Positions 1-64,000 of a stretch of 64,000 nucleotides of DNA are shown here, piece after piece. Source of the DNA: Nakamurella flavida (GTDB lineage Bacteria; Actinomycetota; Actinomycetes; Mycobacteriales; Nakamurellaceae); NCBI RefSeq assembly GCF_030811475.1, contig NZ_JAUSQV010000001.1:1240001-1304000 (forward strand), read 5' to 3'. The notes beneath the pieces were generated by a model. That model did not search any database. It was given only the letters and a program-made list of their open reading frames with translations, and was not told where the DNA came from. The position numbers and the translations under genes are program-made. The first letter of the stretch is position 1, and each line of letters starts with the position of its first letter.

Positions 1-253
1 GACCGGACGCGGTGGGCCCGCCGCCGCCGTCGATCATCTGGATCGCGACCGCGACCAGGTACCCGATCCACATGGCGGCGATGGCCGCGGCGCCACCCAT
101 GGTGGGAGTGCCGCGCTTGTGCAGGTGGGCCTGCGGGCCGTCCTGGCGGATCTCCTGACCGAAGCCCTGCCGGGAGAACACCTTGATCAGGTACGGAGTC
201 AGCAGGATGGAGACGCCGAGGCCGACGATCGCCGCGATGAGGATGGTCTTCAC
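1..253 (-). CDS. mraY: Phospho-N-acetylmuramoyl-pentapeptide-transferase, N-terminal part
   Basis: MraY transfers phospho-MurNAc-pentapeptide from UDP to undecaprenyl phosphate, giving lipid I at the cytoplasmic membrane. Only about the first 84 residues are in the window and the gene runs off its left edge. A first membrane segment (residues about 2-18) is followed by a basic loop and the family motif GTPTMGG near residue 49, then a second hydrophobic segment. The start is GTG at 253, overlapping the murF stop as GTGA, so the two genes are probably translationally coupled. It is the last visible gene of the dcw operon. Confidence 0.93.
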
Positions 254-1875
254 GCGCGGTCACCCGTCCCGTCCGTGCCGGTCGCGCTGGTCGTGCCGGT
301 CGTGCTGGTGGCGTCGGGGGCGGGCGCAGCCGCCCGGGCCCGCAGGCCCTCGATGACCCGCAGCGCGACCTGCTCCAGCCCGACCGACCGGGACGCCTTG
401 ACCAGCACCACATCTCCCTGCGCGAGATCTCCCAGCAGGATGTCGACCGCCTGGTCCACACCGGGGACGAGTTCCGCCTCCCCGTCCCAGGAGCCTTCCA
501 GATGCGCGCCCAGGTACAGGGCCCGGCCCGCCGAACGCCGCGCGGTCGGGGCGAGCAGGGAGCCGGACATCCCGGGGACGGCGGGGCCCGCCCGCTCCGC
601 CTCGCGGGCCGCCTCCAGCGGATCGACGACCAGCAGCTGGCCGATGCCCAGGCGCACCACCAGCCGGCCGATCTCGTCGTGGGCCGCGGCCGCCCCGTCG
701 CCCAGTTCGGCCATCTCGCCCAGCACGGCCCAGGTGCGTCGACCCGCGGCGCCCATGGTGGCCAGCGCGCGCAGCGCGGCCTTCACCGAGTGCGGGTTCG
801 CGTTGTAGGCGTCGTTGACCACGGTGATACCACCGGGCAGCTCGGTGACCTCCATGCGCCAGCGGCTGGCCGGTTCGGCCGCGGACAGCGCGGCGGCGAT
901 GGTGGCCACGTCCATCCCGACGGCCTCGCCGATCGCGGCGGCGGTGAGCGCGTTGCCGACCTGGTGCTCCCCCACCACCCGCAGGCTGACCGGCGCGGTG
1001 CCGTTCGGCGTCACCAGGGTGAAGCTCGACCGGGCGGAGTCGTCCTGCCGGGCGTCCTGGGCCCGGACGGTCGCGGTCGGCGCACCGCCCACCAGCACCA
1101 CCCGGGCCGCGGTGAGCGCGGCCATCGCCGCGACCCGGCCGTCGTCGGCGTTGAGCACGGCGACCCCGCCGGCCGACTCCGGCGGCAGGGCCTCGACGAG
1201 CTCGGCCTTGGCCGTGGCGATCGCCTCGACCGAGCCGAACTCGCCGAGGTGTGCGGACCCCACGTTGAGCACCGCACCGATCCGCGGCGGGGCGATCGAG
1301 GCCAGCCAGGCGACGTGTCCGGGCCCGCGGGCGGACAGCTCCAGGACCAGGAAGCGCGTGTCCGGAGTGGCCCGCAGCGCGGTGTACGGGTGGCCGAGCT
1401 CGTTGTTGAACGATTCCGGCGGCGCGATGACCGCCTCCGAGCCGGCCGGGGTCGCCGCCGCCAGCACTGCGGCGATCAGATCCTTGGTCGAGGTCTTGCC
1501 GCTCGACCCGGTCACCCCGACGACCTCGAGGTCGTGCTCGTCGACCAGCCGGCGCACCGACTCCCGGGCCAGGTGCGCCAGGGCGGTCAGCACGGGCCCG
1601 TTCTCCGGCTCCCCCGCGGCGGGCGCGCCCACGGCCAGCACCGGCAGTCCCGCCTCCACCGGCTCCGCGGCCAGCACCGCGACCGCCCCGGCCGCACGGG
1701 CGGCGGCGGCGAACGCGGCCCCGTCGACCCGCTCGCCGCGCAGGGCCACGAACAACGCCCCGGGGGTCACCCGGCGGGTGTCGAACTCGACCGAGGTGAC
1801 CGTGACCTCCGCCCACCCGTCCTGCACGGGGACGCCGACCACCGCGGCGACTCGGGCCAGGTCCATGGCGATCAT
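250..1875 (-). CDS. murF: UDP-MurNAc-tripeptide--D-alanyl-D-alanine ligase
   Basis: MurF adds D-Ala-D-Ala to UDP-MurNAc-tripeptide with ATP, the last cytoplasmic step of the wall precursor. The 541-residue product has a Mur N-terminal domain, a P-loop GSSGKTS at residues 123-129, a central ligase domain with an FNNE motif around residue 155, and a C-terminal Mur ligase domain. It ends in a Thr/Gly/Ser-rich tail of about 30 residues that the fold should not need. The start ATG at 1875 overlaps the murE stop as ATGA; an in-frame ATG three codons later is an alternative. Length is slightly above the usual 450-500 because of the tail. Confidence 0.96.
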
Positions 1876-3506
1876 CGGGGTCCGTCCTGTGCTGTCTCGT
1901 GCGGTGATCCGGTGGCCGGCGATGCGCCGCGCGGTGGGCCGTCCGTCCCGCCGTCGGCCCGGCCGGCCAGCGCGGCGGCCAGTTCGTCGATGTCGGAGAA
2001 CGGGTGGACGACGCCGCCGATGTCCTGCCCGCGCTCGTGGCCCTTGCCGGCGATGACCACCGCGTCCCCGGGCCGAGCCGCGGCCACGGCGGCGCGGATG
2101 GCGGCCCGGCGGTCGCCGACCTCCCGCACCTGCCCGGCCGCCGCGGCACCACCCGCATCGGGCTCACGGGCGCCGGCGAGCACCTGCGCGCGGATGGCGG
2201 CGGGCACCTCGGAGCGGGGGTTGTCGTCGGTGACGATGACCAGATCGGCACCGTGCGCGGCCTCCCGGCCCATCACCGCCCGCTTGCCGGTGTCCCGGTC
2301 GCCCCCGGCGCCGAGCACGACGATCACCCGCCCGGTCACCGCGGAGCGGACGGCCCGCAGCACCGCCCCGACGGCCGCCGGCTTGTGCGCGTAGTCGACG
2401 ACGGCGAGGAAGTCCTGTCCGGCGTCCACGCGCTGCATCCGGCCGGGGACGGCCACCGCGGCCAATGCCGCCGCGGCCTGCTCGACGTCCCGGCCGAGCA
2501 GGTCGACCGCGGCCAGCGCCGCCGCGGCGTTGGCCACGTTGAACCGGCCGGGCAGGCCGACGGTGGCCTCGACACGGCGGCCGTCGGGCAGCTGGAGGGT
2601 CAGCTGCTGGGCCCCGGACGGGGTCGAGGTGTCGGCGACCACGCGGTAGTCGGCGGGGGTGCCGGAGGTGGACAGCGTGGCGACCTCCGGGTGGGCGGCA
2701 GCCAGGCGGCGGCCCCACTCGTCGTCCACGACGACCAGGCCGCGCTGGGCGCGTCCGTCGAACAGCAGCTCCTTGGCCCGGAAGTAGGACTCCATGTCCG
2801 GGTGGAAGTCCAGGTGGTCCTGCGAGAGGTTCGTGAACACGGCCAGGGCGAACCGGGTGCCGGCCACCCGGCCCAACGACAGTGCGTGGGAGGACACCTC
2901 CATCACCGCGGCACCGACTCCGCGCTCCACCATCACCGCGAACAACGCCTGCAGATCCGGGGCCTCCGGGGTGGTCAACGCACTGGGCAGGACGTCGCCG
3001 GCCAACCGGGTCTGCACGGTGCCGATGAGCCCGGTGCGGGTCCCGTCGGCGGCCAGGGCGGCCTCGAGCAGGTATCCCGTCGTGGTCTTCCCGGAGGTGC
3101 CGGTGATGCCGACGACCGGGAGGGTCCGGCTGGGGTCCCCCACCACCCGGGCGGCGAGCGGGCCCAGCACGGCGCGGACGTCGGGCACCGCCACGACCGG
3201 GACATCGACCCCGGCGAGGTCGGCCAACCCGGCCGGGTCGGTGAGGACGGCGACCGCACCGGCGGCGACCGCCTGACGGGCGAAGGCGGCGCCGTGCACC
3301 CGGGTCCCGGGCAGCGCGGCGAACAGGTCACCCGGTCGGGCGTCCTGGGCCCGCAGCGTGACCCCGAGGACCAGGGGGTCGGCGGACCCGGCGGAGCCGT
3401 CGCCGGCGGGTGTGCCGACAGCGGCGGGGTCGGCGACGCCGGACGTCAGCTCCGACAACCGGACGCCGGGGACGGCCGACGGGCGGAGCGGGGCGGGAGG
3501 AGGCAC
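1872..3506 (-). CDS. murE: UDP-MurNAc-L-Ala-D-Glu:meso-diaminopimelate ligase
   Basis: MurE adds the third residue of the stem peptide. The 544-residue product carries a P-loop GTSGKTTT at about 135-142 and, at 428-431, the motif DNPR that marks enzymes using meso-diaminopimelate rather than lysine. The organism therefore probably has A1gamma-type, DAP-containing peptidoglycan, consistent with dapF at 48247-49074. The N-terminus has about 20 extra residues before the conserved domain, so a later start is possible. It lies 11 bp after ftsI and is ATGA-coupled to murF. Confidence 0.96.
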   Translation of the reverse strand: MPPPAPLRPSAVPGVRLSELTSGVADPAAVGTPAGDGSAGSADPLVLGVTLRAQDARPGDLFAALPGTRVHGAAFARQAVAAGAVAVLTDPAGLADLAGVDVPVVAVPDVRAVLGPLAARVVGDPSRTLPVVGITGTSGKTTTGYLLEAALAADGTRTGLIGTVQTRLAGDVLPSALTTPEAPDLQALFAVMVERGVGAAVMEVSSHALSLGRVAGTRFALAVFTNLSQDHLDFHPDMESYFRAKELLFDGRAQRGLVVVDDEWGRRLAAAHPEVATLSTSGTPADYRVVADTSTPSGAQQLTLQLPDGRRVEATVGLPGRFNVANAAAALAAVDLLGRDVEQAAAALAAVAVPGRMQRVDAGQDFLAVVDYAHKPAAVGAVLRAVRSAVTGRVIVVLGAGGDRDTGKRAVMGREAAHGADLVIVTDDNPRSEVPAAIRAQVLAGAREPDAGGAAAAGQVREVGDRRAAIRAAVAAARPGDAVVIAGKGHERGQDIGGVVHPFSDIDELAAALAGRADGGTDGPPRGASPATGSPHETAQDGPR

Positions 3507-3517
3507 GGGGGCGAAAT

Positions 3518-5680
3518 CTACCCGGCCGCACCGACGTACAGGTCGTACACCGGGGCGGCGGTGGCCGACGGCGGCACGTCGGCCTGACGCATGGCGTACG
3601 CGGCGATCTCGTGGAACAACGGAGCCGCACTGCTGCCGCCCGGCCCGCTGGAGTTCGGGGCGTCGAGCATCAGCGCGATGGAGTAGACGGGGTCGTCCGC
3701 GGGGACGAACCCGCCGAACGTGGTGGTGACGACGGTCTGCGAGTAGTCCTGCGTCTCCGGGTCGACCTGCTGGGCGGTACCGGTCTTGCCGGCCACCTGG
3801 TAGCCGGTGATGGCCGCGGCCGGGGCCGTCCCCCGGTGCGCGGTGTCGCCGTCCTGCACGGTGCCGCGGAGCATGTCGCGCAGGGTGTGCGCCGTCTCCG
3901 GGCTCATCACGGTGACCGCCGTCCCGGGCGCGGCGAGGCCACGCTGGGTCGGCACGGGGACAGCCACGCCGTTCTCGGTCATCGACCGCACCAGGGTCGG
4001 CGTGATCCGCACACCGTCGTTGGCGATGGCCTGGTACATGCCGGCGAGCTGGACCAGGTTCATCGAGACGCCCTGCCCGATCGGCAGGTTCGCGAAGGTG
4101 CTCGAGGACCAGGTCGACGGGTCAGGCAGCACACCCTTGGCGTCCGACGGCAGCTGCACACCGCTCCGGACGCCCTGGCCGAACAGCTTGGCCTTGGCCA
4201 TGAACGCGTCCGGCCCGACCTCCTGCGCGATCATCAGCGTGCCGACATTGGACGACTTGGCCAGGATGCCGGTGGCCGTCATGTCGATCGGGCCGTGCGA
4301 CCAGGCGTCCTTGACGGTGACGTCGTTGATCTTGATGGATCCGTCCACGGTCATCACCGTGGTCGGGGTGATGAGGCCCTGCTCGATGGCGGCGGCCATC
4401 GTGACGACCTTGTTCACCGAGCCGGGCTCGAAGGTGTCGGTGACCGCCTTGTTGCCGACCTCGCGGGTGGTCTTGCCGGGTTCGGCGCAGGCCATGGCCG
4501 CGATCTCGCCGGTCTTCACCGTCATGACGACGGCGCAGCCGCTCTTCGCGCCGGTCTCGGCCACCCGCTGGGCCACCTTCTGCTGGACCACGTACTGCAG
4601 GTCGGAGTCCACGGTGAGCTGGAGATCGGTGCCGTCCTGGGCCGCCGTCTCGTCCCGGGCGGTGTTGGGGATGATCTGGCCGTGCGCGTCGACGTCGACG
4701 GTGCGCTTCCCGTTCTCGCCGGCGAGCTGGGAGTCGAACTTCGCCTCGATGCCGGAGACACCGTTGCCGTCGTAGTCGGTGCCGCCGACGATGGCCGCCG
4801 ACGGCGAGTCGGCCGTGGTCTGCCGGATGTCCATCCGGTCCATCACCAGGGCATCGCGGTGGTCGACGTCGAAGATCTCGTTGCGCTCGGCGACGATCGC
4901 GTCGGCCTGGGCGGGCATGAGGCCGCGGGCCAGGTAGACGAAGGTCCGACCGGAGGTCAGCTTGGTCATGATGTCGTCGACGGTCAGGCCGGGCAGGGTG
5001 GCGGACAGATCGGCGACGAGCATCTCGGCGACCTGACGACGCTGGGCGTCGTCGGCGTACAGCGCGGGCCGGGCGGCGACGGCCCGGCCCTGCACGGTGA
5101 AGGCCAGCGGGGTGCCGTTGCGGTCCGTGATCGAACCACGCAGGGCGGGGAGCACGACCTCCCGGTTCGACTGCGAGGCGGCCTGCGCGGCGAAGGTCGA
5201 GGCCTGCACGACCTGGATGTCCACCAGCCGGACACCGGCCACCATCATCATCGCGACCAGGGCCCACAGCGCGAGGCGACCGCGGAGTCGGGTGTTCGCC
5301 CGGCTGCCGCGGTCCTGTCGCTGCCGACGACCGCGCACCGAGTGCTGGCGCGTCGAGCTCCGGACGGGATCGGCGACGGGTCGCGATCCGGTGCGGCGGG
5401 CGCCCTGACGGGCGTCGTCCCCGGCCGGTCGGACGGCGGGCCGGGTGCGAGCCCGGGGGGTCGGCGGCACCGTGCGCGGGGTGCGCTCGGCCGCGGGACC
5501 GCGGGACGGCGCGCGGCGCGGCTCGGTGGCCCGACCGGAGGTGGTGCGCCGCGGGTCCGCCGACCGGCCCCGGATGTCCTGGCGTCCGAAGGCCTCCTCC
5601 GCACCGTCGGTGGCGCGACCCCCGGCCGCGGGGCCGTGTTCGCGGCGGGCGCCACGGTCGGCGAAGGGCGTGTCCGTCAT
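3518..5680 (-). CDS. ftsI: Septal peptidoglycan transpeptidase, class B PBP (PBP3)
   Basis: FtsI cross-links peptidoglycan at the septum. The 720-residue product has a cytoplasmic tail of about 130 residues rich in Arg/Pro/Thr, one membrane anchor (about 135-155), a PBP dimer domain, and a transpeptidase domain with SVNK (S421 nucleophile), SSN (476-478) and KTG (632-634). No PASTA domain follows KTG. The reading frame is open upstream, but ATG 5680 is chosen because it overlaps the stop of the ftsL-like gene as ATGA. The long basic disordered tail resembles mycobacterial and corynebacterial FtsI, where it is a site for partner contacts; that role here is inference. Confidence 0.95.
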   Translation of the reverse strand: MTDTPFADRGARREHGPAAGGRATDGAEEAFGRQDIRGRSADPRRTTSGRATEPRRAPSRGPAAERTPRTVPPTPRARTRPAVRPAGDDARQGARRTGSRPVADPVRSSTRQHSVRGRRQRQDRGSRANTRLRGRLALWALVAMMMVAGVRLVDIQVVQASTFAAQAASQSNREVVLPALRGSITDRNGTPLAFTVQGRAVAARPALYADDAQRRQVAEMLVADLSATLPGLTVDDIMTKLTSGRTFVYLARGLMPAQADAIVAERNEIFDVDHRDALVMDRMDIRQTTADSPSAAIVGGTDYDGNGVSGIEAKFDSQLAGENGKRTVDVDAHGQIIPNTARDETAAQDGTDLQLTVDSDLQYVVQQKVAQRVAETGAKSGCAVVMTVKTGEIAAMACAEPGKTTREVGNKAVTDTFEPGSVNKVVTMAAAIEQGLITPTTVMTVDGSIKINDVTVKDAWSHGPIDMTATGILAKSSNVGTLMIAQEVGPDAFMAKAKLFGQGVRSGVQLPSDAKGVLPDPSTWSSSTFANLPIGQGVSMNLVQLAGMYQAIANDGVRITPTLVRSMTENGVAVPVPTQRGLAAPGTAVTVMSPETAHTLRDMLRGTVQDGDTAHRGTAPAAAITGYQVAGKTGTAQQVDPETQDYSQTVVTTTFGGFVPADDPVYSIALMLDAPNSSGPGGSSAAPLFHEIAAYAMRQADVPPSATAAPVYDLYVGAAG

Positions 5681-6576
5681 GGCTGGGTCCCCTGCACTGC
5701 TGTGGTGGGTGCGTCTGCCGTGGGTGCCGGCGCGGTGGCGGCGCCGATGGAACCGCCACCGCCGCTGATGGAGCCGCCGGACGTCGCTGCGGGGGTGCTG
5801 GGTGCCGGAGCCTGGGCGGTGTCGGCCGGGGTGGTCGGCGCGATCTCGGCCGGCGGTGCCGCTGCCGGTTCGGTGGGTGCCGCCGCCGGTTCGGTGGTCG
5901 GCACGACGGGCGCGGCCGGCTCGGCCGGCTGGGTGCTCGTCGCCGGGGCGCTGGTCGCCGGGGCGCTGGTCGGCGCTGCGGCGGGGGCCTCGGTGGTGGC
6001 CGGCGCCGTGGTGGGAACGACGGGGGCGGGCGGTCCGGGGACCGGGGTCGGCGTCCCGATCACCGTGGGGTTGCCGGCCTCGTCCAGGACGAGGAGCGCG
6101 GCGTCGCCGGCCGGGACCATGCCCAGGGCACCGGCCGCCTGGGCGATGCGGGGGGTGGCGTCCAGGGAGGCGACGTCGGCGCGCAGCGACTCGATCTCGA
6201 TGCGCAGCTCGTTGCTGTCGGCGTGCGACTGGCTGGTCCGCAGACCGGCCTCGTCGGTCATCGTGGTCAGCCACAGCACCCCGGCGATGCCACAGCCGAG
6301 GGCGGCGATGAGGACGACCACGAAGGACGCCCGGCTGATCGCCGCACCCATGCTCATGCCACCGTGCATCAGGCCCGACCGGCCGCCGGCCTGCTGGTGA
6401 CGACGCTCCCGCCGGGCGTAGGCCCGCTGCGCCGATGCCGAGCGGCCCGCGGCGCCGGTCCCGACTCCGGCGGATCCGTCGGTGGTCCCGGCCGGCGGGC
6501 CGACCGGAGTGCTCCGCTCGGCCCGTCGACCCGTCCGGCCGGCCCGCCCCCGGGTCCCGCGCGTGGTGATGGTCAC
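5677..6576 (-). CDS. ftsL: FtsL-like septum-formation protein with long Ala/Pro/Thr tail
   Basis: The position between rsmH and ftsI and the architecture identify an FtsL-type divisome protein that would pair with FtsB and FtsI. The 299-residue product has a basic cytoplasmic part (1-80), one membrane segment (about 82-104), a short heptad-like helix (about 112-140) and then about 140 residues of Pro/Ala/Thr-rich sequence on the outside. FtsL is usually 100-200 residues, so this tail is unusual. The start is GTG 6576; GAGG lies about 10 nt upstream. Sequence identity to FtsL is low, as is common, so the call rests on context and topology. Confidence 0.75.
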   Translation of the reverse strand: MTITTRGTRGRAGRTGRRAERSTPVGPPAGTTDGSAGVGTGAAGRSASAQRAYARRERRHQQAGGRSGLMHGGMSMGAAISRASFVVVLIAALGCGIAGVLWLTTMTDEAGLRTSQSHADSNELRIEIESLRADVASLDATPRIAQAAGALGMVPAGDAALLVLDEAGNPTVIGTPTPVPGPPAPVVPTTAPATTEAPAAAPTSAPATSAPATSTQPAEPAAPVVPTTEPAAAPTEPAAAPPAEIAPTTPADTAQAPAPSTPAATSGGSISGGGGSIGAATAPAPTADAPTTAVQGTQP

Positions 6577-6605
6577 CGTGCCCGCCCCTCGACCTGTCGT
6601 GGTGA

Positions 6606-6626
6606 CCGGGCGGGTGTCCCGCCCGG
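6606..6626. other. Intercistronic hairpin between rsmH and ftsL
   Basis: A perfect 9-bp stem (CCGGGCGGG / CCCGCCCGG) closes a 3-nt loop in the 97-bp rsmH-ftsL gap. There is no T-tract, so it is more likely an RNA-processing or stability element, or a partial attenuator, than a full terminator. Confidence 0.4.
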
Positions 6627-6673
6627 GAAGTGCTGTCCTGCCGCCGGTGTGGCCCGGCCGGGTCCGCGCCGGT

Positions 6674-7675
6674 TCACGCCGCGTCCCGCCGGCGTTCCGC
6701 GGCCCGCAACCGGGCGGCCGCCGCCCGCGGATTGGCGGCCAGCTCGGTCTCGTCGGCCTGCTGCGACCCGCGGGTCAACCACCCGAACTCGGGCTCGTGA
6801 CCGGGGATGTCGAAGGGCAGGCCGGGCGGGAGGGTCGACTCGGTGCGGGGTGCGATGAGCCGCTTGACGATGCGATCCTCCAGCGACTGGAACGACATGA
6901 CGACGAGTCGACCGCCCACGGCCAGGCTGTCCAGTGCGGCGGGCACGGCCCGGCGCAGCACGCCCAGCTCGTCGTTGACCTCGATGCGCAGGGCCTGGAA
7001 CGTCCGCTTGGCCGGGTGCCCACCGGTCCGTCGGGTGGCGGCCGGGATGGCGGTGCGCACCAGGTCGACGAGCCGGGCGCTGGTGGTGAACGGCTCGACG
7101 GCCCGGGCCTTGACCACGGCGGAGACGATGCGGGTCGCGAAGCGCTCCTCGCCGTACTCGCGGAGCACCCGGACGAGCTCACCGGCGGGATAGGTGTTCA
7201 CGACGTCGGCCGCACTCGTCCCGCCGGTGGGATCCATCCGCATGTCCAGCGGCGCGTCGTGGGCGTAGCTGAAACCGCGGTCGATCTCGTCGAGCTGCAG
7301 CGAGGACACCCCGAGGTCCATCAGGATGCCGTGCACCCGGCCACCGGGGGCGTGCTCGGCGACGACCTCGCCGACGGCATCGTTGACCGCGTGCACGAAG
7401 GTGACACGATCGGCGAAACCTGCTGCGGTGACCCGGGTGCGGGCGATGCGCAGGGCGTCGGTGTCCCGGTCGATGCCGATCACCCGGAGCTCGGGGTGGG
7501 CGGCGAGGAGCAGCAGGGTGTGGCCACCCATGCCGAGCGTCGCATCGACGAACAGCCGGGGCCCGGGGTGGGCCGCGTCCGACCGCAGGGCCGGCGAGAG
7601 CAGGTCGACGACCCGATCGGCCATCACGGGGAGGTGGACCGCCGCGAGGTCCGGATCCTCGGACTGCGACGTCAT
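6674..7675 (-). CDS. rsmH: 16S rRNA (cytosine1402-N4)-methyltransferase
   Basis: RsmH (MraW) methylates N4 of C1402 in 16S rRNA with SAM. The 333-residue product has the SAM-binding stretches [11 protein letters not shown] and GIDRDTDAL near its N-terminus and the conserved substrate domain after them. The frame stays open another 280 bases upstream, but ATG 7675 is chosen because a GGAGGA Shine-Dalgarno sits 5 nt before it and homology begins there. It is the second gene of the dcw cluster. The 463-bp gap to mraZ (7676-8138) holds no convincing gene. Confidence 0.95.
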
Positions 7676-7800
7676 CCAGGTCCTCCGGTCTCGGATCGGC
7701 GCGCGGACGGCGGTGCGGGCGGGGCGACCGCTCGGCGCCGGATCGCTCCGGGGTCGAACGGGAAGTGGTGCGGCAGAACAGGACGGTGCAGCAGAAATCA

Positions 7801-7830
7801 CTCGTACCCCCTGGAGGGTGAGGGTACGAG
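7801..7830. other. Stem-loop in the mraZ-rsmH gap
   Basis: CTCGTACCC and GGGTACGAG form a perfect 9-bp inverted repeat around a 12-nt loop, 125 bp upstream of rsmH. On the minus strand it is followed by TGATTTCT, so it could act as a weak terminator or attenuator after mraZ, or as an operator for a separate rsmH promoter. The rest of 7676-8138 shows nothing I can assign. Confidence 0.4.
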
Positions 7831-8138
7831 AGGGACTGGGGTGACATGCGTTGACACGCAGGCGGACAGCGGACCGGTCCGCCACCGGCGCGGCCGGCGT
7901 CGACATCCGCTCCTGCCCATGACTGCGATCCGTTCTGCCCTGACTCCTGGTCCCCACCCGCCCCCGCCTGGCGCGGGGGAAGTCGCGTCAGGTGCGGGGC
8001 GGGTGCAGGCCGGGTGGCAGGGGGTGCCGGTGGGAGTCCTGGCGGGATGTCACCGGTGGGGCGATGGAGTTGTCGGTCGTGCGAACGGCGGTGCGAGAAC
8101 GCCGGACCCGGCACCGTTCTGGACGGGCCCGAACCACT

Positions 8139-8570
8139 TCACTGCAACAGCCCCGGTTCCGGAGCGGCGTAGGCGGCTTCCTGGCGGGCCTGGTAGGCCT
8201 CCCATTCCGCCGCGTCCCAGATCTCCATGCGCAGGCCGACTCCGGTGACCACGATGTCCTTGGTCAGCCCCGCGTACTCCCGCATCCTCGCGGGAACGGA
8301 GATCCGCCCCTGGGCATCCGGTCGCTGCTCGTCGGTGTTGGCCAACATGTAGCGCTGGTATCCGCGCGCCCGTTCGTCGGTGATCGGGGCGTTGATGGCG
8401 GCCTCGGCGAACTCGGCGAAGCCGTCGACGGTGAACGCGTAGAGGCAGTGGTCCTGACCGCGGACCAGCATCACGCCACCGGTGAACTGCTCCCGGTAGC
8501 GGGCGGGCAGGGTCACCCGTCCCTTGTCGTCCATCCGCGGTGTGTAGGTGCCGAAGAAGCCCTGGAGCAT
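8139..8570 (-). CDS. mraZ: Transcriptional regulator MraZ
   Basis: MraZ is a small AbrB-fold, DNA-binding protein that regulates its own dcw operon. The 143-residue product has the two tandem SpoVT/AbrB-like halves; the first begins with the family signature [20 protein letters not shown] and the second holds [16 protein letters not shown] 8570 is chosen because the signature starts a few residues later and GAGGTG lies upstream; the frame continues to 8657 without homology. It is the first gene of the dcw cluster, with MraZ-type repeats at 8633-8657. Confidence 0.95.
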
Positions 8571-8632
8571 CCCGTCACCCCCCACCTCACGCCGGCCGGG
8601 CGATGGCTGCCCACCACCCGTCCCCCGCTGCC

Positions 8633-8657
8633 GCCACGCTACCCCACTTTCTGCCAC
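8633..8657 (-). promoter_or_regulatory. MraZ operator: three GTGG repeats at 10-bp period
   Basis: On the minus strand three pentamers, GTGGC, GTGGG and GTGGC, recur exactly every 10 bp, 63-87 bp upstream of the mraZ start. The first two are preceded by AAA, giving AAAGTGG. Known MraZ operators are tandem TGGGN or AAAGTG-type boxes with 5-bp spacers (10-bp period) in front of mraZ, so autoregulation of the dcw operon is the natural reading. Confidence 0.75.
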
Positions 8658-8716
8658 TTTCCCCCCCGGGATCTCCCGTTCCGACCCGCACCGGGACGTC
8701 CTCGCAGTTCGGAGCG

Positions 8717-8732
8717 GTGGGGCGAAGTGGGG
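8717..8732 (+). promoter_or_regulatory. Second, opposite MraZ-like repeat pair
   Basis: Two copies of GTGGGG lie exactly 10 bp apart on the plus strand, facing away from mraZ and 60 bp beyond its operator array. The spacing matches a MraZ box pair, so MraZ might also control the rightward transcript that leads into the glycan genes. Two repeats are weaker evidence than three. Confidence 0.4.
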
Positions 8733-8736
8733 TTAC

Positions 8737-9030
8737 GTGACGGAGTCCCGGCGCCGGCACACGGGGACATCACGGCCCCCGCGGTCAAAAGCCCCGAGCC
8801 CCACCGGCGCGCTCAAGTCCCTCATCCGGTTCTCCACCCGGACCGGCAGACGTCGAGTGTTGCCCCTGATCCAGTTACCTGTACCCAGTACCGTGCTCGG
8901 TGCCCCTGTGGAATGGGGGCTGACCGGGGCCGCGATGCTGGCCCTGGTGTGGCAGGCGATCGTCAGCATGCGACGCGGCCGACCCGATCGCCGGACACCG
9001 GACGGAGCGGGGCCGGTGGGCGCGCGCTGA
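8737..9030 (+). CDS. Hypothetical small protein with one membrane segment
   Basis: A 97-codon frame opens with GTG just after the opposite MraZ-like repeats and ends 29 bp before the polyprenol-phosphate mannose synthase gene. The second half has good G/C third positions and a single hydrophobic segment containing [17 protein letters not shown] followed by a basic tail. The first half is poor coding sequence, so a later GTG (8893 or 8908) may be the true start. No family is recognised. The stretch could equally be the promoter region of the next gene. Confidence 0.28.
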
Positions 9031-9059
9031 CCGCCGAGGTGTTCGGAGAGGCTCGACCG

Positions 9060-9869
9060 GTGAACGGACCGCACGTGGATCACCCCCTGGTGATCATCCC
9101 GACCTATCAGGAACGGGAGAACCTGCCGCGCATCCTGGACCGGTTGCTCCGCGCCGTCCCCCAGGCGCACGTGCTGGTGGTGGACGACGGCAGCCCGGAT
9201 GGCACCGGTGAGCTGGCCGACGAGCGCGCCGCGGCCGACGAGCGGGTCAACGTCCTGGACCGCAACGAGAAGGCCGGGCTGGGCGCGGCGTACATCGCCG
9301 GGTTCGGGTGGGGTCTGTCCCGCGGGTACCCGGTGCTGGTGGAGATGGACGCGGACGGTTCGCACGCGCCGGAGCAGCTGCCCCGGCTGCTCGAGGCGCT
9401 GCAGGACGCCGATGTGGTGCTGGGGGCCCGGTACGTCCCGGGCGGGTCGGTGGTCAACTGGCCCAAGCACCGGGAGTTCCTGTCCCGCGGCGGCAACATC
9501 TACTCCCGCCTGGTCCTGGGGGTCGGCCTGCACGACATCACCGGTGGCTATCGCGCGTTCCGTGCCGAGGTTCTGCAGAAGCTGTCGCTGGACGCGGTGG
9601 AGTCCCACGGCTACTGCTTCCAGGTCGATCTGGCCTGGCGGGCGATCCAGGAGGGCTTCCGGGTGGTGGAGGTGCCGATCACGTTCACCGAACGGGAGAT
9701 CGGCGACTCGAAGATGAGCGGCAACATCGTCCGCGAGGCCCTGCTCAAGGTGACCCTGTGGGGTGCCGCCCACCGCTGGCGTCAGCTCCGCGGGCTGGTG
9801 ACAGTGCCCACGGACCGCCTCACGCCCGACGGTCCGACACCACCCTGCGGGGGTCGCGCACAGCTGTGA
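9060..9869 (+). CDS. Polyprenol-phosphate mannosyltransferase (DPM1/Ppm1-type GT2)
   Basis: Enzymes of this family transfer mannose (or another hexose) from a nucleotide sugar to polyprenyl phosphate on the cytoplasmic face, supplying donors for GT-C transferases. The 269-residue product has the GT-A fold marks [10 protein letters not shown] (41-50) and the metal-binding DADGSH (97-102), plus the family stretch around ITGGYRAFR and the C-terminal GDSKMSG. There is no fused Lnt-type acyltransferase domain, unlike Mycobacterium Ppm1. Start GTG 9060 has GGAGAG 9 nt upstream. It opens a block of glycan genes; sugar specificity cannot be read from sequence. Confidence 0.85.
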
Positions 9870-10293
9870 CGGACGTCTTTGATCCAGTGCCAGGCGGCTG
9901 CGGGTTCTCGGCGCAGCTCCGTCGACCATCGTGCCGTGCACGCCCGGAGAGCCGCTGCCCAATCCGCGTCGCGCGATGTGACCGTGCCCAGGTTCAGTTG
10001 TGTTGTCGCTGTCCCGACTTCCGGGGCAATCTCGCCGGGAGCCCGTTCACGGTTGTCAGCGCGGCACTCGATTCAACGACGGGATCGAGGAGGGCGAACG
10101 TGGCCTGCAGGGAGTTCATGCACCCACCGGTGGCCGCCCCCTCATGTTCTGTGGACTCGACCGACGACGGTGTATGACGCCGGAGCCTTCGCGACTCGCA
10201 CCGAGCACGGCACATTGCTTGCCGGTGGCCCGGCATCCCATCCGGCCCAGGTGGTCCATCGCTCGACCGTGTCGTTCTTCGGAGGGTGCTGAT
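9870..10293 (+). other. Gene-free stretch before the first GT-C-like gene
   Basis: These 424 bp show no frame with coding character on either strand. Base composition is visibly less G/C-rich than the flanks, as in the gene that follows. It presumably holds the promoter of the 10294 gene, but I cannot point to a convincing -35/-10 pair. Confidence 0.4.
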
Positions 10294-11613
10294 ATGTCGA
10301 CCAGAGCATTGATCACGCGTCCGGCCCATCATCAGGCATCAACCGATCGCGTGATCACCGCCCTGGTGTTGGTGGTGGGTTCCTTGCTCACATGGCTCCG
10401 CCTACCCGCCGGTGCGGGGGATTCCCTCTATGCGGAGGACGGCGCGCTCTTCGTCAAGAACTGGACTTCCGACAGCTCGTGGACGCTCCTGTTCGAACCC
10501 TACGCCGGTTATCAGCACTTCATCCCCCGGGTTGTCTCGGCCCTCGTGGTCAGTACGCTGCCCGTGACCGCGTTCGGCATGGCCATCACTTTCTTGAGCT
10601 GCGTCCTCGTCGGCGCCTGTGCTTCACTGACCTATCACTTCGCCCGAGATGTCGTCTCTTCGCGATGGGCCCGCACCGGCTTGGCCGGCATTCCCATCCT
10701 GCTTCCGCTTGCCGGCTACGAGCCCATCGGCAACCTGGCCAACTTCCACTGGTATGCGATGTATCTGATGCCCTGGGTGCTTCTCTCCATCCCCAGGTCT
10801 AACAGAGGCGCCTTCGCTACCGCATTTCTGGCTTTCGCCTTGGCGATGACGGAGCCCCAGACCTTGATATTCCTCCCGCTAGGCATCGTCCGTTGCTGGC
10901 GACCGACCCGGTCCAGGGTCGTGTTTAGTGGATTCCTGTTGGGAATGGCCGGACAACTATGGACCTTTCTGACCACCGACCGCCCGCGCGTACCCGGATC
11001 CCCCCCGATCCTCTCGACACTCGAGGGCTACTTGATCAACGCTCCGCTCATCGTCTTCACCGGTAACAGGGTCGACACCGGACGAGCCTTGCAGAACTTC
11101 GGGTGGTGGATCGCGTACGCGAGCCTGGCGCTCTTCATCGCCGGGGCCGTTGTGACCTTCGTCCTGGGTTCAGGCACGGTGCGACTGGTGATCCTTGCGT
11201 TGATCCTGGCTTCGGCTGCGTCGTGGATCGCCTCTTTCGTACTCAACAACCTGGTGCCCGGCTACTACAGCGAACTGACCCCGGAACAACTGGCTCTCCC
11301 GCCGATCTTCAGATGGGGCACGTCCGCTGGGATGCTGTTGTCGGCCGTCATTCCACTTCTTGCCGGCGTTCTCGCTGATCGCGGCGGCAGAGCATCTCGC
11401 ATTGCTCCGGTCCTGGTGCTGGGTCTCCTGGGCGTCATGGCACTCACCTTCCGCAGCGAGGACAACACGCGTGGCAGCGATACCCCGACCTGGACACAGG
11501 AAACGGATAGAGCTGGTCAGGTGTGCCGCACATCAGGCCTCCCGGAGGTTCAGGTGGGAGCCTCTCCACTGGCGTGGCGGTTCACACTCCCGTGCCCGCT
11601 GTTCGACGAGTGA
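10294..11613 (+). CDS. Polytopic membrane protein, GT-C glycosyltransferase-like
   Basis: The 439-residue product is mostly hydrophobic with about 9-11 predicted membrane segments. After the first segment comes an acidic motif, YAEDGALFV (E48, D49), then a loop with HFIPR, the arrangement seen in GT-C enzymes whose catalytic acid sits in the first outer loop. A polyprenyl-P-sugar-dependent transferase is therefore likely, but no named family is recognised. ATG 10294 has GGAGGG 7 nt upstream. Codon use (TTG, CTT, CGA, ATA) is less G/C-biased than in neighbours, which suggests transfer. The short C-terminal domain carries two cysteines. Confidence 0.6.
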   Translation: MSTRALITRPAHHQASTDRVITALVLVVGSLLTWLRLPAGAGDSLYAEDGALFVKNWTSDSSWTLLFEPYAGYQHFIPRVVSALVVSTLPVTAFGMAITFLSCVLVGACASLTYHFARDVVSSRWARTGLAGIPILLPLAGYEPIGNLANFHWYAMYLMPWVLLSIPRSNRGAFATAFLAFALAMTEPQTLIFLPLGIVRCWRPTRSRVVFSGFLLGMAGQLWTFLTTDRPRVPGSPPILSTLEGYLINAPLIVFTGNRVDTGRALQNFGWWIAYASLALFIAGAVVTFVLGSGTVRLVILALILASAASWIASFVLNNLVPGYYSELTPEQLALPPIFRWGTSAGMLLSAVIPLLAGVLADRGGRASRIAPVLVLGLLGVMALTFRSEDNTRGSDTPTWTQETDRAGQVCRTSGLPEVQVGASPLAWRFTLPCPLFDE

Positions 11614-11682
11614 CCCCTTCGCAGGATCGAGCTGCCCGGCCTCATCGTCAACAGGTGACCTCGAGGCCGAACGCAAAGTGAC

Positions 11683-11700
11683 GAACCGGCGCCGGTTCGA
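11683..11700. promoter_or_regulatory. Perfect 18-bp palindrome
   Basis: CGAACCGGCGCCGGTTCG reads the same on both strands and lies 57 bp upstream of a TACAGT -10-like hexamer in the 285-bp gap before the UDP-sugar dehydrogenase gene. It could be an operator or a hairpin ending the 10294 gene. The binding protein is unknown. Confidence 0.4.
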
Positions 11701-11752
11701 CACGGTCGACGAGCCGACGTGTCACGTCGCTCGGATCATTCTGGCGGGCAAT

Positions 11753-11771
11753 CCACTACAGTCGCCTAGCG
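11753..11771 (+). promoter_or_regulatory. Candidate promoter of the UDP-sugar dehydrogenase operon
   Basis: A -10-like TACAGT (11757-11762) lies in a 19-bp string that matches 16 of 19 positions with 15628-15646, upstream of the second GT-C-like gene. The shared core is CCACTA-S-AGTCGCC. No good -35 is visible at 17 bp. The implied leader is about 130 nt. Confidence 0.35.
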
Positions 11772-11898
11772 CTGATCCTGCCGGATCGGCGACGCCGGCA
11801 CAGCGCCGAACGTTCCGTAGGGCAGCGTGAGCCGGGTACCGGACCCGGGTCTTATCTGCACGTACGCGCGGCGTGACGCTTGGAAAGGGCTCGTTCCC

Positions 11899-13107
11899 AT
11901 GATCTCAGTCGGACTGGAGTTCACCCACGACGTCGTCGTAGTGGGTGGAGCCGGACACGTCGGTCTCCCGCTGGCCATCGCGTTCGCCGACCGCGGCGCG
12001 AAGGTAGTCATCTACGACCTGAGCCCCACGGCGGTGGAGGGCATCAACTCGGGACGCCTGCCGTTCCTGGAGCCAGGCGCCGGTCCGATGCTGGAAGCCG
12101 CGCTCGCGGCCGGCCGGCTCGAGGCCAGCACCGACCCCGCTGTCGTGGGCCGGGCCGAGAACATCGTGGTGGTCATCGGGACGCCCGTTGATGAACACCT
12201 GAACCCGGACGCGACGACCATCCCCCGCGCCCTGTCGACCTGTGCCCCATTCTTCCGCGACGGACAGCTGCTCGTCCTCCGCAGCACCGTGTACCCGGGG
12301 GTCACCGCCCTGGTGGAGCGGATGATCGCCGGCCTGGGCCTGGAGATCGACGTCGCGTTCTGCCCCGAGCGCATCGCCGAGCACAAGGCGATGACCGAAC
12401 TGTTCAGCCTGCCCCAGCTGATCTCGGCGCGCACAGAGCAGGGTCGCAAGCGGGCCGGGATGCTGTTCGGCCAGCTCACCGACACCCTGGTGCCCCTTGA
12501 GCCCGAGGAGGCCGAGCTGGCCAAACTCTTCACCAACACCTGGCGGTACATCAAGTTCGCGGCGGCGAACCAGTTCTACATGATGGCCAACGACCGAGGT
12601 CTGGACTTCGAGAAGATCCGCGCCGCACTGTCCCTGGACTACCCGCGGGCCGCGGACCTACCCGGGGCGGGTTTCGCCGCGGGGCCGTGTCTGTTCAAGG
12701 ACACCATGCAGCTGGCGGCGTTCAGTGACAACCAATTCTCCCTGGGTCATTCCGCGATGCTCGTGAACGAAGGTCTGCCGCTATACGTGGTGAGCCGGCT
12801 CGAGCAGCGGTTTGACCTGGCCACGATGACCGTCGGCATCCTGGGCATGGCGTTCAAGGGCGGGTCCGACGACATCCGCGCCAGCCTGTCCTACAAGCTG
12901 CGCCGGGTGCTCTCCTTCCGGGCCGGCGCCGTGCTGACCACCGATCCGCACGTCACCGTCGACCCGTCGCTCACCGACCTGGACACCGTGCTCGAACAAG
13001 CTGATCTGCTGATCATCGCCACCCCGCATGGCGAGTACCGCGATCTGATCACCGACAAGCCGGTGATCGACATCTGGAACATGCTGGGCAACGGGGTGAA
13101 GGTGTGA
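11899..13107 (+). CDS. UDP-glucose/UDP-ManNAc-type 6-dehydrogenase
   Basis: This family oxidises C6 of a nucleotide sugar to a uronic acid in two NAD-dependent steps. The 402-residue product has an N-terminal Rossmann motif GGAGHVG (16-22), a central helical domain and the catalytic cysteine in GPCLFKDT, followed by the C-terminal UDP-binding domain with GMAFKGGSDDIR. The shape is closest to the WecC/WbpA (UDP-N-acetylmannosamine or UDP-GlcNAc) dehydrogenases, but substrate is not proven. ATG 11899 is chosen over an open frame beginning at 11827 because homology starts there and GGAAAGG lies about 10 nt upstream. It is GTGA-coupled to the next gene. Confidence 0.82.
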   Translation: MISVGLEFTHDVVVVGGAGHVGLPLAIAFADRGAKVVIYDLSPTAVEGINSGRLPFLEPGAGPMLEAALAAGRLEASTDPAVVGRAENIVVVIGTPVDEHLNPDATTIPRALSTCAPFFRDGQLLVLRSTVYPGVTALVERMIAGLGLEIDVAFCPERIAEHKAMTELFSLPQLISARTEQGRKRAGMLFGQLTDTLVPLEPEEAELAKLFTNTWRYIKFAAANQFYMMANDRGLDFEKIRAALSLDYPRAADLPGAGFAAGPCLFKDTMQLAAFSDNQFSLGHSAMLVNEGLPLYVVSRLEQRFDLATMTVGILGMAFKGGSDDIRASLSYKLRRVLSFRAGAVLTTDPHVTVDPSLTDLDTVLEQADLLIIATPHGEYRDLITDKPVIDIWNMLGNGVKV

Positions 13108-13952
13108 TCCCGACCCACCGACCTCGGGTCTCGGTGGTGATTCCGGCGTACAACGAGGGCCCGGACATCGAGGCGCCGCTGGCCCGGGTGTTCGAAGCCG
13201 TCCAGCTCGACTGCGAGATCGTCGTCGTCGTCGACTTCCCCGAGGACACCACCGTTCCCGTCATCGAGAAGATGGCCCGTGCCGAGCCCCGGGTCCGCGT
13301 CGCGGTCAGCACCTACGGGCGCGGTCCGGCCAACGCGATCCGGTACGGCATCGACGTGGCCGTGGCCGACACCGTCGTGGTGACCATGGCCGACGGCTGC
13401 GACGACCCGCGCCAGATCGACGACCTGGTCCGCCTCGTCGAGCGCGGCGTCGTCGTCGCCGCGGCGTCCCGGTACATGCCAGGCGGCCAGCAGGTCGGCG
13501 GCCCGCTGTTCAAGTCCAGCCTGTCCCGGCTCGCCGGGCGGTCGCTGCACACCTTCGCCCGCATCGGTACCCGGGACGCGACCAACTCCTTCAAGGCCTA
13601 CGACCGGCACTTCGTGCAGGACGTGGGCATCGACTCCCGGGCCGGCTTCGAGATCGGCCTCGAACTCACCGCCAAGGCCCGGCGCATGGGCCGTCCGGTC
13701 GCCGAGATCCCCACCATCTGGCTCGACCGGCAGGCCGGGGTCTCGAACTTCAAGCTCCTGCAGTGGATGCCGGCCTACCTGCGCTGGTACCGGTTCGCCT
13801 ACGGCCCCCGCCTGGACCTGGCCACCCTGCGGTCGGAATCGACCGCGATCACCGCCGAGAACACCCCACCCACTGACGGTTCCCCCGTCACGGCCGCCGA
13901 CACCCCGGCCGGTCGCCCGACCACGCAACAGAACGGACAGGATCCTCGATGA
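13104..13952 (+). CDS. Family 2 glycosyltransferase
   Basis: The 282-residue product begins with VSVVIPAYNEG, the GT-A signature, and has an acidic MADGCDD segment where the DXD metal site is expected. It resembles DPM1/ArnC-like enzymes but lacks clear C-terminal membrane helices, so it is probably a soluble or peripheral transferase acting on a lipid carrier. The GTG start overlaps the dehydrogenase stop (GTGA), and its own stop overlaps the epimerase start (ATGA). The three genes form one translational unit, presumably making and attaching the same uronic or deoxy sugar. Confidence 0.8.
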   Translation: MIPTHRPRVSVVIPAYNEGPDIEAPLARVFEAVQLDCEIVVVVDFPEDTTVPVIEKMARAEPRVRVAVSTYGRGPANAIRYGIDVAVADTVVVTMADGCDDPRQIDDLVRLVERGVVVAAASRYMPGGQQVGGPLFKSSLSRLAGRSLHTFARIGTRDATNSFKAYDRHFVQDVGIDSRAGFEIGLELTAKARRMGRPVAEIPTIWLDRQAGVSNFKLLQWMPAYLRWYRFAYGPRLDLATLRSESTAITAENTPPTDGSPVTAADTPAGRPTTQQNGQDPR

Positions 13953-15010
13953 GCTCCCCCACGGAAAGTCCCGCCTCGGGCACCAAGGAAAAGGTCCTGG
14001 TCTCCGGGTCCGCCGGTTTCATCGGCGGGTACGTCGTCGAGGAGCTCCTGCGCCGCGGGTACTCCGTCGTCGGCATCGACAACTACTCGAAGTACGGCCC
14101 GGTCTCCAAGTCCTACGACGACCACCCCGATTACAACCTGATCAAGGGTGATGTCGAGGACACCGAGCTGATGACCGAGCTGCTGGTGGACTGCGACCAC
14201 TTCATCGCCGGTGCCGCCCTCATCGGCGGTATCTCCTACTTCCACACCTACGCCTACGACCTGCTCGCCAAGAACGAGCGGATCATCGCCTCGTCCTGCG
14301 ACGCCGCGATCACCGCGCACAAGGCCGGCCGCCTCAAGAAGGTCACCTACCTCTCGTCCTCGATGGTCTTCGAGTCCACCGAGACCTGGCCCTCCCGTGA
14401 GGGTGACGAGCGCAAGGTGCCGCCGCCCCTGTCCTCCTACGGGTTCCAGAAGCTGGCCGTGGAGTACTTCGCGCGCGCCGCCTGGGATCAGTACAAGCTG
14501 CCCTACACGATCGTCCGGCCCTTCAACTGCGTCGGGATCGGCGAGTCTCGCGCCCTCGGCGACGTCGAGATCGACTCGGGCAACGTGAAGCTCGCGATGA
14601 GCCACGTCGTCCCCGACCTCGTGCAGAAGGTGGTCAAGGGCCAGGATCCGCTGCACATCCTCGGCGAGGGCAACCAGATCCGGCACTACACCTACGGTGG
14701 CGACCTGGCCCGCGGCATCGTCGAGGCGATGAGCAACCCGGCGGCGCTCAACGACGACTTCAACCTGTCCACCGCCGACGGGCACACCGTCGTGCAGCTG
14801 GCCGAGATCATCTGGCGCAAGGTCAACGGACCGGACAAGCCGATGACCCTGGAGCACGAGCCGGCGTTCGAGTACGACGTGCAGCGTCGTGTGCCCGCGG
14901 TCGAGAAGGCCCGCGAGACCCTCGGTTTCGAGGCCACCACCAAGCTCGAGGACATGTTGGACGAGGTCATCCCGTGGATCGAGCAGGCCATGAAGGACGG
15001 CACGATCTAG
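13949..15010 (+). CDS. NAD-dependent nucleotide-sugar epimerase/dehydratase
   Basis: An extended short-chain dehydrogenase of 353 residues. It has the NAD motif GSAGFIGG (20-27), a conserved SSS before the active site, and the catalytic YGFQK (YxxxK). Such enzymes act on UDP- or dTDP/GDP-sugars (4-epimerisation, decarboxylation or 4,6-dehydration). With the dehydrogenase and glycosyltransferase upstream in the same coupled unit, a uronic-acid 4-epimerase or UDP-xylose-type synthase is plausible, but this is inference. ATG start in an ATGA overlap. Confidence 0.8.
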   Translation: MSSPTESPASGTKEKVLVSGSAGFIGGYVVEELLRRGYSVVGIDNYSKYGPVSKSYDDHPDYNLIKGDVEDTELMTELLVDCDHFIAGAALIGGISYFHTYAYDLLAKNERIIASSCDAAITAHKAGRLKKVTYLSSSMVFESTETWPSREGDERKVPPPLSSYGFQKLAVEYFARAAWDQYKLPYTIVRPFNCVGIGESRALGDVEIDSGNVKLAMSHVVPDLVQKVVKGQDPLHILGEGNQIRHYTYGGDLARGIVEAMSNPAALNDDFNLSTADGHTVVQLAEIIWRKVNGPDKPMTLEHEPAFEYDVQRRVPAVEKARETLGFEATTKLEDMLDEVIPWIEQAMKDGTI

Positions 15011-15786
15011 TTGTGATCTCCGCGTCGCCAGTCGGGATCGTGTCGGTCGACACGGTCCCGGCGGGTGCCGCGGAACGTGCCGACCGATGGATTCTCGTCC
15101 ATCTCGGCATCCTGCTCGCGCCGCCGTCGTCCCGTTCGTGCCCGACCGCGGCCAGTAATTCACCGGCGACGACTGGCACTGGGCACGGCGAAGCTGACCG
15201 CGCTGACCGCCCCGGGCGGAATCCCGGTCGACGCAGCCTTCCTGCGAGCCCGCCTTGCCCTGCAGGTCGTTGTTGACCCGGACCATCCGGGATCGGACAC
15301 CGCCGGGCCGGCCGAGCTCGGGCCCGTCCTGTCACTCCCGGATGTCGGCGAAGACGTCCAGACCCTTCTTCTCGACGCAGGATGCCTGTGTGCGACCAGT
15401 GCAACGGAGCAGACCGTGCACCTCCTCCTCCGGGAGGGGTGACTCGGTTCATCCTCGGATCCGATCAGCTCAAGAACCGCGCCCTGCGCGTGGTCGGGGG
15501 CAACCTACGCAGCGCACCGCGCACCGCGCACCACGCAAGTGCGGGTAGTTCTCCCTACGGACCTGGTGCTGTCCCCGCGGCGCGACCGACGCGCCGCACT
15601 ACGATCGGACCGCCGGCGCGGATGGGCCCACTAGAGTCGCCAGGCGTCGTCGGCGATCGAACGCTAATGCCTCCCGCGCGGGGGGCTTCTGGGCGCCGAG
15701 TGCGCCGTCCGGGGGCGGACGGCGCCGGACCCACTGCTGTCCGGCGTGACAGGGCCACGCGACCGAGCGAAGGGTGCCGCCTTACC
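15011..15786 (+). other. 776-bp stretch without a convincing gene
   Basis: Between the epimerase and the second GT-C-like gene no complete gene is convincing. A frame from GTG 15065 to 15442 has fair G/C third positions in its second half (about 15170-15440) and could be a degraded or very divergent short gene; no family is recognised. A TAGAGT -10-like site occurs near the right end. Confidence 0.35.
15628..15646 (+). promoter_or_regulatory. Candidate promoter of the second GT-C-like gene
   Basis: A -10-like TAGAGT (15632-15637) sits in a string matching 16 of 19 positions with the candidate promoter at 11753-11771. The implied leader is about 140 nt. The shared sequence suggests common regulation of the glycan genes; no -35 is evident. 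Confidence 0.35.
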
Positions 15787-17586
15787 ATGACCTCCGCCCG
15801 ATCCGGTCCCCCGTCCAGCTCCACCCCGCTGGTACATGCGGGCCGACAGGATCCGGATGCGGACAGAGGGTCGACGACCCCGGAAGCAACGCCCGAAGGG
15901 ATGTCGCGACTGATGCGGCGCCGGTGGCTGACCGTCCACCTGGCCACCCTGATCGCCGCCGCGGGCTGGCTGTTCTGGTCGAACCGGAAGCAGTACTTCT
16001 TCGGTGACGACTGGGAGTTCCTGGTCAACCGCGGTCTGGCCCATCCGACCCTCAACCTGTTCATCCCGCACAACGAGCACTGGTCGACGGTCCCGCTGCT
16101 GGTGTACGCCTTCATGCGCAACACCGTCGGCCTCGGCACGCTGTGGCCGTTCGTCATCATCCTCATCGCCGTGCACCTTTCGCTCACCCACTTCCTGTGG
16201 CGGGTGTTCCTGCGGTCCGGCGTCCCGGCCCCGCTGGCCACCGCGGCGGCCCTGCTCTTCGCCCTGCTCGGGGCGGGCAGCGAGAACCTGTTGTGGACTT
16301 TCCAGATCGGCTTCATCGGCAGCATCGCGTGCGGGTGGGCCGCCGTGCTGCTGGTCGACCACACCGACACCCGGCTCTCCCGGCGGGACGGTGTCGCGGC
16401 CGGGCTGCTCGTCGTGTCCCTGGCCTGCTCCGGGATCGGCGTCCCCGCCGTCGCCCTGGCCGGGTTGGTGGTCCTGGCCCGGTCGCGGTCGCTCCTGCGG
16501 CCCCTGGTCGTGGGGGGTGTCCCCACCGCGGTCTTCGTGGCCTGGTACTTCATCGGGGAGAAGCTGCCACCGGCTCCCGGTCCCTCCGCGTGGGATTCCG
16601 GCCCGGTCGCTCTCCTGAAGTTCATCGCCCGGGGTTTCCTGGAGGCGATCGAGGCCACGACCGGCCTCCCGCGGCCGGTGGCGGGTGTGCTGCTGGTGGC
16701 CGCCGCGGGATGGGCGGTCGTGCTGACCCTCCGGGTCGTCCGACGGTCGGCCGACAGCGAGCGGTGCATCCCGGCGCTGGCCGGGTTGCTCGCCGGCGTC
16801 GCCTTCTACGGCCTGTCCGGTTTCGGCCGGGCCACCGCGATGTCCTCCCGGTACTTCTACGTCTGCATGGCCTTCGTCCTGCCCGCCCTGATCCTGGCGC
16901 TGTGGCATCTGCTGAGGCTGCTCGGTCGACGGGTGGGACCGCTGGTCGGCGTGCTCCTCCTCGTGCCCGTGCTCGTGCACAACCTGGTGCTGCTCGCGGA
17001 CACCGCCGAGCACGACGGGGTGCGGGAGACGACCCTGCGGTCGTTGATCCTGGGTACCGCCGAGCTGGTCGGGGACGGGGAACCGATCCTCAGCACGACC
17101 GTCGAACCTCTGCAGAACCCCGACCTCACCGTGGCCAAGCTGACCGAGCTGGTGGCCGCCGGCAATCTCCCCGCCGACGAGGCGACCCCCGAGGACCTGC
17201 TCCGTGCCCGCCTGCAGGGGCAGGTGTCCGAGACGGACGGCACGCCGCTGCCGACCCCGTCGGCGCCGATGGGCCTCGCCCCGGTCGCCGACGGGCAGAA
17301 CCTGACGGTCACCGCCGCCGACCCGGGCTGCGTGACCGCCGTCAGCGACACCGCCGACCCGATCCGGCTGACCGCACCCGGGTCCAGGACCGACATCACC
17401 GTGCAGTCGTCCGCGGACGCGACGCTGCGGTACTCGATCACCTCCGACGGGCGGCGCAGCCCCCAGGAGCGGGACCTCGTCCTGACCGCGGGCACACCGG
17501 ACCTGGTCACGTCCGTCCTCCCCGAGGGGACGACGTTGGCGATCATGGTTCCGGCGGCGGGGCTGGTGGTCTGCGGCGTGCGCTGA
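15787..17586 (+). CDS. Polytopic membrane protein, GT-C glycosyltransferase-like
   Basis: The 599-residue product has a short cytoplasmic N-terminus, about 10-11 membrane segments, and a C-terminal outer domain of about 170 residues. After the first membrane helix lies FFGDDWEFL (D74, D75) and then HNEHW, a layout expected of GT-C transferases that use polyprenyl-P-sugars. It parallels the protein at 10294-11613 (YAEDG, HFIPR) though similarity is low. ATG 15787 is the likely start; ATG 15901 just before the first helix is an alternative. A lipid-linked donor could come from the synthase at 9060-9869. Confidence 0.6.
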   Translation: MTSARSGPPSSSTPLVHAGRQDPDADRGSTTPEATPEGMSRLMRRRWLTVHLATLIAAAGWLFWSNRKQYFFGDDWEFLVNRGLAHPTLNLFIPHNEHWSTVPLLVYAFMRNTVGLGTLWPFVIILIAVHLSLTHFLWRVFLRSGVPAPLATAAALLFALLGAGSENLLWTFQIGFIGSIACGWAAVLLVDHTDTRLSRRDGVAAGLLVVSLACSGIGVPAVALAGLVVLARSRSLLRPLVVGGVPTAVFVAWYFIGEKLPPAPGPSAWDSGPVALLKFIARGFLEAIEATTGLPRPVAGVLLVAAAGWAVVLTLRVVRRSADSERCIPALAGLLAGVAFYGLSGFGRATAMSSRYFYVCMAFVLPALILALWHLLRLLGRRVGPLVGVLLLVPVLVHNLVLLADTAEHDGVRETTLRSLILGTAELVGDGEPILSTTVEPLQNPDLTVAKLTELVAAGNLPADEATPEDLLRARLQGQVSETDGTPLPTPSAPMGLAPVADGQNLTVTAADPGCVTAVSDTADPIRLTAPGSRTDITVQSSADATLRYSITSDGRRSPQERDLVLTAGTPDLVTSVLPEGTTLAIMVPAAGLVVCGVR

Positions 17587-17621
17587 GCCGGAGGGGGGAA
17601 GCGCCGGGGCCGGACCGCTGC

Positions 17622-18170
17622 TCAGCGGCCGGACTGCACCGGGTGGTCGCCGTGGTGGGCGACCTCGTCCGCGACGGCCTCGGTGGCGCTCATCGGGACC
17701 TCCCGCTGGTGGGTGAAGACGAAGCGCTGGTAGGTCCAGAAGCGGAACGCGGTGGCGGCGACCAGGCCGACGCCGTTGGCCGCGATGTTGACCTCCAGGG
17801 GCGAGTCCAGACCCAGCAGATCCCGGGACACCCACAGGATGACCAGCGTGATGCCCAGTCCCAGCGTGCAGGTGAGGACGAACAGGGCGAGCTCGTGGGG
17901 TGCGTTGGGCCGACGGGTGTGCCGGAACGTCCAGTAGCGGTTGCCCAGCCACGAGACGACCGTGGCGACCGCGGTGCTGGCGATCTTGGCCTGGATCGGG
18001 TGGCCGTCCAGCAGCGGATCGTCACCGGCGTAGGAGAAGACGTTGAACAGTCCGACGTCGACGGTGAAGGCGATGAGGCCGACCACGCCGAACTTCGCGA
18101 GCTGCTGGTAGAGCGACCGCCAGAGCCCGCCGAGCCGGCTCGTCAGGGACCGGGCGCGGGGGGACATCAT
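17622..18170 (-). CDS. GtrA-family membrane protein
   Basis: GtrA proteins are small four-helix membrane proteins thought to flip polyprenyl-phosphate-linked sugars. The 182-residue product shows four hydrophobic segments, the family features FGVVGLIAFTVDVG in helix 1, GNRYWTFRH after helix 2, and FWTYQRFVF after helix 4. It sits convergent with the second GT-C-like gene and is likely part of the same pathway. The ATG at 18170 is preceded by TAGGAT and 6 nt, so the mRNA is probably leaderless. Confidence 0.85.
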   Translation of the reverse strand: MMSPRARSLTSRLGGLWRSLYQQLAKFGVVGLIAFTVDVGLFNVFSYAGDDPLLDGHPIQAKIASTAVATVVSWLGNRYWTFRHTRRPNAPHELALFVLTCTLGLGITLVILWVSRDLLGLDSPLEVNIAANGVGLVAATAFRFWTYQRFVFTHQREVPMSATEAVADEVAHHGDHPVQSGR

Positions 18171-18176
18171 TTCCGC

Positions 18177-18182
18177 ATCCTA
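18177..18182 (-). promoter_or_regulatory. -10 element of a leaderless gtrA promoter
   Basis: TAGGAT on the minus strand ends 6 nt before ATG 18170, which places transcription start at or next to the start codon. No Shine-Dalgarno is present. Confidence 0.5.
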
Positions 18183-18408
18183 ACGGCGGAGGAACGGCCC
18201 CTCCCCGTCGCGACGCGGGGTTTCCCCGGCCCGTCCGGTCACACCGACGGGGGGCCCGCGGGTCCGTGCGGGCCCGTCGCACCGTGGGGACCGTCCCGAC
18301 ATCCGGGACGCGCGCGGCGCACCCCTGGCAGACTGGACGACGCACCAGTCGGCGCGACCGCACGTCGGGCGGCTGGGGAGAACACCGGAGCAGACTCGGA
18401 GGACACCC

Positions 18409-19449
18409 GTGGCACAGCAGGTCCAGGTGGAACGGGACGGTCGGTCCGCGACGGTGGACCCCGGCGGGTCCGAACACCGACCGGCACCGGCCGAGCTCGC
18501 CCCCGAGGAGGTCGCCTCCACCGCGGCCGCCCTGGGCGCCGCCATCTCCACCGTCCTGCTGGGCAAGTCCGAGGTCGTCCGGCTCGCCCTGATCGGGGTC
18601 CTGGCCGAGGGCCACCTGCTCATCGAGGACGTCCCCGGGACCGGGAAGACCAACCTGGCCAAGGCCATGGCCCGGTCCGTCGGCGGCGCCGTCAGCCGTG
18701 TGCAGTTCACCCCGGACCTGATGCCGAGCGATGTCACCGGCGTGAGCGTGTACGACCGGCAGACCTCCCAGTTCGAGTTCCGGCCCGGCCCGGTGTTCAG
18801 CAACATCGTCGTCGCCGACGAGATCAACCGCGCCTCCCCCAAGACCCAGTCGGCCCTGCTGGAGTGCATGGAGGAACGCCAGGTCACCGTGGACGGCACC
18901 AGCTACCAGCTGGCCCGGCCCTTCCTCGTGCTGGCCACGCAGAACCCGGTCGAGATGGAGGGCACCTATCCCCTGCCCGAGGCCCAGCGCGACCGGTTCC
19001 TGGCCCGGATGTCCATCGGGTATCCGGATCCGGCCGCCGAGGTCGCGATGCTGGCCGACCGCGACCGGGTGGACCCGCTGGACGCCCTGCGCCCGGTGAC
19101 CGACGTGGCCGGAACGGCCGCGCTCATCCAGGCCGTCGGACGGGTGCACATCGCCCCGGCGTTGCGCCAGTACGTGGTCGAACTGGTCGGGGCCACCCGG
19201 TCGGTGCCCGAGATCCGTCTCGGCGCCTCCCCGCGCGCCGTGCTGCACCTGGCCCGGGCGGCCAAGGCGTCGGCCGCCCTGGACGGCCGCACGTTCGTGG
19301 TGCCCGACGACATCCAGCGGCTCGCCGTGCCCGTGCTGGCCCACCGCCTGCTGCTCACCGTGGACGCCCACGGCCACCACCGTTCCGCCGAGGAGATCAT
19401 CGGCATGCTGCTGGGCCGGGTCCGGGTCCCCCGGGGATCGGGTGGCTGA
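18409..19449 (+). CDS. MoxR-family AAA+ ATPase
   Basis: MoxR ATPases act as chaperones, usually encoded with a DUF58 protein. The 346-residue product has Walker A VPGTGKTN (75-82), Walker B VVADEINRA, the sensor region LVLATQNPVEMEGTYPLPEA and a C-terminal lid domain. GTG 18409 has GGAGGA 6 nt upstream. It starts a three-gene unit with the DUF58 and transglutaminase genes. The N-terminal 30 residues are not conserved. A hydrophilic, cytoplasmic protein is expected. Confidence 0.92.
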   Translation: MAQQVQVERDGRSATVDPGGSEHRPAPAELAPEEVASTAAALGAAISTVLLGKSEVVRLALIGVLAEGHLLIEDVPGTGKTNLAKAMARSVGGAVSRVQFTPDLMPSDVTGVSVYDRQTSQFEFRPGPVFSNIVVADEINRASPKTQSALLECMEERQVTVDGTSYQLARPFLVLATQNPVEMEGTYPLPEAQRDRFLARMSIGYPDPAAEVAMLADRDRVDPLDALRPVTDVAGTAALIQAVGRVHIAPALRQYVVELVGATRSVPEIRLGASPRAVLHLARAAKASAALDGRTFVVPDDIQRLAVPVLAHRLLLTVDAHGHHRSAEEIIGMLLGRVRVPRGSGG

Positions 19450-20791
19450 CCGCGGGTCCTCGCGGGCGGACCGCAGCGGCCGGGTCGGCCGGAGCAGCGG
19501 CCGGACACCCCGGACCCCGGCGTCGCTGCGGGGCATGACCACCCGCGGGCGCTGCCTGCTCGCCGGCGGCGTGGCCGCCGTGGTCTGCGCGGTCGTGCTG
19601 GACGAGCGGGACCTGTTGCGCATCGGCATCTTCGCCGCCCTGTTGCCGGTGGTGGCGTGGATCGTGGTCTCCGCTAGACGGCTCCGGCTGGCCGCCGAAC
19701 ACCAGGTGGGTTCCGCCACCCTGCATCCCGGGAGCATCGGGACGGTGACCCTGAGCGTCACCAATGTCTCCGCGCTGAGATCGGCCACCATGGAGATCAG
19801 CGAACCGCCCACCCCGGACCTCACCGACGGCCTGCGCTGCCTGCTGCCCTCGTTGCGGTCGGGGCGCACCGCGCGGGCCCAGTACCGGCTGCACGCCGTC
19901 CGTCGCGGACGCTTCACCCTCGGCCCCCCTCGTGTCCGGATCAGTGACCCGTTCGGGTTGTGGGAGAGCACCCGCACGCTGGACGTGGTCGGCGACGTGC
20001 TGGTGCTCCCCCTGGTCGTCCCGCTGGCGGACAGCCCGGCGAGCTCCGGGTCCCGGTCGGCCGCCGCCGATCGGGCCCTGCTCGGCGCGATCGGCGGCGA
20101 CCCCGATGTCGGCGTCCGGCCGTACCGCAGCGGCGACGACATCCGCACCGTGCACTGGCGGGCGTCGGCCCGTTCCGAGGACCTAATGGTCCGGCTGGAG
20201 GAACCCGTCTCGCACGGCGGCGCCACCGTCTACCTGGACCACCGTGCCGCCGCCCACCGCGGGGCGGGTGCGGCGTCCAGCCTGGAGACCGCGGTGACCC
20301 TCGCCGCATCGGTGTCCCTGCACCTGCTGTCGGCCGAGCACCAGGTCCGTCTGATCACCCACACCGGGCGCGTCCTGGCCGACGGCCGGGTCGCCGCGGA
20401 CGACGTCCTCGCCGGGCTCGCCGTCCTCGAGCCCGACGACGGCCCGGCCCGACCCGTCGCCCTCGGCGGCACCGGTCTGGTCATCGCGGTGGTCGGCGAC
20501 ATCGACGAGGCGGCCGCGCGCACGCTGTCGGCCCAACGGCGGTCGGGTACCCGGTCCATCGCCCTGGCCCTGGACACCGCCGCGTTCGCCGCCGCCGGGA
20601 CGGGCGCATCCGTCCCGGACACCGAGCCGGCCGGCATCGACCTGCTCCGCACCCAGGGCTGGCGCGTCGTCCGCATCGGCCCGCAGGACGACCTCGCCCA
20701 GGCCTGGCGTCGGGCCTGCGACTTCTGGTCGACCGGTTCACCCGCCGCCCAACGCCGACGCCAGTACGCCCGCACCCCCGGAGCCCAGTGA
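19442..20791 (+). CDS. DUF58 domain protein
   Basis: The 449-residue product has two N-terminal membrane segments (about 35-75) and the DUF58 core, seen in GVRPYRSGDDIRTVHWRASA, with a vWA-like part after it. DUF58 proteins are usual partners of MoxR. The GTG start overlaps moxR by 8 bp; ATG 19535, just before the first membrane segment, is the alternative. The stop shares a base with the next start (TGATG). Function in the envelope is inferred from context only. Confidence 0.88.
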   Translation: MADRGSSRADRSGRVGRSSGRTPRTPASLRGMTTRGRCLLAGGVAAVVCAVVLDERDLLRIGIFAALLPVVAWIVVSARRLRLAAEHQVGSATLHPGSIGTVTLSVTNVSALRSATMEISEPPTPDLTDGLRCLLPSLRSGRTARAQYRLHAVRRGRFTLGPPRVRISDPFGLWESTRTLDVVGDVLVLPLVVPLADSPASSGSRSAAADRALLGAIGGDPDVGVRPYRSGDDIRTVHWRASARSEDLMVRLEEPVSHGGATVYLDHRAAAHRGAGAASSLETAVTLAASVSLHLLSAEHQVRLITHTGRVLADGRVAADDVLAGLAVLEPDDGPARPVALGGTGLVIAVVGDIDEAAARTLSAQRRSGTRSIALALDTAAFAAAGTGASVPDTEPAGIDLLRTQGWRVVRIGPQDDLAQAWRRACDFWSTGSPAAQRRRQYARTPGAQ

Positions 20792-23214
20792 TGACCGCGC
20801 CGACGCAGCCCGCCCCCTCCCCGGCCGGACCGGCCACACCACCGGCACGGACACCGGCCCCGGGTGGAGCGCCGTCCGACGACGTCGCCGCCCTGCCCAC
20901 GCTCGTCGGTGCGCTGGCCGTGCTGGCCGGCTCGGCGGCCCTCCCGTCGGCGGTGGCCGGCAGCAGCTGGCTGTGGCCGCTGGTCGAGGTGCTCGGCGTC
21001 ATCTGGCTCGTCGGGGTGGGCTGTCGATTGATCCGGCTGCCCCCGGTGGTGACGGTGCTGGTCCAGCTGGCCGCGCTGATCGTGGCGCTGACCGGTCTGT
21101 TCACCTACACCGGCATCGGCGGGGTGCTGCCCGACGCGAGCGTGCTCGCCGAGGCCCGAGATCTCTGGAGCGGGGCATGGGAACAGATCGTGGGGTCCAT
21201 CGCCCCGGCCCCCGCCACCCCCGAGCTGACCTTCCTGATCTGCGCGTCGGTCGGCCTGGCGGGGCTGATCGTGGACATCCTGGTCGCGCCCGCCCGCACG
21301 CCCGCGCTGGTCGCCCTGCCGCTGCTGTGCCTCTACTCGGTGCCCGCGTCGATCGCCGACGATCTCCTCCCCTGGCCCGCGTTCGTCCTGCCCGTCCTGG
21401 CCTACGTGCTGCTGCTGGCGGTGTGCGGATACTCGGGGCGGGGGTCGGGCTGGCGCCCCGCCGCCGGTCTGGTCTCCGTCGGGGTGCCCATCGCCGTGCT
21501 CGCCGCCGTCATCGCCCTGTTCGCCGCGAACGCGACGACCTCGGTCGGCACGCAGGGCCGCATCCCCCGCAGCAACGGCACCAACGGCGCCGGCATCGGG
21601 TTGTCCCCGTTCGCGTCCCTCCAGGGGGACCTGCAACGCTCCCAGCCCGTCGACCTGCTCCGGGTCAGTGGTCTGGACGAGCCCGAGTACCTCCGCACGA
21701 TCGGGCTGGAGCAGTGGACCCCGGGGGAGGGCTGGTCCGCCGGGCCGTTGTCGGACGGCTCGCTGCCGGAGACCGGCATCCCGCAGCAGACCGAGCTGTC
21801 GGTGCAGAACCTGTCGTTCCGGGACCGCTTCCTGCCCGTCTACGCCGGGATGACCAGCGTGACCGGCCTGGATCCGGGCTGGTCGTACGACCAGGAGCTG
21901 GGCGCGGTGCACCGGGACGACCTCAGCGAACCGCCCAGCTACCGGATGACGGCCGTGCTCAGCCGGGCCGGCGCCGACCAGCTGCGCACCGACACCGTCA
22001 CCCCGGACGCCCGGCTGGTCGACGCCGGCGGGGTGCCCGACCTGGTCGCCCAGGAGACCGCACGGATCACCGCCGGCGCCCCCACCGCCTTCGACAAGGC
22101 GCAGGCGTTGCAGCAGTACTTCACCGACCCGGCCAACGGGTTCGTCTACTCGCTGTCGGTGCCCACCGGCAACAGCGGTGACGCGCTGGTCGACTTCCTG
22201 CAGCTCAAGCAGGGCTACTGCGAGCAGTACGCCTCCGCGATGGCGGTGATGGCCCGGGCCGCCGGGCTCCCCGCGCGGGTCGCCGTGGGCTTCACCCAGG
22301 GCGATCGACAGGCGGACGGCAGCTGGCTGATCACCAGCCACGACGCCCATGCCTGGGTCGAGGTGCGTTTCGACGGCGCCGGGTGGGTGCGGTTCGACCC
22401 GACGCCGCTGGGCGGGGGCCAGGGCGGCCAGCAGGGCTTCCAGGACGCCGCCCCGACGACGTCCGCGGCGCCGTCGGCGACCTCCGCCGCGCCGTCGGTC
22501 TCCGGTCAGGCACCCGACGGCGGGCAGGACGAGGACATCCCCACCGGTGGCGCGGCCGCCCCGACGACCGCCGGTCAGGCCGCCTCCCCCGGCTCCGGGG
22601 TGGACATCCCCAGCGGCGCGTGGTGGTCGCTGCTGACCATCGCGGTGCTGGGACTGCTCGTCGCCGGCCCGACCGTCCTGCGGTCCTTCCGTCGACGGCG
22701 GCATCTGACCGTGGCCGCCCTCGGGGGGCCCGACGGCGCCACGGCAGCCTGGGCGGAGATCGAGGACCTGGCGATCGACCACGGCCTCGGACCCCGACCG
22801 GCCGAGTCGGCCCGGGCCACGGCCAACCGGCTGGCCAAGTCGGCCCGGCTCGGGGCCGCCGCGCGGGATCATCTGCGCACGGTCGTCGTCGCGGTCGAAC
22901 ACGGCTGGTACTCCGCCGATCCCGGGGCCGGACCCGCGGCGGCCGGTGCCGTGATCCGACCGGGCCGCACCGCACCGGGTGGCGACCCGGTCGTCGGCTC
23001 ACCCGACGACGGCGGCGGCGGGGTCGCCGTCCTGGACGCACCCGGCTCCCGACCGGCGGCCGGGACACCGGTGACGAGCACCGACGGTCAGCCCGGTGCG
23101 GAGCTGGTCGACGCCGTGGCCGCTGTCGGCGCAGGGCTGTCCGAGGGCGCTCCACTGTCCGTCCTGGACCGACTCGTGCCCCGGTCCGTCCGTCCGCGCG
23201 GGCTGCGCGACTGA
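20791..23214 (+). CDS. Membrane transglutaminase-like protein (TgpA/DUF3488 type)
   Basis: The 807-residue product has about six N-terminal membrane helices, an outer transglutaminase domain with the Cys-His-Asp triad (C477 in GYCEQYAS, H520 in HAWVEV, D536 in RFDPTP), a Ser/Thr/Ala/Pro linker, a further membrane helix near 610-632, and a DUF4129-like C-terminal domain. All catalytic residues are present, so it may be an active protease or cross-linking enzyme. It is translationally coupled to the DUF58 gene. The substrate is unknown. Confidence 0.88.
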   Translation: MTAPTQPAPSPAGPATPPARTPAPGGAPSDDVAALPTLVGALAVLAGSAALPSAVAGSSWLWPLVEVLGVIWLVGVGCRLIRLPPVVTVLVQLAALIVALTGLFTYTGIGGVLPDASVLAEARDLWSGAWEQIVGSIAPAPATPELTFLICASVGLAGLIVDILVAPARTPALVALPLLCLYSVPASIADDLLPWPAFVLPVLAYVLLLAVCGYSGRGSGWRPAAGLVSVGVPIAVLAAVIALFAANATTSVGTQGRIPRSNGTNGAGIGLSPFASLQGDLQRSQPVDLLRVSGLDEPEYLRTIGLEQWTPGEGWSAGPLSDGSLPETGIPQQTELSVQNLSFRDRFLPVYAGMTSVTGLDPGWSYDQELGAVHRDDLSEPPSYRMTAVLSRAGADQLRTDTVTPDARLVDAGGVPDLVAQETARITAGAPTAFDKAQALQQYFTDPANGFVYSLSVPTGNSGDALVDFLQLKQGYCEQYASAMAVMARAAGLPARVAVGFTQGDRQADGSWLITSHDAHAWVEVRFDGAGWVRFDPTPLGGGQGGQQGFQDAAPTTSAAPSATSAAPSVSGQAPDGGQDEDIPTGGAAAPTTAGQAASPGSGVDIPSGAWWSLLTIAVLGLLVAGPTVLRSFRRRRHLTVAALGGPDGATAAWAEIEDLAIDHGLGPRPAESARATANRLAKSARLGAAARDHLRTVVVAVEHGWYSADPGAGPAAAGAVIRPGRTAPGGDPVVGSPDDGGGGVAVLDAPGSRPAAGTPVTSTDGQPGAELVDAVAAVGAGLSEGAPLSVLDRLVPRSVRPRGLRD

Positions 23215-23325
23215 GCGGTTCCTCAGGGGCCGCCACCGGCGGCGGGTGTGACGGCGGGCGGGAGTGCCGGAGCCCCCCGGCGGACCGTGTGGTCGGCCAT
23301 CAGGACGAAGCCGGCCCGCCCGTCC

Positions 23326-23359
23326 CGCGGCGGTCCGGCTCGCTGTCCGGACCGCCGCG
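23326..23359. terminator. Strong hairpin downstream of the transglutaminase gene
   Basis: CGCGGCGGTCCGG and its exact complement form a 13-bp stem with an 8-nt loop, 112 bp after the transglutaminase stop. There is no T-tract. It may end the moxR unit or be part of a structured RNA. A smaller hairpin lies at 23229-23243. The rest of 23215-23789 has open frames but no coding character that I trust. Confidence 0.4.
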
Positions 23360-23789
23360 CTGGCTGTCCGTCCCCGCGTGCCGGCGGGGCGGCTGAGCGG
23401 GTGTCCCGACGTCGCTGGTGCGGACCCTCGGCGTCACCGGTGTCCCGGACCTCGCCGGTCGGGTGCGGTCCGGCGGACGGCCGGAGATGGCTCCGGACGA
23501 GCTGTGGCGGGCCGGGCAGGAGGCCGGTGGGGGCTCCGGTCGAGCCCGGGCGGGCCCAGCAGAACTCGGGCGGACGGGCACCGGCTGTGCTCACGCAGCG
23601 GTCCGGCGCGGCTGTCTCCGGCCGGTCCCGGGCCCGTGTCGAACACCGCCCGGGTCCGGACCAGGGCGGTGCGACCACAGCTGTCCCCGGCCCTGTGCTG
23701 CACTGCTCGGCGTTCGGCCGGACAGCTGCAGCACGGCGCCCTTCTGCGGGTAAGCATCTTGCGACCGGCCAGCCCTCGGGCATGCGCGA

Positions 23790-23819
23790 ACGCCCGTCCG
23801 GGTGACCCCGGACGGGCGT
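23790..23819 (-). terminator. Hairpin terminator after the DUF3040 gene
   Basis: A perfect 13-bp stem (ACGCCCGTCCGGG and complement) with a 4-nt loop lies 15 bp beyond the DUF3040 stop codon. The run of T is weak (GTTC), as is common in actinobacteria. Confidence 0.65.
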
Positions 23820-23834
23820 GCTGACGCTGTGTTC

Positions 23835-24221
23835 CTACTGTCCGGGCTCGTCGAAGCGCTTGCGGAAGCGCTCCTCCATGCGGTTGGACAGGGTCGGGTT
23901 GGCGCTCGGACTGTCGGTGTGCTTGCCCGCCTTCGCGGCGGCGCGAGCACCGGGCTGTCCGAAGACGAACAACCCGACGGCGGCGACCATGGCGAGGAAT
24001 CCGAGGACACTCACCACGACACCGACGGCCAGCAGACTCTGAGTAGCAATGACACCGACAACGAGAGCGACAAGACCGACGAGGAACGCGATGCCGGCCA
24101 GGATCGGCCGACGCCTGCGGATACGGCCGACGTTCACACTCGTGGCGAACTTCGGGTCGTCCTGATACAGGGCGCGTTCTATTTCATCGAGCATGCGCTG
24201 CTCGTGCTCGGAGAGCGGCAT
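23835..24221 (-). CDS. DUF3040 small membrane protein
   Basis: The 128-residue product starts with MPLSEHEQRMLDEIERAL, the hallmark of DUF3040, followed by FATSV and two adjacent membrane segments (about 46-90), then a basic tail. DUF3040 genes commonly lie near the dcw cluster in actinobacteria; no biochemical role is established. ATG 24221 is chosen over the longer open frame because GGAGG lies 4 nt upstream and homology begins there. Confidence 0.9.
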   Translation of the reverse strand: MPLSEHEQRMLDEIERALYQDDPKFATSVNVGRIRRRRPILAGIAFLVGLVALVVGVIATQSLLAVGVVVSVLGFLAMVAAVGLFVFGQPGARAAAKAGKHTDSPSANPTLSNRMEERFRKRFDEPGQ

Positions 24222-24328
24222 GGGTCCTCCTCCGGCACCGGACCGACGCTGGTGGGTCAGGGAAACGGCCGCCGACGAGCGGCCTACGTCAAGGATACGA
24301 GCACTCGCCACGGACCGGTAGCAAACGC

Positions 24329-25792
24329 TCAAATCTCATCCTCCTGCGGTGCCCGGTCGGGATGGACCGAGGGACCGGTGGACGGAGCGTGGGGACCGCG
24401 GCGGCGCTTCACGGCCGGTCCGAGCAGCGTCGCCGGGCCGAGGGCCGCCGCCCCGAATCGGGCTCTGACCAGGTCCGTTGCCCCCTCCGCAGCCACCCTG
24501 TCCGGCGCCGCGCGCCGGGGCGGGGCCGGCGGGGCCGACCGTGGGTGCGCGGCTGGGTCCGGCATCGACCCGACCGCGGTGGACCGGGACGGTCGCGACC
24601 CGGACCCCCTCGGGGTGTCCGAGAACTCCTTCCGGGTGTCCGGACCGCCGTCGGACGGTGCGTCGTCGAACGCGAAGGCGAGCTGCTCGACGACCTGGTC
24701 GGCACGAACCAGACCCTCGAGCCGGACGCCCAGCAGTCGGATGCGTCGGCCGGCCAGGGGCACCCGGTCCAGCAGGGCCCGGGCGGTGTCGTAGACGGTG
24801 GGCGTGTGGTCGGTGGGCGTGGACAGGGTGAGCGACCGGCTGATCGTCGTGAAGTCGTCGAACCGGATCTTGAGGGCCACGGTGCGCCCCCGGATGCCGC
24901 CGGCCCGGGCCCGTCGCCCGGTGCGGTCGGCCAGCTGCAGCAGTTCCCGGTCCAGCACCACCCGGTCCCGGGTGTCCTGGGCGAAGGTGTTCTCGGCCCC
25001 CAGCGATGCCTCGCTGGACTCGGTGGTGACGACCCGGTCGTCGCGCCCCCAGGACAGGTCGTGCAACTTCGCGCCCACCGCCTCGCCGACGGTGCGGACG
25101 AGCAGGGCGCGGTCGGTGGTCGCCAGCGCGCCGATGGTGGATGCGCCGATGGCCTCTAGGGTCGCGGCGGTGGCCGGGCCGACCCCCCACAGCGCCCGGA
25201 TGGGCAGCGGGTGCAGCACGGACAACACCTCGGCGGGGGGCACGACGAGCAGCCCGTCCGGTTTGGCGAGGCCGGACGCGAGCTTGGCCATGAACTTGCT
25301 CGACGCGGCGCCGACGGTGGCCGGTAGGCCCAGCTCGGTGCGGATGCGGGTCCGCAGATGGGCGGCGACCGCCCCGGGCCGGCCGAGGGTGCGGGAGAGG
25401 CCGGAGACGTCCAGGAAGGCCTCGTCCACGGACACCGGTTCGACCAGCGGCGTGATGTCGCGGAAGAGAGCCATCACCGAGGCGGACGCCTCGGAGTAGG
25501 CGGTGTGGTCGGGCGGGACGATGAGGATGCCCGGGCACAACGCCTGCGCGGTCCCGGTGGGCATGGCCGACCGGACACCGTGTCGCCGGGCCTCGTACGT
25601 CGCGGACAGGACGACGCCGCGCCCGTCGCCGCCGGCCACCATCATCGGTCGGCCACGCAGCTCGGGACGACGACGGATCTCCACCATCGCGAAGAACGCG
25701 TCCATGTCGACGTGCAGCACCGTGCACCGGCTGTCGTCGACGGCCTGCAGGTCGGTGGTGACCAGTCGGGGGGTGCCCTGCCGGGCACTCAT
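24329..25792 (-). CDS. dinB: Y-family DNA polymerase IV
   Basis: DinB copies damaged DNA. The 487-residue product has the metal-binding residues D29 and D31 in HVDMDAFF, where F34 is the steric gate that excludes ribonucleotides, and D123/E124 in SVDEAF. The little finger ends near residue 385 with EQLAFAF, a plausible sliding-clamp peptide. A basic, Pro-rich tail of about 100 residues follows, making it longer than the usual 350-400. No LexA box is visible upstream, so it may not be SOS-inducible, unlike E. coli dinB. Confidence 0.93.
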   Translation of the reverse strand: MSARQGTPRLVTTDLQAVDDSRCTVLHVDMDAFFAMVEIRRRPELRGRPMMVAGGDGRGVVLSATYEARRHGVRSAMPTGTAQALCPGILIVPPDHTAYSEASASVMALFRDITPLVEPVSVDEAFLDVSGLSRTLGRPGAVAAHLRTRIRTELGLPATVGAASSKFMAKLASGLAKPDGLLVVPPAEVLSVLHPLPIRALWGVGPATAATLEAIGASTIGALATTDRALLVRTVGEAVGAKLHDLSWGRDDRVVTTESSEASLGAENTFAQDTRDRVVLDRELLQLADRTGRRARAGGIRGRTVALKIRFDDFTTISRSLTLSTPTDHTPTVYDTARALLDRVPLAGRRIRLLGVRLEGLVRADQVVEQLAFAFDDAPSDGGPDTRKEFSDTPRGSGSRPSRSTAVGSMPDPAAHPRSAPPAPPRRAAPDRVAAEGATDLVRARFGAAALGPATLLGPAVKRRRGPHAPSTGPSVHPDRAPQEDEI

Positions 25793-25802
25793 CGCCGACC
25801 CC

Positions 25803-25839
25803 GCCCGGCACGGGGACGGCGCTGCCCGGCACGGGGACG
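25803..25839. repeat. Short direct repeat upstream of dinB
   Basis: GCCCGGCACGGGGACG occurs at 25803-25818 and again at 25824-25839, a 21-bp period, just before the dinB start. It may be a recent tandem duplication. No regulatory role can be shown. Confidence 0.6.
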
Positions 25840-25913
25840 ACGCCGCGTGGCGGTGGCGGGCCGGGCTCCCTCCGGGGGGAACGACCGGACCACCGGGACG
25901 GAGCGGGGCACCC

Positions 25914-26660
25914 TCACGGGGACGGGGCGGGGTCCGGGTTCGACGGGACCGGCTTGCGAGCGAGGACGTGCAGGTCGCCGGCGATCCGACGCAGCGGTTC
26001 GTGCACCGCCAGTTCCTGCTCCAGAGCCGCGAGGTCCCCGTCCGACGCCTGCGTGGATCGCCCGCTCAGCAGGCCCGAGACGACCCCCAGGCCGGTGACC
26101 TGGTCCACCTCGAGGCCGGCTGCGGCGAGGTCGGCGGAGATGCCGGCGATGTCGAAGCGGCGTCGGAGCGGGTCCCGCGGCCCCCAGCGGCCGGCCGGGT
26201 CCGCCAGCATGGCGCGCGCCTCACCCGCGCGACCGGCCAGCGCCTGGCCGAGGACGGCGGACAGGAGGCCCGGCACGAGCAGGGACAACCGGCCGCCGGG
26301 CCGGAGCGCCGCAGCGAGGGACGACAGGGTGGAGGGCAGGTCGTCGACCTGCTCGAGCAGGTGATGGCAGACCACGAGATCGGCCTGACCCTGGGGGACG
26401 ACTCCGGCCAGCCGGTCGGCGTCGGCCTGGACGGCGTGCACCCGGTCCGCCACCCCGGCTTCGGCGGCCCGGCGGCGCAGGATCGCCAGGGCATCGATGG
26501 AACTGTCGACCACGGTGACCACGCAGCCCTGACGGGCCAGCGGGACGGCGCGTGTACCGCTGCCGCCTCCGACGTCGATCACCGTCGACCCGGGGGCGAC
26601 CAGGGCGGCCAGGGCGGCCTGGACCGGGTCGACGACCACGGCGCGGGCTCCGTCCTGCAT
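25914..26660 (-). CDS. SAM-dependent methyltransferase (class I, SmtA-like)
   Basis: The 248-residue product has the class I motif I IDVGGGSGTRA near residue 29, an acidic motif II (TVVDSS), and the post-motif region LVVCHHLLEQVDD. The substrate is not known; such genes are usual next to dinB and SAV_6107 in actinobacteria. ATG 26660 has AGGAGG 7 nt upstream; the frame is open to 26768 but without homology. It is divergent from the ParA-like gene. Confidence 0.85.
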   Translation of the reverse strand: MQDGARAVVVDPVQAALAALVAPGSTVIDVGGGSGTRAVPLARQGCVVTVVDSSIDALAILRRRAAEAGVADRVHAVQADADRLAGVVPQGQADLVVCHHLLEQVDDLPSTLSSLAAALRPGGRLSLLVPGLLSAVLGQALAGRAGEARAMLADPAGRWGPRDPLRRRFDIAGISADLAAAGLEVDQVTGLGVVSGLLSGRSTQASDGDLAALEQELAVHEPLRRIAGDLHVLARKPVPSNPDPAPSP

Positions 26661-26787
26661 GCGTGCTCCTCCTGGTGTGGCCGGCCGGCCGCGTGTCCAT
26701 CGAGTGGTGATGCGCGGGGTGGTGGGAAGCGTAGCGGCGGACACCGACACGGCCGCCCCGGCGGGCATTCGTGGCGATCGGTGACGG

Positions 26788-26793
26788 TACGGT
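26788..26793 (+). promoter_or_regulatory. -10 element of a leaderless ParA-like gene
   Basis: TACGGT ends 7 nt before GTG 26801, consistent with a leaderless transcript starting at that codon. No -35 is obvious. Confidence 0.45.
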
Positions 26794-26800
26794 GATCGTC

Positions 26801-27646
26801 GTGTTGATCGCGAGCGTGCTGAGTCTCAAAGGTGGTGTCGGGAAGACCACGGTCACCCTCGGCCTCGCGTCAGCTGCCCAGCACCGCGGGGTGGACACCC
26901 TGCTGGTCGATCTCGACCCCCAGATGAACGCCACCACCACCGTGGACCCGGAGACCGCCGTCGGCGCCCTGGGCAGCGGGGTCGATCCGGCCGAGGACAC
27001 CGCCGACCGCCGTCCCCACGGATCCGCGACGATCGCCGAGGTGCTCGACGATCCCCGCCGCAAGGTGGTCGAGCGTGCCGTCCGACCGTCGGGCTGGGGT
27101 GACCACCTCCGCGTCCTGCCCGGGAGCGAACGCGTCGAGGCCCACAACCACCCCGATCCCGGATCGAAGCACCTGGCCCGGTTGGCCCTCGCGCTGTCCC
27201 GCGTCGATCCGGCCCCCGAGCTCGTCCTGATCGACTGCCCACCGTCGCTCGGTCAGCTGACCCGGAGCGCCCTGGTGGCCGCCGACCGCGCTGTCCTGGT
27301 CACCGAGCCGTCCCTGTTCGCGGTGACCGGGGTCCAGCGCGCCCTGGAGGCCGTCCAGCAGGAACGCACCAGGGGTGATCTGCGACTGCAGCCCCTGGGC
27401 GTGGTCATCAACCGGTTCCGGCCCCGGGTGTCCGAGCACGAGTACCGACTGCAGGAGCTGCGGGACCTGTTCGGGCCCCTGGTCCTCTCCCCCGTGCTCG
27501 CCGACCGCTCGGCCGTCCAGCAGGCCCAGGGCGCGGCGGTGCCGATCCACTCCTGGCCGACGGCCGGCGCACGGGAGATCGCCCACGACTTCGACGCCCT
27601 CCTGGACCGCCTGCTCCGGGCGGGGAAGATCAGACGCCGCGGCTGA
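26801..27646 (+). CDS. ParA/MinD-family ATPase
   Basis: The 281-residue product opens with VLSLKGGVGKTTVTLGLA, a deviant Walker A with the ParA signature lysine (K10) and K15. LLVDLDPQMN (Walker A') and LVLIDCPPS (Walker B) follow. It is an orphan ParA: no parB or parS-like gene lies beside it, so a role in protein or plasmid-like positioning rather than oriC segregation is more likely. GTG 26801 is chosen because of the leaderless promoter just upstream; GTG at 26771 or 26792 would add up to 10 residues. Confidence 0.88.
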   Translation: MLIASVLSLKGGVGKTTVTLGLASAAQHRGVDTLLVDLDPQMNATTTVDPETAVGALGSGVDPAEDTADRRPHGSATIAEVLDDPRRKVVERAVRPSGWGDHLRVLPGSERVEAHNHPDPGSKHLARLALALSRVDPAPELVLIDCPPSLGQLTRSALVAADRAVLVTEPSLFAVTGVQRALEAVQQERTRGDLRLQPLGVVINRFRPRVSEHEYRLQELRDLFGPLVLSPVLADRSAVQQAQGAAVPIHSWPTAGAREIAHDFDALLDRLLRAGKIRRRG

Positions 27647-27710
27647 TCCAGGTCGCACCCGACCGACGCTGGGCCCGCACCTCCGCGCCCACGGCACGGC
27701 CGAACGGTGG

Positions 27711-28697
27711 TCAGGCTCTCTGCACGGCGCTCTCCGCCAGCTCGAGGAACACCGCCACCTGCCGGATCATGTCGTCGGCCTCCCGGGCCGAGATGGTCGT
27801 CGCCAGGCCGGCTTCCGCCGCCTGCCGTTTCCCGGAGCCGGCCGCGAAGAACGCCGCCCACTCGGCGAGATCCGGGGCCACCCTCGTCATCAGCTCCCAT
27901 GCGCTGCCACGCCGCCCCCGGACCGGGCGGGCCCGAGCCGCCAGCACCGCAGCGGCCGCCCGGAGCGCAGCCAGATGGGCGATCGCGTAACGATCGGCCG
28001 GTGCCCGCTCCCCGATCGCCCGGCCCAACCCCCGTCCGGCATCGGCCAGCAGATCGCGGACGGCCTGCGACATCGGAGCCTCCTCGGCAGAGCCGCCCGG
28101 CCCCGGACGCCGACCGGCGGCCGCTGCGCCGGATCGCGGTCGCGACCCGGTGGAACGTGCGACCGGCGCGCCGCCACCGGATCGCCGCCCCGCGGACGGT
28201 CCGTCTCCGGACGCACGGTCGGCCGAACCGTCCGCATCTGCCGACCGCCGTCCCACCGACCGCCGTCCCACCGGGGGCCGGACCTCGGACGGACCCTCGG
28301 CGGGTCCACCGTCCGTCGTCACCCGGCCGACGGACGCGACATCGGGGACCAGGGACAGCGTGGTCGCTCCCGGCTGCGACCGCCGCCGCGGCCCCGGGGT
28401 GGTCAGACCGGGCCCCGCACCGAAGGGCGGAGCCGACACGGACCGCACCGTGGGTTCGGCCGGACCTCGCGCGGGCACCGGACCCGCGCCGCGCCCCTGC
28501 TCGCCGCCGGCGGCGACAGCGACCGGAAGGGCGGGGACATTCACCGGACGGGCGGGGACGTCCACCGGACGGGCCGGGACGGCGGAGGAGACCGGGAACA
28601 GCGCCGGCCGTGCGCCCCGCCCGACCCCACCGTCCGGTGACGGGAGGGCAGCGCGGGACCACCCGGTCAGCGCCGGGAACAGCGTGGTGGGTGTCAT
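27711..28697 (-). CDS. SAV_6107-family HEPN domain protein
   Basis: The last 120 residues match the actinobacterial SAV_6107 HEPN family (stretches RYAIAHLAALRAAAAVLAAR, SAWELMTRVAPDLAEWA and EADDMIRQVAVFLELAE). HEPN domains are often RNases or nucleotidyltransferase partners, but no RxxxxH motif is clear. About 208 residues of Pro/Arg/Gly/Ser-rich sequence precede the domain. ATG 28697 overlaps the stop of a small upstream gene (ATGA) and has GAGGA upstream. ATG 28073, with a strong GAGGAGG 5 nt before it, sits exactly at the domain boundary and may give a second, 120-residue product. Confidence 0.72.
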   Translation of the reverse strand: MTPTTLFPALTGWSRAALPSPDGGVGRGARPALFPVSSAVPARPVDVPARPVNVPALPVAVAAGGEQGRGAGPVPARGPAEPTVRSVSAPPFGAGPGLTTPGPRRRSQPGATTLSLVPDVASVGRVTTDGGPAEGPSEVRPPVGRRSVGRRSADADGSADRASGDGPSAGRRSGGGAPVARSTGSRPRSGAAAAGRRPGPGGSAEEAPMSQAVRDLLADAGRGLGRAIGERAPADRYAIAHLAALRAAAAVLAARARPVRGRRGSAWELMTRVAPDLAEWAAFFAAGSGKRQAAEAGLATTISAREADDMIRQVAVFLELAESAVQRA

Positions 28698-28918
28698 GAC
28701 TGCTCCTCGGTCGGCGTCGGGCGCCGGTGGACATGTGGTCGGGCGGGGGCGCCACAGGCGCGGACGGCGGTCCGGGGACCGGCCGGGAAACGCCCGGCCG
28801 ACGGACGACAGGCAGCGCGACGGCCAGCCACGGGGCACGGCCCGGCGCGGTGGGACACGGGGGCGGCACCCGACCGGTACGGACGGACCGGTGGATCGGG
28901 GACGGTCTCACGTGCCAC
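28694..28918 (-). CDS. Small Arg/Pro-rich protein, first gene of a probable SOS unit
   Basis: A 74-codon frame starts with GTG 28918 behind a perfect AAGGAGG with 6-nt spacing, and its stop overlaps the HEPN gene start as ATGA. Third positions are mostly G/C. The product is basic and rich in Pro, Arg and Ala with five cysteines and no recognised family. A perfect LexA box lies 76 bp upstream. The ribosome site and coupling are the main evidence that it is translated; it could act mainly as a leader peptide. Confidence 0.5.
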   Translation of the reverse strand: MARETVPDPPVRPYRSGAAPVSHRAGPCPVAGRRAACRPSAGRFPAGPRTAVRACGAPARPHVHRRPTPTEEQS

Positions 28919-28993
28919 GGTCGGCCTCCTTCTGTCCCGGGACGGCCCGCCACCCGATGTGCGACCGGGATCGTCCCTGCTGGTGTCGTTCGT

Positions 28994-29009
28994 TCGAACT
29001 CATGTTCGA
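28994..29009 (-). promoter_or_regulatory. LexA (SOS) box upstream of the small ORF-HEPN unit
   Basis: TCGAACTCATGTTCGA is a perfect mycobacterial-type SOS box (TCGAAC-N4-GTTCGA). On the minus strand a -10-like TACACT (29014-29009) abuts it, so bound LexA would cover the start site. The unit at 28918-27711 is the nearest downstream target. The GNAT gene on the other side begins 250 bp away. Confidence 0.8.
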
Positions 29010-29258
29010 GTGTACCTCTGTAGTCTGACAGAGGCCCGGCAGCGGCCCGGCAGCGGCCCGCGGGGCACCCTGCTGTGCGGCACCCGTTCGCCGTGGTCTC
29101 ATGGCGACTGTGAACGACCGCTCGTCCCGGCCGACCCGCGGACTTCCCCGGATCCTGCCGGGGACCACCGACAGTCCTGCCTCGTCGACCACTCCCCTGC
29201 GGACCCGCGCGGTGCGATCCGCCGGTGTCCCGACCACGGCCGATCCGGGCGGCGTCCG

Positions 29259-29903
29259 GTGAGCGATCCGGAGACGCTGACCGTCCTCCGACTGCCCCCG
29301 GCGGCTTTCCGGGCCCGCCTGGACGAACTCGTCGATGTGTACGTCGCCGCCATGCGGTATCCGGGCGGCGTGGGCCAGGGACGGATCACCCTGTGGGAGG
29401 AACACAGCCGGCGTGCCCATTTCGACTGTGTCGTCGCGGTCGACGGGAACGACGCGATCCGGGGGTTGGCCTACGGCTACCAGGGCCTGCCGGGTCAGTG
29501 GTGGTTCGCCGAGGTGCAGCGCGGCGCCCGGATCCGGGGCGGGGACGTCGAACGGTGGCTCACCGACTTCTTCGAACTCACCGAGTTGCACGTCCGTCCC
29601 GACACGCAGGGTTCCGGCCTGGGCGAGATCCTGCTGCGGCGGCTGCTCGACGGCCGCACCGAACGGGACGTGCTGCTCTCCACCCCCGAGGGCGAGAACC
29701 GGGCCTGGCGGCTGTACCGCCGGCTCGGCTTCCAGGACGTGCTGCGCGATTACCGGTTCACCGGCGACGCGCGGCCCTTCGGGGTGCTCGGTCGCCCTCT
29801 CCCGCTCGACGGGTCGAGCGGGGCGAGCGGGGCGAGCGGGGCGAGCGGGGCGAGCGGGGCGAGCGGGGCGAGCGGGGCGAACCCCGAACAGGATCCGGCC
29901 TAG
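29259..29903 (+). CDS. GNAT-family N-acetyltransferase
   Basis: The 214-residue product has the acetyl-CoA-binding motif A in LTELHVRPDTQGSGLGEILL (consensus R/Q-x-x-G-x-G/A) and motif B around NRAWRLYRRLGF. The acceptor is unknown. GTG 29259 is taken as the start because the acetyltransferase domain begins 10 residues later. The C-terminal tail is a run of eight Gly-Ala-Ser-like triplets encoded by a 9-bp minisatellite. The stop TAG shares CTAG with the stop of the convergent DUF885 gene. Confidence 0.82.
   Translation: MSDPETLTVLRLPPAAFRARLDELVDVYVAAMRYPGGVGQGRITLWEEHSRRAHFDCVVAVDGNDAIRGLAYGYQGLPGQWWFAEVQRGARIRGGDVERWLTDFFELTELHVRPDTQGSGLGEILLRRLLDGRTERDVLLSTPEGENRAWRLYRRLGFQDVLRDYRFTGDARPFGVLGRPLPLDGSSGASGASGASGASGASGASGANPEQDPA
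29811..29882 (+). repeat. 9-bp coding minisatellite (Gly-Ala-Ser)n
   Basis: Eight tandem 9-bp units: one GGGTCGAGC, six identical GGGGCGAGC and one GGGGCGAAC. They encode GSS, six GAS and GAN at the end of the GNAT protein. The identical copies suggest recent slippage; as the unit is a multiple of three, copy changes keep the frame. Confidence 0.95.
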
Positions 29904-31585
29904 CGCCCGACGGCGCTCGGCAGCCGGGCCAGGGTGCGGGCCAGCGGATCCAGCCCCATGCCACCCAGCTGCAGTGCGGCGGTGTGGAAGGTCTTGAGGT
30001 CGAACGCGCCGCCCTGTCGGCGACGCGCCGCTTCGCGTCCCGCCAGCCACACCCGCTCGCCCACCTTGTAGGCCGGGGCCTGACCCGGCCACCCGAGGTA
30101 GCGGTCGATCTCGTCCCGGCACCGGGCCGGGTCGGCCAGGGTCCGCGTGGTCAGGAACTGCAGCCCGAGTTCCGGGGTCCACCGCTCGCCCTCGTGGAAG
30201 CCGGTGTCCGCCGGGATCCGCAGGCGCAGGTGCATGCCGATGTCCACGACGACCCGGGCCGCCCGGAAGAGCTGCTCGTCCAGCATGCCGAGCAGATCGC
30301 CGTCGTCGTCGAGGTAACCCAACTCGCGCACGAGCCGTTCGGCGTACAGGGCCCACCCCTCGGTGTAGGCCGACGGACCCGCCAGCAACCGGCGGAAGTC
30401 GTTGAGCCGGTCACGGCTGTGCACGGCGGTGGCGATCTGGAAGTGGTGGCCCGGCACGCTCTCGTGGTGGACGACCGTGGCCTCCCGCCACGTCGAGAAC
30501 ACCTCACGGCCCGGATCGACCGACCACCACATCGATCCGGGTCGGCTGAAGTCGTCACTGGGCCCGAGGTAGTAGGCGCCGATGGGTCCGCCCGGCGGAG
30601 CGATCCGGCAGTCGAGGCGTCGGATCGGGTCGGCGATGGTGAAGTGGGTCCGGCCCAGTTCGTCGATCGACCTCTCCGACAAGTCCTGCAACCACCGCTG
30701 CAGCCCGTCCTGCCCGTGCACCTGATGACGCGGATCGGCGTCGAGGACCGCGGCGGCGGTCGCCGGTCCGCCGCCGCCGATCCGGGCTGCCACCGTCCGC
30801 AGTTCCCGCTCGATGCCGAGGAATTCCGCCCACCCCCAGGCGTACGTCTCCTCCAGCGGCAGCACAGCGCCGAGGTGGTCCCGAGAGCCCCGCTCGTACC
30901 GTTCTCGTCCCACCGCATCCTCGATGGGAGCCCGGGGCGCCAACTCGTCCCGCAGGAACGTCCCGAACGACGCGAAGGCGGCGTGGGCGGAGTCGACAGC
31001 GGCCGCGACATCCCGGCCGAGGACGTCGTCCCGGTCGAAGCGGACCAACCCGCTGAAGTGGCCGGCGGCGTCGCCCGATCCGGCAGTCACTCCGCACTGC
31101 CGGGCGCACCGGACGATCTGCCGGACGGCGGCGACCCGGCCCTGGTCCGCGGCGTGCAGCAGGGACATGCGGTACCCGGCCAGGGTGTCCGGCACTGCGC
31201 GCAACCGGCCGGCGACGGCGCTGAGCTCGTCGTCCGTTCCGCGCGGCATCAGGTCGAAGGCCGTCCGCACCCGTTGGAGCGGGGACTCGATGACGTTCAA
31301 GTCGGCGTGCTGCCATCCGGAGGCGAACTGGTCGGACTCCGCCGTCAGACGTTCCTCGATGACCTCCCGGGCCAATTCCTCCCCTTCTCCGGCGGGGGTC
31401 GTGAGCCGCAGGGCGGTGAGGGTCTCCCGGACGACGTCGTGCCGCCGGTCCAGTCCCTCCGGCGAGAGATCGTCCAGGCCCGGGCCGGCCGGGTACCCCA
31501 GGTAGAGAGCGGTGACCGGGCTCGTCGCGGCGACAGCGCGGACGTGGTCGTCGGAGATGCGGTCGACGGCGGTCTGCGTGCGCAT
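29900..31585 (-). CDS. DUF885 metallopeptidase-like protein
   Basis: The 561-residue product matches the DUF885 family, distant relatives of zinc peptidases. The presumed zinc site is in VVHHESVPGHHFQ (H-E-x-x-x-G-H), followed by YTEGWALYAERL with a candidate third ligand. No signal peptide is present, so it should be cytoplasmic. TAGCCT lies 7 nt before ATG 31585, so the transcript is probably leaderless. The 492-bp gap upstream holds a hairpin and a minisatellite. Confidence 0.88.
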   Translation of the reverse strand: MRTQTAVDRISDDHVRAVAATSPVTALYLGYPAGPGLDDLSPEGLDRRHDVVRETLTALRLTTPAGEGEELAREVIEERLTAESDQFASGWQHADLNVIESPLQRVRTAFDLMPRGTDDELSAVAGRLRAVPDTLAGYRMSLLHAADQGRVAAVRQIVRCARQCGVTAGSGDAAGHFSGLVRFDRDDVLGRDVAAAVDSAHAAFASFGTFLRDELAPRAPIEDAVGRERYERGSRDHLGAVLPLEETYAWGWAEFLGIERELRTVAARIGGGGPATAAAVLDADPRHQVHGQDGLQRWLQDLSERSIDELGRTHFTIADPIRRLDCRIAPPGGPIGAYYLGPSDDFSRPGSMWWSVDPGREVFSTWREATVVHHESVPGHHFQIATAVHSRDRLNDFRRLLAGPSAYTEGWALYAERLVRELGYLDDDGDLLGMLDEQLFRAARVVVDIGMHLRLRIPADTGFHEGERWTPELGLQFLTTRTLADPARCRDEIDRYLGWPGQAPAYKVGERVWLAGREAARRRQGGAFDLKTFHTAALQLGGMGLDPLARTLARLPSAVGR

Positions 31586-31592
31586 GGACGGG

Positions 31593-31598
31593 AGGCTA
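31593..31598 (-). promoter_or_regulatory. -10 element of the leaderless DUF885 promoter
   Basis: TAGCCT on the minus strand ends 7 nt before ATG 31585, and no Shine-Dalgarno is present. Confidence 0.5.
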
Positions 31599-31843
31599 CC
31601 GGCGCCGGTCGCGGCGTCAGCGGGGGCCGTTCGGCGCCCGGGACCGCTCTGCGCGGGTCACCGGTGGCGGTCGGGGCGTGGTCCCGGTCGGCGGCGGGGA
31701 CCTCCCCGAACCCGTCGCCGACCGGTGACCGACCGATGTCGGCGGCGGCGGGTCTCCCGGGCGTTCCCTCCTCGCCCGGGGCCTGCATGTCGCGCTGTCC
31801 GACTCCAGAAGCATGTCTGGACAGCCGCTCCGCGACCGTCCGG

Positions 31844-31886
31844 CGATCGGCGGACGGACCGGGGGAAAAGGGATGTCCGCCGATCG
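31844..31886. other. 12-bp inverted repeat in the mrpG-DUF885 gap
   Basis: CGATCGGCGGAC and GTCCGCCGATCG are exact complements flanking a 19-nt loop that contains GGGGGAAAAGGG. It may end the mrp operon transcript, which runs leftward, or be the stem of a small RNA. There is no T-tract. Confidence 0.4.
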
Positions 31887-31934
31887 GTGGACACCCATCC
31901 GAGAGCAGGTGGGCAGGATCCGCGCGGCCGGGTC

Positions 31935-32018
31935 AGCGCAGAGGAGATCGCACAGAGGGGATAGCACGGAGGGGATAGCACGGAGGGGATCGCACGGAGG
32001 GGACCGCACGGAGGGGTC
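31935..32018. repeat. Non-coding 14-bp tandem repeat, six copies
   Basis: Six head-to-tail 14-bp units with consensus (A/C)GCACGGAGGGGAT fill 84 bp between mrpG and the DUF885 gene. Two central copies are identical; outer ones differ at one to three bases. The unit is not a multiple of three and no frame crosses it with coding character. It lacks spacers, so it is a minisatellite and not a CRISPR array. Confidence 0.9.
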
Positions 32019-32077
32019 TTCCGGCAGTGCTGGTCGACCGTTGGGGCGGAGCGATCGCGGCGGGTGCCCGCCGGTCG

Positions 32078-32527
32078 TCAATCGCTCTCGGGTCGCCGAT
32101 CGAGCACGGTCCGGTTGGGGTGGTCCGGATCGGCTCCGACGTTCTCGTCGACCAGGGCATGGGCGATCTCGGTCGGGGTGTCGTCGGCCCCCGCGGCTTC
32201 CGCACCGTGCCCGCTCAGGCCGTCCGGTTGCGCGTCCTGGTCCTCCTGCTCCCCCCGGAAGGCGGCCCGCACGGTGAGATGGGCGGCCACCGGAGCGGTC
32301 ACGAACTGCAGGACGACGATGAGGGCGAGCTCGCCGATGATGGCGACCGTGCCCAACCGCAGGCCGAGCCCGATCATCAGCAGGACGATGCCGAGCACCT
32401 GGGGCTTGGTGGCGGCGTGGATCCGGGACATGGTGTCGGGAAACCGCAGGACGGCGATCCCGGCGAGCATGGACAGCAGTGCTCCGCCGACCAGGCAGAC
32501 CGAGGCGATGGTGTCGACGACGCTCAT
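32078..32527 (-). CDS. mrpG: Na+/H+ antiporter subunit MrpG
   Basis: MrpG (MnhG/PhaG) is the small three-helix subunit of the multisubunit Mrp cation/proton antiporter. The 149-residue product has three membrane segments and the family stretch LRFPDTMSRIHAATKPQVLG. A hydrophilic, acidic C-terminal tail of about 50 residues is longer than usual. ATG 32527 overlaps the mrpF stop (ATGA). It is the last gene of the operon. Confidence 0.9.
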   Translation of the reverse strand: MSVVDTIASVCLVGGALLSMLAGIAVLRFPDTMSRIHAATKPQVLGIVLLMIGLGLRLGTVAIIGELALIVVLQFVTAPVAAHLTVRAAFRGEQEDQDAQPDGLSGHGAEAAGADDTPTEIAHALVDENVGADPDHPNRTVLDRRPESD

Positions 32528-32784
32528 CGGCGGTCCCGGGGCAGCAGTTTGGCCAGTCCGGCCGACCCGATGAAACCGAGCAGGGCGACGACCACGGCCA
32601 CCACCAGCATGATCGGGCTCTCGGTGTCCGCGGCGATCAGCACGAGGACCCCGACGATGATCGCCAGGATGATGTCCAGGGCGGCGGCGCGGTCGATCAT
32701 GGTCGGCCCCCGCACGAGCCGGATGGCGGAGAACGTGGCGCCGAGCCCGAAGAGCACCCCGCAGATCCACATGGTCACGGTCAT
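32524..32784 (-). CDS. mrpF: Na+/H+ antiporter subunit MrpF
   Basis: The 86-residue product has three membrane segments with RLVRGPTMIDRAAALDII between the first two, typical of MrpF (MnhF/PhaF). It is coupled by ATGA overlaps to mrpE before and mrpG after. MrpE, F and G assemble at one end of the antiporter complex. Confidence 0.92.
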   Translation of the reverse strand: MTVTMWICGVLFGLGATFSAIRLVRGPTMIDRAAALDIILAIIVGVLVLIAADTESPIMLVVAVVVALLGFIGSAGLAKLLPRDRR

Positions 32785-33443
32785 CGTCGCGGTCCCCCCT
32801 TCCGGCGTCGCGTCATCGGCGAGGACCCACGGCGGGCGGCGCGGTCGCGGACGCCCACCCGGTCGAGGACCGGCCCGGGCGCCTGCGGGTCGTCGGTCCC
32901 GAAGGCCTCGACGATGCGGCGTTCCTGCGCGCGCACCTTGTTCGCGAACTCGTCCATGGTCGCCTGGTCGGCGTCGAGCACGTGGATGAGCAGGGTGCGC
33001 TCCTCGGGGTCGGCCTCGATGATGAGACTGCCGGGCACCAGGGACACGGCGAGTGCGGTCAGGGCCTGGACGAGATCGGAGTCGGTGGTCAGCTGGACGG
33101 TGGTGACCTCGGTCCGTGGCAGGCGCGGTCGGATCGCCAGCCAGGCGATGTGCACGCTGGCGACGACCATGTCGACGAGGAAGCGGCCGATCAGGACGGC
33201 TGCCTTGCCGGGGTGCACCCCCACCCGGAACTCCAGCGACGGCAGCGGGAAGACGAACAGCACGATGGCGCTGCAGACGACCCCGATACCGATGAGCACC
33301 GGGTTGATCGAGCCCCACAGGAAGATCCAGATGATCACCAGCACCACGAGGGCGACGAGGTAGGTCTGCCAGTGGGTCCGACGGCTGAACTCCCGCCCGC
33401 GGATCTCCCACTGACGTTCCCGGCCGCGCACGCGCCCGGTCAT
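32781..33443 (-). CDS. mrpE: Na+/H+ antiporter subunit MrpE
   Basis: The 220-residue product has two or three N-terminal membrane segments and the conserved stretches VASVHIAWLAIRP and VSLVPGSLIIEAD of MrpE. It exceeds the usual 160 residues through a basic N-terminus and a charged C-terminal extension. The ATG overlaps the mrpD stop (ATGA). Confidence 0.9.
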   Translation of the reverse strand: MTGRVRGRERQWEIRGREFSRRTHWQTYLVALVVLVIIWIFLWGSINPVLIGIGVVCSAIVLFVFPLPSLEFRVGVHPGKAAVLIGRFLVDMVVASVHIAWLAIRPRLPRTEVTTVQLTTDSDLVQALTALAVSLVPGSLIIEADPEERTLLIHVLDADQATMDEFANKVRAQERRIVEAFGTDDPQAPGPVLDRVGVRDRAARRGSSPMTRRRKGGPRR

Positions 33444-35239
33444 GACCCGCCCCCGGTGGTCTCGGCCGGACCGTCGACGGCCGGCGCCTCGCTCGGCGCG
33501 GATGGGTCGGAGGTCGGCTCGGACGCCGGGGCCGGGTCGGGAGCGGTTCCGCCGACGGATCCGCGCAGCTCGTCCTCCCCGTCCCCGGTGGTGCTGGTGA
33601 CGGCGTTGACGTAGACGGCCGGGTCCATGAGGTTGTCGGCGGCGCGCTGGGTGAAGGCGTACACCGGGCCGGCTCCGATGGTCAGCACGAGCCCGACGGC
33701 GACCATCGCGGTGGTGGCGCCGATCATCCCGCCGGGCAGGCGGGCCACCTCGTCCTGGGTGCGGCGGCGCGCGGCGGCCCGGGTGGCACGCTTCCGGGTG
33801 CCGGTGGACATGCCCGACTCCGCGCCGGTGGTGGTGCGACCGACCTGCGTGTCGGGGTCGACACCGTGGTCGTGCTGGTGGTCGTCGTCGACGCCCTCGG
33901 GCACGGGACGCCAGAATGTCCGACCCCACATGCGGACGATGGCGTACAGGGTGAGCAGACTGGTCAGCGCACCGACGCCGACGACGATCAGCGGGAGGAC
34001 ACGACCGTCGGCCAGGGCCGCCTCGAACAGACCGACCTTCCCGAGGAACCCGGACAGCGGCGGCACCCCGGCGAGGTTCATGGCCGGGATGAAGAACAGC
34101 ACCGCCAGCACGGGGGCGGCCGAGGCCAGGCCGCCGAGCCGGGCGAGCATCGTGGTGCCCGCCACGCGTTCGATCAGTCCGGAGGCCAGGAACAACGCCG
34201 TCTGCACGAGGATGTGGTGGGCGACGTAGAAGATGGCCGCGGAGATGCCGGCCGCCGAGGCCAGACCGACGCCGAAGATCATGTAGCCGATGTGCGAGAC
34301 CAGGGTGAAGGAGAGCAACCGCTTGATCCCCGGTTGCACCACGGCGCCCAGGATGCCGACCAGCATGGTCAGGCCGCCGGCGATCATCAGCAGGGTGCCG
34401 TACGACCCGGGGAAAAGCAGGGTCTGCACCCGGATGATCGCGTAGACACCGACCTTGGTGAGCAGCCCGGCGAACACGGCCGTGACCGGCGCGGGCGCGG
34501 TCGGGTAGCTGTCCGGCAACCATGCCGACATCGGGAACACCGCCGCCTTCACGCCGAAGGCGACCAGCAGGACGGCGCCGAGAGTGGCCTTGATGCCCGG
34601 TGGCACGGTGTCGAGCTTCCCGGCCAGGTCGGCCAGGTTGACCGTGCCGGTGGCCGCGTAGATCAGGGCGATCGCGGACAGGAAGATGATCGAGGACAGC
34701 AGCGAGACCACGATGTACGGCGCCCCGGCCCGCAGCCGCTCCTTCGTCCCGCCGAGGGTCAGCAGGACGTAGCTGGCGGTCAGCAGGATCTCGAAGCTGA
34801 CGAAGAGGTTGAACAGGTCGCCGGACAGGAAGGCGTTGGAGACGCCGGTCGCCAGGATGAGGAACGTCGGGTGGAAGATCGACACCGGCGTCTCCGACTC
34901 GCCGCCCCCGCCCTCGTCCTCCCGCCCCTGTGCGATCGCGTACACGAGCACGGCGAGGGTCACCGTCGTAGAGACGACCAGCATGAACGCGGCCAGTCGG
35001 TCGGCGACCAGGGTGATGCCGAACGGCGCCGACCACCCGCCGATGTGCATGACCATCGCGCCGTTGTTGTCGACCCAGACGAGCATGGCCAGCGCGACGA
35101 CGAGTTGAGCGGCCAGGGCGGAGACCGACAGCATCCGCTGCAGCTTGGGCCGACGACTGGCGATGAGGGTGACACCGGCGCCGGCCATGGGCAGCACCAC
35201 GGCCAGCGGCAGCAGGGCCACCATCGAGGACGGGTTCAT
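33440..35239 (-). CDS. mrpD: Na+/H+ antiporter subunit MrpD
   Basis: MrpD is one of the two proton-pumping, NuoN/M-like subunits. The 599-residue product has about 14 membrane segments and the antiporter-like sequence with a central lysine (FGVKAAVFPMSAWLPDSYP). A hydrophilic loop near residue 455-520 is rich in Asp/His and Arg/Thr, and an acidic, Pro-rich C-terminal tail follows the last helix. It starts one base after the mrpC stop. Confidence 0.94.
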   Translation of the reverse strand: MNPSSMVALLPLAVVLPMAGAGVTLIASRRPKLQRMLSVSALAAQLVVALAMLVWVDNNGAMVMHIGGWSAPFGITLVADRLAAFMLVVSTTVTLAVLVYAIAQGREDEGGGGESETPVSIFHPTFLILATGVSNAFLSGDLFNLFVSFEILLTASYVLLTLGGTKERLRAGAPYIVVSLLSSIIFLSAIALIYAATGTVNLADLAGKLDTVPPGIKATLGAVLLVAFGVKAAVFPMSAWLPDSYPTAPAPVTAVFAGLLTKVGVYAIIRVQTLLFPGSYGTLLMIAGGLTMLVGILGAVVQPGIKRLLSFTLVSHIGYMIFGVGLASAAGISAAIFYVAHHILVQTALFLASGLIERVAGTTMLARLGGLASAAPVLAVLFFIPAMNLAGVPPLSGFLGKVGLFEAALADGRVLPLIVVGVGALTSLLTLYAIVRMWGRTFWRPVPEGVDDDHQHDHGVDPDTQVGRTTTGAESGMSTGTRKRATRAAARRRTQDEVARLPGGMIGATTAMVAVGLVLTIGAGPVYAFTQRAADNLMDPAVYVNAVTSTTGDGEDELRGSVGGTAPDPAPASEPTSDPSAPSEAPAVDGPAETTGGGS

Positions 35240-35240
35240 C

Positions 35241-35612
35241 TCACTCCTCCCCGCCGGTCGCCGGGCTGTCGACCAGGTCCTCGTCGGGATCGTCCTGGAC
35301 GTCGACCTGCGAGGTCGACCGGTAGTTGCGGTACACCATCGCCAGCAGGAACGCGGTGACGGCCAACGAGATGACGATGGACGTCAGGATGAGCGCCTGC
35401 GGGAGCGGGTCGGCGTAGGCCTCGTCGCCGGACACCTCGCCGACGATCGGCGGCTCGCCGTCGGTTCCCGAGCTCAGCAGGAGCAGGTTGACGCTGTGGC
35501 CGACCAGCAGGAAGCCGAGCAGGACCCGGACCAGGTTGCGCGACAGCATGAGGTACACCCCGGCGGCGAAGAGCGCGCCGATGGTCAGGGCCATGATCAG
35601 GTTGGTGGTCAT
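35241..35612 (-). CDS. mrpC: Na+/H+ antiporter subunit MrpC
   Basis: The 123-residue, NuoK-like product has three membrane segments with GVYLMLSRNLVRVLLGFLL in the first two and the LILTSIVISLAVTAFLLA helix. An acidic tail ends it. The ATG overlaps the mrpA stop (ATGA), which supports the start. Confidence 0.94.
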   Translation of the reverse strand: MTTNLIMALTIGALFAAGVYLMLSRNLVRVLLGFLLVGHSVNLLLLSSGTDGEPPIVGEVSGDEAYADPLPQALILTSIVISLAVTAFLLAMVYRNYRSTSQVDVQDDPDEDLVDSPATGGEE

Positions 35613-38509
35613 CGACGAGTCCCCCGTCCCGTGTCGGCGGTGCGGCGGCCCCGCCGGGAACGGGGTGCGTCGTCGTCGAGTCGGTCCACGACGGCCTGTC
35701 GGTCGAGCTCGGCACCCAGCGAGCGCAGGACGTCCAGCACCAGGCCGATGACGACGAGGTAGACGCCGATGTCGAAGATCGTGGAGGTGACGAACTTCAG
35801 CTCCAGGCCCAACACCTCGCCCTGGAAAATCGTGGACTGCAGGGCCGACCCGCCGCCGACGAGCCCGACGACGGCCATTACCGCGGCGATCAGCAGACCG
35901 ATGCCCATGACGATGCCGGCATCGACCGGGGCGGCCTCCCCGAGCTCGAAGGCGCCGCCGGCCAGGTACCGCAGGGTCAGCGCGAGACCGACGATGAGCC
36001 CGGCCGCGAACCCACCACCGGGCTGGTCGTGCCCGACGAACAGGACGTACAGCGAGAAGACCACGATGATGTGGAAGATCAGCCGGGTGACGACCTCGAG
36101 CAGCAGGGAGCGTCGCGGCGTCCAGTCGGTGGCCAGCCACGGGGACGGGCGGCGAGGCTTGGCCGCCTTCGGCAGCGCGGTGGGCCGGCGCGGCACCGAC
36201 CCGGTGCGCTGCGACAGGAACACCAACGACGCGACCCCGGTGGCGGCGGCGATGAGCACCGAGATCTCCCCGAAGGTGTCCCAGCCCCGGACGTCGACCA
36301 GGATGACGTTGACGATGTTGTAGCCGCCGCCGTAGCTGACGGACGGGTCGGGAAGCGCGTCGGAGATCGGCGCCACGGTCCGGGTACCGGGGATGATCAG
36401 CGCGAGAGCCGTCATCAGGGCGCCGGCGAACACGGCGACGACGGCACGGAACCCGTTGCCCTTGCGGGAGGCGAACAACGCCCGGTCGGGCATGCGGGTG
36501 AGGACGAGCAGACCGGCCACCAGGGTGACCGTCTCGACCAGCAGCTGGGTCAACGCGAGATCCGGCGCTCCTCGCAGGATGAACAGCACGGCGACGGCGT
36601 ACCCGACCCCGCCGACCAGGATGATCGCGACCATGCCGCGCTTGACCCGGAGCAGCACCACGGCCAGGGCGAGGATGACGGCCGACAGCAGCACCTCGGC
36701 CGGGTCACCGAAGGTCTCGACCGACTTCGGCCCCACCCCGGCCTTGATCAGCATGGTGCCGGGGAACGCGATCAGGACGATCAGGATGGCGCCGAGGGAG
36801 ACGGGCAGGGAGCCCCGCTGCGTGGCGTTGGTGACCGCGACGGCGACCGCGTCGACCCCGGCCGTGGTGGCCCGGTAGGACCGACCCGGCTCGGCCGCAG
36901 CGGGGCGGGCGATCTCTCCGGCGTGCTCCCGGCGACGCTGACCGAAGAAGATCACCGTGCCGAGCAGCCAGCCCGTCGCGGACAGGGCGAGCGGCAGGTT
37001 GAACCCGTGCCACAACGCCATGGCGTCCTCGTGGGTCTCACCGGCGGTGCCGGCGTAGGACTGCACCAGCGGCTCGAGCAGCTGCGGGACGAGTCCGAGC
37101 ACCAGGCCCAGCGCGGCGAGCCCGACGGCCGGGCCGGTCATCCACGGGGAGGACGGGGAGACCTCGGTGTCGGCCTGCCCGGGCTTGTCGGAGAAAGCCC
37201 CCCAGAGGAACCGGATGCTGTAGGTGACGGTGAGCGCCGATCCCAGGGTCATCACCACGGCGCCGCCGGCCCCCCAGGCGCCCCCGTCCAGGATGCCGGC
37301 GTAACCCGCCTCCTTGGCGGCGAACCCGATCATGGGCGGCACCCCGGCCATCGAGACGGCGGCCAGCACGCTGACCCAGAACATCACCGGCATGGAGCGG
37401 CGCAGGCCACTGAGCTTCGTCAGGTCCCGCGTCCCGGCCGACGTGTCGATGACCCCGACCACGAAGAACAACGCCGCCTTGAACGTGGCGTGCGCGATCA
37501 GCATGGCCAGGCCGCCGAGCAGGGCGTCCGGGTTGCCGGTACCGATCAGCAGGGTCATCAGGCCGAGCTGGGACACCGTGCCGTAGGCCAGCAACAGCTT
37601 CAGGTCGCGTTGCCGCAGGGCGACGACGCCGCCGTAGAGCAACGTGATGCCGCCGAGGACCATCAGGACCGGCTGCCACAGGGACAACGCGGCGAAGGCG
37701 GGCGCGAGCCGGGCGAACAGGTAGATGCCCGCCTTGACCATGGTGGCGGCGTGCAGGAACGCGCTGGCCGGGGTGGGCGCAGCCATGGCCCCCGGGAGCC
37801 AGAACGAGAACGGCACGATCGCCGACTTGGTGATGCCGCCGACGATCATCAGCACCACCGAGGTGGTGATCAACGGCCCGGACGGCGGTGCCGCGAGAAT
37901 GCTGGACAACGTGTACGTGCCGGCGTTCTCCCCGAGCATGACCGCGCCGACGAGCATGACCAGCCCGCCGGCGGTGGTCACGATGAACGCCTGGGTCGCC
38001 GCAACCCGGGAGGAGCGCTTGCCCGACCGGTGGGCGATCAACAGGTAGGACAACACCCCGGTGAGCTCCCAGAAGATGACCAGGAGCAGCAGGTTGTCGG
38101 CGAGCACCAGACCCAGCATCGAACCGGCGAACGCGAGCAACGATCCGGTGTACTTCCCGAGGCCGTCGTCGTCGGCCGGGAAGTACCGCCCGGAGTACAG
38201 GAAGACCAGGGTGCCGACCCCGGCGACGACCAGCGTCATGACCAGGGACAGGGCGTCCAGGCGCAGGTCGATCCCGATGGACAGGGTCGGGATCCAGTCG
38301 ACGTGGACCAACCGCTCGCCGCCGTCGAGGACCGCGGACAACTGGGCGCCGGCCCAGACGGTGGTGGCCAGCGGCAGGAGCCCGCAGGCCATGAGCGCCG
38401 GACGGCCCCACCGCTTGCACAGCGCCGGAGCCAGGACCGCGAGGACGACATAGGCGGCGATCAGGGCCGGTGCGAATTCGAAGACGCCCGCACCGGGACG
38501 GCTCAGCAT
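35609..38509 (-). CDS. mrpA: Na+/H+ antiporter subunit MrpA fused to MrpB
   Basis: The 966-residue product combines the NuoL-like MrpA part (FWELTGVLSYLLI, the KSAIVPFSFWLPGAMAAPTP channel region and MrpA C-terminal domain) with an MrpB domain at the end (LFVGHDQPGGGFAAGLIVGL near residue 835). Fusion of A and B is common in actinobacteria and explains why no separate mrpB is seen. The complex exports Na+ or other cations in exchange for protons. It is the first gene of the operon; an AT-richer stretch with TAAACT (minus strand, about 38631) lies 120 bp upstream and may be its -10. Confidence 0.95.
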   Translation of the reverse strand: MLSRPGAGVFEFAPALIAAYVVLAVLAPALCKRWGRPALMACGLLPLATTVWAGAQLSAVLDGGERLVHVDWIPTLSIGIDLRLDALSLVMTLVVAGVGTLVFLYSGRYFPADDDGLGKYTGSLLAFAGSMLGLVLADNLLLLVIFWELTGVLSYLLIAHRSGKRSSRVAATQAFIVTTAGGLVMLVGAVMLGENAGTYTLSSILAAPPSGPLITTSVVLMIVGGITKSAIVPFSFWLPGAMAAPTPASAFLHAATMVKAGIYLFARLAPAFAALSLWQPVLMVLGGITLLYGGVVALRQRDLKLLLAYGTVSQLGLMTLLIGTGNPDALLGGLAMLIAHATFKAALFFVVGVIDTSAGTRDLTKLSGLRRSMPVMFWVSVLAAVSMAGVPPMIGFAAKEAGYAGILDGGAWGAGGAVVMTLGSALTVTYSIRFLWGAFSDKPGQADTEVSPSSPWMTGPAVGLAALGLVLGLVPQLLEPLVQSYAGTAGETHEDAMALWHGFNLPLALSATGWLLGTVIFFGQRRREHAGEIARPAAAEPGRSYRATTAGVDAVAVAVTNATQRGSLPVSLGAILIVLIAFPGTMLIKAGVGPKSVETFGDPAEVLLSAVILALAVVLLRVKRGMVAIILVGGVGYAVAVLFILRGAPDLALTQLLVETVTLVAGLLVLTRMPDRALFASRKGNGFRAVVAVFAGALMTALALIIPGTRTVAPISDALPDPSVSYGGGYNIVNVILVDVRGWDTFGEISVLIAAATGVASLVFLSQRTGSVPRRPTALPKAAKPRRPSPWLATDWTPRRSLLLEVVTRLIFHIIVVFSLYVLFVGHDQPGGGFAAGLIVGLALTLRYLAGGAFELGEAAPVDAGIVMGIGLLIAAVMAVVGLVGGGSALQSTIFQGEVLGLELKFVTSTIFDIGVYLVVIGLVLDVLRSLGAELDRQAVVDRLDDDAPRSRRGRRTADTGRGTRR

Positions 38510-38787
38510 CCGCGGATCCGGCGGAGGGGGGACGAAGGTCGGGAGCTGAGCGCTCTGTGGCGGGTCGGGTGGGGCCGGCCGGTCAGGCGCACAGGTCTCC
38601 CGGGGGTTTCGTCGATGGTTTCAATTAGTTTACCGGTCGCCACCCGTCCGGACGACGCCTTCGGCTCCGGATGAGCCCCGCCGCGACCGAGCCGCCACCA
38701 GGTCCCCCGATGACCGGGTGACGGCCTGCCAAGCTGGGTGACATCCACAGCGCCCCGCGGGGCGCACCGATGGGCAGGGAGCCTTCG

Positions 38788-38880
38788 ATGGGCGCACTCA
38801 TGAAGCTCGTGCACAAGATCGTCGACGCGCTCGCGCGCCGGAAGGTCCGCCGGGACGAGCAGCCGCCCGGGTCGCGCTGA
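38788..38880 (+). CDS. Very small cationic ORF (30 codons)
   Basis: ATG 38788 is preceded by AGGGAG with 6-nt spacing, and the frame encodes a 30-residue peptide with an amphipathic basic helix (KLVHKIVDALARRKVRRDEQ). A 16-bp GC palindrome lies at 38751-38766 upstream. A second in-frame ATG follows at 38800. No family is recognised. It is convergent with alkB. The call rests on the ribosome site and the regular helix pattern. Confidence 0.42.
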   Translation: MGALMKLVHKIVDALARRKVRRDEQPPGSR

Positions 38881-38916
38881 GGCCACCACGCTCCGGAGCC
38901 GGGCGGCGGCATCGGA

Positions 38917-39546
38917 TCAGGCCACGCCGGCCGGCCGGAACTGCACGCTGACCCGCGGACCGACCGGCCGCGTCGTCTTGGGGATCGCGTGGTCCCAGGT
39001 GCGCTGGCAGGAGCCGCCCATCACCACCAGATCGCCGTGCCCCTGCGCGAAACGCCGGGCAGGTCCGCCGTTCCGCGGCCGCAGGTGCAGTACGCGGTCC
39101 GACCCCACCGAGACGATGGCGACCATGGTGTCGGCCGCGGCACCGCGCCCGATCCGGTCGCCGTGCCAGGCGACGCTGTCGGAGCCGTCGCGGTACAGGC
39201 AGAGCCCCGCCGTGACGAACGGCTCCCCCAACTCGCGGGCGTAGTGGGCGGACAACAGCTCGCGCGCGTCGTCGAGCACCGGATGCGGCAGCTCGTCCTG
39301 GGGGCCGTACCAGGCCAACATCCGCGGGACCGCGACCTCCCGGTCGTACATCTGCCGACGCTCGGCGCGCCAGGGCACCGCCGTCATCAAGTGGTCGAGC
39401 ACTGCGTCAGATCCCGTCAACCAGCCGGGGAGAACGTCGACCCACGCTCCGTCCGTCAACGGGAGGCGCCGGATCCGACCCGCGGGCGGGGTCACCTCCG
39501 GGAGGAGATCCAGGTCGAACATCGAGGGTTGCGCCGCGATCTGCAT
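38917..39546 (-). CDS. alkB: Alpha-ketoglutarate-dependent DNA dealkylase
   Basis: AlkB oxidatively removes methyl groups from 1-meA and 3-meC in DNA using Fe(II) and 2-oxoglutarate. The 209-residue product has the iron ligands H128 and D130 in WHGD and H186 in DHAIPK, and the 2-oxoglutarate arginines in RVSVQFRP (R198, R204). The GDLVVMGGSCQRTW strand is typical. A perfect LexA box lies 21 bp upstream, and TAGCCT ends 6 nt before the ATG, so this is an SOS-regulated leaderless gene. Confidence 0.92.
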   Translation of the reverse strand: MQIAAQPSMFDLDLLPEVTPPAGRIRRLPLTDGAWVDVLPGWLTGSDAVLDHLMTAVPWRAERRQMYDREVAVPRMLAWYGPQDELPHPVLDDARELLSAHYARELGEPFVTAGLCLYRDGSDSVAWHGDRIGRGAAADTMVAIVSVGSDRVLHLRPRNGGPARRFAQGHGDLVVMGGSCQRTWDHAIPKTTRPVGPRVSVQFRPAGVA

Positions 39547-39552
39547 GGGCCG

Positions 39553-39582
39553 AGGCTAGCCCATCCTCGAACACCTGTTCGA
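39553..39582 (-). promoter_or_regulatory. alkB promoter with LexA (SOS) box
   Basis: TCGAACACCTGTTCGA (39567-39582) is a perfect SOS box. On the minus strand it is followed 8 bp later by the -10-like TAGCCT (39558-39553) and, after 6 nt, by ATG 39546. LexA bound here would sit between -35 and -10 positions and block transcription. Confidence 0.8.
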
Positions 39583-39583
39583 G

Positions 39584-39592
39584 TTGTCCCCA
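39584..39592 (+). promoter_or_regulatory. DnaA-box-like 9-mer next to the alkB SOS box
   Basis: TTGTCCCCA differs by one base from the actinobacterial DnaA box TTGTCCACA and lies directly beside the alkB LexA box. Confidence 0.3.
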
Positions 39593-39659
39593 GCAATTCT
39601 CCACACTGTGGACACCACGCTCACTCCACCTCCGGGGTGCTGCGCCGGCCGGGCCGATC

Positions 39660-39665
39660 TAGCGT
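39660..39665 (+). promoter_or_regulatory. -10 element of a leaderless VOC gene
   Basis: TAGCGT ends 6 nt before ATG 39672, with no Shine-Dalgarno between them. Confidence 0.5.
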
Positions 39666-39671
39666 CGTCCC

Positions 39672-40112
39672 ATGGATCAACGACTGAGCCTCGTCACCCT
39701 CGGCGTTCGCGACCTCGACCGGGCGCGCCGGTTCTACTCAGCCCTGGGCTGGTCCGGTCAGGAGGTGCAGCGGACCGTGTTCTTCCAGCTGGGCGGGATG
39801 GCCCTGGTGCTCTGGGGACGCCCGGACCTCGCCGCCGACGCCGGGTACGACCCGGACGACACGGACCGTGGCGGCTTCGGCGGTATCGCCCTGGCCCAGA
39901 ACGTCCGCTCCCCCGCCGAGGTGGACGCGGTCCTGGCGGCCGCCGAGGCCGCCGGTGGCACCGTCACGCGCCCGCCCGCCGAGACGTTCTACGGCGGGTA
40001 CGCCGGCTACTTCCTCGACCCCGAGGGCCACGGGTGGGAGATCGCCTGGAACCCCGGGTTCCCGCTGGCGGAGGACGGCTCGCTCACCGTGCCCGACCTG
40101 GGTGGGAACTGA
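39672..40112 (+). CDS. VOC (glyoxalase/bleomycin-resistance) family protein
   Basis: The 146-residue product has two beta-alpha-beta-beta-beta modules of the vicinal oxygen chelate fold: VTLGVRDLDRARRFYSALGW near the start and GYFLDPEGHGWEIAWNP near the end, where DPEGH-x-WE supplies the usual metal-binding glutamate. It may be a lyase, a dioxygenase or a drug-binding protein; substrate is not readable. It is divergent from alkB but has its own leaderless promoter. Confidence 0.85.
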   Translation: MDQRLSLVTLGVRDLDRARRFYSALGWSGQEVQRTVFFQLGGMALVLWGRPDLAADAGYDPDDTDRGGFGGIALAQNVRSPAEVDAVLAAAEAAGGTVTRPPAETFYGGYAGYFLDPEGHGWEIAWNPGFPLAEDGSLTVPDLGGN

Positions 40113-40161
40113 TCGGAGACCGAGGGCTACGGCCAACGGGAGGTCAGGCCCCCAGACACCA

Positions 40162-40195
40162 CTGCCCCGACCCCGCTGAGCGGGAGTCGGGGCAG
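40162..40195. terminator. Bidirectional terminator between VOC gene and nrdJ
   Basis: A 16-bp stem with a single bulged A (CTGCCCCGAC + CCCGCT against AGCGGG + GTCGGGGCAG) lies between the converging stops at 40112 and 40210, placed to end both transcripts. Confidence 0.75.
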
Positions 40196-40209
40196 CGATG
40201 GTCATCGGA

Positions 40210-43188
40210 TCAGCTGCAACCGGAGGTCGAGCCGCAACCCTCGCAGACGTAGCACGCGCCGGAGGGGCGCATCTTCGTGCCGCAGGTGAAGCAGAGCGGG
40301 GCGTCGGCGGACTTGCCGATGACCAGCTCCAACAACTCGGTGGAGGAACCGGCCCGGCCCAGCGGGGCGGCCACGGTGGAGGCGGACTTGGGCGCCACCC
40401 CCGGGTCGTTCACCGAGCCGGCAGCCGCGCCCGGCTGCGCACCGTGGTCGGCGACTCCACCCGTTTCGACCGCGGGCCGCACCACCGGGGTGGCGTCCAC
40501 CGAGGAACGCATCTCCTCGAGCACGTCGGACGTCGTCCCGGAGCCGTAGGTGTTGGACACCTGGGCCGAACGCTCCTCCGCGGAGAAGATGCCCAGCTCG
40601 GCACGGCTGTCGGTGGGCAGGTAGTCGAGCGCGATACGACGGAACAGGTAGTCCATCACCGAGGTCGCGATCCGCACGTCCGGGTCGTCGGTCATGCCGG
40701 CGGGCTCGAAGCGCAGGTTGGTGAACTTCGCGACGTAGGACTCCAGCGGGATCCCGTACTGCAGGCCCACCGAGACCGCGATCGAGAACGCGTCCATCAC
40801 GCCGGCCAGGGTCGAACCCTGCTTGCCGAGCTTGATGAAGACCTCACCCAGGCCGTCGTCCGGGTAGGAACCGGTGGTCAGGTAGCCCTCGGCCCCGCCC
40901 ACGGTGAACGAGACCGTCTGCGACGGGCGCTTCTTCGGCAAGCGACGACGCACCGGACCGGTCACGACCGGCGTGGCAGCGGCGACCGGCGCCGCGGCAG
41001 CGGCCCCGGACTGGTCGGCCGAGGACACACCGTGGTTCTTGTTCGACGCCGACAGCGGCTGGCCGACCTTGCAGTTGTCGCGGTAGATGGCCAGAGCCTT
41101 CAGGCCGTACTTCCACCCCTGGGTGTAGATCTCGGCGACATCGGCGACGGTGGCGTCCTCCGGCATGTTGACGGTCTTGGAGATCGCCCCGGAGATGAAC
41201 GGCTGGACCGCGGCCATCATCCGGACGTGACCCATGGGCGCGATCGACCGGGCGCCCATGGCGCAGTCGAAGACCTCGTAGTGCTCGCGACGCAGCCCGG
41301 GGGCGTCGATGACGTGCCCGTTCTCGGCGATGAACTCGACGATGGCCTCGACCTGCTCACCCTGGTAGCCCAACGACTTCAGCGCGCGCGGCACGGTCTG
41401 GTTGACGATCTGCATGGAGCCGCCGCCGACCAGCTTCTTGAACTTGACCAGCGCGAGATCGGGCTCCACACCGGTGGTGTCGCAGTCCATCATCAGGCCG
41501 ATGGTGCCGGTGGGCGCGAGGACCGAGGCCTGCGCGTTGCGGTACCCGTGCTGCTCGCCGAGCGCGATGGTCTGCGCCCAGACACTGGTGGCCAGCTTCA
41601 GGGTGGCGGAGTCGTTGCTGCCCATGGACCGGATCTGGTCGTTGGCGGCGGCGTGCTTGCGGATGACCCGCTTGTGCGCGTCGGCATTGCGCGCGTAGCC
41701 CTCGTAGGGTCCGACCACCCCGGCGAGCTCGGCGGAACGCCGGTAGGCGACGCCGTTCATCAGCGAGGTGATGGCCGCGGCCAGCGAGCGTCCGCCGGCG
41801 CTGTCGTAGGCGTGACCGGTGGCCATGAGCAGCGCACCCAGGTTGGCGTACCCGATGCCCAGCTGCCGGAAGTCACGGGTGGTCTTGGCGATCGGCTCGG
41901 TCGGGAAATCGGCGAAGCAGATCGAGATGTCCATCGCGGTGATGACGAACTCGACCGCCTTGGCGAACTGCGGCGCGTCGAAGACGCCCTCCGGGGAAAG
42001 GAACTTCAGCAGGTTGAGCGACGCCAGGTTGCACGACGAGTTGTCCAGGTGCATGTACTCGCTGCACGGGTTGGAGGCGTTGATCCGGCCCGACTCGGGG
42101 CAGGTGTGCCAGTCGTTGATCGTGTCGTCGTACTGGATACCCGGATCGGCGCACTCCCACGCGGCGGTGGTGATCTTGTCGAACAGCTCGCGGGCGTCGA
42201 CGGTCTCGACGACCTCACCGTTCTGCCGGCCCCGGAGGCCGAACGCCGCACCCTCGTCGGTGGTGGCCTCGACGGCCCGCATGAACTCGTCGGAGACGCG
42301 GACGGAGTTGTTCGCGTTCTGGTACTGGACGGAGACGATGTCCTCGCCGCCCAGGTCCATGTCGAAGCCGGCGTCGCGCAGGGCGCGGACCTTGTGCTCC
42401 TCGCGGGCCTTGGTCTCGACGAACTCGGCGATGTCCGGGTGGTCCACGTCGAGCACGACCATCTTGGCCGCGCGACGGGTGGCGCCGCCGGACTTGATGG
42501 TGCCGGCGGAGGCGTCGGCGCCGCGCATGAAGGACACCGGGCCGGAGGCGGTACCACCGGAGGACAGCAGCTCCTTGGAGGACCGGATGCGGGACAGGTT
42601 CAGCCCGGCGCCCGAGCCGCCCTTGAAGATCAGCCCCTCCTCGCGGTACCAGTTCAGGATCGAGTCCATGGTGTCGTCCACGGACAGGATGAAGCAGGCC
42701 GAGACCTGCTGCGGCGACTGGGTTCCGACGTTGAACCACACCGGGGAGTTGAAGGAGAACACCTGGTGCAGCAGCATCCAGGTCAGCTCGTGCTCGAACA
42801 CCTCGCGGTCGGTGTCGGCCGTGAAGTAGCCGTGCACGTCGCCGGCCCGCGTGTACGTACCCACCACCCGGTCGATGATCTGCCGCAGGCTGCTCTCGCG
42901 GGTCGGACTACCCACGGCGCCGCGGAAGTACTTGCTGGTGACGATGTTGGTGGCGTTGACCGACCAGGTCGACGGGAACTCCACGCCGCGCTGCTCGAAG
43001 TTGACCGTCCCGTCGCGCCAGTTCGTCATGACCACGTCACGACGTTCCCAGCTCACCTCGTCGTAGGGGTGCACACCCGCCGTGGTGAAGACGCGCTCGA
43101 GGTGCAGACCGCGGGACGCCTCGGTGGCGCCCTTGCGACGGCGACTGCCGCCGTTGGACGACGGAGCGGTGTCGACGGTTTCGGTCAT
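40210..43188 (-). CDS. nrdJ: Adenosylcobalamin-dependent ribonucleotide reductase, class II
   Basis: NrdJ reduces ribonucleotides to deoxyribonucleotides with a radical made from coenzyme B12, with or without oxygen. The 992-residue product has the N-terminal substrate domain, the finger-loop NPCSE with the catalytic N/C/E set, KGGSGAGLNLSRIR and PTGTIGLMMDCDTTG loops, and a C-terminal zinc-ribbon (CFTCGTKMRPSG ... CEGCGSTSGCS) carrying the redox cysteines. GGAAGGA lies 7 nt before the ATG. It follows nrdR by 207 bp, so the pair is probably co-transcribed. No B12 riboswitch was seen. Confidence 0.96.
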   Translation of the reverse strand: MTETVDTAPSSNGGSRRRKGATEASRGLHLERVFTTAGVHPYDEVSWERRDVVMTNWRDGTVNFEQRGVEFPSTWSVNATNIVTSKYFRGAVGSPTRESSLRQIIDRVVGTYTRAGDVHGYFTADTDREVFEHELTWMLLHQVFSFNSPVWFNVGTQSPQQVSACFILSVDDTMDSILNWYREEGLIFKGGSGAGLNLSRIRSSKELLSSGGTASGPVSFMRGADASAGTIKSGGATRRAAKMVVLDVDHPDIAEFVETKAREEHKVRALRDAGFDMDLGGEDIVSVQYQNANNSVRVSDEFMRAVEATTDEGAAFGLRGRQNGEVVETVDARELFDKITTAAWECADPGIQYDDTINDWHTCPESGRINASNPCSEYMHLDNSSCNLASLNLLKFLSPEGVFDAPQFAKAVEFVITAMDISICFADFPTEPIAKTTRDFRQLGIGYANLGALLMATGHAYDSAGGRSLAAAITSLMNGVAYRRSAELAGVVGPYEGYARNADAHKRVIRKHAAANDQIRSMGSNDSATLKLATSVWAQTIALGEQHGYRNAQASVLAPTGTIGLMMDCDTTGVEPDLALVKFKKLVGGGSMQIVNQTVPRALKSLGYQGEQVEAIVEFIAENGHVIDAPGLRREHYEVFDCAMGARSIAPMGHVRMMAAVQPFISGAISKTVNMPEDATVADVAEIYTQGWKYGLKALAIYRDNCKVGQPLSASNKNHGVSSADQSGAAAAAPVAAATPVVTGPVRRRLPKKRPSQTVSFTVGGAEGYLTTGSYPDDGLGEVFIKLGKQGSTLAGVMDAFSIAVSVGLQYGIPLESYVAKFTNLRFEPAGMTDDPDVRIATSVMDYLFRRIALDYLPTDSRAELGIFSAEERSAQVSNTYGSGTTSDVLEEMRSSVDATPVVRPAVETGGVADHGAQPGAAAGSVNDPGVAPKSASTVAAPLGRAGSSTELLELVIGKSADAPLCFTCGTKMRPSGACYVCEGCGSTSGCS

Positions 43189-43395
43189 GGGTGGGTCCTT
43201 CCCCTGGTGGTGCGAGGTCTGGTGGTACGCCGCGTGGAGCTCAGGCGCGATGGTCGTGACGCGTGGTGGTGTGGCTCGGTGATGTGGCGTGGAGTCGGTC
43301 GGCCGTGGGGGCGGTGGAACGGGGCGACGCCGGTGTCGCCGGTGAACTGCTGGTCCGGGTGTCGACGCGGGGATCGACGGGGCGGGAGGGGTGGG

Positions 43396-43893
43396 TCAGC
43401 CGACCGGGAGGGGCGGTCCGTGCTCCCCCGGCGGAGCTTCCGCCCGATCCGCGTCGGCCCGCATCGCCTCGATCTCGGCCGCGAAGTCGGCCGCCGAGTC
43501 GAAGGAGCGGTACACCGACGCGAAGCGGAGATAGGCCACCTCGTCCAGCACCCGCAACGGGCCCAGGATGGCCAGCCCGACCTCCTGGCTGGGCACCTCG
43601 GCCTGACCGGAGGCCCGGACGGTCTCCTCGACCTGCTGAGCGAGCAGGGCCAGTGCGTCCTCGTCCACGGGCCGCCCCTGGCAGGCGCGGCGTACGCCCA
43701 GCACCACCTTGGACCGACTGAAGGGTTCGGTGACACCGCTGCGCTTCACCACGGACAACACTGACTCCTCGACGGTGCTGAACCGCCGGGTGCACTGCGG
43801 GCATGACCGGCGGCGGCGGATCGCCTGCCCGTCCTCGATCTCGCGGGAATCGATCACCCGGGAATCGGGATGACGACAGAAGGGGCACTTCAT
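43396..43893 (-). CDS. nrdR: Ribonucleotide reductase repressor NrdR
   Basis: NrdR senses ATP/dATP and represses ribonucleotide reductase genes. The 165-residue product begins MKCPFC, with a zinc ribbon made by C3, C6, C31 and C34, and an ATP-cone follows ([20 protein letters not shown]). ATG 43893 has GGGAGG 7 nt upstream; longer open frame upstream lacks homology. Two DnaA boxes lie 54-82 bp upstream. It sits directly before nrdJ, its expected target. Confidence 0.96.
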
Positions 43894-43946
43894 CGCTGCG
43901 CCTCCCTCTCTCCCGGTGTCGACATGTGGATCACCACGGGACAGCC

Positions 43947-43975
43947 GGTGGACAACCGCTGTCTCCTGTGGACAA
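43947..43975 (-). promoter_or_regulatory. Two DnaA boxes upstream of nrdR-nrdJ
   Basis: On the minus strand TTGTCCACA (43975-43967, perfect actinobacterial DnaA box) and TTGTCCACC (43955-43947, one mismatch) lie in the same orientation 20 bp apart, roughly two helical turns. This suggests DnaA control of the reductase operon. Confidence 0.55.
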
Positions 43976-43999
43976 CCAACCGGTGACGGTGGCACAACC

Positions 44000-44014
44000 T
44001 GTTGATATCTTACA
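44000..44014 (-). promoter_or_regulatory. AT-rich dyad, possible NrdR box
   Basis: TGTTGATATCTTACA is a near-palindrome centred on GATATC, unusually AT-rich for this region, about 110 bp upstream of nrdR. NrdR boxes are AT-rich 16-bp dyads near nrd promoters. The match is only approximate, and a TAAGAT -10-like hexamer overlaps it on the minus strand. Confidence 0.25.
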
Positions 44015-44168
44015 CCGGTGTCAGTCCCACATGTTGGGGTTGACGGTAGATGCCCACCCCACGGGAAGCAAGACGACCCGGCGTGTCGCCCCGACATTCA
44101 CCCGCGCCGGCGTACCCATCGGACATCGCTCACCGAGGGTGAGGAAGACACACCCCGGCGAGCGGAGA

Positions 44169-44882
44169 TCACCCTGCGGAAACGGGGACCGTCAGCATGA
44201 CGCCGACCGGCAGGACACCCTCGGTGAGGGAATTCATCCGACGGATGTCCTCCACCACCGCCCGGGGATCCCGGCCGGGATCGCTGTCCTGCGCGATGGA
44301 CCACAGCGAATCGCCGGGGGTCACAGTGACCTGGGTGACGCCGCCGGCCGCGGGGGCGGACGCCAGCGTGAGCGCCAGCAGCAGAGCCGACACCGAGACG
44401 GTGAACGTCATCGCCAGGCGGGCCGCCCGACCCATCACGTAACCCCGGACGACCGAACGGACGGCGGGCGGCGCACAGGCCACCACCAGCCGCCGGACCG
44501 GCCGGGAAGGCAGCACTCCGGTGACCGGGCCGCGCCGCGCCGTGCGACGCTGCCGTCGGCGGGCCGCCGCGGCACCTGCCGCGGTGCGCGACCCGCCGGT
44601 GATCCTCGCGGCCTGCCGCGAGATCGACGGGGCGTTCGACGAACCCGGTCGCGCGGAGCCGACCGGCCCGGAGAGACCACCCGTGCCCGTCGGTCGCTCC
44701 GCCAGACCCCAGGCCTGCAGCAGCGCGCGGTCGGAGCCGGCCGAGCTGTCCCACTCCGCCGCCCGGGGGAAGACGGCCACCGGGCGGGGCCCGGCCACCC
44801 GGCCGGCGGTCCGGTCGTCGACTCCACGGTCGGCACGTCGCCCGGCAGTCCGGGCAGGGAGCGCACACGTCTGGGTACCCAT
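44169..44882 (-). CDS. LysM-domain membrane protein, SOS division-inhibitor candidate
   Basis: The 237-residue product has a basic, disordered cytoplasmic part of about 150 residues, one membrane segment (TFTVSVSALLLALTLASA) and an outer LysM peptidoglycan-binding domain (VTPGDSLWSIAQDSDPGRDP to the end). Position divergent from lexA and this layout match ChiZ/Rv2719c of Mycobacterium and DivS of Corynebacterium, SOS proteins that delay division. An SOS box lies 120 bp upstream. Start is uncertain: ATG 44882 (GAGG 6 nt upstream) is preferred; ATG 44900 and a short form starting near the membrane segment are possible. Confidence 0.75.
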   Translation of the reverse strand: MGTQTCALPARTAGRRADRGVDDRTAGRVAGPRPVAVFPRAAEWDSSAGSDRALLQAWGLAERPTGTGGLSGPVGSARPGSSNAPSISRQAARITGGSRTAAGAAAARRRQRRTARRGPVTGVLPSRPVRRLVVACAPPAVRSVVRGYVMGRAARLAMTFTVSVSALLLALTLASAPAAGGVTQVTVTPGDSLWSIAQDSDPGRDPRAVVEDIRRMNSLTEGVLPVGVMLTVPVSAG

Positions 44883-45001
44883 CGCACACCTCGTTCCCAT
44901 CACGACCCCGTGGGGCCGCTCGGCGTCCGACACCGACCGCAGCGGCCGTGCGGCGGTCCCGGACACCTGGTCCCGGACCGACACCGGCCGACTCCGCGGA
45001 G

Positions 45002-45017
45002 TCGAACGCACGTTCTA
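45002..45017 (-). promoter_or_regulatory. LexA box proximal to the LysM gene
   Basis: TCGAACGCACGTTCTA matches the SOS consensus except for one base in the right arm. It is the nearer of two boxes to the LysM gene in the 302-bp divergent region. Confidence 0.7.
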
Positions 45018-45080
45018 TCGAACGTCACCACGAGTTCTACACGGCACCCCCGACAGTCGAAAGGGATCGCGGCGTGTCGA

Positions 45081-45111
45081 TCGAACGCTTGTATGAATCG
45101 TGACCTAGGCT
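45081..45111 (+). promoter_or_regulatory. lexA promoter with a degenerate LexA box
   Basis: TCGAACGCTTGTATGA (45081-45096) has a perfect left arm and two changes in the right arm. It overlaps the expected -35 position of a promoter whose -10-like hexamer is TAGGCT (45106-45111), about 75 bp upstream of lexA. This fits weak autoregulation. Confidence 0.6.
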
Positions 45112-45184
45112 CCTGACATCTCCGGGACGGACGGGGCCGGCGACCGGTCCCGCATCAGCCCCGCACGACAGGGAGGTCACGTCA

Positions 45185-45958
45185 GTGGCAACGCAACGCC
45201 CACCCACCGGATCGGCCCCGGACACCCGACCCGACCAGGCGACCGACTCCCCCACCGGGACCGGCGCACCCACCCCGGGCACCGACGCCACCGTGGTCGA
45301 GTTCCCGGAGGTCCCGGCCGCACCCGGGGTGCTCACCATGCGCCAGCGCAAGGTGCTGCAGGTGATCCGGGAATCGGTGGCCGAGCGGGGTTACCCGCCG
45401 AGCGTCCGCGAGATCGGCGAGGCCGTCGGCCTGAAGTCGCCGTCCTCGGTGGCCCACCAGCTCAAGGTCCTCGAGCGTCGGGGGCTGTTGCGCAAGGACC
45501 CGAACCGCCCCCGGGCCGTGGACATCCGACCGTCCGACGAGACGTTCGACGACGGCACGACGGACACGGGTCCCACGATGCCCACCCCGGCCTTCGTCCC
45601 GCTGGTCGGGCGGATCGCCGCCGGCGGCCCGATCCTCGCGGAACAGCATGTCGAGGACGTCTTCCCCCTCCCCCGCGAGCTCGTCGGCGAGGGCACCCTG
45701 TTCCTGCTCCGCGTGGTGGGCGACTCGATGATCGACGCGGCCATCACCGACGGCGACTGGGTGGTGGTCCGTCAGCAGCCGGTGGCGGAGAACGGCGACA
45801 TCGTGGCCGCGATGATCGACGGCGAGGCGACGGTCAAGACCTACCGCCGCAAGGACGGCCACATCTGGCTCATGCCGCACAACGCCGCCTACGAGCCCAT
45901 CCCCGGTGACGAGGCCGTGATCCTCGGCCGTGTGGTCACCGTGCTCCGCAAGATCTGA
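45185..45958 (+). CDS. lexA: SOS repressor LexA
   Basis: LexA represses DNA-damage genes and cleaves itself when RecA filaments form. The 257-residue product has an extra disordered N-terminus of about 48 residues, a winged helix-turn-helix ([20 protein letters not shown]), the cleavage site A146-G147 in RIAAGGP, and the S181/K218 dyad ([14 protein letters not shown]). GTG 45185 has GGGAGG 8 nt upstream. Targets recognisable in the window are itself, the LysM gene, alkB, the HEPN unit and probably recA. Confidence 0.96.
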
Positions 45959-46009
45959 GCTCGGTGACCGACCGCTGCCGTCAGCCACCGGCAACGCATC
46001 GGGCACCGA

Positions 46010-46050
46010 CACGAAAGCCCGGACTCCCTGAGGGGGTCCGGGCTTTCGTG
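46010..46050. terminator. Bidirectional terminator between lexA and tatA
   Basis: A perfect 15-bp stem (CACGAAAGCCCGGAC and complement) with an 11-nt loop lies between the converging lexA and tatA stops. CTTTCG at each stem base gives a short T-rich end in both directions. Confidence 0.85.
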
Positions 46051-46066
46051 TGCTGGATCCGAGGGA

Positions 46067-46444
46067 TCAGGAGGCGCGGTGCTCCTCCGTCGGGGCCGGC
46101 TGGTAGACCGGCGCCGGCTGCGGCTGGTAGGCGGGGGCCGCCTGCGCGGGCTGGTAGGCCGGCGCCGCCTGCTGGTAAGCCGGCGCGGCGACCGGCGGCA
46201 GCGGGGCGGGCACCGGGTTGAGCTGGGCGGCCGGGGTCGGGAGGGACGCACTGGCGTCCGTCTCGGCCGGCTTGGCCACCTTGCCCTTGGCCGCGTCGTC
46301 CTCGTGCATCGCCGACACCTCGGACTTGAGGATGCGCAGCGACCGGCCGACGCCGCGGGCGGCATCGGGCAGCTTCTTGGCGCCGAACAACAGGATGAAA
46401 ACGGCCAGCACGATCAGCCAGTGCCACCAGGACAAGCCACCCAT
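46067..46444 (-). CDS. tatA: Twin-arginine translocase subunit TatA
   Basis: TatA forms the pore for folded proteins with twin-arginine signals. The 125-residue product has a short N-terminal membrane helix ([15 protein letters not shown]), the hinge [16 protein letters not shown], an amphipathic helix and an unstructured tail of repeated Ala-Pro-Ala-Tyr-Gln units. ATG 46444 has AGGAGG 6 nt upstream. No tatC or tatB is adjacent. A TatB-like role is less likely given the short helix. Confidence 0.88.
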
Positions 46445-46613
46445 GTCAAACCTCCTGCGAAGCGCTGCCGAGGCAGGCGACGGTCGATGTCGTCGGACGA
46501 TGCGTGCCGTGGAGCGAACACGCAGGCAATCGGTGCCCACGATACCCCGCACCCCCGTGCGACCCCTGTTCGTCCACCCGGGGGTCGCGGTCCGGTCGCC
46601 GATCGACGGTCGA

Positions 46614-48173
46614 TCAGCCGGCCGGGGCGACCCGGTAGCCCTCGAGCAGACCGGCCAGGTTGCCGTTCACCCGGGCTCGCAACCGGGTGCCCGCCCCCTC
46701 GTGCTCCTCCTCGAGGACGGTGCCCTCGGCGTGCACCCGGGACACCAACGCCCCCTCGGTGTACGGCAGCAGCACGTCGACCTCGACGGCCGGGTCCGGA
46801 AGGTGCCGGGCGATGACCGACCGCAGCTCCTCCATGCCCTCCCCGGTATGCGCGGAGACGAACACCGCACCGGTGAACAGATGCCGCAGATGGGCCAGGG
46901 TCACCGGGTCGGCCGCGTCGATCTTGTTCACCACGATGATCTCCGGGACGGTCGACGCCTCGATCTCGGCCAGCACCTGGCGCACCGCGGTCACCTGGTC
47001 CTGAGGACTGGCGTCCGAGCCGTCGACCACGTGGATCAGCAGATCGGCGTCGCCGATCTCCTCCAGGGTCGACCGGAAGGACTCGACCAGCTGGTGGGGC
47101 AGGTGCCGGACGAAGCCGACGGTGTCGGTCAGCGTGTACAGCCGCCCGTCGGTCGTCCGCGCCTTGCGCGTGGTCGGATCCAGGGTGGCGAACAGGGCGT
47201 CCTCGACCAGCACCCCAGCATCGGTCAGGCGATTGAGCAGCGAGGACTTGCCGGCGTTGGTGTAGCCGGCGATGGCCACGGCCGGCACGGCGTTGTCCCG
47301 TCGCTGGGACCGCTTGGTGTCCCGGACCTTGCGCATCCCGCCGAGCTCGACGCGCAACTGGGCGATGCGCTTGTAGATGCGCCGGCGGTCGATCTCCAGC
47401 TTGGTCTCGCCCGGGCCTCGCGAGCCGATGCCGGCGCCGGCGGCCACCCGACCACCACGCTGCCGGGACAGGGCGATGCCCCATCCACGCAGGCGGGGCA
47501 CCAGGTAGTTGAGCTGGGCCAGTTCGACCTGCGCCTTGCCCTCCTTGGAGCGGGCGTGCTGGGCGAAGATGTCCAGGATCAGCGCGGTGCGGTCGACCAC
47601 CTTGACCCGGAGCTTCTCCTCCAGGTTGCGCAGCTGGCCGGGGGTGAGTTCGCCGTCGCAGATGACCGTGTCGGCACCGGTGGCCTCCACGACCTCCTTG
47701 AGCTCGGCGACCTTGCCGGAGCCGATGTAGGTGCTGGAATCGGGGTGCTGACGCCGCTGCATGAGCGCGTCCAGCACGACGGAACCGGCCGTCTCGGCCA
47801 GGCGGGCGAGCTCGGTCATCGACGCCTGGGCATCGGTCAGGGTGCCGCCGGACCAGACTCCGACCAGGACGACCTGCTCGAGGAGCAGATCGCGGTACTC
47901 GACCTCGGTGATGTCGGTGAGCTGGGTGGACAGACTGGCCACCCGCCGCAGGGCGGCCCGGTCGGCCAGGTCCTGGCTCCCGCCCGACACCCGATCGGCC
48001 CCGTCCAGAACGGTGGGATCGACCCGGTCGGTGACGACGGATTCCCGCCCGGCGGCAGGCCCGTCCAGGTCGATGTCCGACATTCCGTCCAGGACCACGG
48101 CGGACGACGCGCGGGGATCGACGGCCGGCTCGAGGTCGGCAGCGGGCATCGGCGATGTGTTCTGTGTGCTCAT
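46614..48173 (-). CDS. hflX: Ribosome-associated GTPase HflX
   Basis: HflX splits stalled ribosomes under stress. The 519-residue product has about 75 non-conserved N-terminal residues, the HflX N-domain ([32 protein letters not shown]), a glycine-rich segment ([11 protein letters not shown]) and the GTPase domain with G1 GYTNAGKSS (303-311), G3 DTVGF and G4 NKID. The ATG at 48173 has no clear Shine-Dalgarno. It lies 73 bp after dapF. Confidence 0.94.
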
Positions 48174-48246
48174 ATGCCGTCCAGGGTGCCACCGAACGGC
48201 CGTCGGATCACAGGGTTTTCTCGCCCTTGCGCTGAGGGCGGACGCC

Positions 48247-49074
48247 TCAGGTTCCCGTCCAGTGCCCGGTGGCGACCAGAACGGCCGGACCGGTCAGGCT
48301 GCTGTCCTGGCCGGTGCGGTCGACGCGGACCGCTCCCCCGGGCACCAGGACGTGCACCGATCCGACGCTCCGGCCGGCCCAGCCCAGGGCGACCGTCGCG
48401 ACGGCGACGGTGCCCGTGCCGCACGACCGGGTCTCCCCGCTGCCCCGCTCGTGCACCCGCATGCGGACACGATCCGGGGCCAGCGGCACCACGAACTCGA
48501 CGTTGACGCCCGCCGGGAAGAGCTCCGCGTCCACCCCGGGCGCCCGGGTCAGATCCAGGGCGGCGAGCTCGGCGAGGCCACCGTCCAGCCGGCAGACCAG
48601 GTGCGGATTTCCCACGTCGACCGCCACACCCGGGTAGCGGACCCCGCCGACGACAGCGGCCGACGCCGCCCCGAGGACCGCCGGACCCATCCCGACGGTG
48701 ACGTCGCCGTCCGGTCCGACCTCGGCGGTCCGCAGACCGGCCCGCGTCTCGAACGTGACGGGGCCGGGTCCGGTCCACCCGGCGTCCACCAGGAAGCGCG
48801 TGAAGACGCGGGCTCCGTTGCCGCACATCTCGGCGAGCGACCCGTCGGCATTGCGGTAGTCCATGAAGAACGGGGCGAGCGTCCCGGGGGCGACGCGGAT
48901 CACCCCGTCGGCACCGATGCCGGCGCGGCGGTCGCACAGGGCCCGGACCTGGTCCGGGGTGAGATCGAGGAGACCCTCGCGGTCGGGAACGAGGACGAAA
49001 TCGTTTTCGGTCCCGTGCCCCTTGACGAACGGCAACCCGGAGGGCGGCCCGGCGGGGTCGGCGGCATCCGTCAC
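48247..49074 (-). CDS. dapF: Diaminopimelate epimerase
   Basis: DapF converts LL- to meso-diaminopimelate, giving lysine and the MurE substrate. The 275-residue product has both catalytic cysteines, C84 in EMCGNGARVF and C218 in SCGTGTVAV, and the GNPHLV loop. The ATG overlaps the miaA stop (ATGA). It supplies the meso-DAP required by the DNPR-type MurE at 1872-3506. Confidence 0.96.
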   Translation of the reverse strand: MTDAADPAGPPSGLPFVKGHGTENDFVLVPDREGLLDLTPDQVRALCDRRAGIGADGVIRVAPGTLAPFFMDYRNADGSLAEMCGNGARVFTRFLVDAGWTGPGPVTFETRAGLRTAEVGPDGDVTVGMGPAVLGAASAAVVGGVRYPGVAVDVGNPHLVCRLDGGLAELAALDLTRAPGVDAELFPAGVNVEFVVPLAPDRVRMRVHERGSGETRSCGTGTVAVATVALGWAGRSVGSVHVLVPGGAVRVDRTGQDSSLTGPAVLVATGHWTGT

Positions 49075-50009
49075 CGGACCACCGTACCCAGCGTCGACCC
49101 GGCCGCGCGGACCTCGCGCAACGCCCGGTCGACCAGCCCCGGCTCGTCCACGTCGAGATCGATCATGCGCAGGTCACGCCGCAGCCAGGACCGCTGCCGA
49201 CGGACGAAGCGCCGCGTCGCCACCACCGTCTCGGTGATGGCCGCATCCAGATCGGCGCGCCCGTCCAGCACGGCGAGCAGCTGCGGATAGCCCAGGGCAC
49301 GCCGGGCGGTGAAACCCTCCCGCAGCCCGGCCGCGGCCAGCGTCCTGACCTCCTCGAGCCAGCCGTCGGCCACCATCCCCCGCACCCGCCGCTCCAGTGC
49401 CGCGTCCAGCACGGTGGTGTCCCGGTCCAACCGCAGCAGGACGGCGTCGTACCGCGGCGGGCCCGGCCGCAGGGTGGCCCGGAACGGGCCCCCCGTCACC
49501 TCGTTGACCTCCAGCGCCCGGACGATGCGCCGACCGTTGGCGCTCTCGATGACCTCGGCGGCCGCCGGGTCGACCCGTTCCAGGCGGGCGAACAGGACGG
49601 CCGCACCGAGCTCCGTCAGCTCGGCCTCGAGGCGCGCCCGCACCTGTGGATCGGTGCCGGGGAACTCGATCTCGTCGACCACCGCCTGGATGTAGAGGCC
49701 GGAGCCCCCGACGAGGATCGGCACCCGTCCGGCCGCCCGGATGCCCTCGACCGCGGTCCGGGTGTCCCGCTGGTAGGCCGCGACGGTGGCCGTCTCCCGG
49801 ACGTCGAGCACGTCGAGGAGGTGGTGCGGGATCCCGCGGCGCTCGCTGACGGTGAGTTTCGCCGTCCCGATGTCCATGCCGCGGTACAGCTGCATGGAGT
49901 CGGCGTTGATCACCTCCCCGCCCAGGTGCTCGGCGAGCCGCAGACCCAGCTCCGACTTTCCGACGCCGGTCGGTCCGGTCACCACGACCAGGGGTGGCGG
50001 GATGGTCAT
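49071..50009 (-). CDS. miaA: tRNA dimethylallyltransferase
   Basis: MiaA adds dimethylallyl to N6 of A37 in tRNAs reading UNN codons. The 312-residue product has the P-loop GPTGVGKS (12-19), the substrate motif NADSMQLYRGMDIGTAK and VGGSGLY. ATG 50009 is chosen since homology starts there; the frame stays open far upstream. MiaB, which modifies the same base further, is 2.5 kb away on the same strand. Confidence 0.95.
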   Translation of the reverse strand: MTIPPPLVVVTGPTGVGKSELGLRLAEHLGGEVINADSMQLYRGMDIGTAKLTVSERRGIPHHLLDVLDVRETATVAAYQRDTRTAVEGIRAAGRVPILVGGSGLYIQAVVDEIEFPGTDPQVRARLEAELTELGAAVLFARLERVDPAAAEVIESANGRRIVRALEVNEVTGGPFRATLRPGPPRYDAVLLRLDRDTTVLDAALERRVRGMVADGWLEEVRTLAAAGLREGFTARRALGYPQLLAVLDGRADLDAAITETVVATRRFVRRQRSWLRRDLRMIDLDVDEPGLVDRALREVRAAGSTLGTVVR

Positions 50010-50408
50010 CGGGTGGTCCCCCCGCCCGGGTGGGACCGCAGGGCGAACGGCTGCCCGTCGTGGAGCCGGACGCGCGGAGCGGGCGCTGGACCGGGCAGCG
50101 TCGGCACGCCCGGGCGGGCCACCAGAGGTCGGATCACCCGACGTCCACCTCCCCGAGCTGTTGCCGATCGCCGAGCCGGTACCGGCGCGGCACGGTCGGA
50201 GCCGCCCGACGGTACCGCCGGGGTGCGCGTAGCCGCGGCGCCGGTGGGCGGGACACGTGGGCCGGAGCGCATCCCGCTCTCGCCTCGCCGGGCCCGGCCG
50301 GGCACACTGAGGGTTCGCTGACCAGGGGTCAGCTCTGAGCAGGGGGCGTCCACGGGCGCCCGGGTGTCGTCCCGACACCCCCGTCGAGCAGTGGAAAGGC
50401 CCGTACCG
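50010..50408. other. Divergent promoter region miaA / DUF349
   Basis: This 399-bp stretch between divergent genes shows open frames but no coding character I trust. A 7-bp stem with a 3-nt loop (GCTGACC/GGTCAGC, 50317-50333) lies 75 bp before the DUF349 start. No clear -35/-10 pair was found. Confidence 0.4.
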
Positions 50409-52391
50409 ATGACCGAGGACACCACCCCCGCCCCCCGTTCCGGCCAGGACGCCGACCCGGAGGCGGACGTGCGCCAGGCCGCCCAGGACGGCATTCCCAC
50501 CGACGACCCGCGCGACGAGTACGTCCTCTCGCAGGCCCCGGCCGACGTGATCACACCGCACCCGGGCCTGACCGACACGGCGCCGGCGGCCGGAGACAGC
50601 GAGGACGCCGCCGGAGCCACGGACTCCGATGCGCCCGGCACGGACCACCCCGCCCCGGAAGCCCCCGACCGGTCGAGCAGCACCACCGGCATCGAGCCGG
50701 ACCACGACCCGGACACCACCTTCAGTGCCGAGAACGCCACCACCACCGGCCCGGCCGTCCACCCGGAACCGACCGAGGCGGAACGGCGCGAGGCGGGGCA
50801 GGCGGACGCCGGGCGCGCCGGCGGGGATCCGACCACCGTCGAGCGGTCCGACGGGGCGGAAGCCGTCTCCGTGCCCGCCGCGCCGGTGCCGTCGGTGCCG
50901 GCCGGTGAGGAGCCGGCGCTCGCCGCCCCCGAGCACGACGCCCCGGACACCGCGCCCGTGACCCCCCGCGAGGCGACCACCGACGATCAGGTCTCCCCCC
51001 CGGTCCCCGGAGCCCCGGTCGCCCCGTCGGGCGGGCCGGGCGGCCGTCGCGATCAGCCGACCGGGCCCCGCATGCCCGGTCAGCGCGGTGCGGCCGGCCG
51101 CCCGGGCGGCAAGGGACCGCGCCGTCCCGGACCGCGACCGTCCACCGCTCCGGCCACCCCGACCGTCGAGCCGATCGTGGAACCCGTCGACCCGCACCAG
51201 TGGGGCCGCATCGACGACGAGGGGGTCGTCTACGTCCGCACCGCGGCCGGTGAGCGGCAGGTGGGGAGCTGGCAGGCCGGGGACGCCGAGGCCGGACTGG
51301 CCCACTTCGGCCGGCGCTTCGACAACTTCGCCACCGAGGTGGCCCTGCTCGAGGCCCGTCTGGTGTCCGGCTCGGGCGACCCCAAGGCGGCCAAGCAGCA
51401 GGCGTCCACGTTGCGGGACTCCATCGACACCCTGTCCGCCATCGGCGATCTCGACGGGTACGCGGCGCGGCTCGAGACCATCATCACCGGGGCCGACGGG
51501 GCGATGGCCATCGCCGCACAGGCCCGGACCGCTGCCCGCGCGGAGGCGGTGAAGGCCAAGGAGGCGCTGTGCGCCGAGGCCGAGGGCCTCGCGGAGTCGA
51601 CCCAGTGGAAGACCACCGGCGACCGACTCAAGGAGATCGTCGAGGAGTGGCGGGCGATCCGCGGGATCGACCGCAAGACCGACGACGCTCTCTGGAAGCG
51701 GTTCGCCAAGGCGCGGGACACCTTCACCCGGCACCGCGGGTCGCACTTCGCCGAGCTGGACAAGCAGCGCACCGCGGCTAAGGACGCCAAGGAGGCGTTG
51801 ATCGCGCGGGCCGAGGCGCTGTCCGACGGCACCGAGTGGGGTGACACCGCCCAGGGCTACCGGGATCTGATGATCGAGTGGAAGGCCGCCGGACGCGCCC
51901 CCCGCGACGTCGAGGACGCCCTGTGGGCCCGGTTCCGCGCGGCCCAGGAGAAGTTCTTCTCCCGCCGCAATGAGACCTTCGCCGCGCGCGACGCCGAGTT
52001 CGAGGGCAATGCCGCGATCAAGGAGAAGCTGCTGGTCGAGGCCGAGGCCATCGACCCCGCCGCGGGTCTGGACAAGGCGAAGGCAGCCCTGCGCAACCTG
52101 CAGGAACGGTGGGAGGCCGCCGGCAAGGTGCCGCGCGAGCGGATCCGGGAGTTCGACGGGCGACTGCGCGCCGTGGAGGAGGCCGTGAAGGCCGCCGAGG
52201 ACAAGCACTGGCGCAAGACCGACCCGGAGACCACGGCGCGGCTGCAGCAGTTCGAGTCCCGCGTCACCGGCTACCAGGAGCAGGCGGCCAAGGCCCGGGC
52301 CGCCGGCAACGAGCGCAAGGCCAAGGAGGCCGACGCCCAGGCCGCACAGTGGCAGGAGTGGCTGGAGGCGGCCCGCAAGGCCGTCGACTGA
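50409..52391 (+). CDS. DUF349-repeat protein
   Basis: The 660-residue product has an acidic, Pro/Ala/Thr-rich disordered N-terminus of about 255 residues followed by at least three alpha-helical DUF349 repeats (seen as W-K-x-T/A-G and ALWKRF / ALWARFR motifs) and a coiled-coil end. DUF349 proteins are conserved in actinobacteria; their role is not settled. ATG 50409 has GGAAAGG 9 nt upstream. No signal peptide or membrane segment is present. Confidence 0.88.
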   Translation: MTEDTTPAPRSGQDADPEADVRQAAQDGIPTDDPRDEYVLSQAPADVITPHPGLTDTAPAAGDSEDAAGATDSDAPGTDHPAPEAPDRSSSTTGIEPDHDPDTTFSAENATTTGPAVHPEPTEAERREAGQADAGRAGGDPTTVERSDGAEAVSVPAAPVPSVPAGEEPALAAPEHDAPDTAPVTPREATTDDQVSPPVPGAPVAPSGGPGGRRDQPTGPRMPGQRGAAGRPGGKGPRRPGPRPSTAPATPTVEPIVEPVDPHQWGRIDDEGVVYVRTAAGERQVGSWQAGDAEAGLAHFGRRFDNFATEVALLEARLVSGSGDPKAAKQQASTLRDSIDTLSAIGDLDGYAARLETIITGADGAMAIAAQARTAARAEAVKAKEALCAEAEGLAESTQWKTTGDRLKEIVEEWRAIRGIDRKTDDALWKRFAKARDTFTRHRGSHFAELDKQRTAAKDAKEALIARAEALSDGTEWGDTAQGYRDLMIEWKAAGRAPRDVEDALWARFRAAQEKFFSRRNETFAARDAEFEGNAAIKEKLLVEAEAIDPAAGLDKAKAALRNLQERWEAAGKVPRERIREFDGRLRAVEEAVKAAEDKHWRKTDPETTARLQQFESRVTGYQEQAAKARAAGNERKAKEADAQAAQWQEWLEAARKAVD

Positions 52392-52411
52392 CCGTCCCGG
52401 CCGGACCGCAC

Positions 52412-52462
52412 GCACGACCACAGAGCTCCTCCCGGGTCACCCGGGAAGGGCTCTGGTCGTGC
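52412..52462. terminator. Bidirectional terminator between DUF349 gene and miaB
   Basis: An extended hairpin has GCACGACC/GGTCGTGC at its base, AGAG/CTCT in the middle and CCCGGG/CCCGGG at the top, with small internal mismatches. It lies between the converging stops at 52391 and 52518. Confidence 0.65.
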
Positions 52463-52517
52463 CGGGCTCCGTCGTGCCCAGGGTCGGTCGCGCCCAGGGT
52501 CCGCGCTACCCGGGAGG

Positions 52518-54107
52518 TCAGGCGCCGCAGGCGGACACTGGCACGGCGGCGGGGGCCGGCCGGCCCATCGACGGCAGCCCCAGTCCGACCCCGGGCGTCC
52601 GCGGGGTGACCCCGGCCTCGGCCCGGTCGCCGGCGAGGGTGCGGCGGTGGTGGGTCAGGTCGCCGTCCGCGACCAGGTGGTGCGGGGCGGCGTAGGTGGC
52701 CACCGTGCGCACCACGTCCCCCGGTCGGACGGCCCGGTCGACGGCGGGTCCGGTGGGCGCGAAGTGGACGAGCCGTCCGTCCCGGGCCCGGCCGGACAGG
52801 CGTCGGGTCGCCGTGTCCTTCCGACCCTCCCCCGCCGCGACCAGCACCTCGACCTCGCGTCCGACGACGGAACGGTTGCCGGCCAGCGCCGAGCCGTCGA
52901 CGACCTCCATCAGGCGCAGGTACCGGTCCTTGACCACCTCGGGCGGCACCTGGTCGGGCAGGCTCGCCGCCGGGGTACCCGGCCGCGGGGAGTACTGGAA
53001 GGTGAACGCGGCGGCGAACGCGGAGGTCCGGGCCACGTCCAGGGTGGCCTGGAAGTCCTCCTCGGTCTCCCCCGGGAAGCCCACGATGATGTCGGTGGTG
53101 ATGGCCGCGTCCGGCATGGCCGCCCGGACCTCGTCGAGGATCCCGAGGTAACGGGCACTGCGGTAGGAGCGGCGCATCGCCTTCAGCACCCGGTCGGACC
53201 CGGACTGCAGCGGCATGTGCAGCTGGTGGCACACGTTCGGGGTCTCGGCCATCGCGGCGATGACGTCGGAGGTGAAGTCCTTGGGGTGCGGGGAGGTGAA
53301 CCGCACGCGTTCCAGGCCGTCGATCCGCCCGCAGGCGCGGAGCAGCGAGCCGAACGCGGTGCGGTCCCCGAACTCGACGCCGTAGGAGTTCACGTTCTGG
53401 CCGAGCAGGGTGACCTCGAGGACGCCGTCGTCGACCAGCATCCCGACCTCGGCCAGGATGTCGCCGGGCCGGCGGTCGTTCTCCCGGCCGCGCAGCGAGG
53501 GCACGATGCAGAACGTGCAGGTGTTGTTGCAGCCCACCGAGATAGACACCCACGCCGAGTAGGCCGAGTCGCGCTTGGCCGGCAGCGAGGACGGGAACAC
53601 CTCGAGGGCGTCCAGGATCTCGACCTGCGCCTGCTCGTTGTGCCGGGCCCGCTCGAGCAGGGTCGGCAGCGACCCGACGTTGTGCGTGCCGAACACGACG
53701 TCGACCCACGGGGCCCGCCGGAGGATCTCGCTGCGGTCCTTCTGGGCCAGGCACCCGCCCACCGCGATCTGCATGCCCGGCCGGTCGGCCTTGACCGGGG
53801 CGAGGTGCCCGAGGTTGCCGTACAACTTGTTGTCCGCGTTCTCCCGCACCGCGCAGGTGTTCAGCACGACCACGTCGGCCGGATCTCCGGTGGCGGCATC
53901 CGCCGGGACGTAGCCCGCCTGCTCCAGCAGGCCGGCCAGCCGCTCCGAGTCGTGCACGTTCATCTGGCAGCCGTACGTCCGCACCTGGTACGTCCGGGCC
54001 GGCATCCCGTGGTCGGGTACGGCGGGGACGTTCACGGCGGTGGCGGGCGAGGCGGCCGGCGGGGCCGGGAGAGCCTGCGGGGCGGGCAGCAGCGGCACGG
54101 AAGTCAC
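52518..54107 (-). CDS. miaB: tRNA-2-methylthio-N6-dimethylallyladenosine synthase
   Basis: MiaB is a radical-SAM enzyme that adds a methylthio group to i6A37 of tRNA. The 529-residue product has the N-terminal cluster domain (C47 in RTYGCQMN), the radical-SAM motif CNNTCTFC and a C-terminal TRAM domain. A tail of about 45 residues rich in Ala/Pro follows. GTG 54107 is preferred since TACCCT lies 7 nt upstream (leaderless). ATG 54005, just before the conserved core, is the alternative. Confidence 0.93.
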
Positions 54108-54318
54108 GGGCAACAGGGTACGTCCGGGACGGTGGCGGCCCGGAGATCCTGCCGCACGGGGGCCGCATCCGCCGTCCATCTTCGGGGCGCCCTACACCCG
54201 GGTGTGTCATCTTCTCGTAAAGGTTCGATTACTGCTGCCCGGAGAAGGACCCCGGGGCGGCTCGCCTGTGACAGGGTCGGTGTCCCGGCCGACCGGCCGG
54301 AAATGGGCAGGAGGACGT

Positions 54319-55080
54319 GTGACCGCAGCACCCCAGCAGTCCACCGGGACCATGATCGCGATGACGGACGTGCAGAAGCACTTCGGTGAGCTGCACGTCC
54401 TCAAGGACGTCAACCTCGAGGTGCCGGCCGGCCAGGTGGTCATCGTCATCGGACCGTCCGGGTCGGGCAAGTCCACGCTGTGCCGGACGATCAACCGGCT
54501 CGAACCCATCGACTCCGGATCGATCCGCATCGACGGGACGGAGCTCCCCGCCGAGGGCAAGGGGCTCGCGCAGCTCCGCGCCGACGTCGGGATGGTCTTC
54601 CAGTCGTTCAACCTGTTCGCCCACAAGACGATCCTGGAGAACGTTACCCTGGGGCCGATCAAGGTCCGGAAGATGAACAAGGGCGAGGCCGAGAAGCTGG
54701 GCATGTCCCTGCTGGAACGGGTCGGCATCGCCTCCCAGCGCGACAAGCTCCCCGCCCAGCTCTCCGGCGGCCAGCAGCAGCGCGTCGCGATCGCGCGGGC
54801 CCTGGCCATGAAGCCCAAGGTGATGCTCTTCGACGAACCGACCAGCGCCCTGGACCCGGAGATGGTCAACGAGGTCCTGGACGTGATGACCTCGCTGGCC
54901 CGGGAGGGGATGACCATGGTCGTCGTCACCCACGAGATGGGATTCGCCCGCAAGGCCGGCGACCGGGTGCTGTTCATGGCCGACGGCCAGATCGTCGAGG
55001 ACGCCCCGCCGGAGGAGTTCTTCACCCACGCGTCGTCCCCGCGGGCGCAGGACTTCCTCAGCAAGATCCTCGCCCACTGA
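54319..55080 (+). CDS. gluA: Glutamate-type ABC transporter ATP-binding protein
   Basis: The 253-residue product is a polar amino acid ABC ATPase with Walker [10 protein letters not shown] (45-53), Q-loop FQSFNLF, signature LSGGQQQR, Walker [14 protein letters not shown] and the H-loop VVTHEMGF. Order and similarity fit GluABCD of Corynebacterium, a glutamate importer. GTG 54319 has AGGAGG 4 nt upstream; ATG 54352 is the alternative. The AT-richer stretch 54208-54235 likely contains the operon promoter. Confidence 0.9.
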
Positions 55081-55141
55081 CCGAGGCCCTCCCCACGATC
55101 GTCGGCGGGGCACTCCCCGCCGTTGCACGGCAAGAAGATCC

Positions 55142-55171
55142 ATCCCCGTCCGGGAGATCCCCGTCCGGGAG
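55142..55171. repeat. Perfect 15-bp tandem duplication before gluB
   Basis: ATCCCCGTCCGGGAG is present twice head to tail, immediately before the Shine-Dalgarno region of gluB (GAGAGGAAG). The exact identity points to a recent duplication in the gluA-gluB leader. Confidence 0.9.
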
Positions 55172-55192
55172 AGGACCGAGAGGAAGTACCCC

Positions 55193-56179
55193 ATGAAGTA
55201 CCGCACCAAGGCCGGCCTCGCCGGCGTCGCCGCCCTCGCCCTGCTGCTCTCCGCCTGTGGCGGGAACAGTGGATCGGCCGGCGGCGTCATCGCCTCCGGC
55301 ACCGCCGCCGCGGGCTCGGCCACCTCCGCCGCCGGCTCGGCCGTGAGCTCCGCGACCTCCGCCGCGAGTTCGGCCGCCTCCTCCGCCACCGGCTCGGCCG
55401 GTGGTTCGGCCACCGGCTCCGCCGCAGCCGGCGACTCGGCCCTGCTGACCAAGGCCGAGGGCGGCTCGCTCATCGTCGGCATCAAGTACGACCAGCCCGG
55501 GCTCGGCCTGAAGAACCCGGACGGCAGCTTCTCCGGGTTCGACGTCGAGGTCGCCAAGTACGTCGCGGAGAAGCTGGGCGTGCCGGAGAGCGGGATCGAG
55601 TTCAAGGAGTCGAAGTCCGCCGAGCGTGAGAACCTGATCGACCGCGGCGAGGTCGACTACATCGTCGCCACGTACTCGATCACCGACGCCCGCAAGGAGA
55701 AGGTGAACTTCGCCGGGCCGTACTTCGTGGCCCACCAGGACCTGCTGGTCAAGGCGGACAACGCCGACATCACCGGCCCGGACTCCCTCGACGGCAAGAT
55801 CCTGTGCTCGGTCACCGGCTCCACCCCGGCGCAGAAGGTCAAGGACAACTACTCCGCGACCGTCGCCCTGCAGGAGTTCGGCACCTACACCGAGTGCGTG
55901 GAGGCCCTGCGCACCGGTGTGGTCGACGCCGTCACCACCGACGACGTGATCCTCGCCGGGTACGCCGCCCAGTACCCCGGTGAGCTCAAGCTCGTCGGCA
56001 GCGGGTTCTCGGACGAGAACTACGGCATCGGCCTGGCCAAGGGCGACGACGCCGGCACCACGGCGATCAACGACGCGATCCAGGCCATGATCGACGATGG
56101 CTCCTGGGCCGCGGCCCTGGAGTCGACCGTCGGGCCGTCGGGCTACACCATCCCGACCCCGCCGACCCCCGGCAGCTGA
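55193..56179 (+). CDS. gluB: Glutamate-type ABC transporter substrate-binding lipoprotein
   Basis: The 328-residue product has a lipoprotein signal with lipobox LSAC (C22), then about 60 residues of Ser/Ala/Gly linker, and a family 3 solute-binding domain (GFDVEVAKYVAEKLG, TYSITDARKEKVNFAGPY). It binds an acidic or polar amino acid outside the membrane and delivers it to GluCD. It lies 112 bp after gluA and is followed by a strong hairpin. Confidence 0.9.
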   Translation: MKYRTKAGLAGVAALALLLSACGGNSGSAGGVIASGTAAAGSATSAAGSAVSSATSAASSAASSATGSAGGSATGSAAAGDSALLTKAEGGSLIVGIKYDQPGLGLKNPDGSFSGFDVEVAKYVAEKLGVPESGIEFKESKSAERENLIDRGEVDYIVATYSITDARKEKVNFAGPYFVAHQDLLVKADNADITGPDSLDGKILCSVTGSTPAQKVKDNYSATVALQEFGTYTECVEALRTGVVDAVTTDDVILAGYAAQYPGELKLVGSGFSDENYGIGLAKGDDAGTTAINDAIQAMIDDGSWAAALESTVGPSGYTIPTPPTPGS

Positions 56180-56188
56180 TCCACCCGG

Positions 56189-56217
56189 CCGTGGCCCCCG
56201 GCATCCGGGGGCCACGG
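56189..56217. terminator. Hairpin between gluB and gluC
   Basis: CCGTGGCCCCCGG and its exact complement form a 13-bp stem with a 3-nt loop, 9 bp after the gluB stop. With no T-tract, it may protect the gluAB mRNA or stop part of the transcripts, so that the binding protein is made in excess over the permeases. Confidence 0.6.
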
Positions 56218-56331
56218 TCGTTCCGGTGCAGAACCGAACCCCGGTCCACCCATCCCCCCCTGCGCGGCCCGACGGCCGCGCCCCGGTGATCGGGCACCCG
56301 GAATCCGCCCCCGGATCCACAAGGAGAGCCC

Positions 56332-57033
56332 GTGGACTTCAGCTTCCTGTCCGACCCGCGCTACGACATCCTCGGCGCGTTCTGGATGACCATCCAGCTG
56401 ACCTTCTTCTCCGCCATCGGCGCGCTCGTCCTCGGGACGGTGCTCGCGGCCATGCGGGTCTCACCGGTTCCGGTGCTCCGGGGGTTCGCCACGGTGTACG
56501 TCAACATCGTGCGGAACATCCCGCTCACCGTCGTGATCATCATGATGTACTTCGTGCTCTTCTCGCAGCTGGGTCTGCGGGTCGCCGAACGGACCCCGGG
56601 GGTCAACCCGCAGGGGTACCTGGACACCACGAACTTCCGCCTCGCGGTCATCGGGTTCATCCTCTACACGGCGACCTTCGTCGCCGAGGCGATCCGTTCC
56701 GGCATCAACACGGTGCCGCCGGGGCAGGCCGAGGCCGCCCGGGCCATCGGGCTCCGCTTCACCCAGGTGCTCGGGCTGATCATCCTGCCGCAGGCGTTCC
56801 GGGCGGTCATCGCGCCGCTCGCCTCCGTGCTCATCGCCCTGATCAAGAACACCACCATCGCGTCGGCCATCGGGGTCGCCGAGGCGTCGGTGATCATCGT
56901 GACCGGCATCGAGTTCAACCCCGACCAGATCACCGCGATCTTCCTGGTCGTGGCCCTCGGCTTTATCGTGCTCACCCTGCCCACCGGCCTGCTGCTCGGC
57001 GCCCTGGCGAAGAAGATGGCGGTCAAGCGATGA
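56332..57033 (+). CDS. gluC: Glutamate-type ABC transporter permease 1
   Basis: The 233-residue product has five membrane segments and the permease EAA loop (EAARAIGLRFTQVLGLIILP) that contacts the ATPase. GTG 56332 has AAGGAG 5 nt upstream. It is ATGA-coupled to gluD, with which it forms the membrane channel. Confidence 0.9.
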   Translation: MDFSFLSDPRYDILGAFWMTIQLTFFSAIGALVLGTVLAAMRVSPVPVLRGFATVYVNIVRNIPLTVVIIMMYFVLFSQLGLRVAERTPGVNPQGYLDTTNFRLAVIGFILYTATFVAEAIRSGINTVPPGQAEAARAIGLRFTQVLGLIILPQAFRAVIAPLASVLIALIKNTTIASAIGVAEASVIIVTGIEFNPDQITAIFLVVALGFIVLTLPTGLLLGALAKKMAVKR

Positions 57034-57938
57034 GCGATCGACTCTCCGTCCTGTACGACCACCCGGGCCCCAAGGCCCGTCGACGCAACGCCGTGCTGTC
57101 GGTCGTCGTCGCGCTGCTGCTGCTGGCCGGGCTCTGGTGGATCTACGACACCCTGAACGGTAAGAACCAGCTGACGGCGCAGAAGTGGGAACCGTTCCTC
57201 ACCGCGCAGATGTGGACGACGTACCTGCTGCCCGGTCTGCTGGAGACCCTGAAGGCAGCCGCCCTCTCGGTGATCATCTCCATCCCGGTCGGCGCCCTGC
57301 TCGGGGTCGCCCGGCTCTCGGACCACGCGTGGCTGCGCTGGGTCGCCGGGATCGTCGTCGAGTTCTTCCGGGCCATCCCGGTGCTGATCCTGATGGTCTT
57401 CGCGGCCGCGTTCTACGCCCTGTACACCGGGGTGTCCTCCGGGGCCCGACCGTTGGTCGCGGTGGTCACCGCCCTGGTCCTCTACAACGGATCGGTGCTG
57501 GCCGAGGTGTTCCGGGCCGGCATCCTGTCGCTGCCCAAGGGCCAGACCGAGGCTGCCGTCGCCATCGGCATGCGCAAGACCCAGGTGATGACGCAGATCC
57601 TGCTCCCCCAGGCGCTGACCGTCATGCTCCCCGCGGTGATCAGCCAGCTGGTGGTCATCGTCAAGGACACCGCGCTCGGCGGCATCCTGCTCAGCTTTGC
57701 CGAGCTGCGTCGGGCGGCCGGCACCGCGGCGAGCGTGTACGGCAATTTCCTGGCCGTCTACGTGGTGGTCGCCGCCATCTACATCGCGTTGAATCTGCTG
57801 CTCGGGTTCGGCGCCGGGTACGTGGAGAAGCGCATGCGGGTGCGGCGGGGCGGCGGTACGGCCGGGCTCGAACCGATCACCGGGGTGGGCGAGGCAGGGG
57901 TTCCCGCCGCTCTGGTGCCCGACGACCGCGCCACCTGA
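57030..57938 (+). CDS. gluD: Glutamate-type ABC transporter permease 2
   Basis: The 302-residue product has a basic N-terminus, five or six membrane segments and the EAA loop (EAAVAIGMRKTQVMTQILLP). A hydrophilic C-terminal tail of about 40 residues follows. The ATG overlaps the gluC stop. It is the last gene of the importer operon. Confidence 0.9.
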   Translation: MSDRLSVLYDHPGPKARRRNAVLSVVVALLLLAGLWWIYDTLNGKNQLTAQKWEPFLTAQMWTTYLLPGLLETLKAAALSVIISIPVGALLGVARLSDHAWLRWVAGIVVEFFRAIPVLILMVFAAAFYALYTGVSSGARPLVAVVTALVLYNGSVLAEVFRAGILSLPKGQTEAAVAIGMRKTQVMTQILLPQALTVMLPAVISQLVVIVKDTALGGILLSFAELRRAAGTAASVYGNFLAVYVVVAAIYIALNLLLGFGAGYVEKRMRVRRGGGTAGLEPITGVGEAGVPAALVPDDRAT

Positions 57939-57986
57939 CAGCGAATGCCGTGCGGCCCGGTGAGCCGGGCCCGGGTGCAGAGCGGA

Positions 57987-58020
57987 GGAACGGCGGTCGG
58001 CATCAGCCGGCCGCCGTTCC
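57987..58020. terminator. Terminator between gluD and rny
   Basis: GGAACGGCGGTCGGC and GCCGGCCGCCGTTCC form a 15-bp stem with one G-T pair and a 4-nt loop, 49 bp after the gluD stop. The remaining 259 bp before the converging rny stop hold nothing I recognise. Confidence 0.7.
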
Positions 58021-58279
58021 CGCGTCTCCGGCCCGAGCCGCGGGAGTCACACCGTCAGGGCGTCGTGCACACGACGACCGCCCCGTCTCGACGACGGACC
58101 TGCCGGACCACCGGAACCCGGCACTGCGGGCCGGGCACGGGGACGCGCCGGCCGGCACCGGGTGGCCGGCCCCTTCGCGGACTGTCGCTGATGGGGTGTC
58201 CCGCGGCGCTTCCTGGTCGGGTGGGACGACCGACCAGCGCCTCGGCAGCACCGCTGGCGGTGGCGGTGGGAACCGGGCC

Positions 58280-60154
58280 TCAGCGGGCGATCTCGGTGGC
58301 CCGGGACTCGCGGATGACGGTGACCCGGACCTGACCGGGGTAGGTCAGCTCCTCCTCGATCTGCTTGGCCACCTCCCGGGCCAGGATGTGCGCCTCCAGG
58401 TCGTCGACCACGTCGGGCTTGACCATCACCCGGAGTTCGCGGCCGGCCTGCATGGCGAAGACCTTCTCGACGCCCTTCTTGGCGTTGGCGATGGCCTCGA
58501 TGCGCTCGAGTCGCTGGACGTAGTTCTCCAGGCTCTCCCGACGCGCGCCGGGGCGGCCGCCGGAGCAGGAGTCCGCTGCCTGCGTGAGGACGGCCTCGAC
58601 GGTGGCCGGGGCGACCTCGTCGTGGTGGGCCTCGATGCAGTGGGCCACGTCGTCGGACTCGCCGTACTTGCGGGCGAGCTCGGCCCCGACGAGGGCGTGG
58701 GACCCCTGGGCCTCGTGGGTCAGGGCCTTGCCGATGTCGTGCAGGAAGGCACCGCGGGTGACGACGGTCGGGTCGATGCCCAGCTCCTGGGCCAGCCCGC
58801 GGGCGATGTGCGCGGTCTCGACCAGATGGCCGAGCACGTTCTGACCGTAGGACGTCCGGTACTTCAGCCGGCCGACCAGGTACATCAGCTCGGGGTGCAG
58901 GTCGTCGAGGTCGACGGCCAGCACCGCGTCCTCGGCGGCGCGCCGGCACAACACGTCGACCTCGTCGCGGGCCCGCTCGTAGGCCTCCTCGATGCGGTGC
59001 GGGTGAATGCGCCCGTCGTCGATCAGCATCTGCAGGGTGATGCGTCCGATCTCCCGCCGCACCGGGTCGAAGCAGGACAGCAGGACGGCCTCAGGGGTGT
59101 CGTCGATGATGACGTTGACCCCGGTGACCGTCTCGAAGGCCCGGATGTTGCGGCCCTCGCGCCCGATGATCCGGCCCTTGACCTCGTCGTTGGGCAGGTG
59201 CAGCACGGAGACCACCGTCTGCGCGGTCTGGTCGCTGGCCACCCGCTGGATGGCGTCGGCGACGATGACCCGGGCCTTCTGCTTGGCGTCGGCCTCCGCC
59301 TCCCGCTCGATGCGGCGGGTCATCAGGGCCATGTCCCGCCGGACCACGTGCTCCTGCCGGGCGAGCAGCTCGGCGCGGGCGTCCTCCACGGTCAGCCCGG
59401 ACACCCGGGTGAGCTCGGTCTCCTGGGCCGCGGCGGCCTGGTCGAGGTCGCGAGCCCGCTGGTCCAGGGCGTTCCACTTGGCCTGCAGGTCCTCGTTCTC
59501 CTGGCTGAGCACCCGCATCCGCTGGTCCAGCTCGGCACGCACGGTGTCCAGGGCCCGTCGGTCCGCCCCGACCCGCTCCTGCTCGTGCAGCGCGGACCGC
59601 TGGGCCTCGGCCAACGCATCGGTGGCGTCCTGCAGTCGCCGTTCGGTGCGCTCGAGGTCACGCCGGTCCTGCTCCAGCTCGCCGGCGATCTGATCGCGCA
59701 GGCGGCGGCGTTCGTCCTCGAGTCCACTGCGCAGGGTCTGCACCTCGGACCCGGCCTGGGCCACGAGGCGCTGGGCGTCGGCACTGGCCGAGGCTCGGGC
59801 CCGATCGGCTTCCTCCCGGGCCCGGCGTCGTTCCTGCTGGGCCGCCTCGACGGCAGCCGCTGCCTCGGCCCGCATCCGGGCGGTGTCGGCCACGGCCGCA
59901 GCCCGTTCTCGTTCGTCACTCTCCGCGGCCTGCGTGACGGCCGCAGCCACTCGGGCGCCGTCCTCGACAGACCGGTCCGTCGATGTCTTGGACTCGGGGC
60001 GGTCGGTGGGTTGGACTGCGTCCGCCAGCAGCCGCCGCAGGGCTGCCTCGTCGAAGGCCGGGGCAGGCGCGGGGCGCCGCCGCACGATCACCATGAGCAG
60101 AACAAGAACAGCCACGAGGACCACGACGAGAAGTCCGGTCATCACCGCTGGCAT
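58280..60154 (-). CDS. rny: Ribonuclease Y
   Basis: RNase Y is a membrane-anchored endoribonuclease that starts mRNA decay. The 624-residue product has one N-terminal membrane helix (VMTGLLVVVLVAVLVLLMVI), a coiled coil of about 250 residues, a KH domain (GRIIGREGRNIRAFE) and an HD domain (AFLHDIGKAL, EAHHDE). The usual ADA-x-SA-ARPGARRE segment reads AADSCSGGRPGARRE here. It is preceded by a consensus promoter and a leader of about 195 nt, and lies beside recX-recA as in other actinobacteria. Confidence 0.94.
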   Translation of the reverse strand: MPAVMTGLLVVVLVAVLVLLMVIVRRRPAPAPAFDEAALRRLLADAVQPTDRPESKTSTDRSVEDGARVAAAVTQAAESDERERAAAVADTARMRAEAAAAVEAAQQERRRAREEADRARASASADAQRLVAQAGSEVQTLRSGLEDERRRLRDQIAGELEQDRRDLERTERRLQDATDALAEAQRSALHEQERVGADRRALDTVRAELDQRMRVLSQENEDLQAKWNALDQRARDLDQAAAAQETELTRVSGLTVEDARAELLARQEHVVRRDMALMTRRIEREAEADAKQKARVIVADAIQRVASDQTAQTVVSVLHLPNDEVKGRIIGREGRNIRAFETVTGVNVIIDDTPEAVLLSCFDPVRREIGRITLQMLIDDGRIHPHRIEEAYERARDEVDVLCRRAAEDAVLAVDLDDLHPELMYLVGRLKYRTSYGQNVLGHLVETAHIARGLAQELGIDPTVVTRGAFLHDIGKALTHEAQGSHALVGAELARKYGESDDVAHCIEAHHDEVAPATVEAVLTQAADSCSGGRPGARRESLENYVQRLERIEAIANAKKGVEKVFAMQAGRELRVMVKPDVVDDLEAHILAREVAKQIEEELTYPGQVRVTVIRESRATEIAR

Positions 60155-60355
60155 CGGACCCCCCTCGTCGACCCGCCCGAGCAGGCGGCAGGAGCCGTCA
60201 GCGGACGCGTGGACTGGGCGTGCGACCTCGACGGCACCCTGCAGAGGGGTGCCCCGGTACGGGCCCTGATGTGACGGGCCTGACGCGGCAACGCTGCCGA
60301 TATAGGTCGCGCTGGCCGGTGACCGTGCGCGAATCGTGATTCTCCTGTGACACCG

Positions 60356-60384
60356 AGGTTAGGGAGGACCTCCGCAAGGGTCAA
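60356..60384 (-). promoter_or_regulatory. Consensus sigma-70-type promoter of rny
   Basis: On the minus strand TTGACC (60384-60379), a 17-bp spacer and TAACCT (60361-60356) form the best -35/-10 pair in the window. Transcription should start near 60349, leaving a 5' leader of about 195 nt. Confidence 0.75.
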
Positions 60385-60510
60385 GCCGAGCGAGCGACGG
60401 CCGTACCGAGCGAGCAGCCCGATCGGATTCACCGGACGCTCGGAGTGAGCGGAGCAACCATCGACGGCGCCCCACCCGGGTGCCCCGAGCTCCGACAGGG
60501 TCGCACGGGA

Positions 60511-61377
60511 TCAGTCGGCGTCACCGAACGGATCGTCGGACTCGGACCATTCCGCGGTCTCCCCCGCATCGGCCGGCATCTCGCGGACATAGGCGTCCAC
60601 CGCCTGACCGACGACTTCGTAGGCCACCGCCGGGGCATAACCACGCCGGGCCAGCAGACCGGCCAGACGCCGTCGGGCCGCCAGCGGTCCGGCAGCCATG
60701 GCCGCGGCGAGGCGACGATCGACCAGGGCACGGGCGCGGATGCGCTCGGCGGTGGGGTCGATCTCGGCGACGGCCGCGGACACCAGTTCCGGGTCGACAC
60801 CCTTGCGCCGCAGCTCCTGGCCCAGCCCGGCGCGACCCAGTGCCCGGTCCCGATGTTTGGTGCGGACGAACGCAGCCGCGTAGGCCTCGTCGTCGATCAG
60901 GCCCACGGTGGTGAGCCGGTCCAGCACCGTCTCCGCGACCTCGTCGGGGATGCCCTTGCGGGTGAGGGACTGCTTGAGCCCGGCCCTCGGCCGCGCGGAG
61001 ATGGCCAGCAGGCGCAGGCAGATGGCCTTCGCCAGGACCGCCGGATCACCGGGGTCGTCCTCCGGGTGCCCGGGGGCCGAGGAATCGGCGCCGCGACGGG
61101 AGCGGCGCCCACCGTCCCGGCCCCGCGGCCGCCGTGGGTCAGCGGAATCCGGCTCGTCCTCGTCCGCGTCGTCACCCGCGGTGGAACGGGAACGGGCGGT
61201 CGCAGCGATCTCCTGGGCGAGTCGAGCGACCACTTCGGCCCGGTCGACGGGGGTCTCCCCACCGACCGGACCCTTCGCCGGAAATGTCTTGGTGTCCCCC
61301 GACGGCCCGGCACCGGCACCGGCCGAGCCGGCCGGTGCCGGTCCGCCGCCGGCGACCGGATCGTCGGAGGTGGACAC
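60511..61377 (-). CDS. recX: RecA regulator RecX
   Basis: RecX limits RecA filament growth. The last 180 residues hold three RecX three-helix repeats (LRLLAISARPRAGLKQSLTR, AAAFVRTKHRDRALGRAGLG, ARRRLAGLLARRGYAPAVA). An acidic and Arg-rich N-terminal extension of about 110 residues makes it longer (288) than the usual 150-200. The GTG start lies 5 bp after the recA stop, so the two are co-transcribed. Confidence 0.92.
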   Translation of the reverse strand: MSTSDDPVAGGGPAPAGSAGAGAGPSGDTKTFPAKGPVGGETPVDRAEVVARLAQEIAATARSRSTAGDDADEDEPDSADPRRPRGRDGGRRSRRGADSSAPGHPEDDPGDPAVLAKAICLRLLAISARPRAGLKQSLTRKGIPDEVAETVLDRLTTVGLIDDEAYAAAFVRTKHRDRALGRAGLGQELRRKGVDPELVSAAVAEIDPTAERIRARALVDRRLAAAMAAGPLAARRRLAGLLARRGYAPAVAYEVVGQAVDAYVREMPADAGETAEWSESDDPFGDAD

Positions 61378-61382
61378 GCGGA

Positions 61383-62420
61383 TCAGAAGTCGACGGGAGC
61401 CGGGACCGGCACGTCCTTGTCGACCTGGGCACCCACACCCAGCTTCTCCTTGATGCGCTTGTCGAGCTCCTCGCAGATGTCGGGGTTGCTCTGCAGGAAC
61501 GTCCGCACGTTCTCCTTGCCCTGGCCGAGCTGCTCGCCGTCGTACGTGTACCAGGCGCCGGCCTTGCGGATCAGACCCTGCTCGACGCCGACGTCGATCA
61601 ACGAGCCCTCTCGCGAGATGCCCTTGCCGTAGATGATGTCGAACTCGGCCTGCTTGAACGGCGGAGCGACCTTGTTCTTGACGACCTTGACCCTGGTGCG
61701 GTTACCGATGATGTCGGTGCCGTCCTTCAAGGCCTCGATGCGTCGGATGTCCAGACGGACGGAGGCGTAGAACTTGAGCGCCTTGCCACCGGTCGTCGTC
61801 TCCGGCGAACCGAACATGACGCCGATCTTCTCGCGCAGCTGATTGATGAAGATCATCGTGGTGTTGGTGTTGCTCAGTGCGCCGGCGATCTTCCGCAGTG
61901 CCTGGGACATCAACCGGGCCTGCAGGCCGACGTGGCTGTCGCCCATCTCGCCCTCGATCTCGGCGCGCGGCACCAGGGCGGCGACGGAGTCGACGACGAC
62001 CAGGTCGATGGCACCGGAGCGGATCAGCATGTCCGCGATCTCCAGGGCCTGCTCACCCGTGTCCGGCTGGGACACCAGCAGGGCGTCGGTGTCGACCCCG
62101 AGATGCTTGGCGTACTCCGGGTCCAGCGCGTGCTCGGCGTCGATGAACGCCGCGATACCGCCCGCCGCCTGGACGCTGGCCACCGCGTGCAGGGTGACCG
62201 TCGTCTTGCCGGAGGACTCCGGACCGTAGATCTCGACGATGCGCCCCCGCGGGAGACCACCGATCCCCAGGGCCACGTCCAGGGCGATGGAGCCCGTGGG
62301 GATGACCTCGATCGGTGCGCGGCCCTCGTCACCGAGGCGCATCACCGAACCCTTGCCGAACTGCTTCTCGATCTGGGCCAGGGCGATGCCCAGTGCCTTC
62401 TCGCGATCCGGTGCTGACAT
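61383..62420 (-). CDS. recA: Recombinase RecA
   Basis: RecA pairs homologous DNA and triggers LexA self-cleavage. The 345-residue product has Walker [10 protein letters not shown] (66-74), the MAW motif, L1/L2 loops ([40 protein letters not shown]) and a short acidic C-terminus. No intein is present. ATG 62420 matches the usual N-terminus; GTG 62465 would add 15 residues. A degenerate LexA box and a perfect DnaA box lie about 140-170 bp upstream. Confidence 0.97.
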
Positions 62421-62556
62421 GATCTGGCCCGCGCCTTTCCTCGGGTTTCCGGTGGAATCGTCCACCGGTATGCGATGTGCTTGTGTCGAGTCCGACCGTA
62501 GGACGGACCACCGACAGTCGCCCCCGCCACGACCGTGCTGTGGATGGATCGCTGCC

Positions 62557-62565
62557 TGTGGACAA
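62557..62565 (-). promoter_or_regulatory. Perfect DnaA box upstream of recA
   Basis: TTGTCCACA on the minus strand lies 137 bp upstream of recA, a few bases downstream of the LexA-like box and overlapping the end of a TAGGGT -10-like site. Confidence 0.5.
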
Positions 62566-62571
62566 CCCTAG

Positions 62572-62587
62572 ACGTACAGGTGTTCGA
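62572..62587 (-). promoter_or_regulatory. LexA-like box upstream of recA
   Basis: TCGAACACCTGTACGT has a perfect left arm and two changes in the right arm. TAGGGT (62570-62565 on the minus strand) directly follows and may be the -10. The 150-nt distance to recA resembles the distal SOS promoter of mycobacterial recA. Confidence 0.6.
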
Positions 62588-62711
62588 CCCGCGAGACCCG
62601 CCCGGCGTGTCGCAGCGCCGGGCCGGGGGCGGTGAGGCCGGCGAGCACGGACCGGCTCGTGCAGGCCGACCGGCGGACCGGGGCACCGGTCGGCGCCCGT
62701 ATCGTGGCCGC

Positions 62712-62921
62712 GTGCGAATGACCGAGTTCCGCGGGCTGATGCGGGAGCATTTCGGCCCCCACCGCGCCGCCAGCGTCGCTCACGACCATGTCTTCAGCGC
62801 CCTGGAGGGACGCACCGCCGACCAGGCGCTGCATCAGGGCGAGAACCCACGGACGGTCTGGTTCGCGGTGTGCGACTCGTTCGACGTCCCGGACACCCTG
62901 CGGTACGGCCTGCCCGACTGA
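62712..62921 (+). CDS. DUF3046 small protein
   Basis: The 69-residue product contains MTEFRGLMREHFGPHRAAS and NPRTVWFAVCDSFDVP, the marks of DUF3046, a small actinobacterial protein usually encoded divergent from recA. Its function is unknown. TATCGT ends 6 nt before GTG 62712, favouring that leaderless start over ATG 62718. Confidence 0.85.
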   Translation: MRMTEFRGLMREHFGPHRAASVAHDHVFSALEGRTADQALHQGENPRTVWFAVCDSFDVPDTLRYGLPD

Positions 62922-62945
62922 CCGGGCGTCCGGGTCGGATCGGGG

Positions 62946-63809
62946 TCAGCGGCCGGTGGTGCCGGCCGACAGCTCGCGCATGCCGGCGGCCAGCCCCCGG
63001 AGGCGCTCGACGACCTCGGTGAGGGCGGGGCCCGGGCCGGCCAGATCGTGGGTCGCAGCGACGGTCTCGGCCGTCGCGGCGACCAGGTGGCCGTAACCGC
63101 CCACCCCGTCACGCACCTGCGCCGTCAGACGTTCGACCATCGCCCGGACGCCGGCCACCTCCGCCGCGTCACCGCCCGCCGAGCGCGCCCGCAGCAGGGA
63201 CGACAGCTGCGCCGCCTGCTCCCGCAGGCGCCGCTCCGCGGCGTCGGCGGCCGAGATGATGTCGGTGCGCAGGGACGCCACGGAGGGGTCGTCCGCCAGC
63301 AGCCCGATCATGGGGACCAGCCCGCGCAGGGCGTCGGAGTAACCGCTGAGCTGCTCCATCTGGGGCCGGACGGCCGAACCCACGGCCGGCCGGGCGGGTT
63401 GGGGCGGCGGCAACTGCCGCACCACGGCACGCCGGGTCCGGAGGTCGCGGGCGGATCGCAGGACACCGGACAGGCACCACAGCAGGAGGATGACGAAGGC
63501 GACCAGCCCGGCGGCGGCCGCCCCGGAGAACCCGGACACCAGCGTCACCGTCTGGAAGGCGGTCCCACCCGCTCCCACCACGGCTCCCGCGGACCAGATC
63601 TTCACCCGGCGTCGGGCGGCGGTCTGCCGGCGCCGCGCGACCGCGGATGCGTCCCGCCGCGCACGCACCATCTCCGCCGCGCTGCTGCTGACCGTGCCGA
63701 CCACGTCGCTGCCGCGGGCCACGGCCATGCCCGTCCCCACCAGCCCGGACCCGGCCGACCGCACCACCTTGATCAGGTCGGTGCGGGCGGTGGGCCCGTT
63801 GCGCCTCAT
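62946..63809 (-). CDS. PspM-like membrane partner of PspA
   Basis: The 287-residue product has a basic N-terminal part, two close membrane segments (about 72-118) and a long helical cytoplasmic domain. It starts 4 bp after pspA ends, as does PspM (Rv2743c) in Mycobacterium, where PspM anchors PspA at the membrane during envelope stress. Similarity is by topology and position rather than by motif. Confidence 0.7.
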   Translation of the reverse strand: MRRNGPTARTDLIKVVRSAGSGLVGTGMAVARGSDVVGTVSSSAAEMVRARRDASAVARRRQTAARRRVKIWSAGAVVGAGGTAFQTVTLVSGFSGAAAAGLVAFVILLLWCLSGVLRSARDLRTRRAVVRQLPPPQPARPAVGSAVRPQMEQLSGYSDALRGLVPMIGLLADDPSVASLRTDIISAADAAERRLREQAAQLSSLLRARSAGGDAAEVAGVRAMVERLTAQVRDGVGGYGHLVAATAETVAATHDLAGPGPALTEVVERLRGLAAGMRELSAGTTGR

Positions 63810-63813
63810 GGCC

Positions 63814-64000
63814 TCAGGCCTGACCGTTCGGCGCGGACTGCTGCACCCCCGGCTTGTTCAGGTCCGGGGTGGCGCCGGCGGCGGCGTCGATGGCCCGGGA
63901 CTGGCCGGCACCGAGCTCGGGGTGCAACTGGGCGCGCAGCTGATCGAGGCGGCTCGCGCCGGCCATGTCCAGGGTGGACTTCTGCACCTCGAGCATGCGT
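63814..64000 (-). CDS. pspA: Phage-shock protein A (PspA/IM30), C-terminal end
   Basis: Only the last 62 codons are in the window; the gene runs off the right edge. The stretch RMLEVQKSTLDMAGASRLDQ closely matches the end of mycobacterial PspA (Rv2744c), which reads [20 protein letters not shown]. A Pro/Ala/Gln-rich tail follows. PspA coats stressed membranes. It precedes the PspM-like gene in one unit. Confidence 0.85.
   Translation of the reverse strand, partial: RMLEVQKSTLDMAGASRLDQLRAQLHPELGAGQSRAIDAAAGATPDLNKPGVQQSAPNGQA

Follow-up and report, generated by a model that had tools for sequence, protein, structure and literature searches.

In this study, we report that a gene for a HEPN protein of the SAV_6107 family in Nakamurella flavida lies behind a promoter that, judged from its sequence, combines a PafBC-type element with an overlapping LexA operator. 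Strong comparative evidence indicates that LexA/PafBC-type regulation of this predicted kind has been conserved across many actinobacterial families. The analysis covered a window of 64,000 nucleotides of the N. flavida chromosome together with its relatives, and suggests that the HEPN protein may be an overlooked helper of damage-induced mutagenesis.

The promoter of the HEPN gene and its conservation

The original prediction had named a perfect LexA box overlapping a TACACT -10 and leading into a candidate damage-response unit. A pattern search identified TCGAACTCATGTTCGA at the box, with 0 mismatches to TCGAACNNNNGTTCGA, and the TACACT on the minus strand does overlap the box, sharing its first T (Table 1). 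Sites of the TCGAACNNNNGTTCGA type occurred 6 times in the 4.32 Mb genome, and the reversed control pattern 0 times. This box type was validated within the same genome, since other perfect boxes front known damage genes, with that at 868041 preceding imuB-dnaE2 (L123) and that at 1059120 preceding a radical-SAM protein gene (L126), whose product we take to resemble Rv2578c. Perfect boxes were also seen at G000:C1:872179 and 959935 and, within the window, at 39567-39582, where the box precedes by about 20 bp a known type of damage gene, the AlkB-like (2OG-Fe(II) oxygenase) gene at 38917-39546.

Table 1. Coordinates of the features of the HEPN locus and of lexA in the window
Feature	Position	Strand	Remarks
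DUF3040 (SCO2097-family) gene	23835..24332	-	Block end; first start of the frame
dinB (DNA polymerase IV)	24329..25792	-	Clamp motif QLAFAF
SAM-dependent methyltransferase gene	25914..26768	-	Second gene of the HEPN-methyltransferase-dinB-DUF3040 block in relatives
ParA-like ATPase gene	26801..27646	+	Convergent, between HEPN and methyltransferase-dinB; not thought to be part of the unit
HEPN gene, 328 aa	27711..28697	-	ATG at 28697; long low-complexity N-terminal linker and C-terminal SAV_6107 HEPN domain (~27735-28019)
Possible HEPN-only product	27711..28073	-	Internal in-frame ATG at 28073 with GGAGG
74-codon GTG open reading frame	28694..28918	-	GGAGG upstream; judged no gene
LexA/SOS box, palindromic	28994..29009	- (read in HEPN direction)	Perfect TCGAACNNNNGTTCGA; kept upstream of HEPN in relatives
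PafBC/RecA-NDp-like promoter CTGTCAGAC-N8-TACACT	29009..29031	-	Final T doubles as first base of the SOS box
GNAT gene	29259-29903	divergent from HEPN	SOS box lies between both genes
lexA, repressor gene	45185..45958	+	Boxes 45002-45017 (1 mismatch) and 45081-45096 (2 mismatches)

The PafBC (RecA-NDp) consensus is given in the available part of its source as tTGTCRgtg-N8-TannnT. The window element differs from it at 3 of 13 fixed positions, all of them lower-case, and matches every capital position; 3 or fewer mismatches at a fixed phase to the SOS box had p=0.00015 by shuffling. At 8/16 genus loci an element within 3 mismatches was found in identical phase, and several genus mates as well as many relatives had one with 0-1 mismatch. 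The GTCRGAC variant of the window element was also present in Kitasatospora and at other loci.

PF18726, the SAV_6107-like HEPN family, was detected in 54 of 61 relatives (own genome included), representing 26 of 29 genera, and in 30 of the 31 genera of one family. The genera g7, g264 and g33 are taken here to be Mycobacterium, Corynebacterium and Streptomyces. Promoters were compared at 109 loci, with L087 (no HEPN match) and L155 (<500 bp upstream) left out and with L129 and L068, which are from the same genome, both included. Within 1.1 kb upstream, the closest-matching box had 0 mismatches at 70 loci, 1 at 15, 2 at 3, 3 at 6 and 4 at 15. A box with 0-1 mismatch was therefore carried by 85/109 HEPN loci, against 9 of 1221 background windows from the same loci (0 mismatches in 1, 1 in 8). 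A second count, whose genomes overlap with the other sets, found the box at 48 of the 49 loci whose upstream sequence could be used, L049 (no match) and L033 (69 bp upstream) being set aside. The distance from box to domain ranged from tens of bp to about 1000 bp, the box being kept throughout. At 44 further Mycobacteriaceae-like loci, boxes with 0/1/2/3/4 mismatches numbered 4/13/23/1/3, of which those with 2 are weaker evidence because chance gives them in about 1/10 of windows. Thus the SOS box in the promoter is conserved among orthologues, as is characteristic of a LexA regulon member, and the proposal of a LexA-controlled HEPN gene in a damage-response unit was upheld, since the box is strongly conserved near homologues of SAV_6107.

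A PafBC element with at most 1 mismatch stood just upstream of the box at 17/88 boxed loci, against 8/25644 background windows, and was found at 27 of the 44 Mycobacteriaceae-like loci (14 exact). In Streptomyces and Kitasatospora the SOS box was lost or degenerate, and TTGTCRGTG preceded HEPN at 21/26 loci (24 with the GAC variant) compared with 0/406 background windows. The TTGTCRGTG-type observation also covers the Streptomyces-like loci L088-L096 and L100. Exact TTGTCRGTGN8YANNNT occurred 52, 44 and 70 times in the Streptomyces-like genomes G249, G083 and G184, and the reversed pattern 1, 2 and 2 times. PafBC-type promoters thus look abundant in Streptomyces, against the initial search reported for S. 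venezuelae (2022; PMC9380542), according to which, in the part of that article available, the PafBC motif is not conserved. In distant phylum members (L107-L115), weak PF18726-like matches were noted that scored near the cut-off or under it, some of them containing stop codons.

The reading frames behind the box

PF18726 matched the frame 27711-28838(-) with E 1.5e-31 and 109.2 bits against a curated cut-off of 27.2, confirming the predicted SAV_6107-family HEPN gene, and the window protein, of which the last 120 aa were modelled, has the HEPN fold. Its ATG is preceded by the Shine-Dalgarno sequence gaggag. A separate HEPN-only product may possibly be made from the internal start; at the same place, an ATG preceded by a Shine-Dalgarno sequence is present in L039, a genus mate whose linker is similarly long.

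The expectation that this HEPN protein is an RNase was not supported. The RX4-6H motif was absent before the last helix, at a site mapped by inference from its position in the fold: among 50 sequences no histidine was conserved at positions 88-90, position 88 was A/S and 89 was G in 45/50, and no histidine followed R83 by 5-7 residues. RX4-6H after the conserved Trp was present in only 9/50, and an RX4H string near helix 2, at another place than expected, in 37/50, its histidine being replaced in 12/50. The visible portion of a HEPN survey table likewise has 'No' in the SAV_6107 row, where neighbouring rows give motif conservation. The product thus appears to be a HEPN-fold protein lacking the RNase histidine, and is apparently inactive.

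Between box and HEPN, a small basic partner had been proposed. The 74-codon frame, its Shine-Dalgarno sequence and its ATGA coupling to the HEPN start codon are all present, whereas its coding character was no better than chance. G+C at codon positions 1/2/3 was flat (0.81/0.77/0.75), and the codon score of -0.39 equalled that of off-frame open stretches (median -0.41, n=354; 95% point 0.200) and did not reach the value that marks the lowest 5% of true genes (0.265, n=142). Codon tests are blunt in this genome, because the true HEPN domain itself scored only 0.18 and its linker 0.00. No match to the frame was found in Pfam, NCBIfam or PADLOC, and a search of 16 genus mates gave no more than 4 matches, all weak (E 8e-4 to 0.008) and all away from the HEPN locus. 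Nor was there a conserved coding small partner gene of the kind that marks toxin-antitoxin pairs. Some frame ends in the HEPN start codon at 4/16 genus loci, the window included (74, 47, 23 and 16 codons), and these sequences are unrelated; the overlap is mechanical, because TGA arises, shifted by one base, wherever A follows a start codon. On these sequence criteria the frame is probably not a gene and would have no role as a protein. That it encodes a true SOS small protein peculiar to the species, or a leader peptide translated before HEPN, would fit its good Shine-Dalgarno sequence, its overlap with the HEPN start and the unusual length of the leader, and is nevertheless highly improbable given the flat composition, the off-frame score and the lack of a homologue at the locus. 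The box lies 296 bp from the HEPN start in the window, compared with 13-141 bp in 15 genus mates; therefore leader and linker are both expanded in the window genome. In other families DUF6504 (PF20114; 4 proteins confirmed by Pfam) stands between box and HEPN, and since this is a real gene in that position, the notion of a small partner under shared control applies to relatives and not to the window frame. The gene for DUF6504, a small beta-rich protein, heads the SOS unit in several families (L002-L020 and other loci).

Gene neighbourhood and proposed function

Among 30 20-kb loci and the named loci, which are the best 80 of 553 and hence no random sample, a recurrent array was observed in subsets: DUF6504 - HEPN - (imuA' - imuB -) dnaE2 - methyltransferase - dinB - DUF3040. 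Neighbours were counted at 101 loci, again with the named loci as the best 80 of 553, after removal of L129 and of 8 loci with <2.5 kb downstream; the counts are not independent events, because vertical descent links the loci. Mutasome genes adjoined HEPN at 23/101, a gene order in favour of co-transcription, comprising 18 with dnaE2 next (HEPN stop to dnaE2 match -30 to 62 bp) and 5 with imuA'-imuB-dnaE2. HEPN was followed by methyltransferase-dinB at 9, by dinB at 3 and by a methyltransferase without dinB seen at 14. A convergent ParA gene and then methyltransferase/dinB followed at 11, the window among them, and ParA without dinB at 5. At the remaining 36/101 no tested gene adjoined HEPN. 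Which polymerase adjoins HEPN varies from lineage to lineage. The ParA-like gene takes the same convergent place at Nakamurella and Pseudonocardia loci, and imuB-dnaE2 of the window genome forms its own SOS operon elsewhere, without HEPN.

Additionally, short clamp-like motifs were found in the flexible ends of HEPN proteins. QxxLP was present in 25/181 N-linkers (shuffle mean 2.0, max 6 in 300) and in 18/185 C-tails (shuffle mean 1.7, max 7), although the shuffle test overstates significance because related sequences are not independent. The motifs differ by lineage: QPALPM with repeats in Amycolatopsis, QLPLP in Geodermatophilaceae-like genomes, QPVLPQ in Streptomyces, QQPLPL in Kitasatospora, QDGLPL in Catenulispora, QQVLPL in Kineosporia and QG[SR]LPL in two Nakamurella. 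In Amycolatopsis (L148, L152, L153, L157, L182, L197), Q-x-x-L-P-[MIL] is repeated up to 6 times in the N-terminal linker. A canonical clamp motif was absent from most HEPN proteins, that of the window included. For comparison, the accessible parts of the literature give QLPLWG for mycobacterial ImuB and QLPLx(L) for actinobacterial DnaE2.

Because of the array with dnaE2, imuA'-imuB-dnaE2 or dinB, and because HEPN in several lineages carries a QxxLP/QLPLP motif resembling the clamp motif of ImuB, we consider that there is about an even chance that the HEPN protein is a non-catalytic adaptor of translesion polymerases on the sliding clamp. Upon DNA damage, LexA would be cleaved and PafBC would activate the promoter; the HEPN protein would then be made together with the translesion polymerases and could help place or exchange the error-prone ones (DnaE2/ImuB or DinB) on the clamp. 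The Nakamurella partner would most likely be the neighbouring DinB or the separately SOS-controlled ImuB-DnaE2. Against such a role, the convergent gene parts HEPN from methyltransferase-dinB in the window genome, and gene neighbourhood is no proof of HEPN function. The 36 loci at which no tested gene adjoins HEPN and the 14 with just the methyltransferase, out of 101, also speak against it. Moreover, mycobacteria possess a working ImuA'-ImuB-DnaE2, and the Mycobacteriaceae-like genus g7 is without HEPN; HEPN is therefore not essential to this mutasome. More tentatively, the SAV_6107 HEPN may perhaps belong to the actinobacterial SOS mutasome, as a clamp-tethered subunit or loader that has gone unrecognised, and DUF6504 may be another new component. 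Any such role would have been missed because Mycobacterium, the usual model genus, lost HEPN.

Other readings of the locus were weighed against the adaptor. A damage-induced regulator of something besides polymerases, such as cell division, is unlikely, although several families have HEPN close to the mraZ/dcw region, the order HEPN-DUF3040-mraZ recurs in 12 small g264 genomes (DUF3040 in 12, mraZ in 11) and NCBIfam describes DUF3040 as a morphological protein family; the dnaE2/imuA'-imuB array bears the same box and DUF6504. To our knowledge, the known SOS division blockers belong to families other than HEPN. A stress or defence RNase or toxin of HEPN type, released by DNA damage, is very unlikely, as besides the missing histidine no MNT or antitoxin gene stands beside HEPN, and its vertical, core-gene spread through genomes and genera is unlike that of mobile toxins. 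The position of the box between divergent genes would also allow it to serve the GNAT gene, with HEPN merely close by. This is scarcely credible, because the PafBC element points to HEPN, the box precedes DUF6504-HEPN at many loci, and L060, L074, L079 and L083 keep it though their upstream neighbour runs toward HEPN. Tandem GAGCGGGGC repeats were noted at 29813-29880, near the 3' end of the GNAT gene.

Comparison with known systems

PF18726 was found in one of 14 control genomes, that of C. glutamicum, in which cg2381, a 'conserved hypothetical protein', is listed in the available part of the published data as one of a 48-gene LexA regulon, induced by ciprofloxacin (log2 3.86). We infer from gene order, not sequence, that cg2381 is the probable orthologue of the window HEPN; it lies near mraZ (cg2378), and in the small Mycobacteriaceae-like genomes mraZ is likewise found two genes after HEPN. 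For one member of the family, SOS control has thus already been published, and the predicted LexA binding and damage induction of the N. flavida gene are by analogy with it. Among open-licence articles, SAV_6107 is named in one. No HEPN or polymerase link is drawn in the accessible parts of the cg2381 literature, a link of HEPN to dnaE2, imuB or LexA and any mention of DUF6504 were not found in open-licence literature, and neither family is named in the available portions of articles on ImuA'-ImuB-DnaE2 operons. DnaE2 damage-induced mutagenesis is linked to the evolution of drug resistance and further mutasome members are in question; HEPN_SAV_6107 and DUF6504 are two uncharacterised families with the promoter type of the mutasome and, often, a place in its operon.

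Like the ImuA'-ImuB-DnaE2 mutasome, HEPN is under predicted SOS control, and, among loci whose named members are the best 80 of 553, it appears from gene order to share the operon at 5/101 and has dnaE2 next at 18 more; a clamp-like motif is common to ImuB and a minority of HEPN proteins, whereas HEPN has no polymerase-like fold. From the MNT-HEPN toxins, DUF86, AbiV and Csm6 of the HEPN superfamily the window protein differs in lacking RX4-6H and in being the product of a chromosomal core gene with predicted damage regulation. Mycobacteria are known to have dual PafBC/LexA genes, for example recA, according to the accessible part of the source. Upstream of mycobacterial recA stand an SOS box and a RecA-NDp element, as they appear to do upstream of HEPN, but in the HEPN promoter the two overlap or adjoin.
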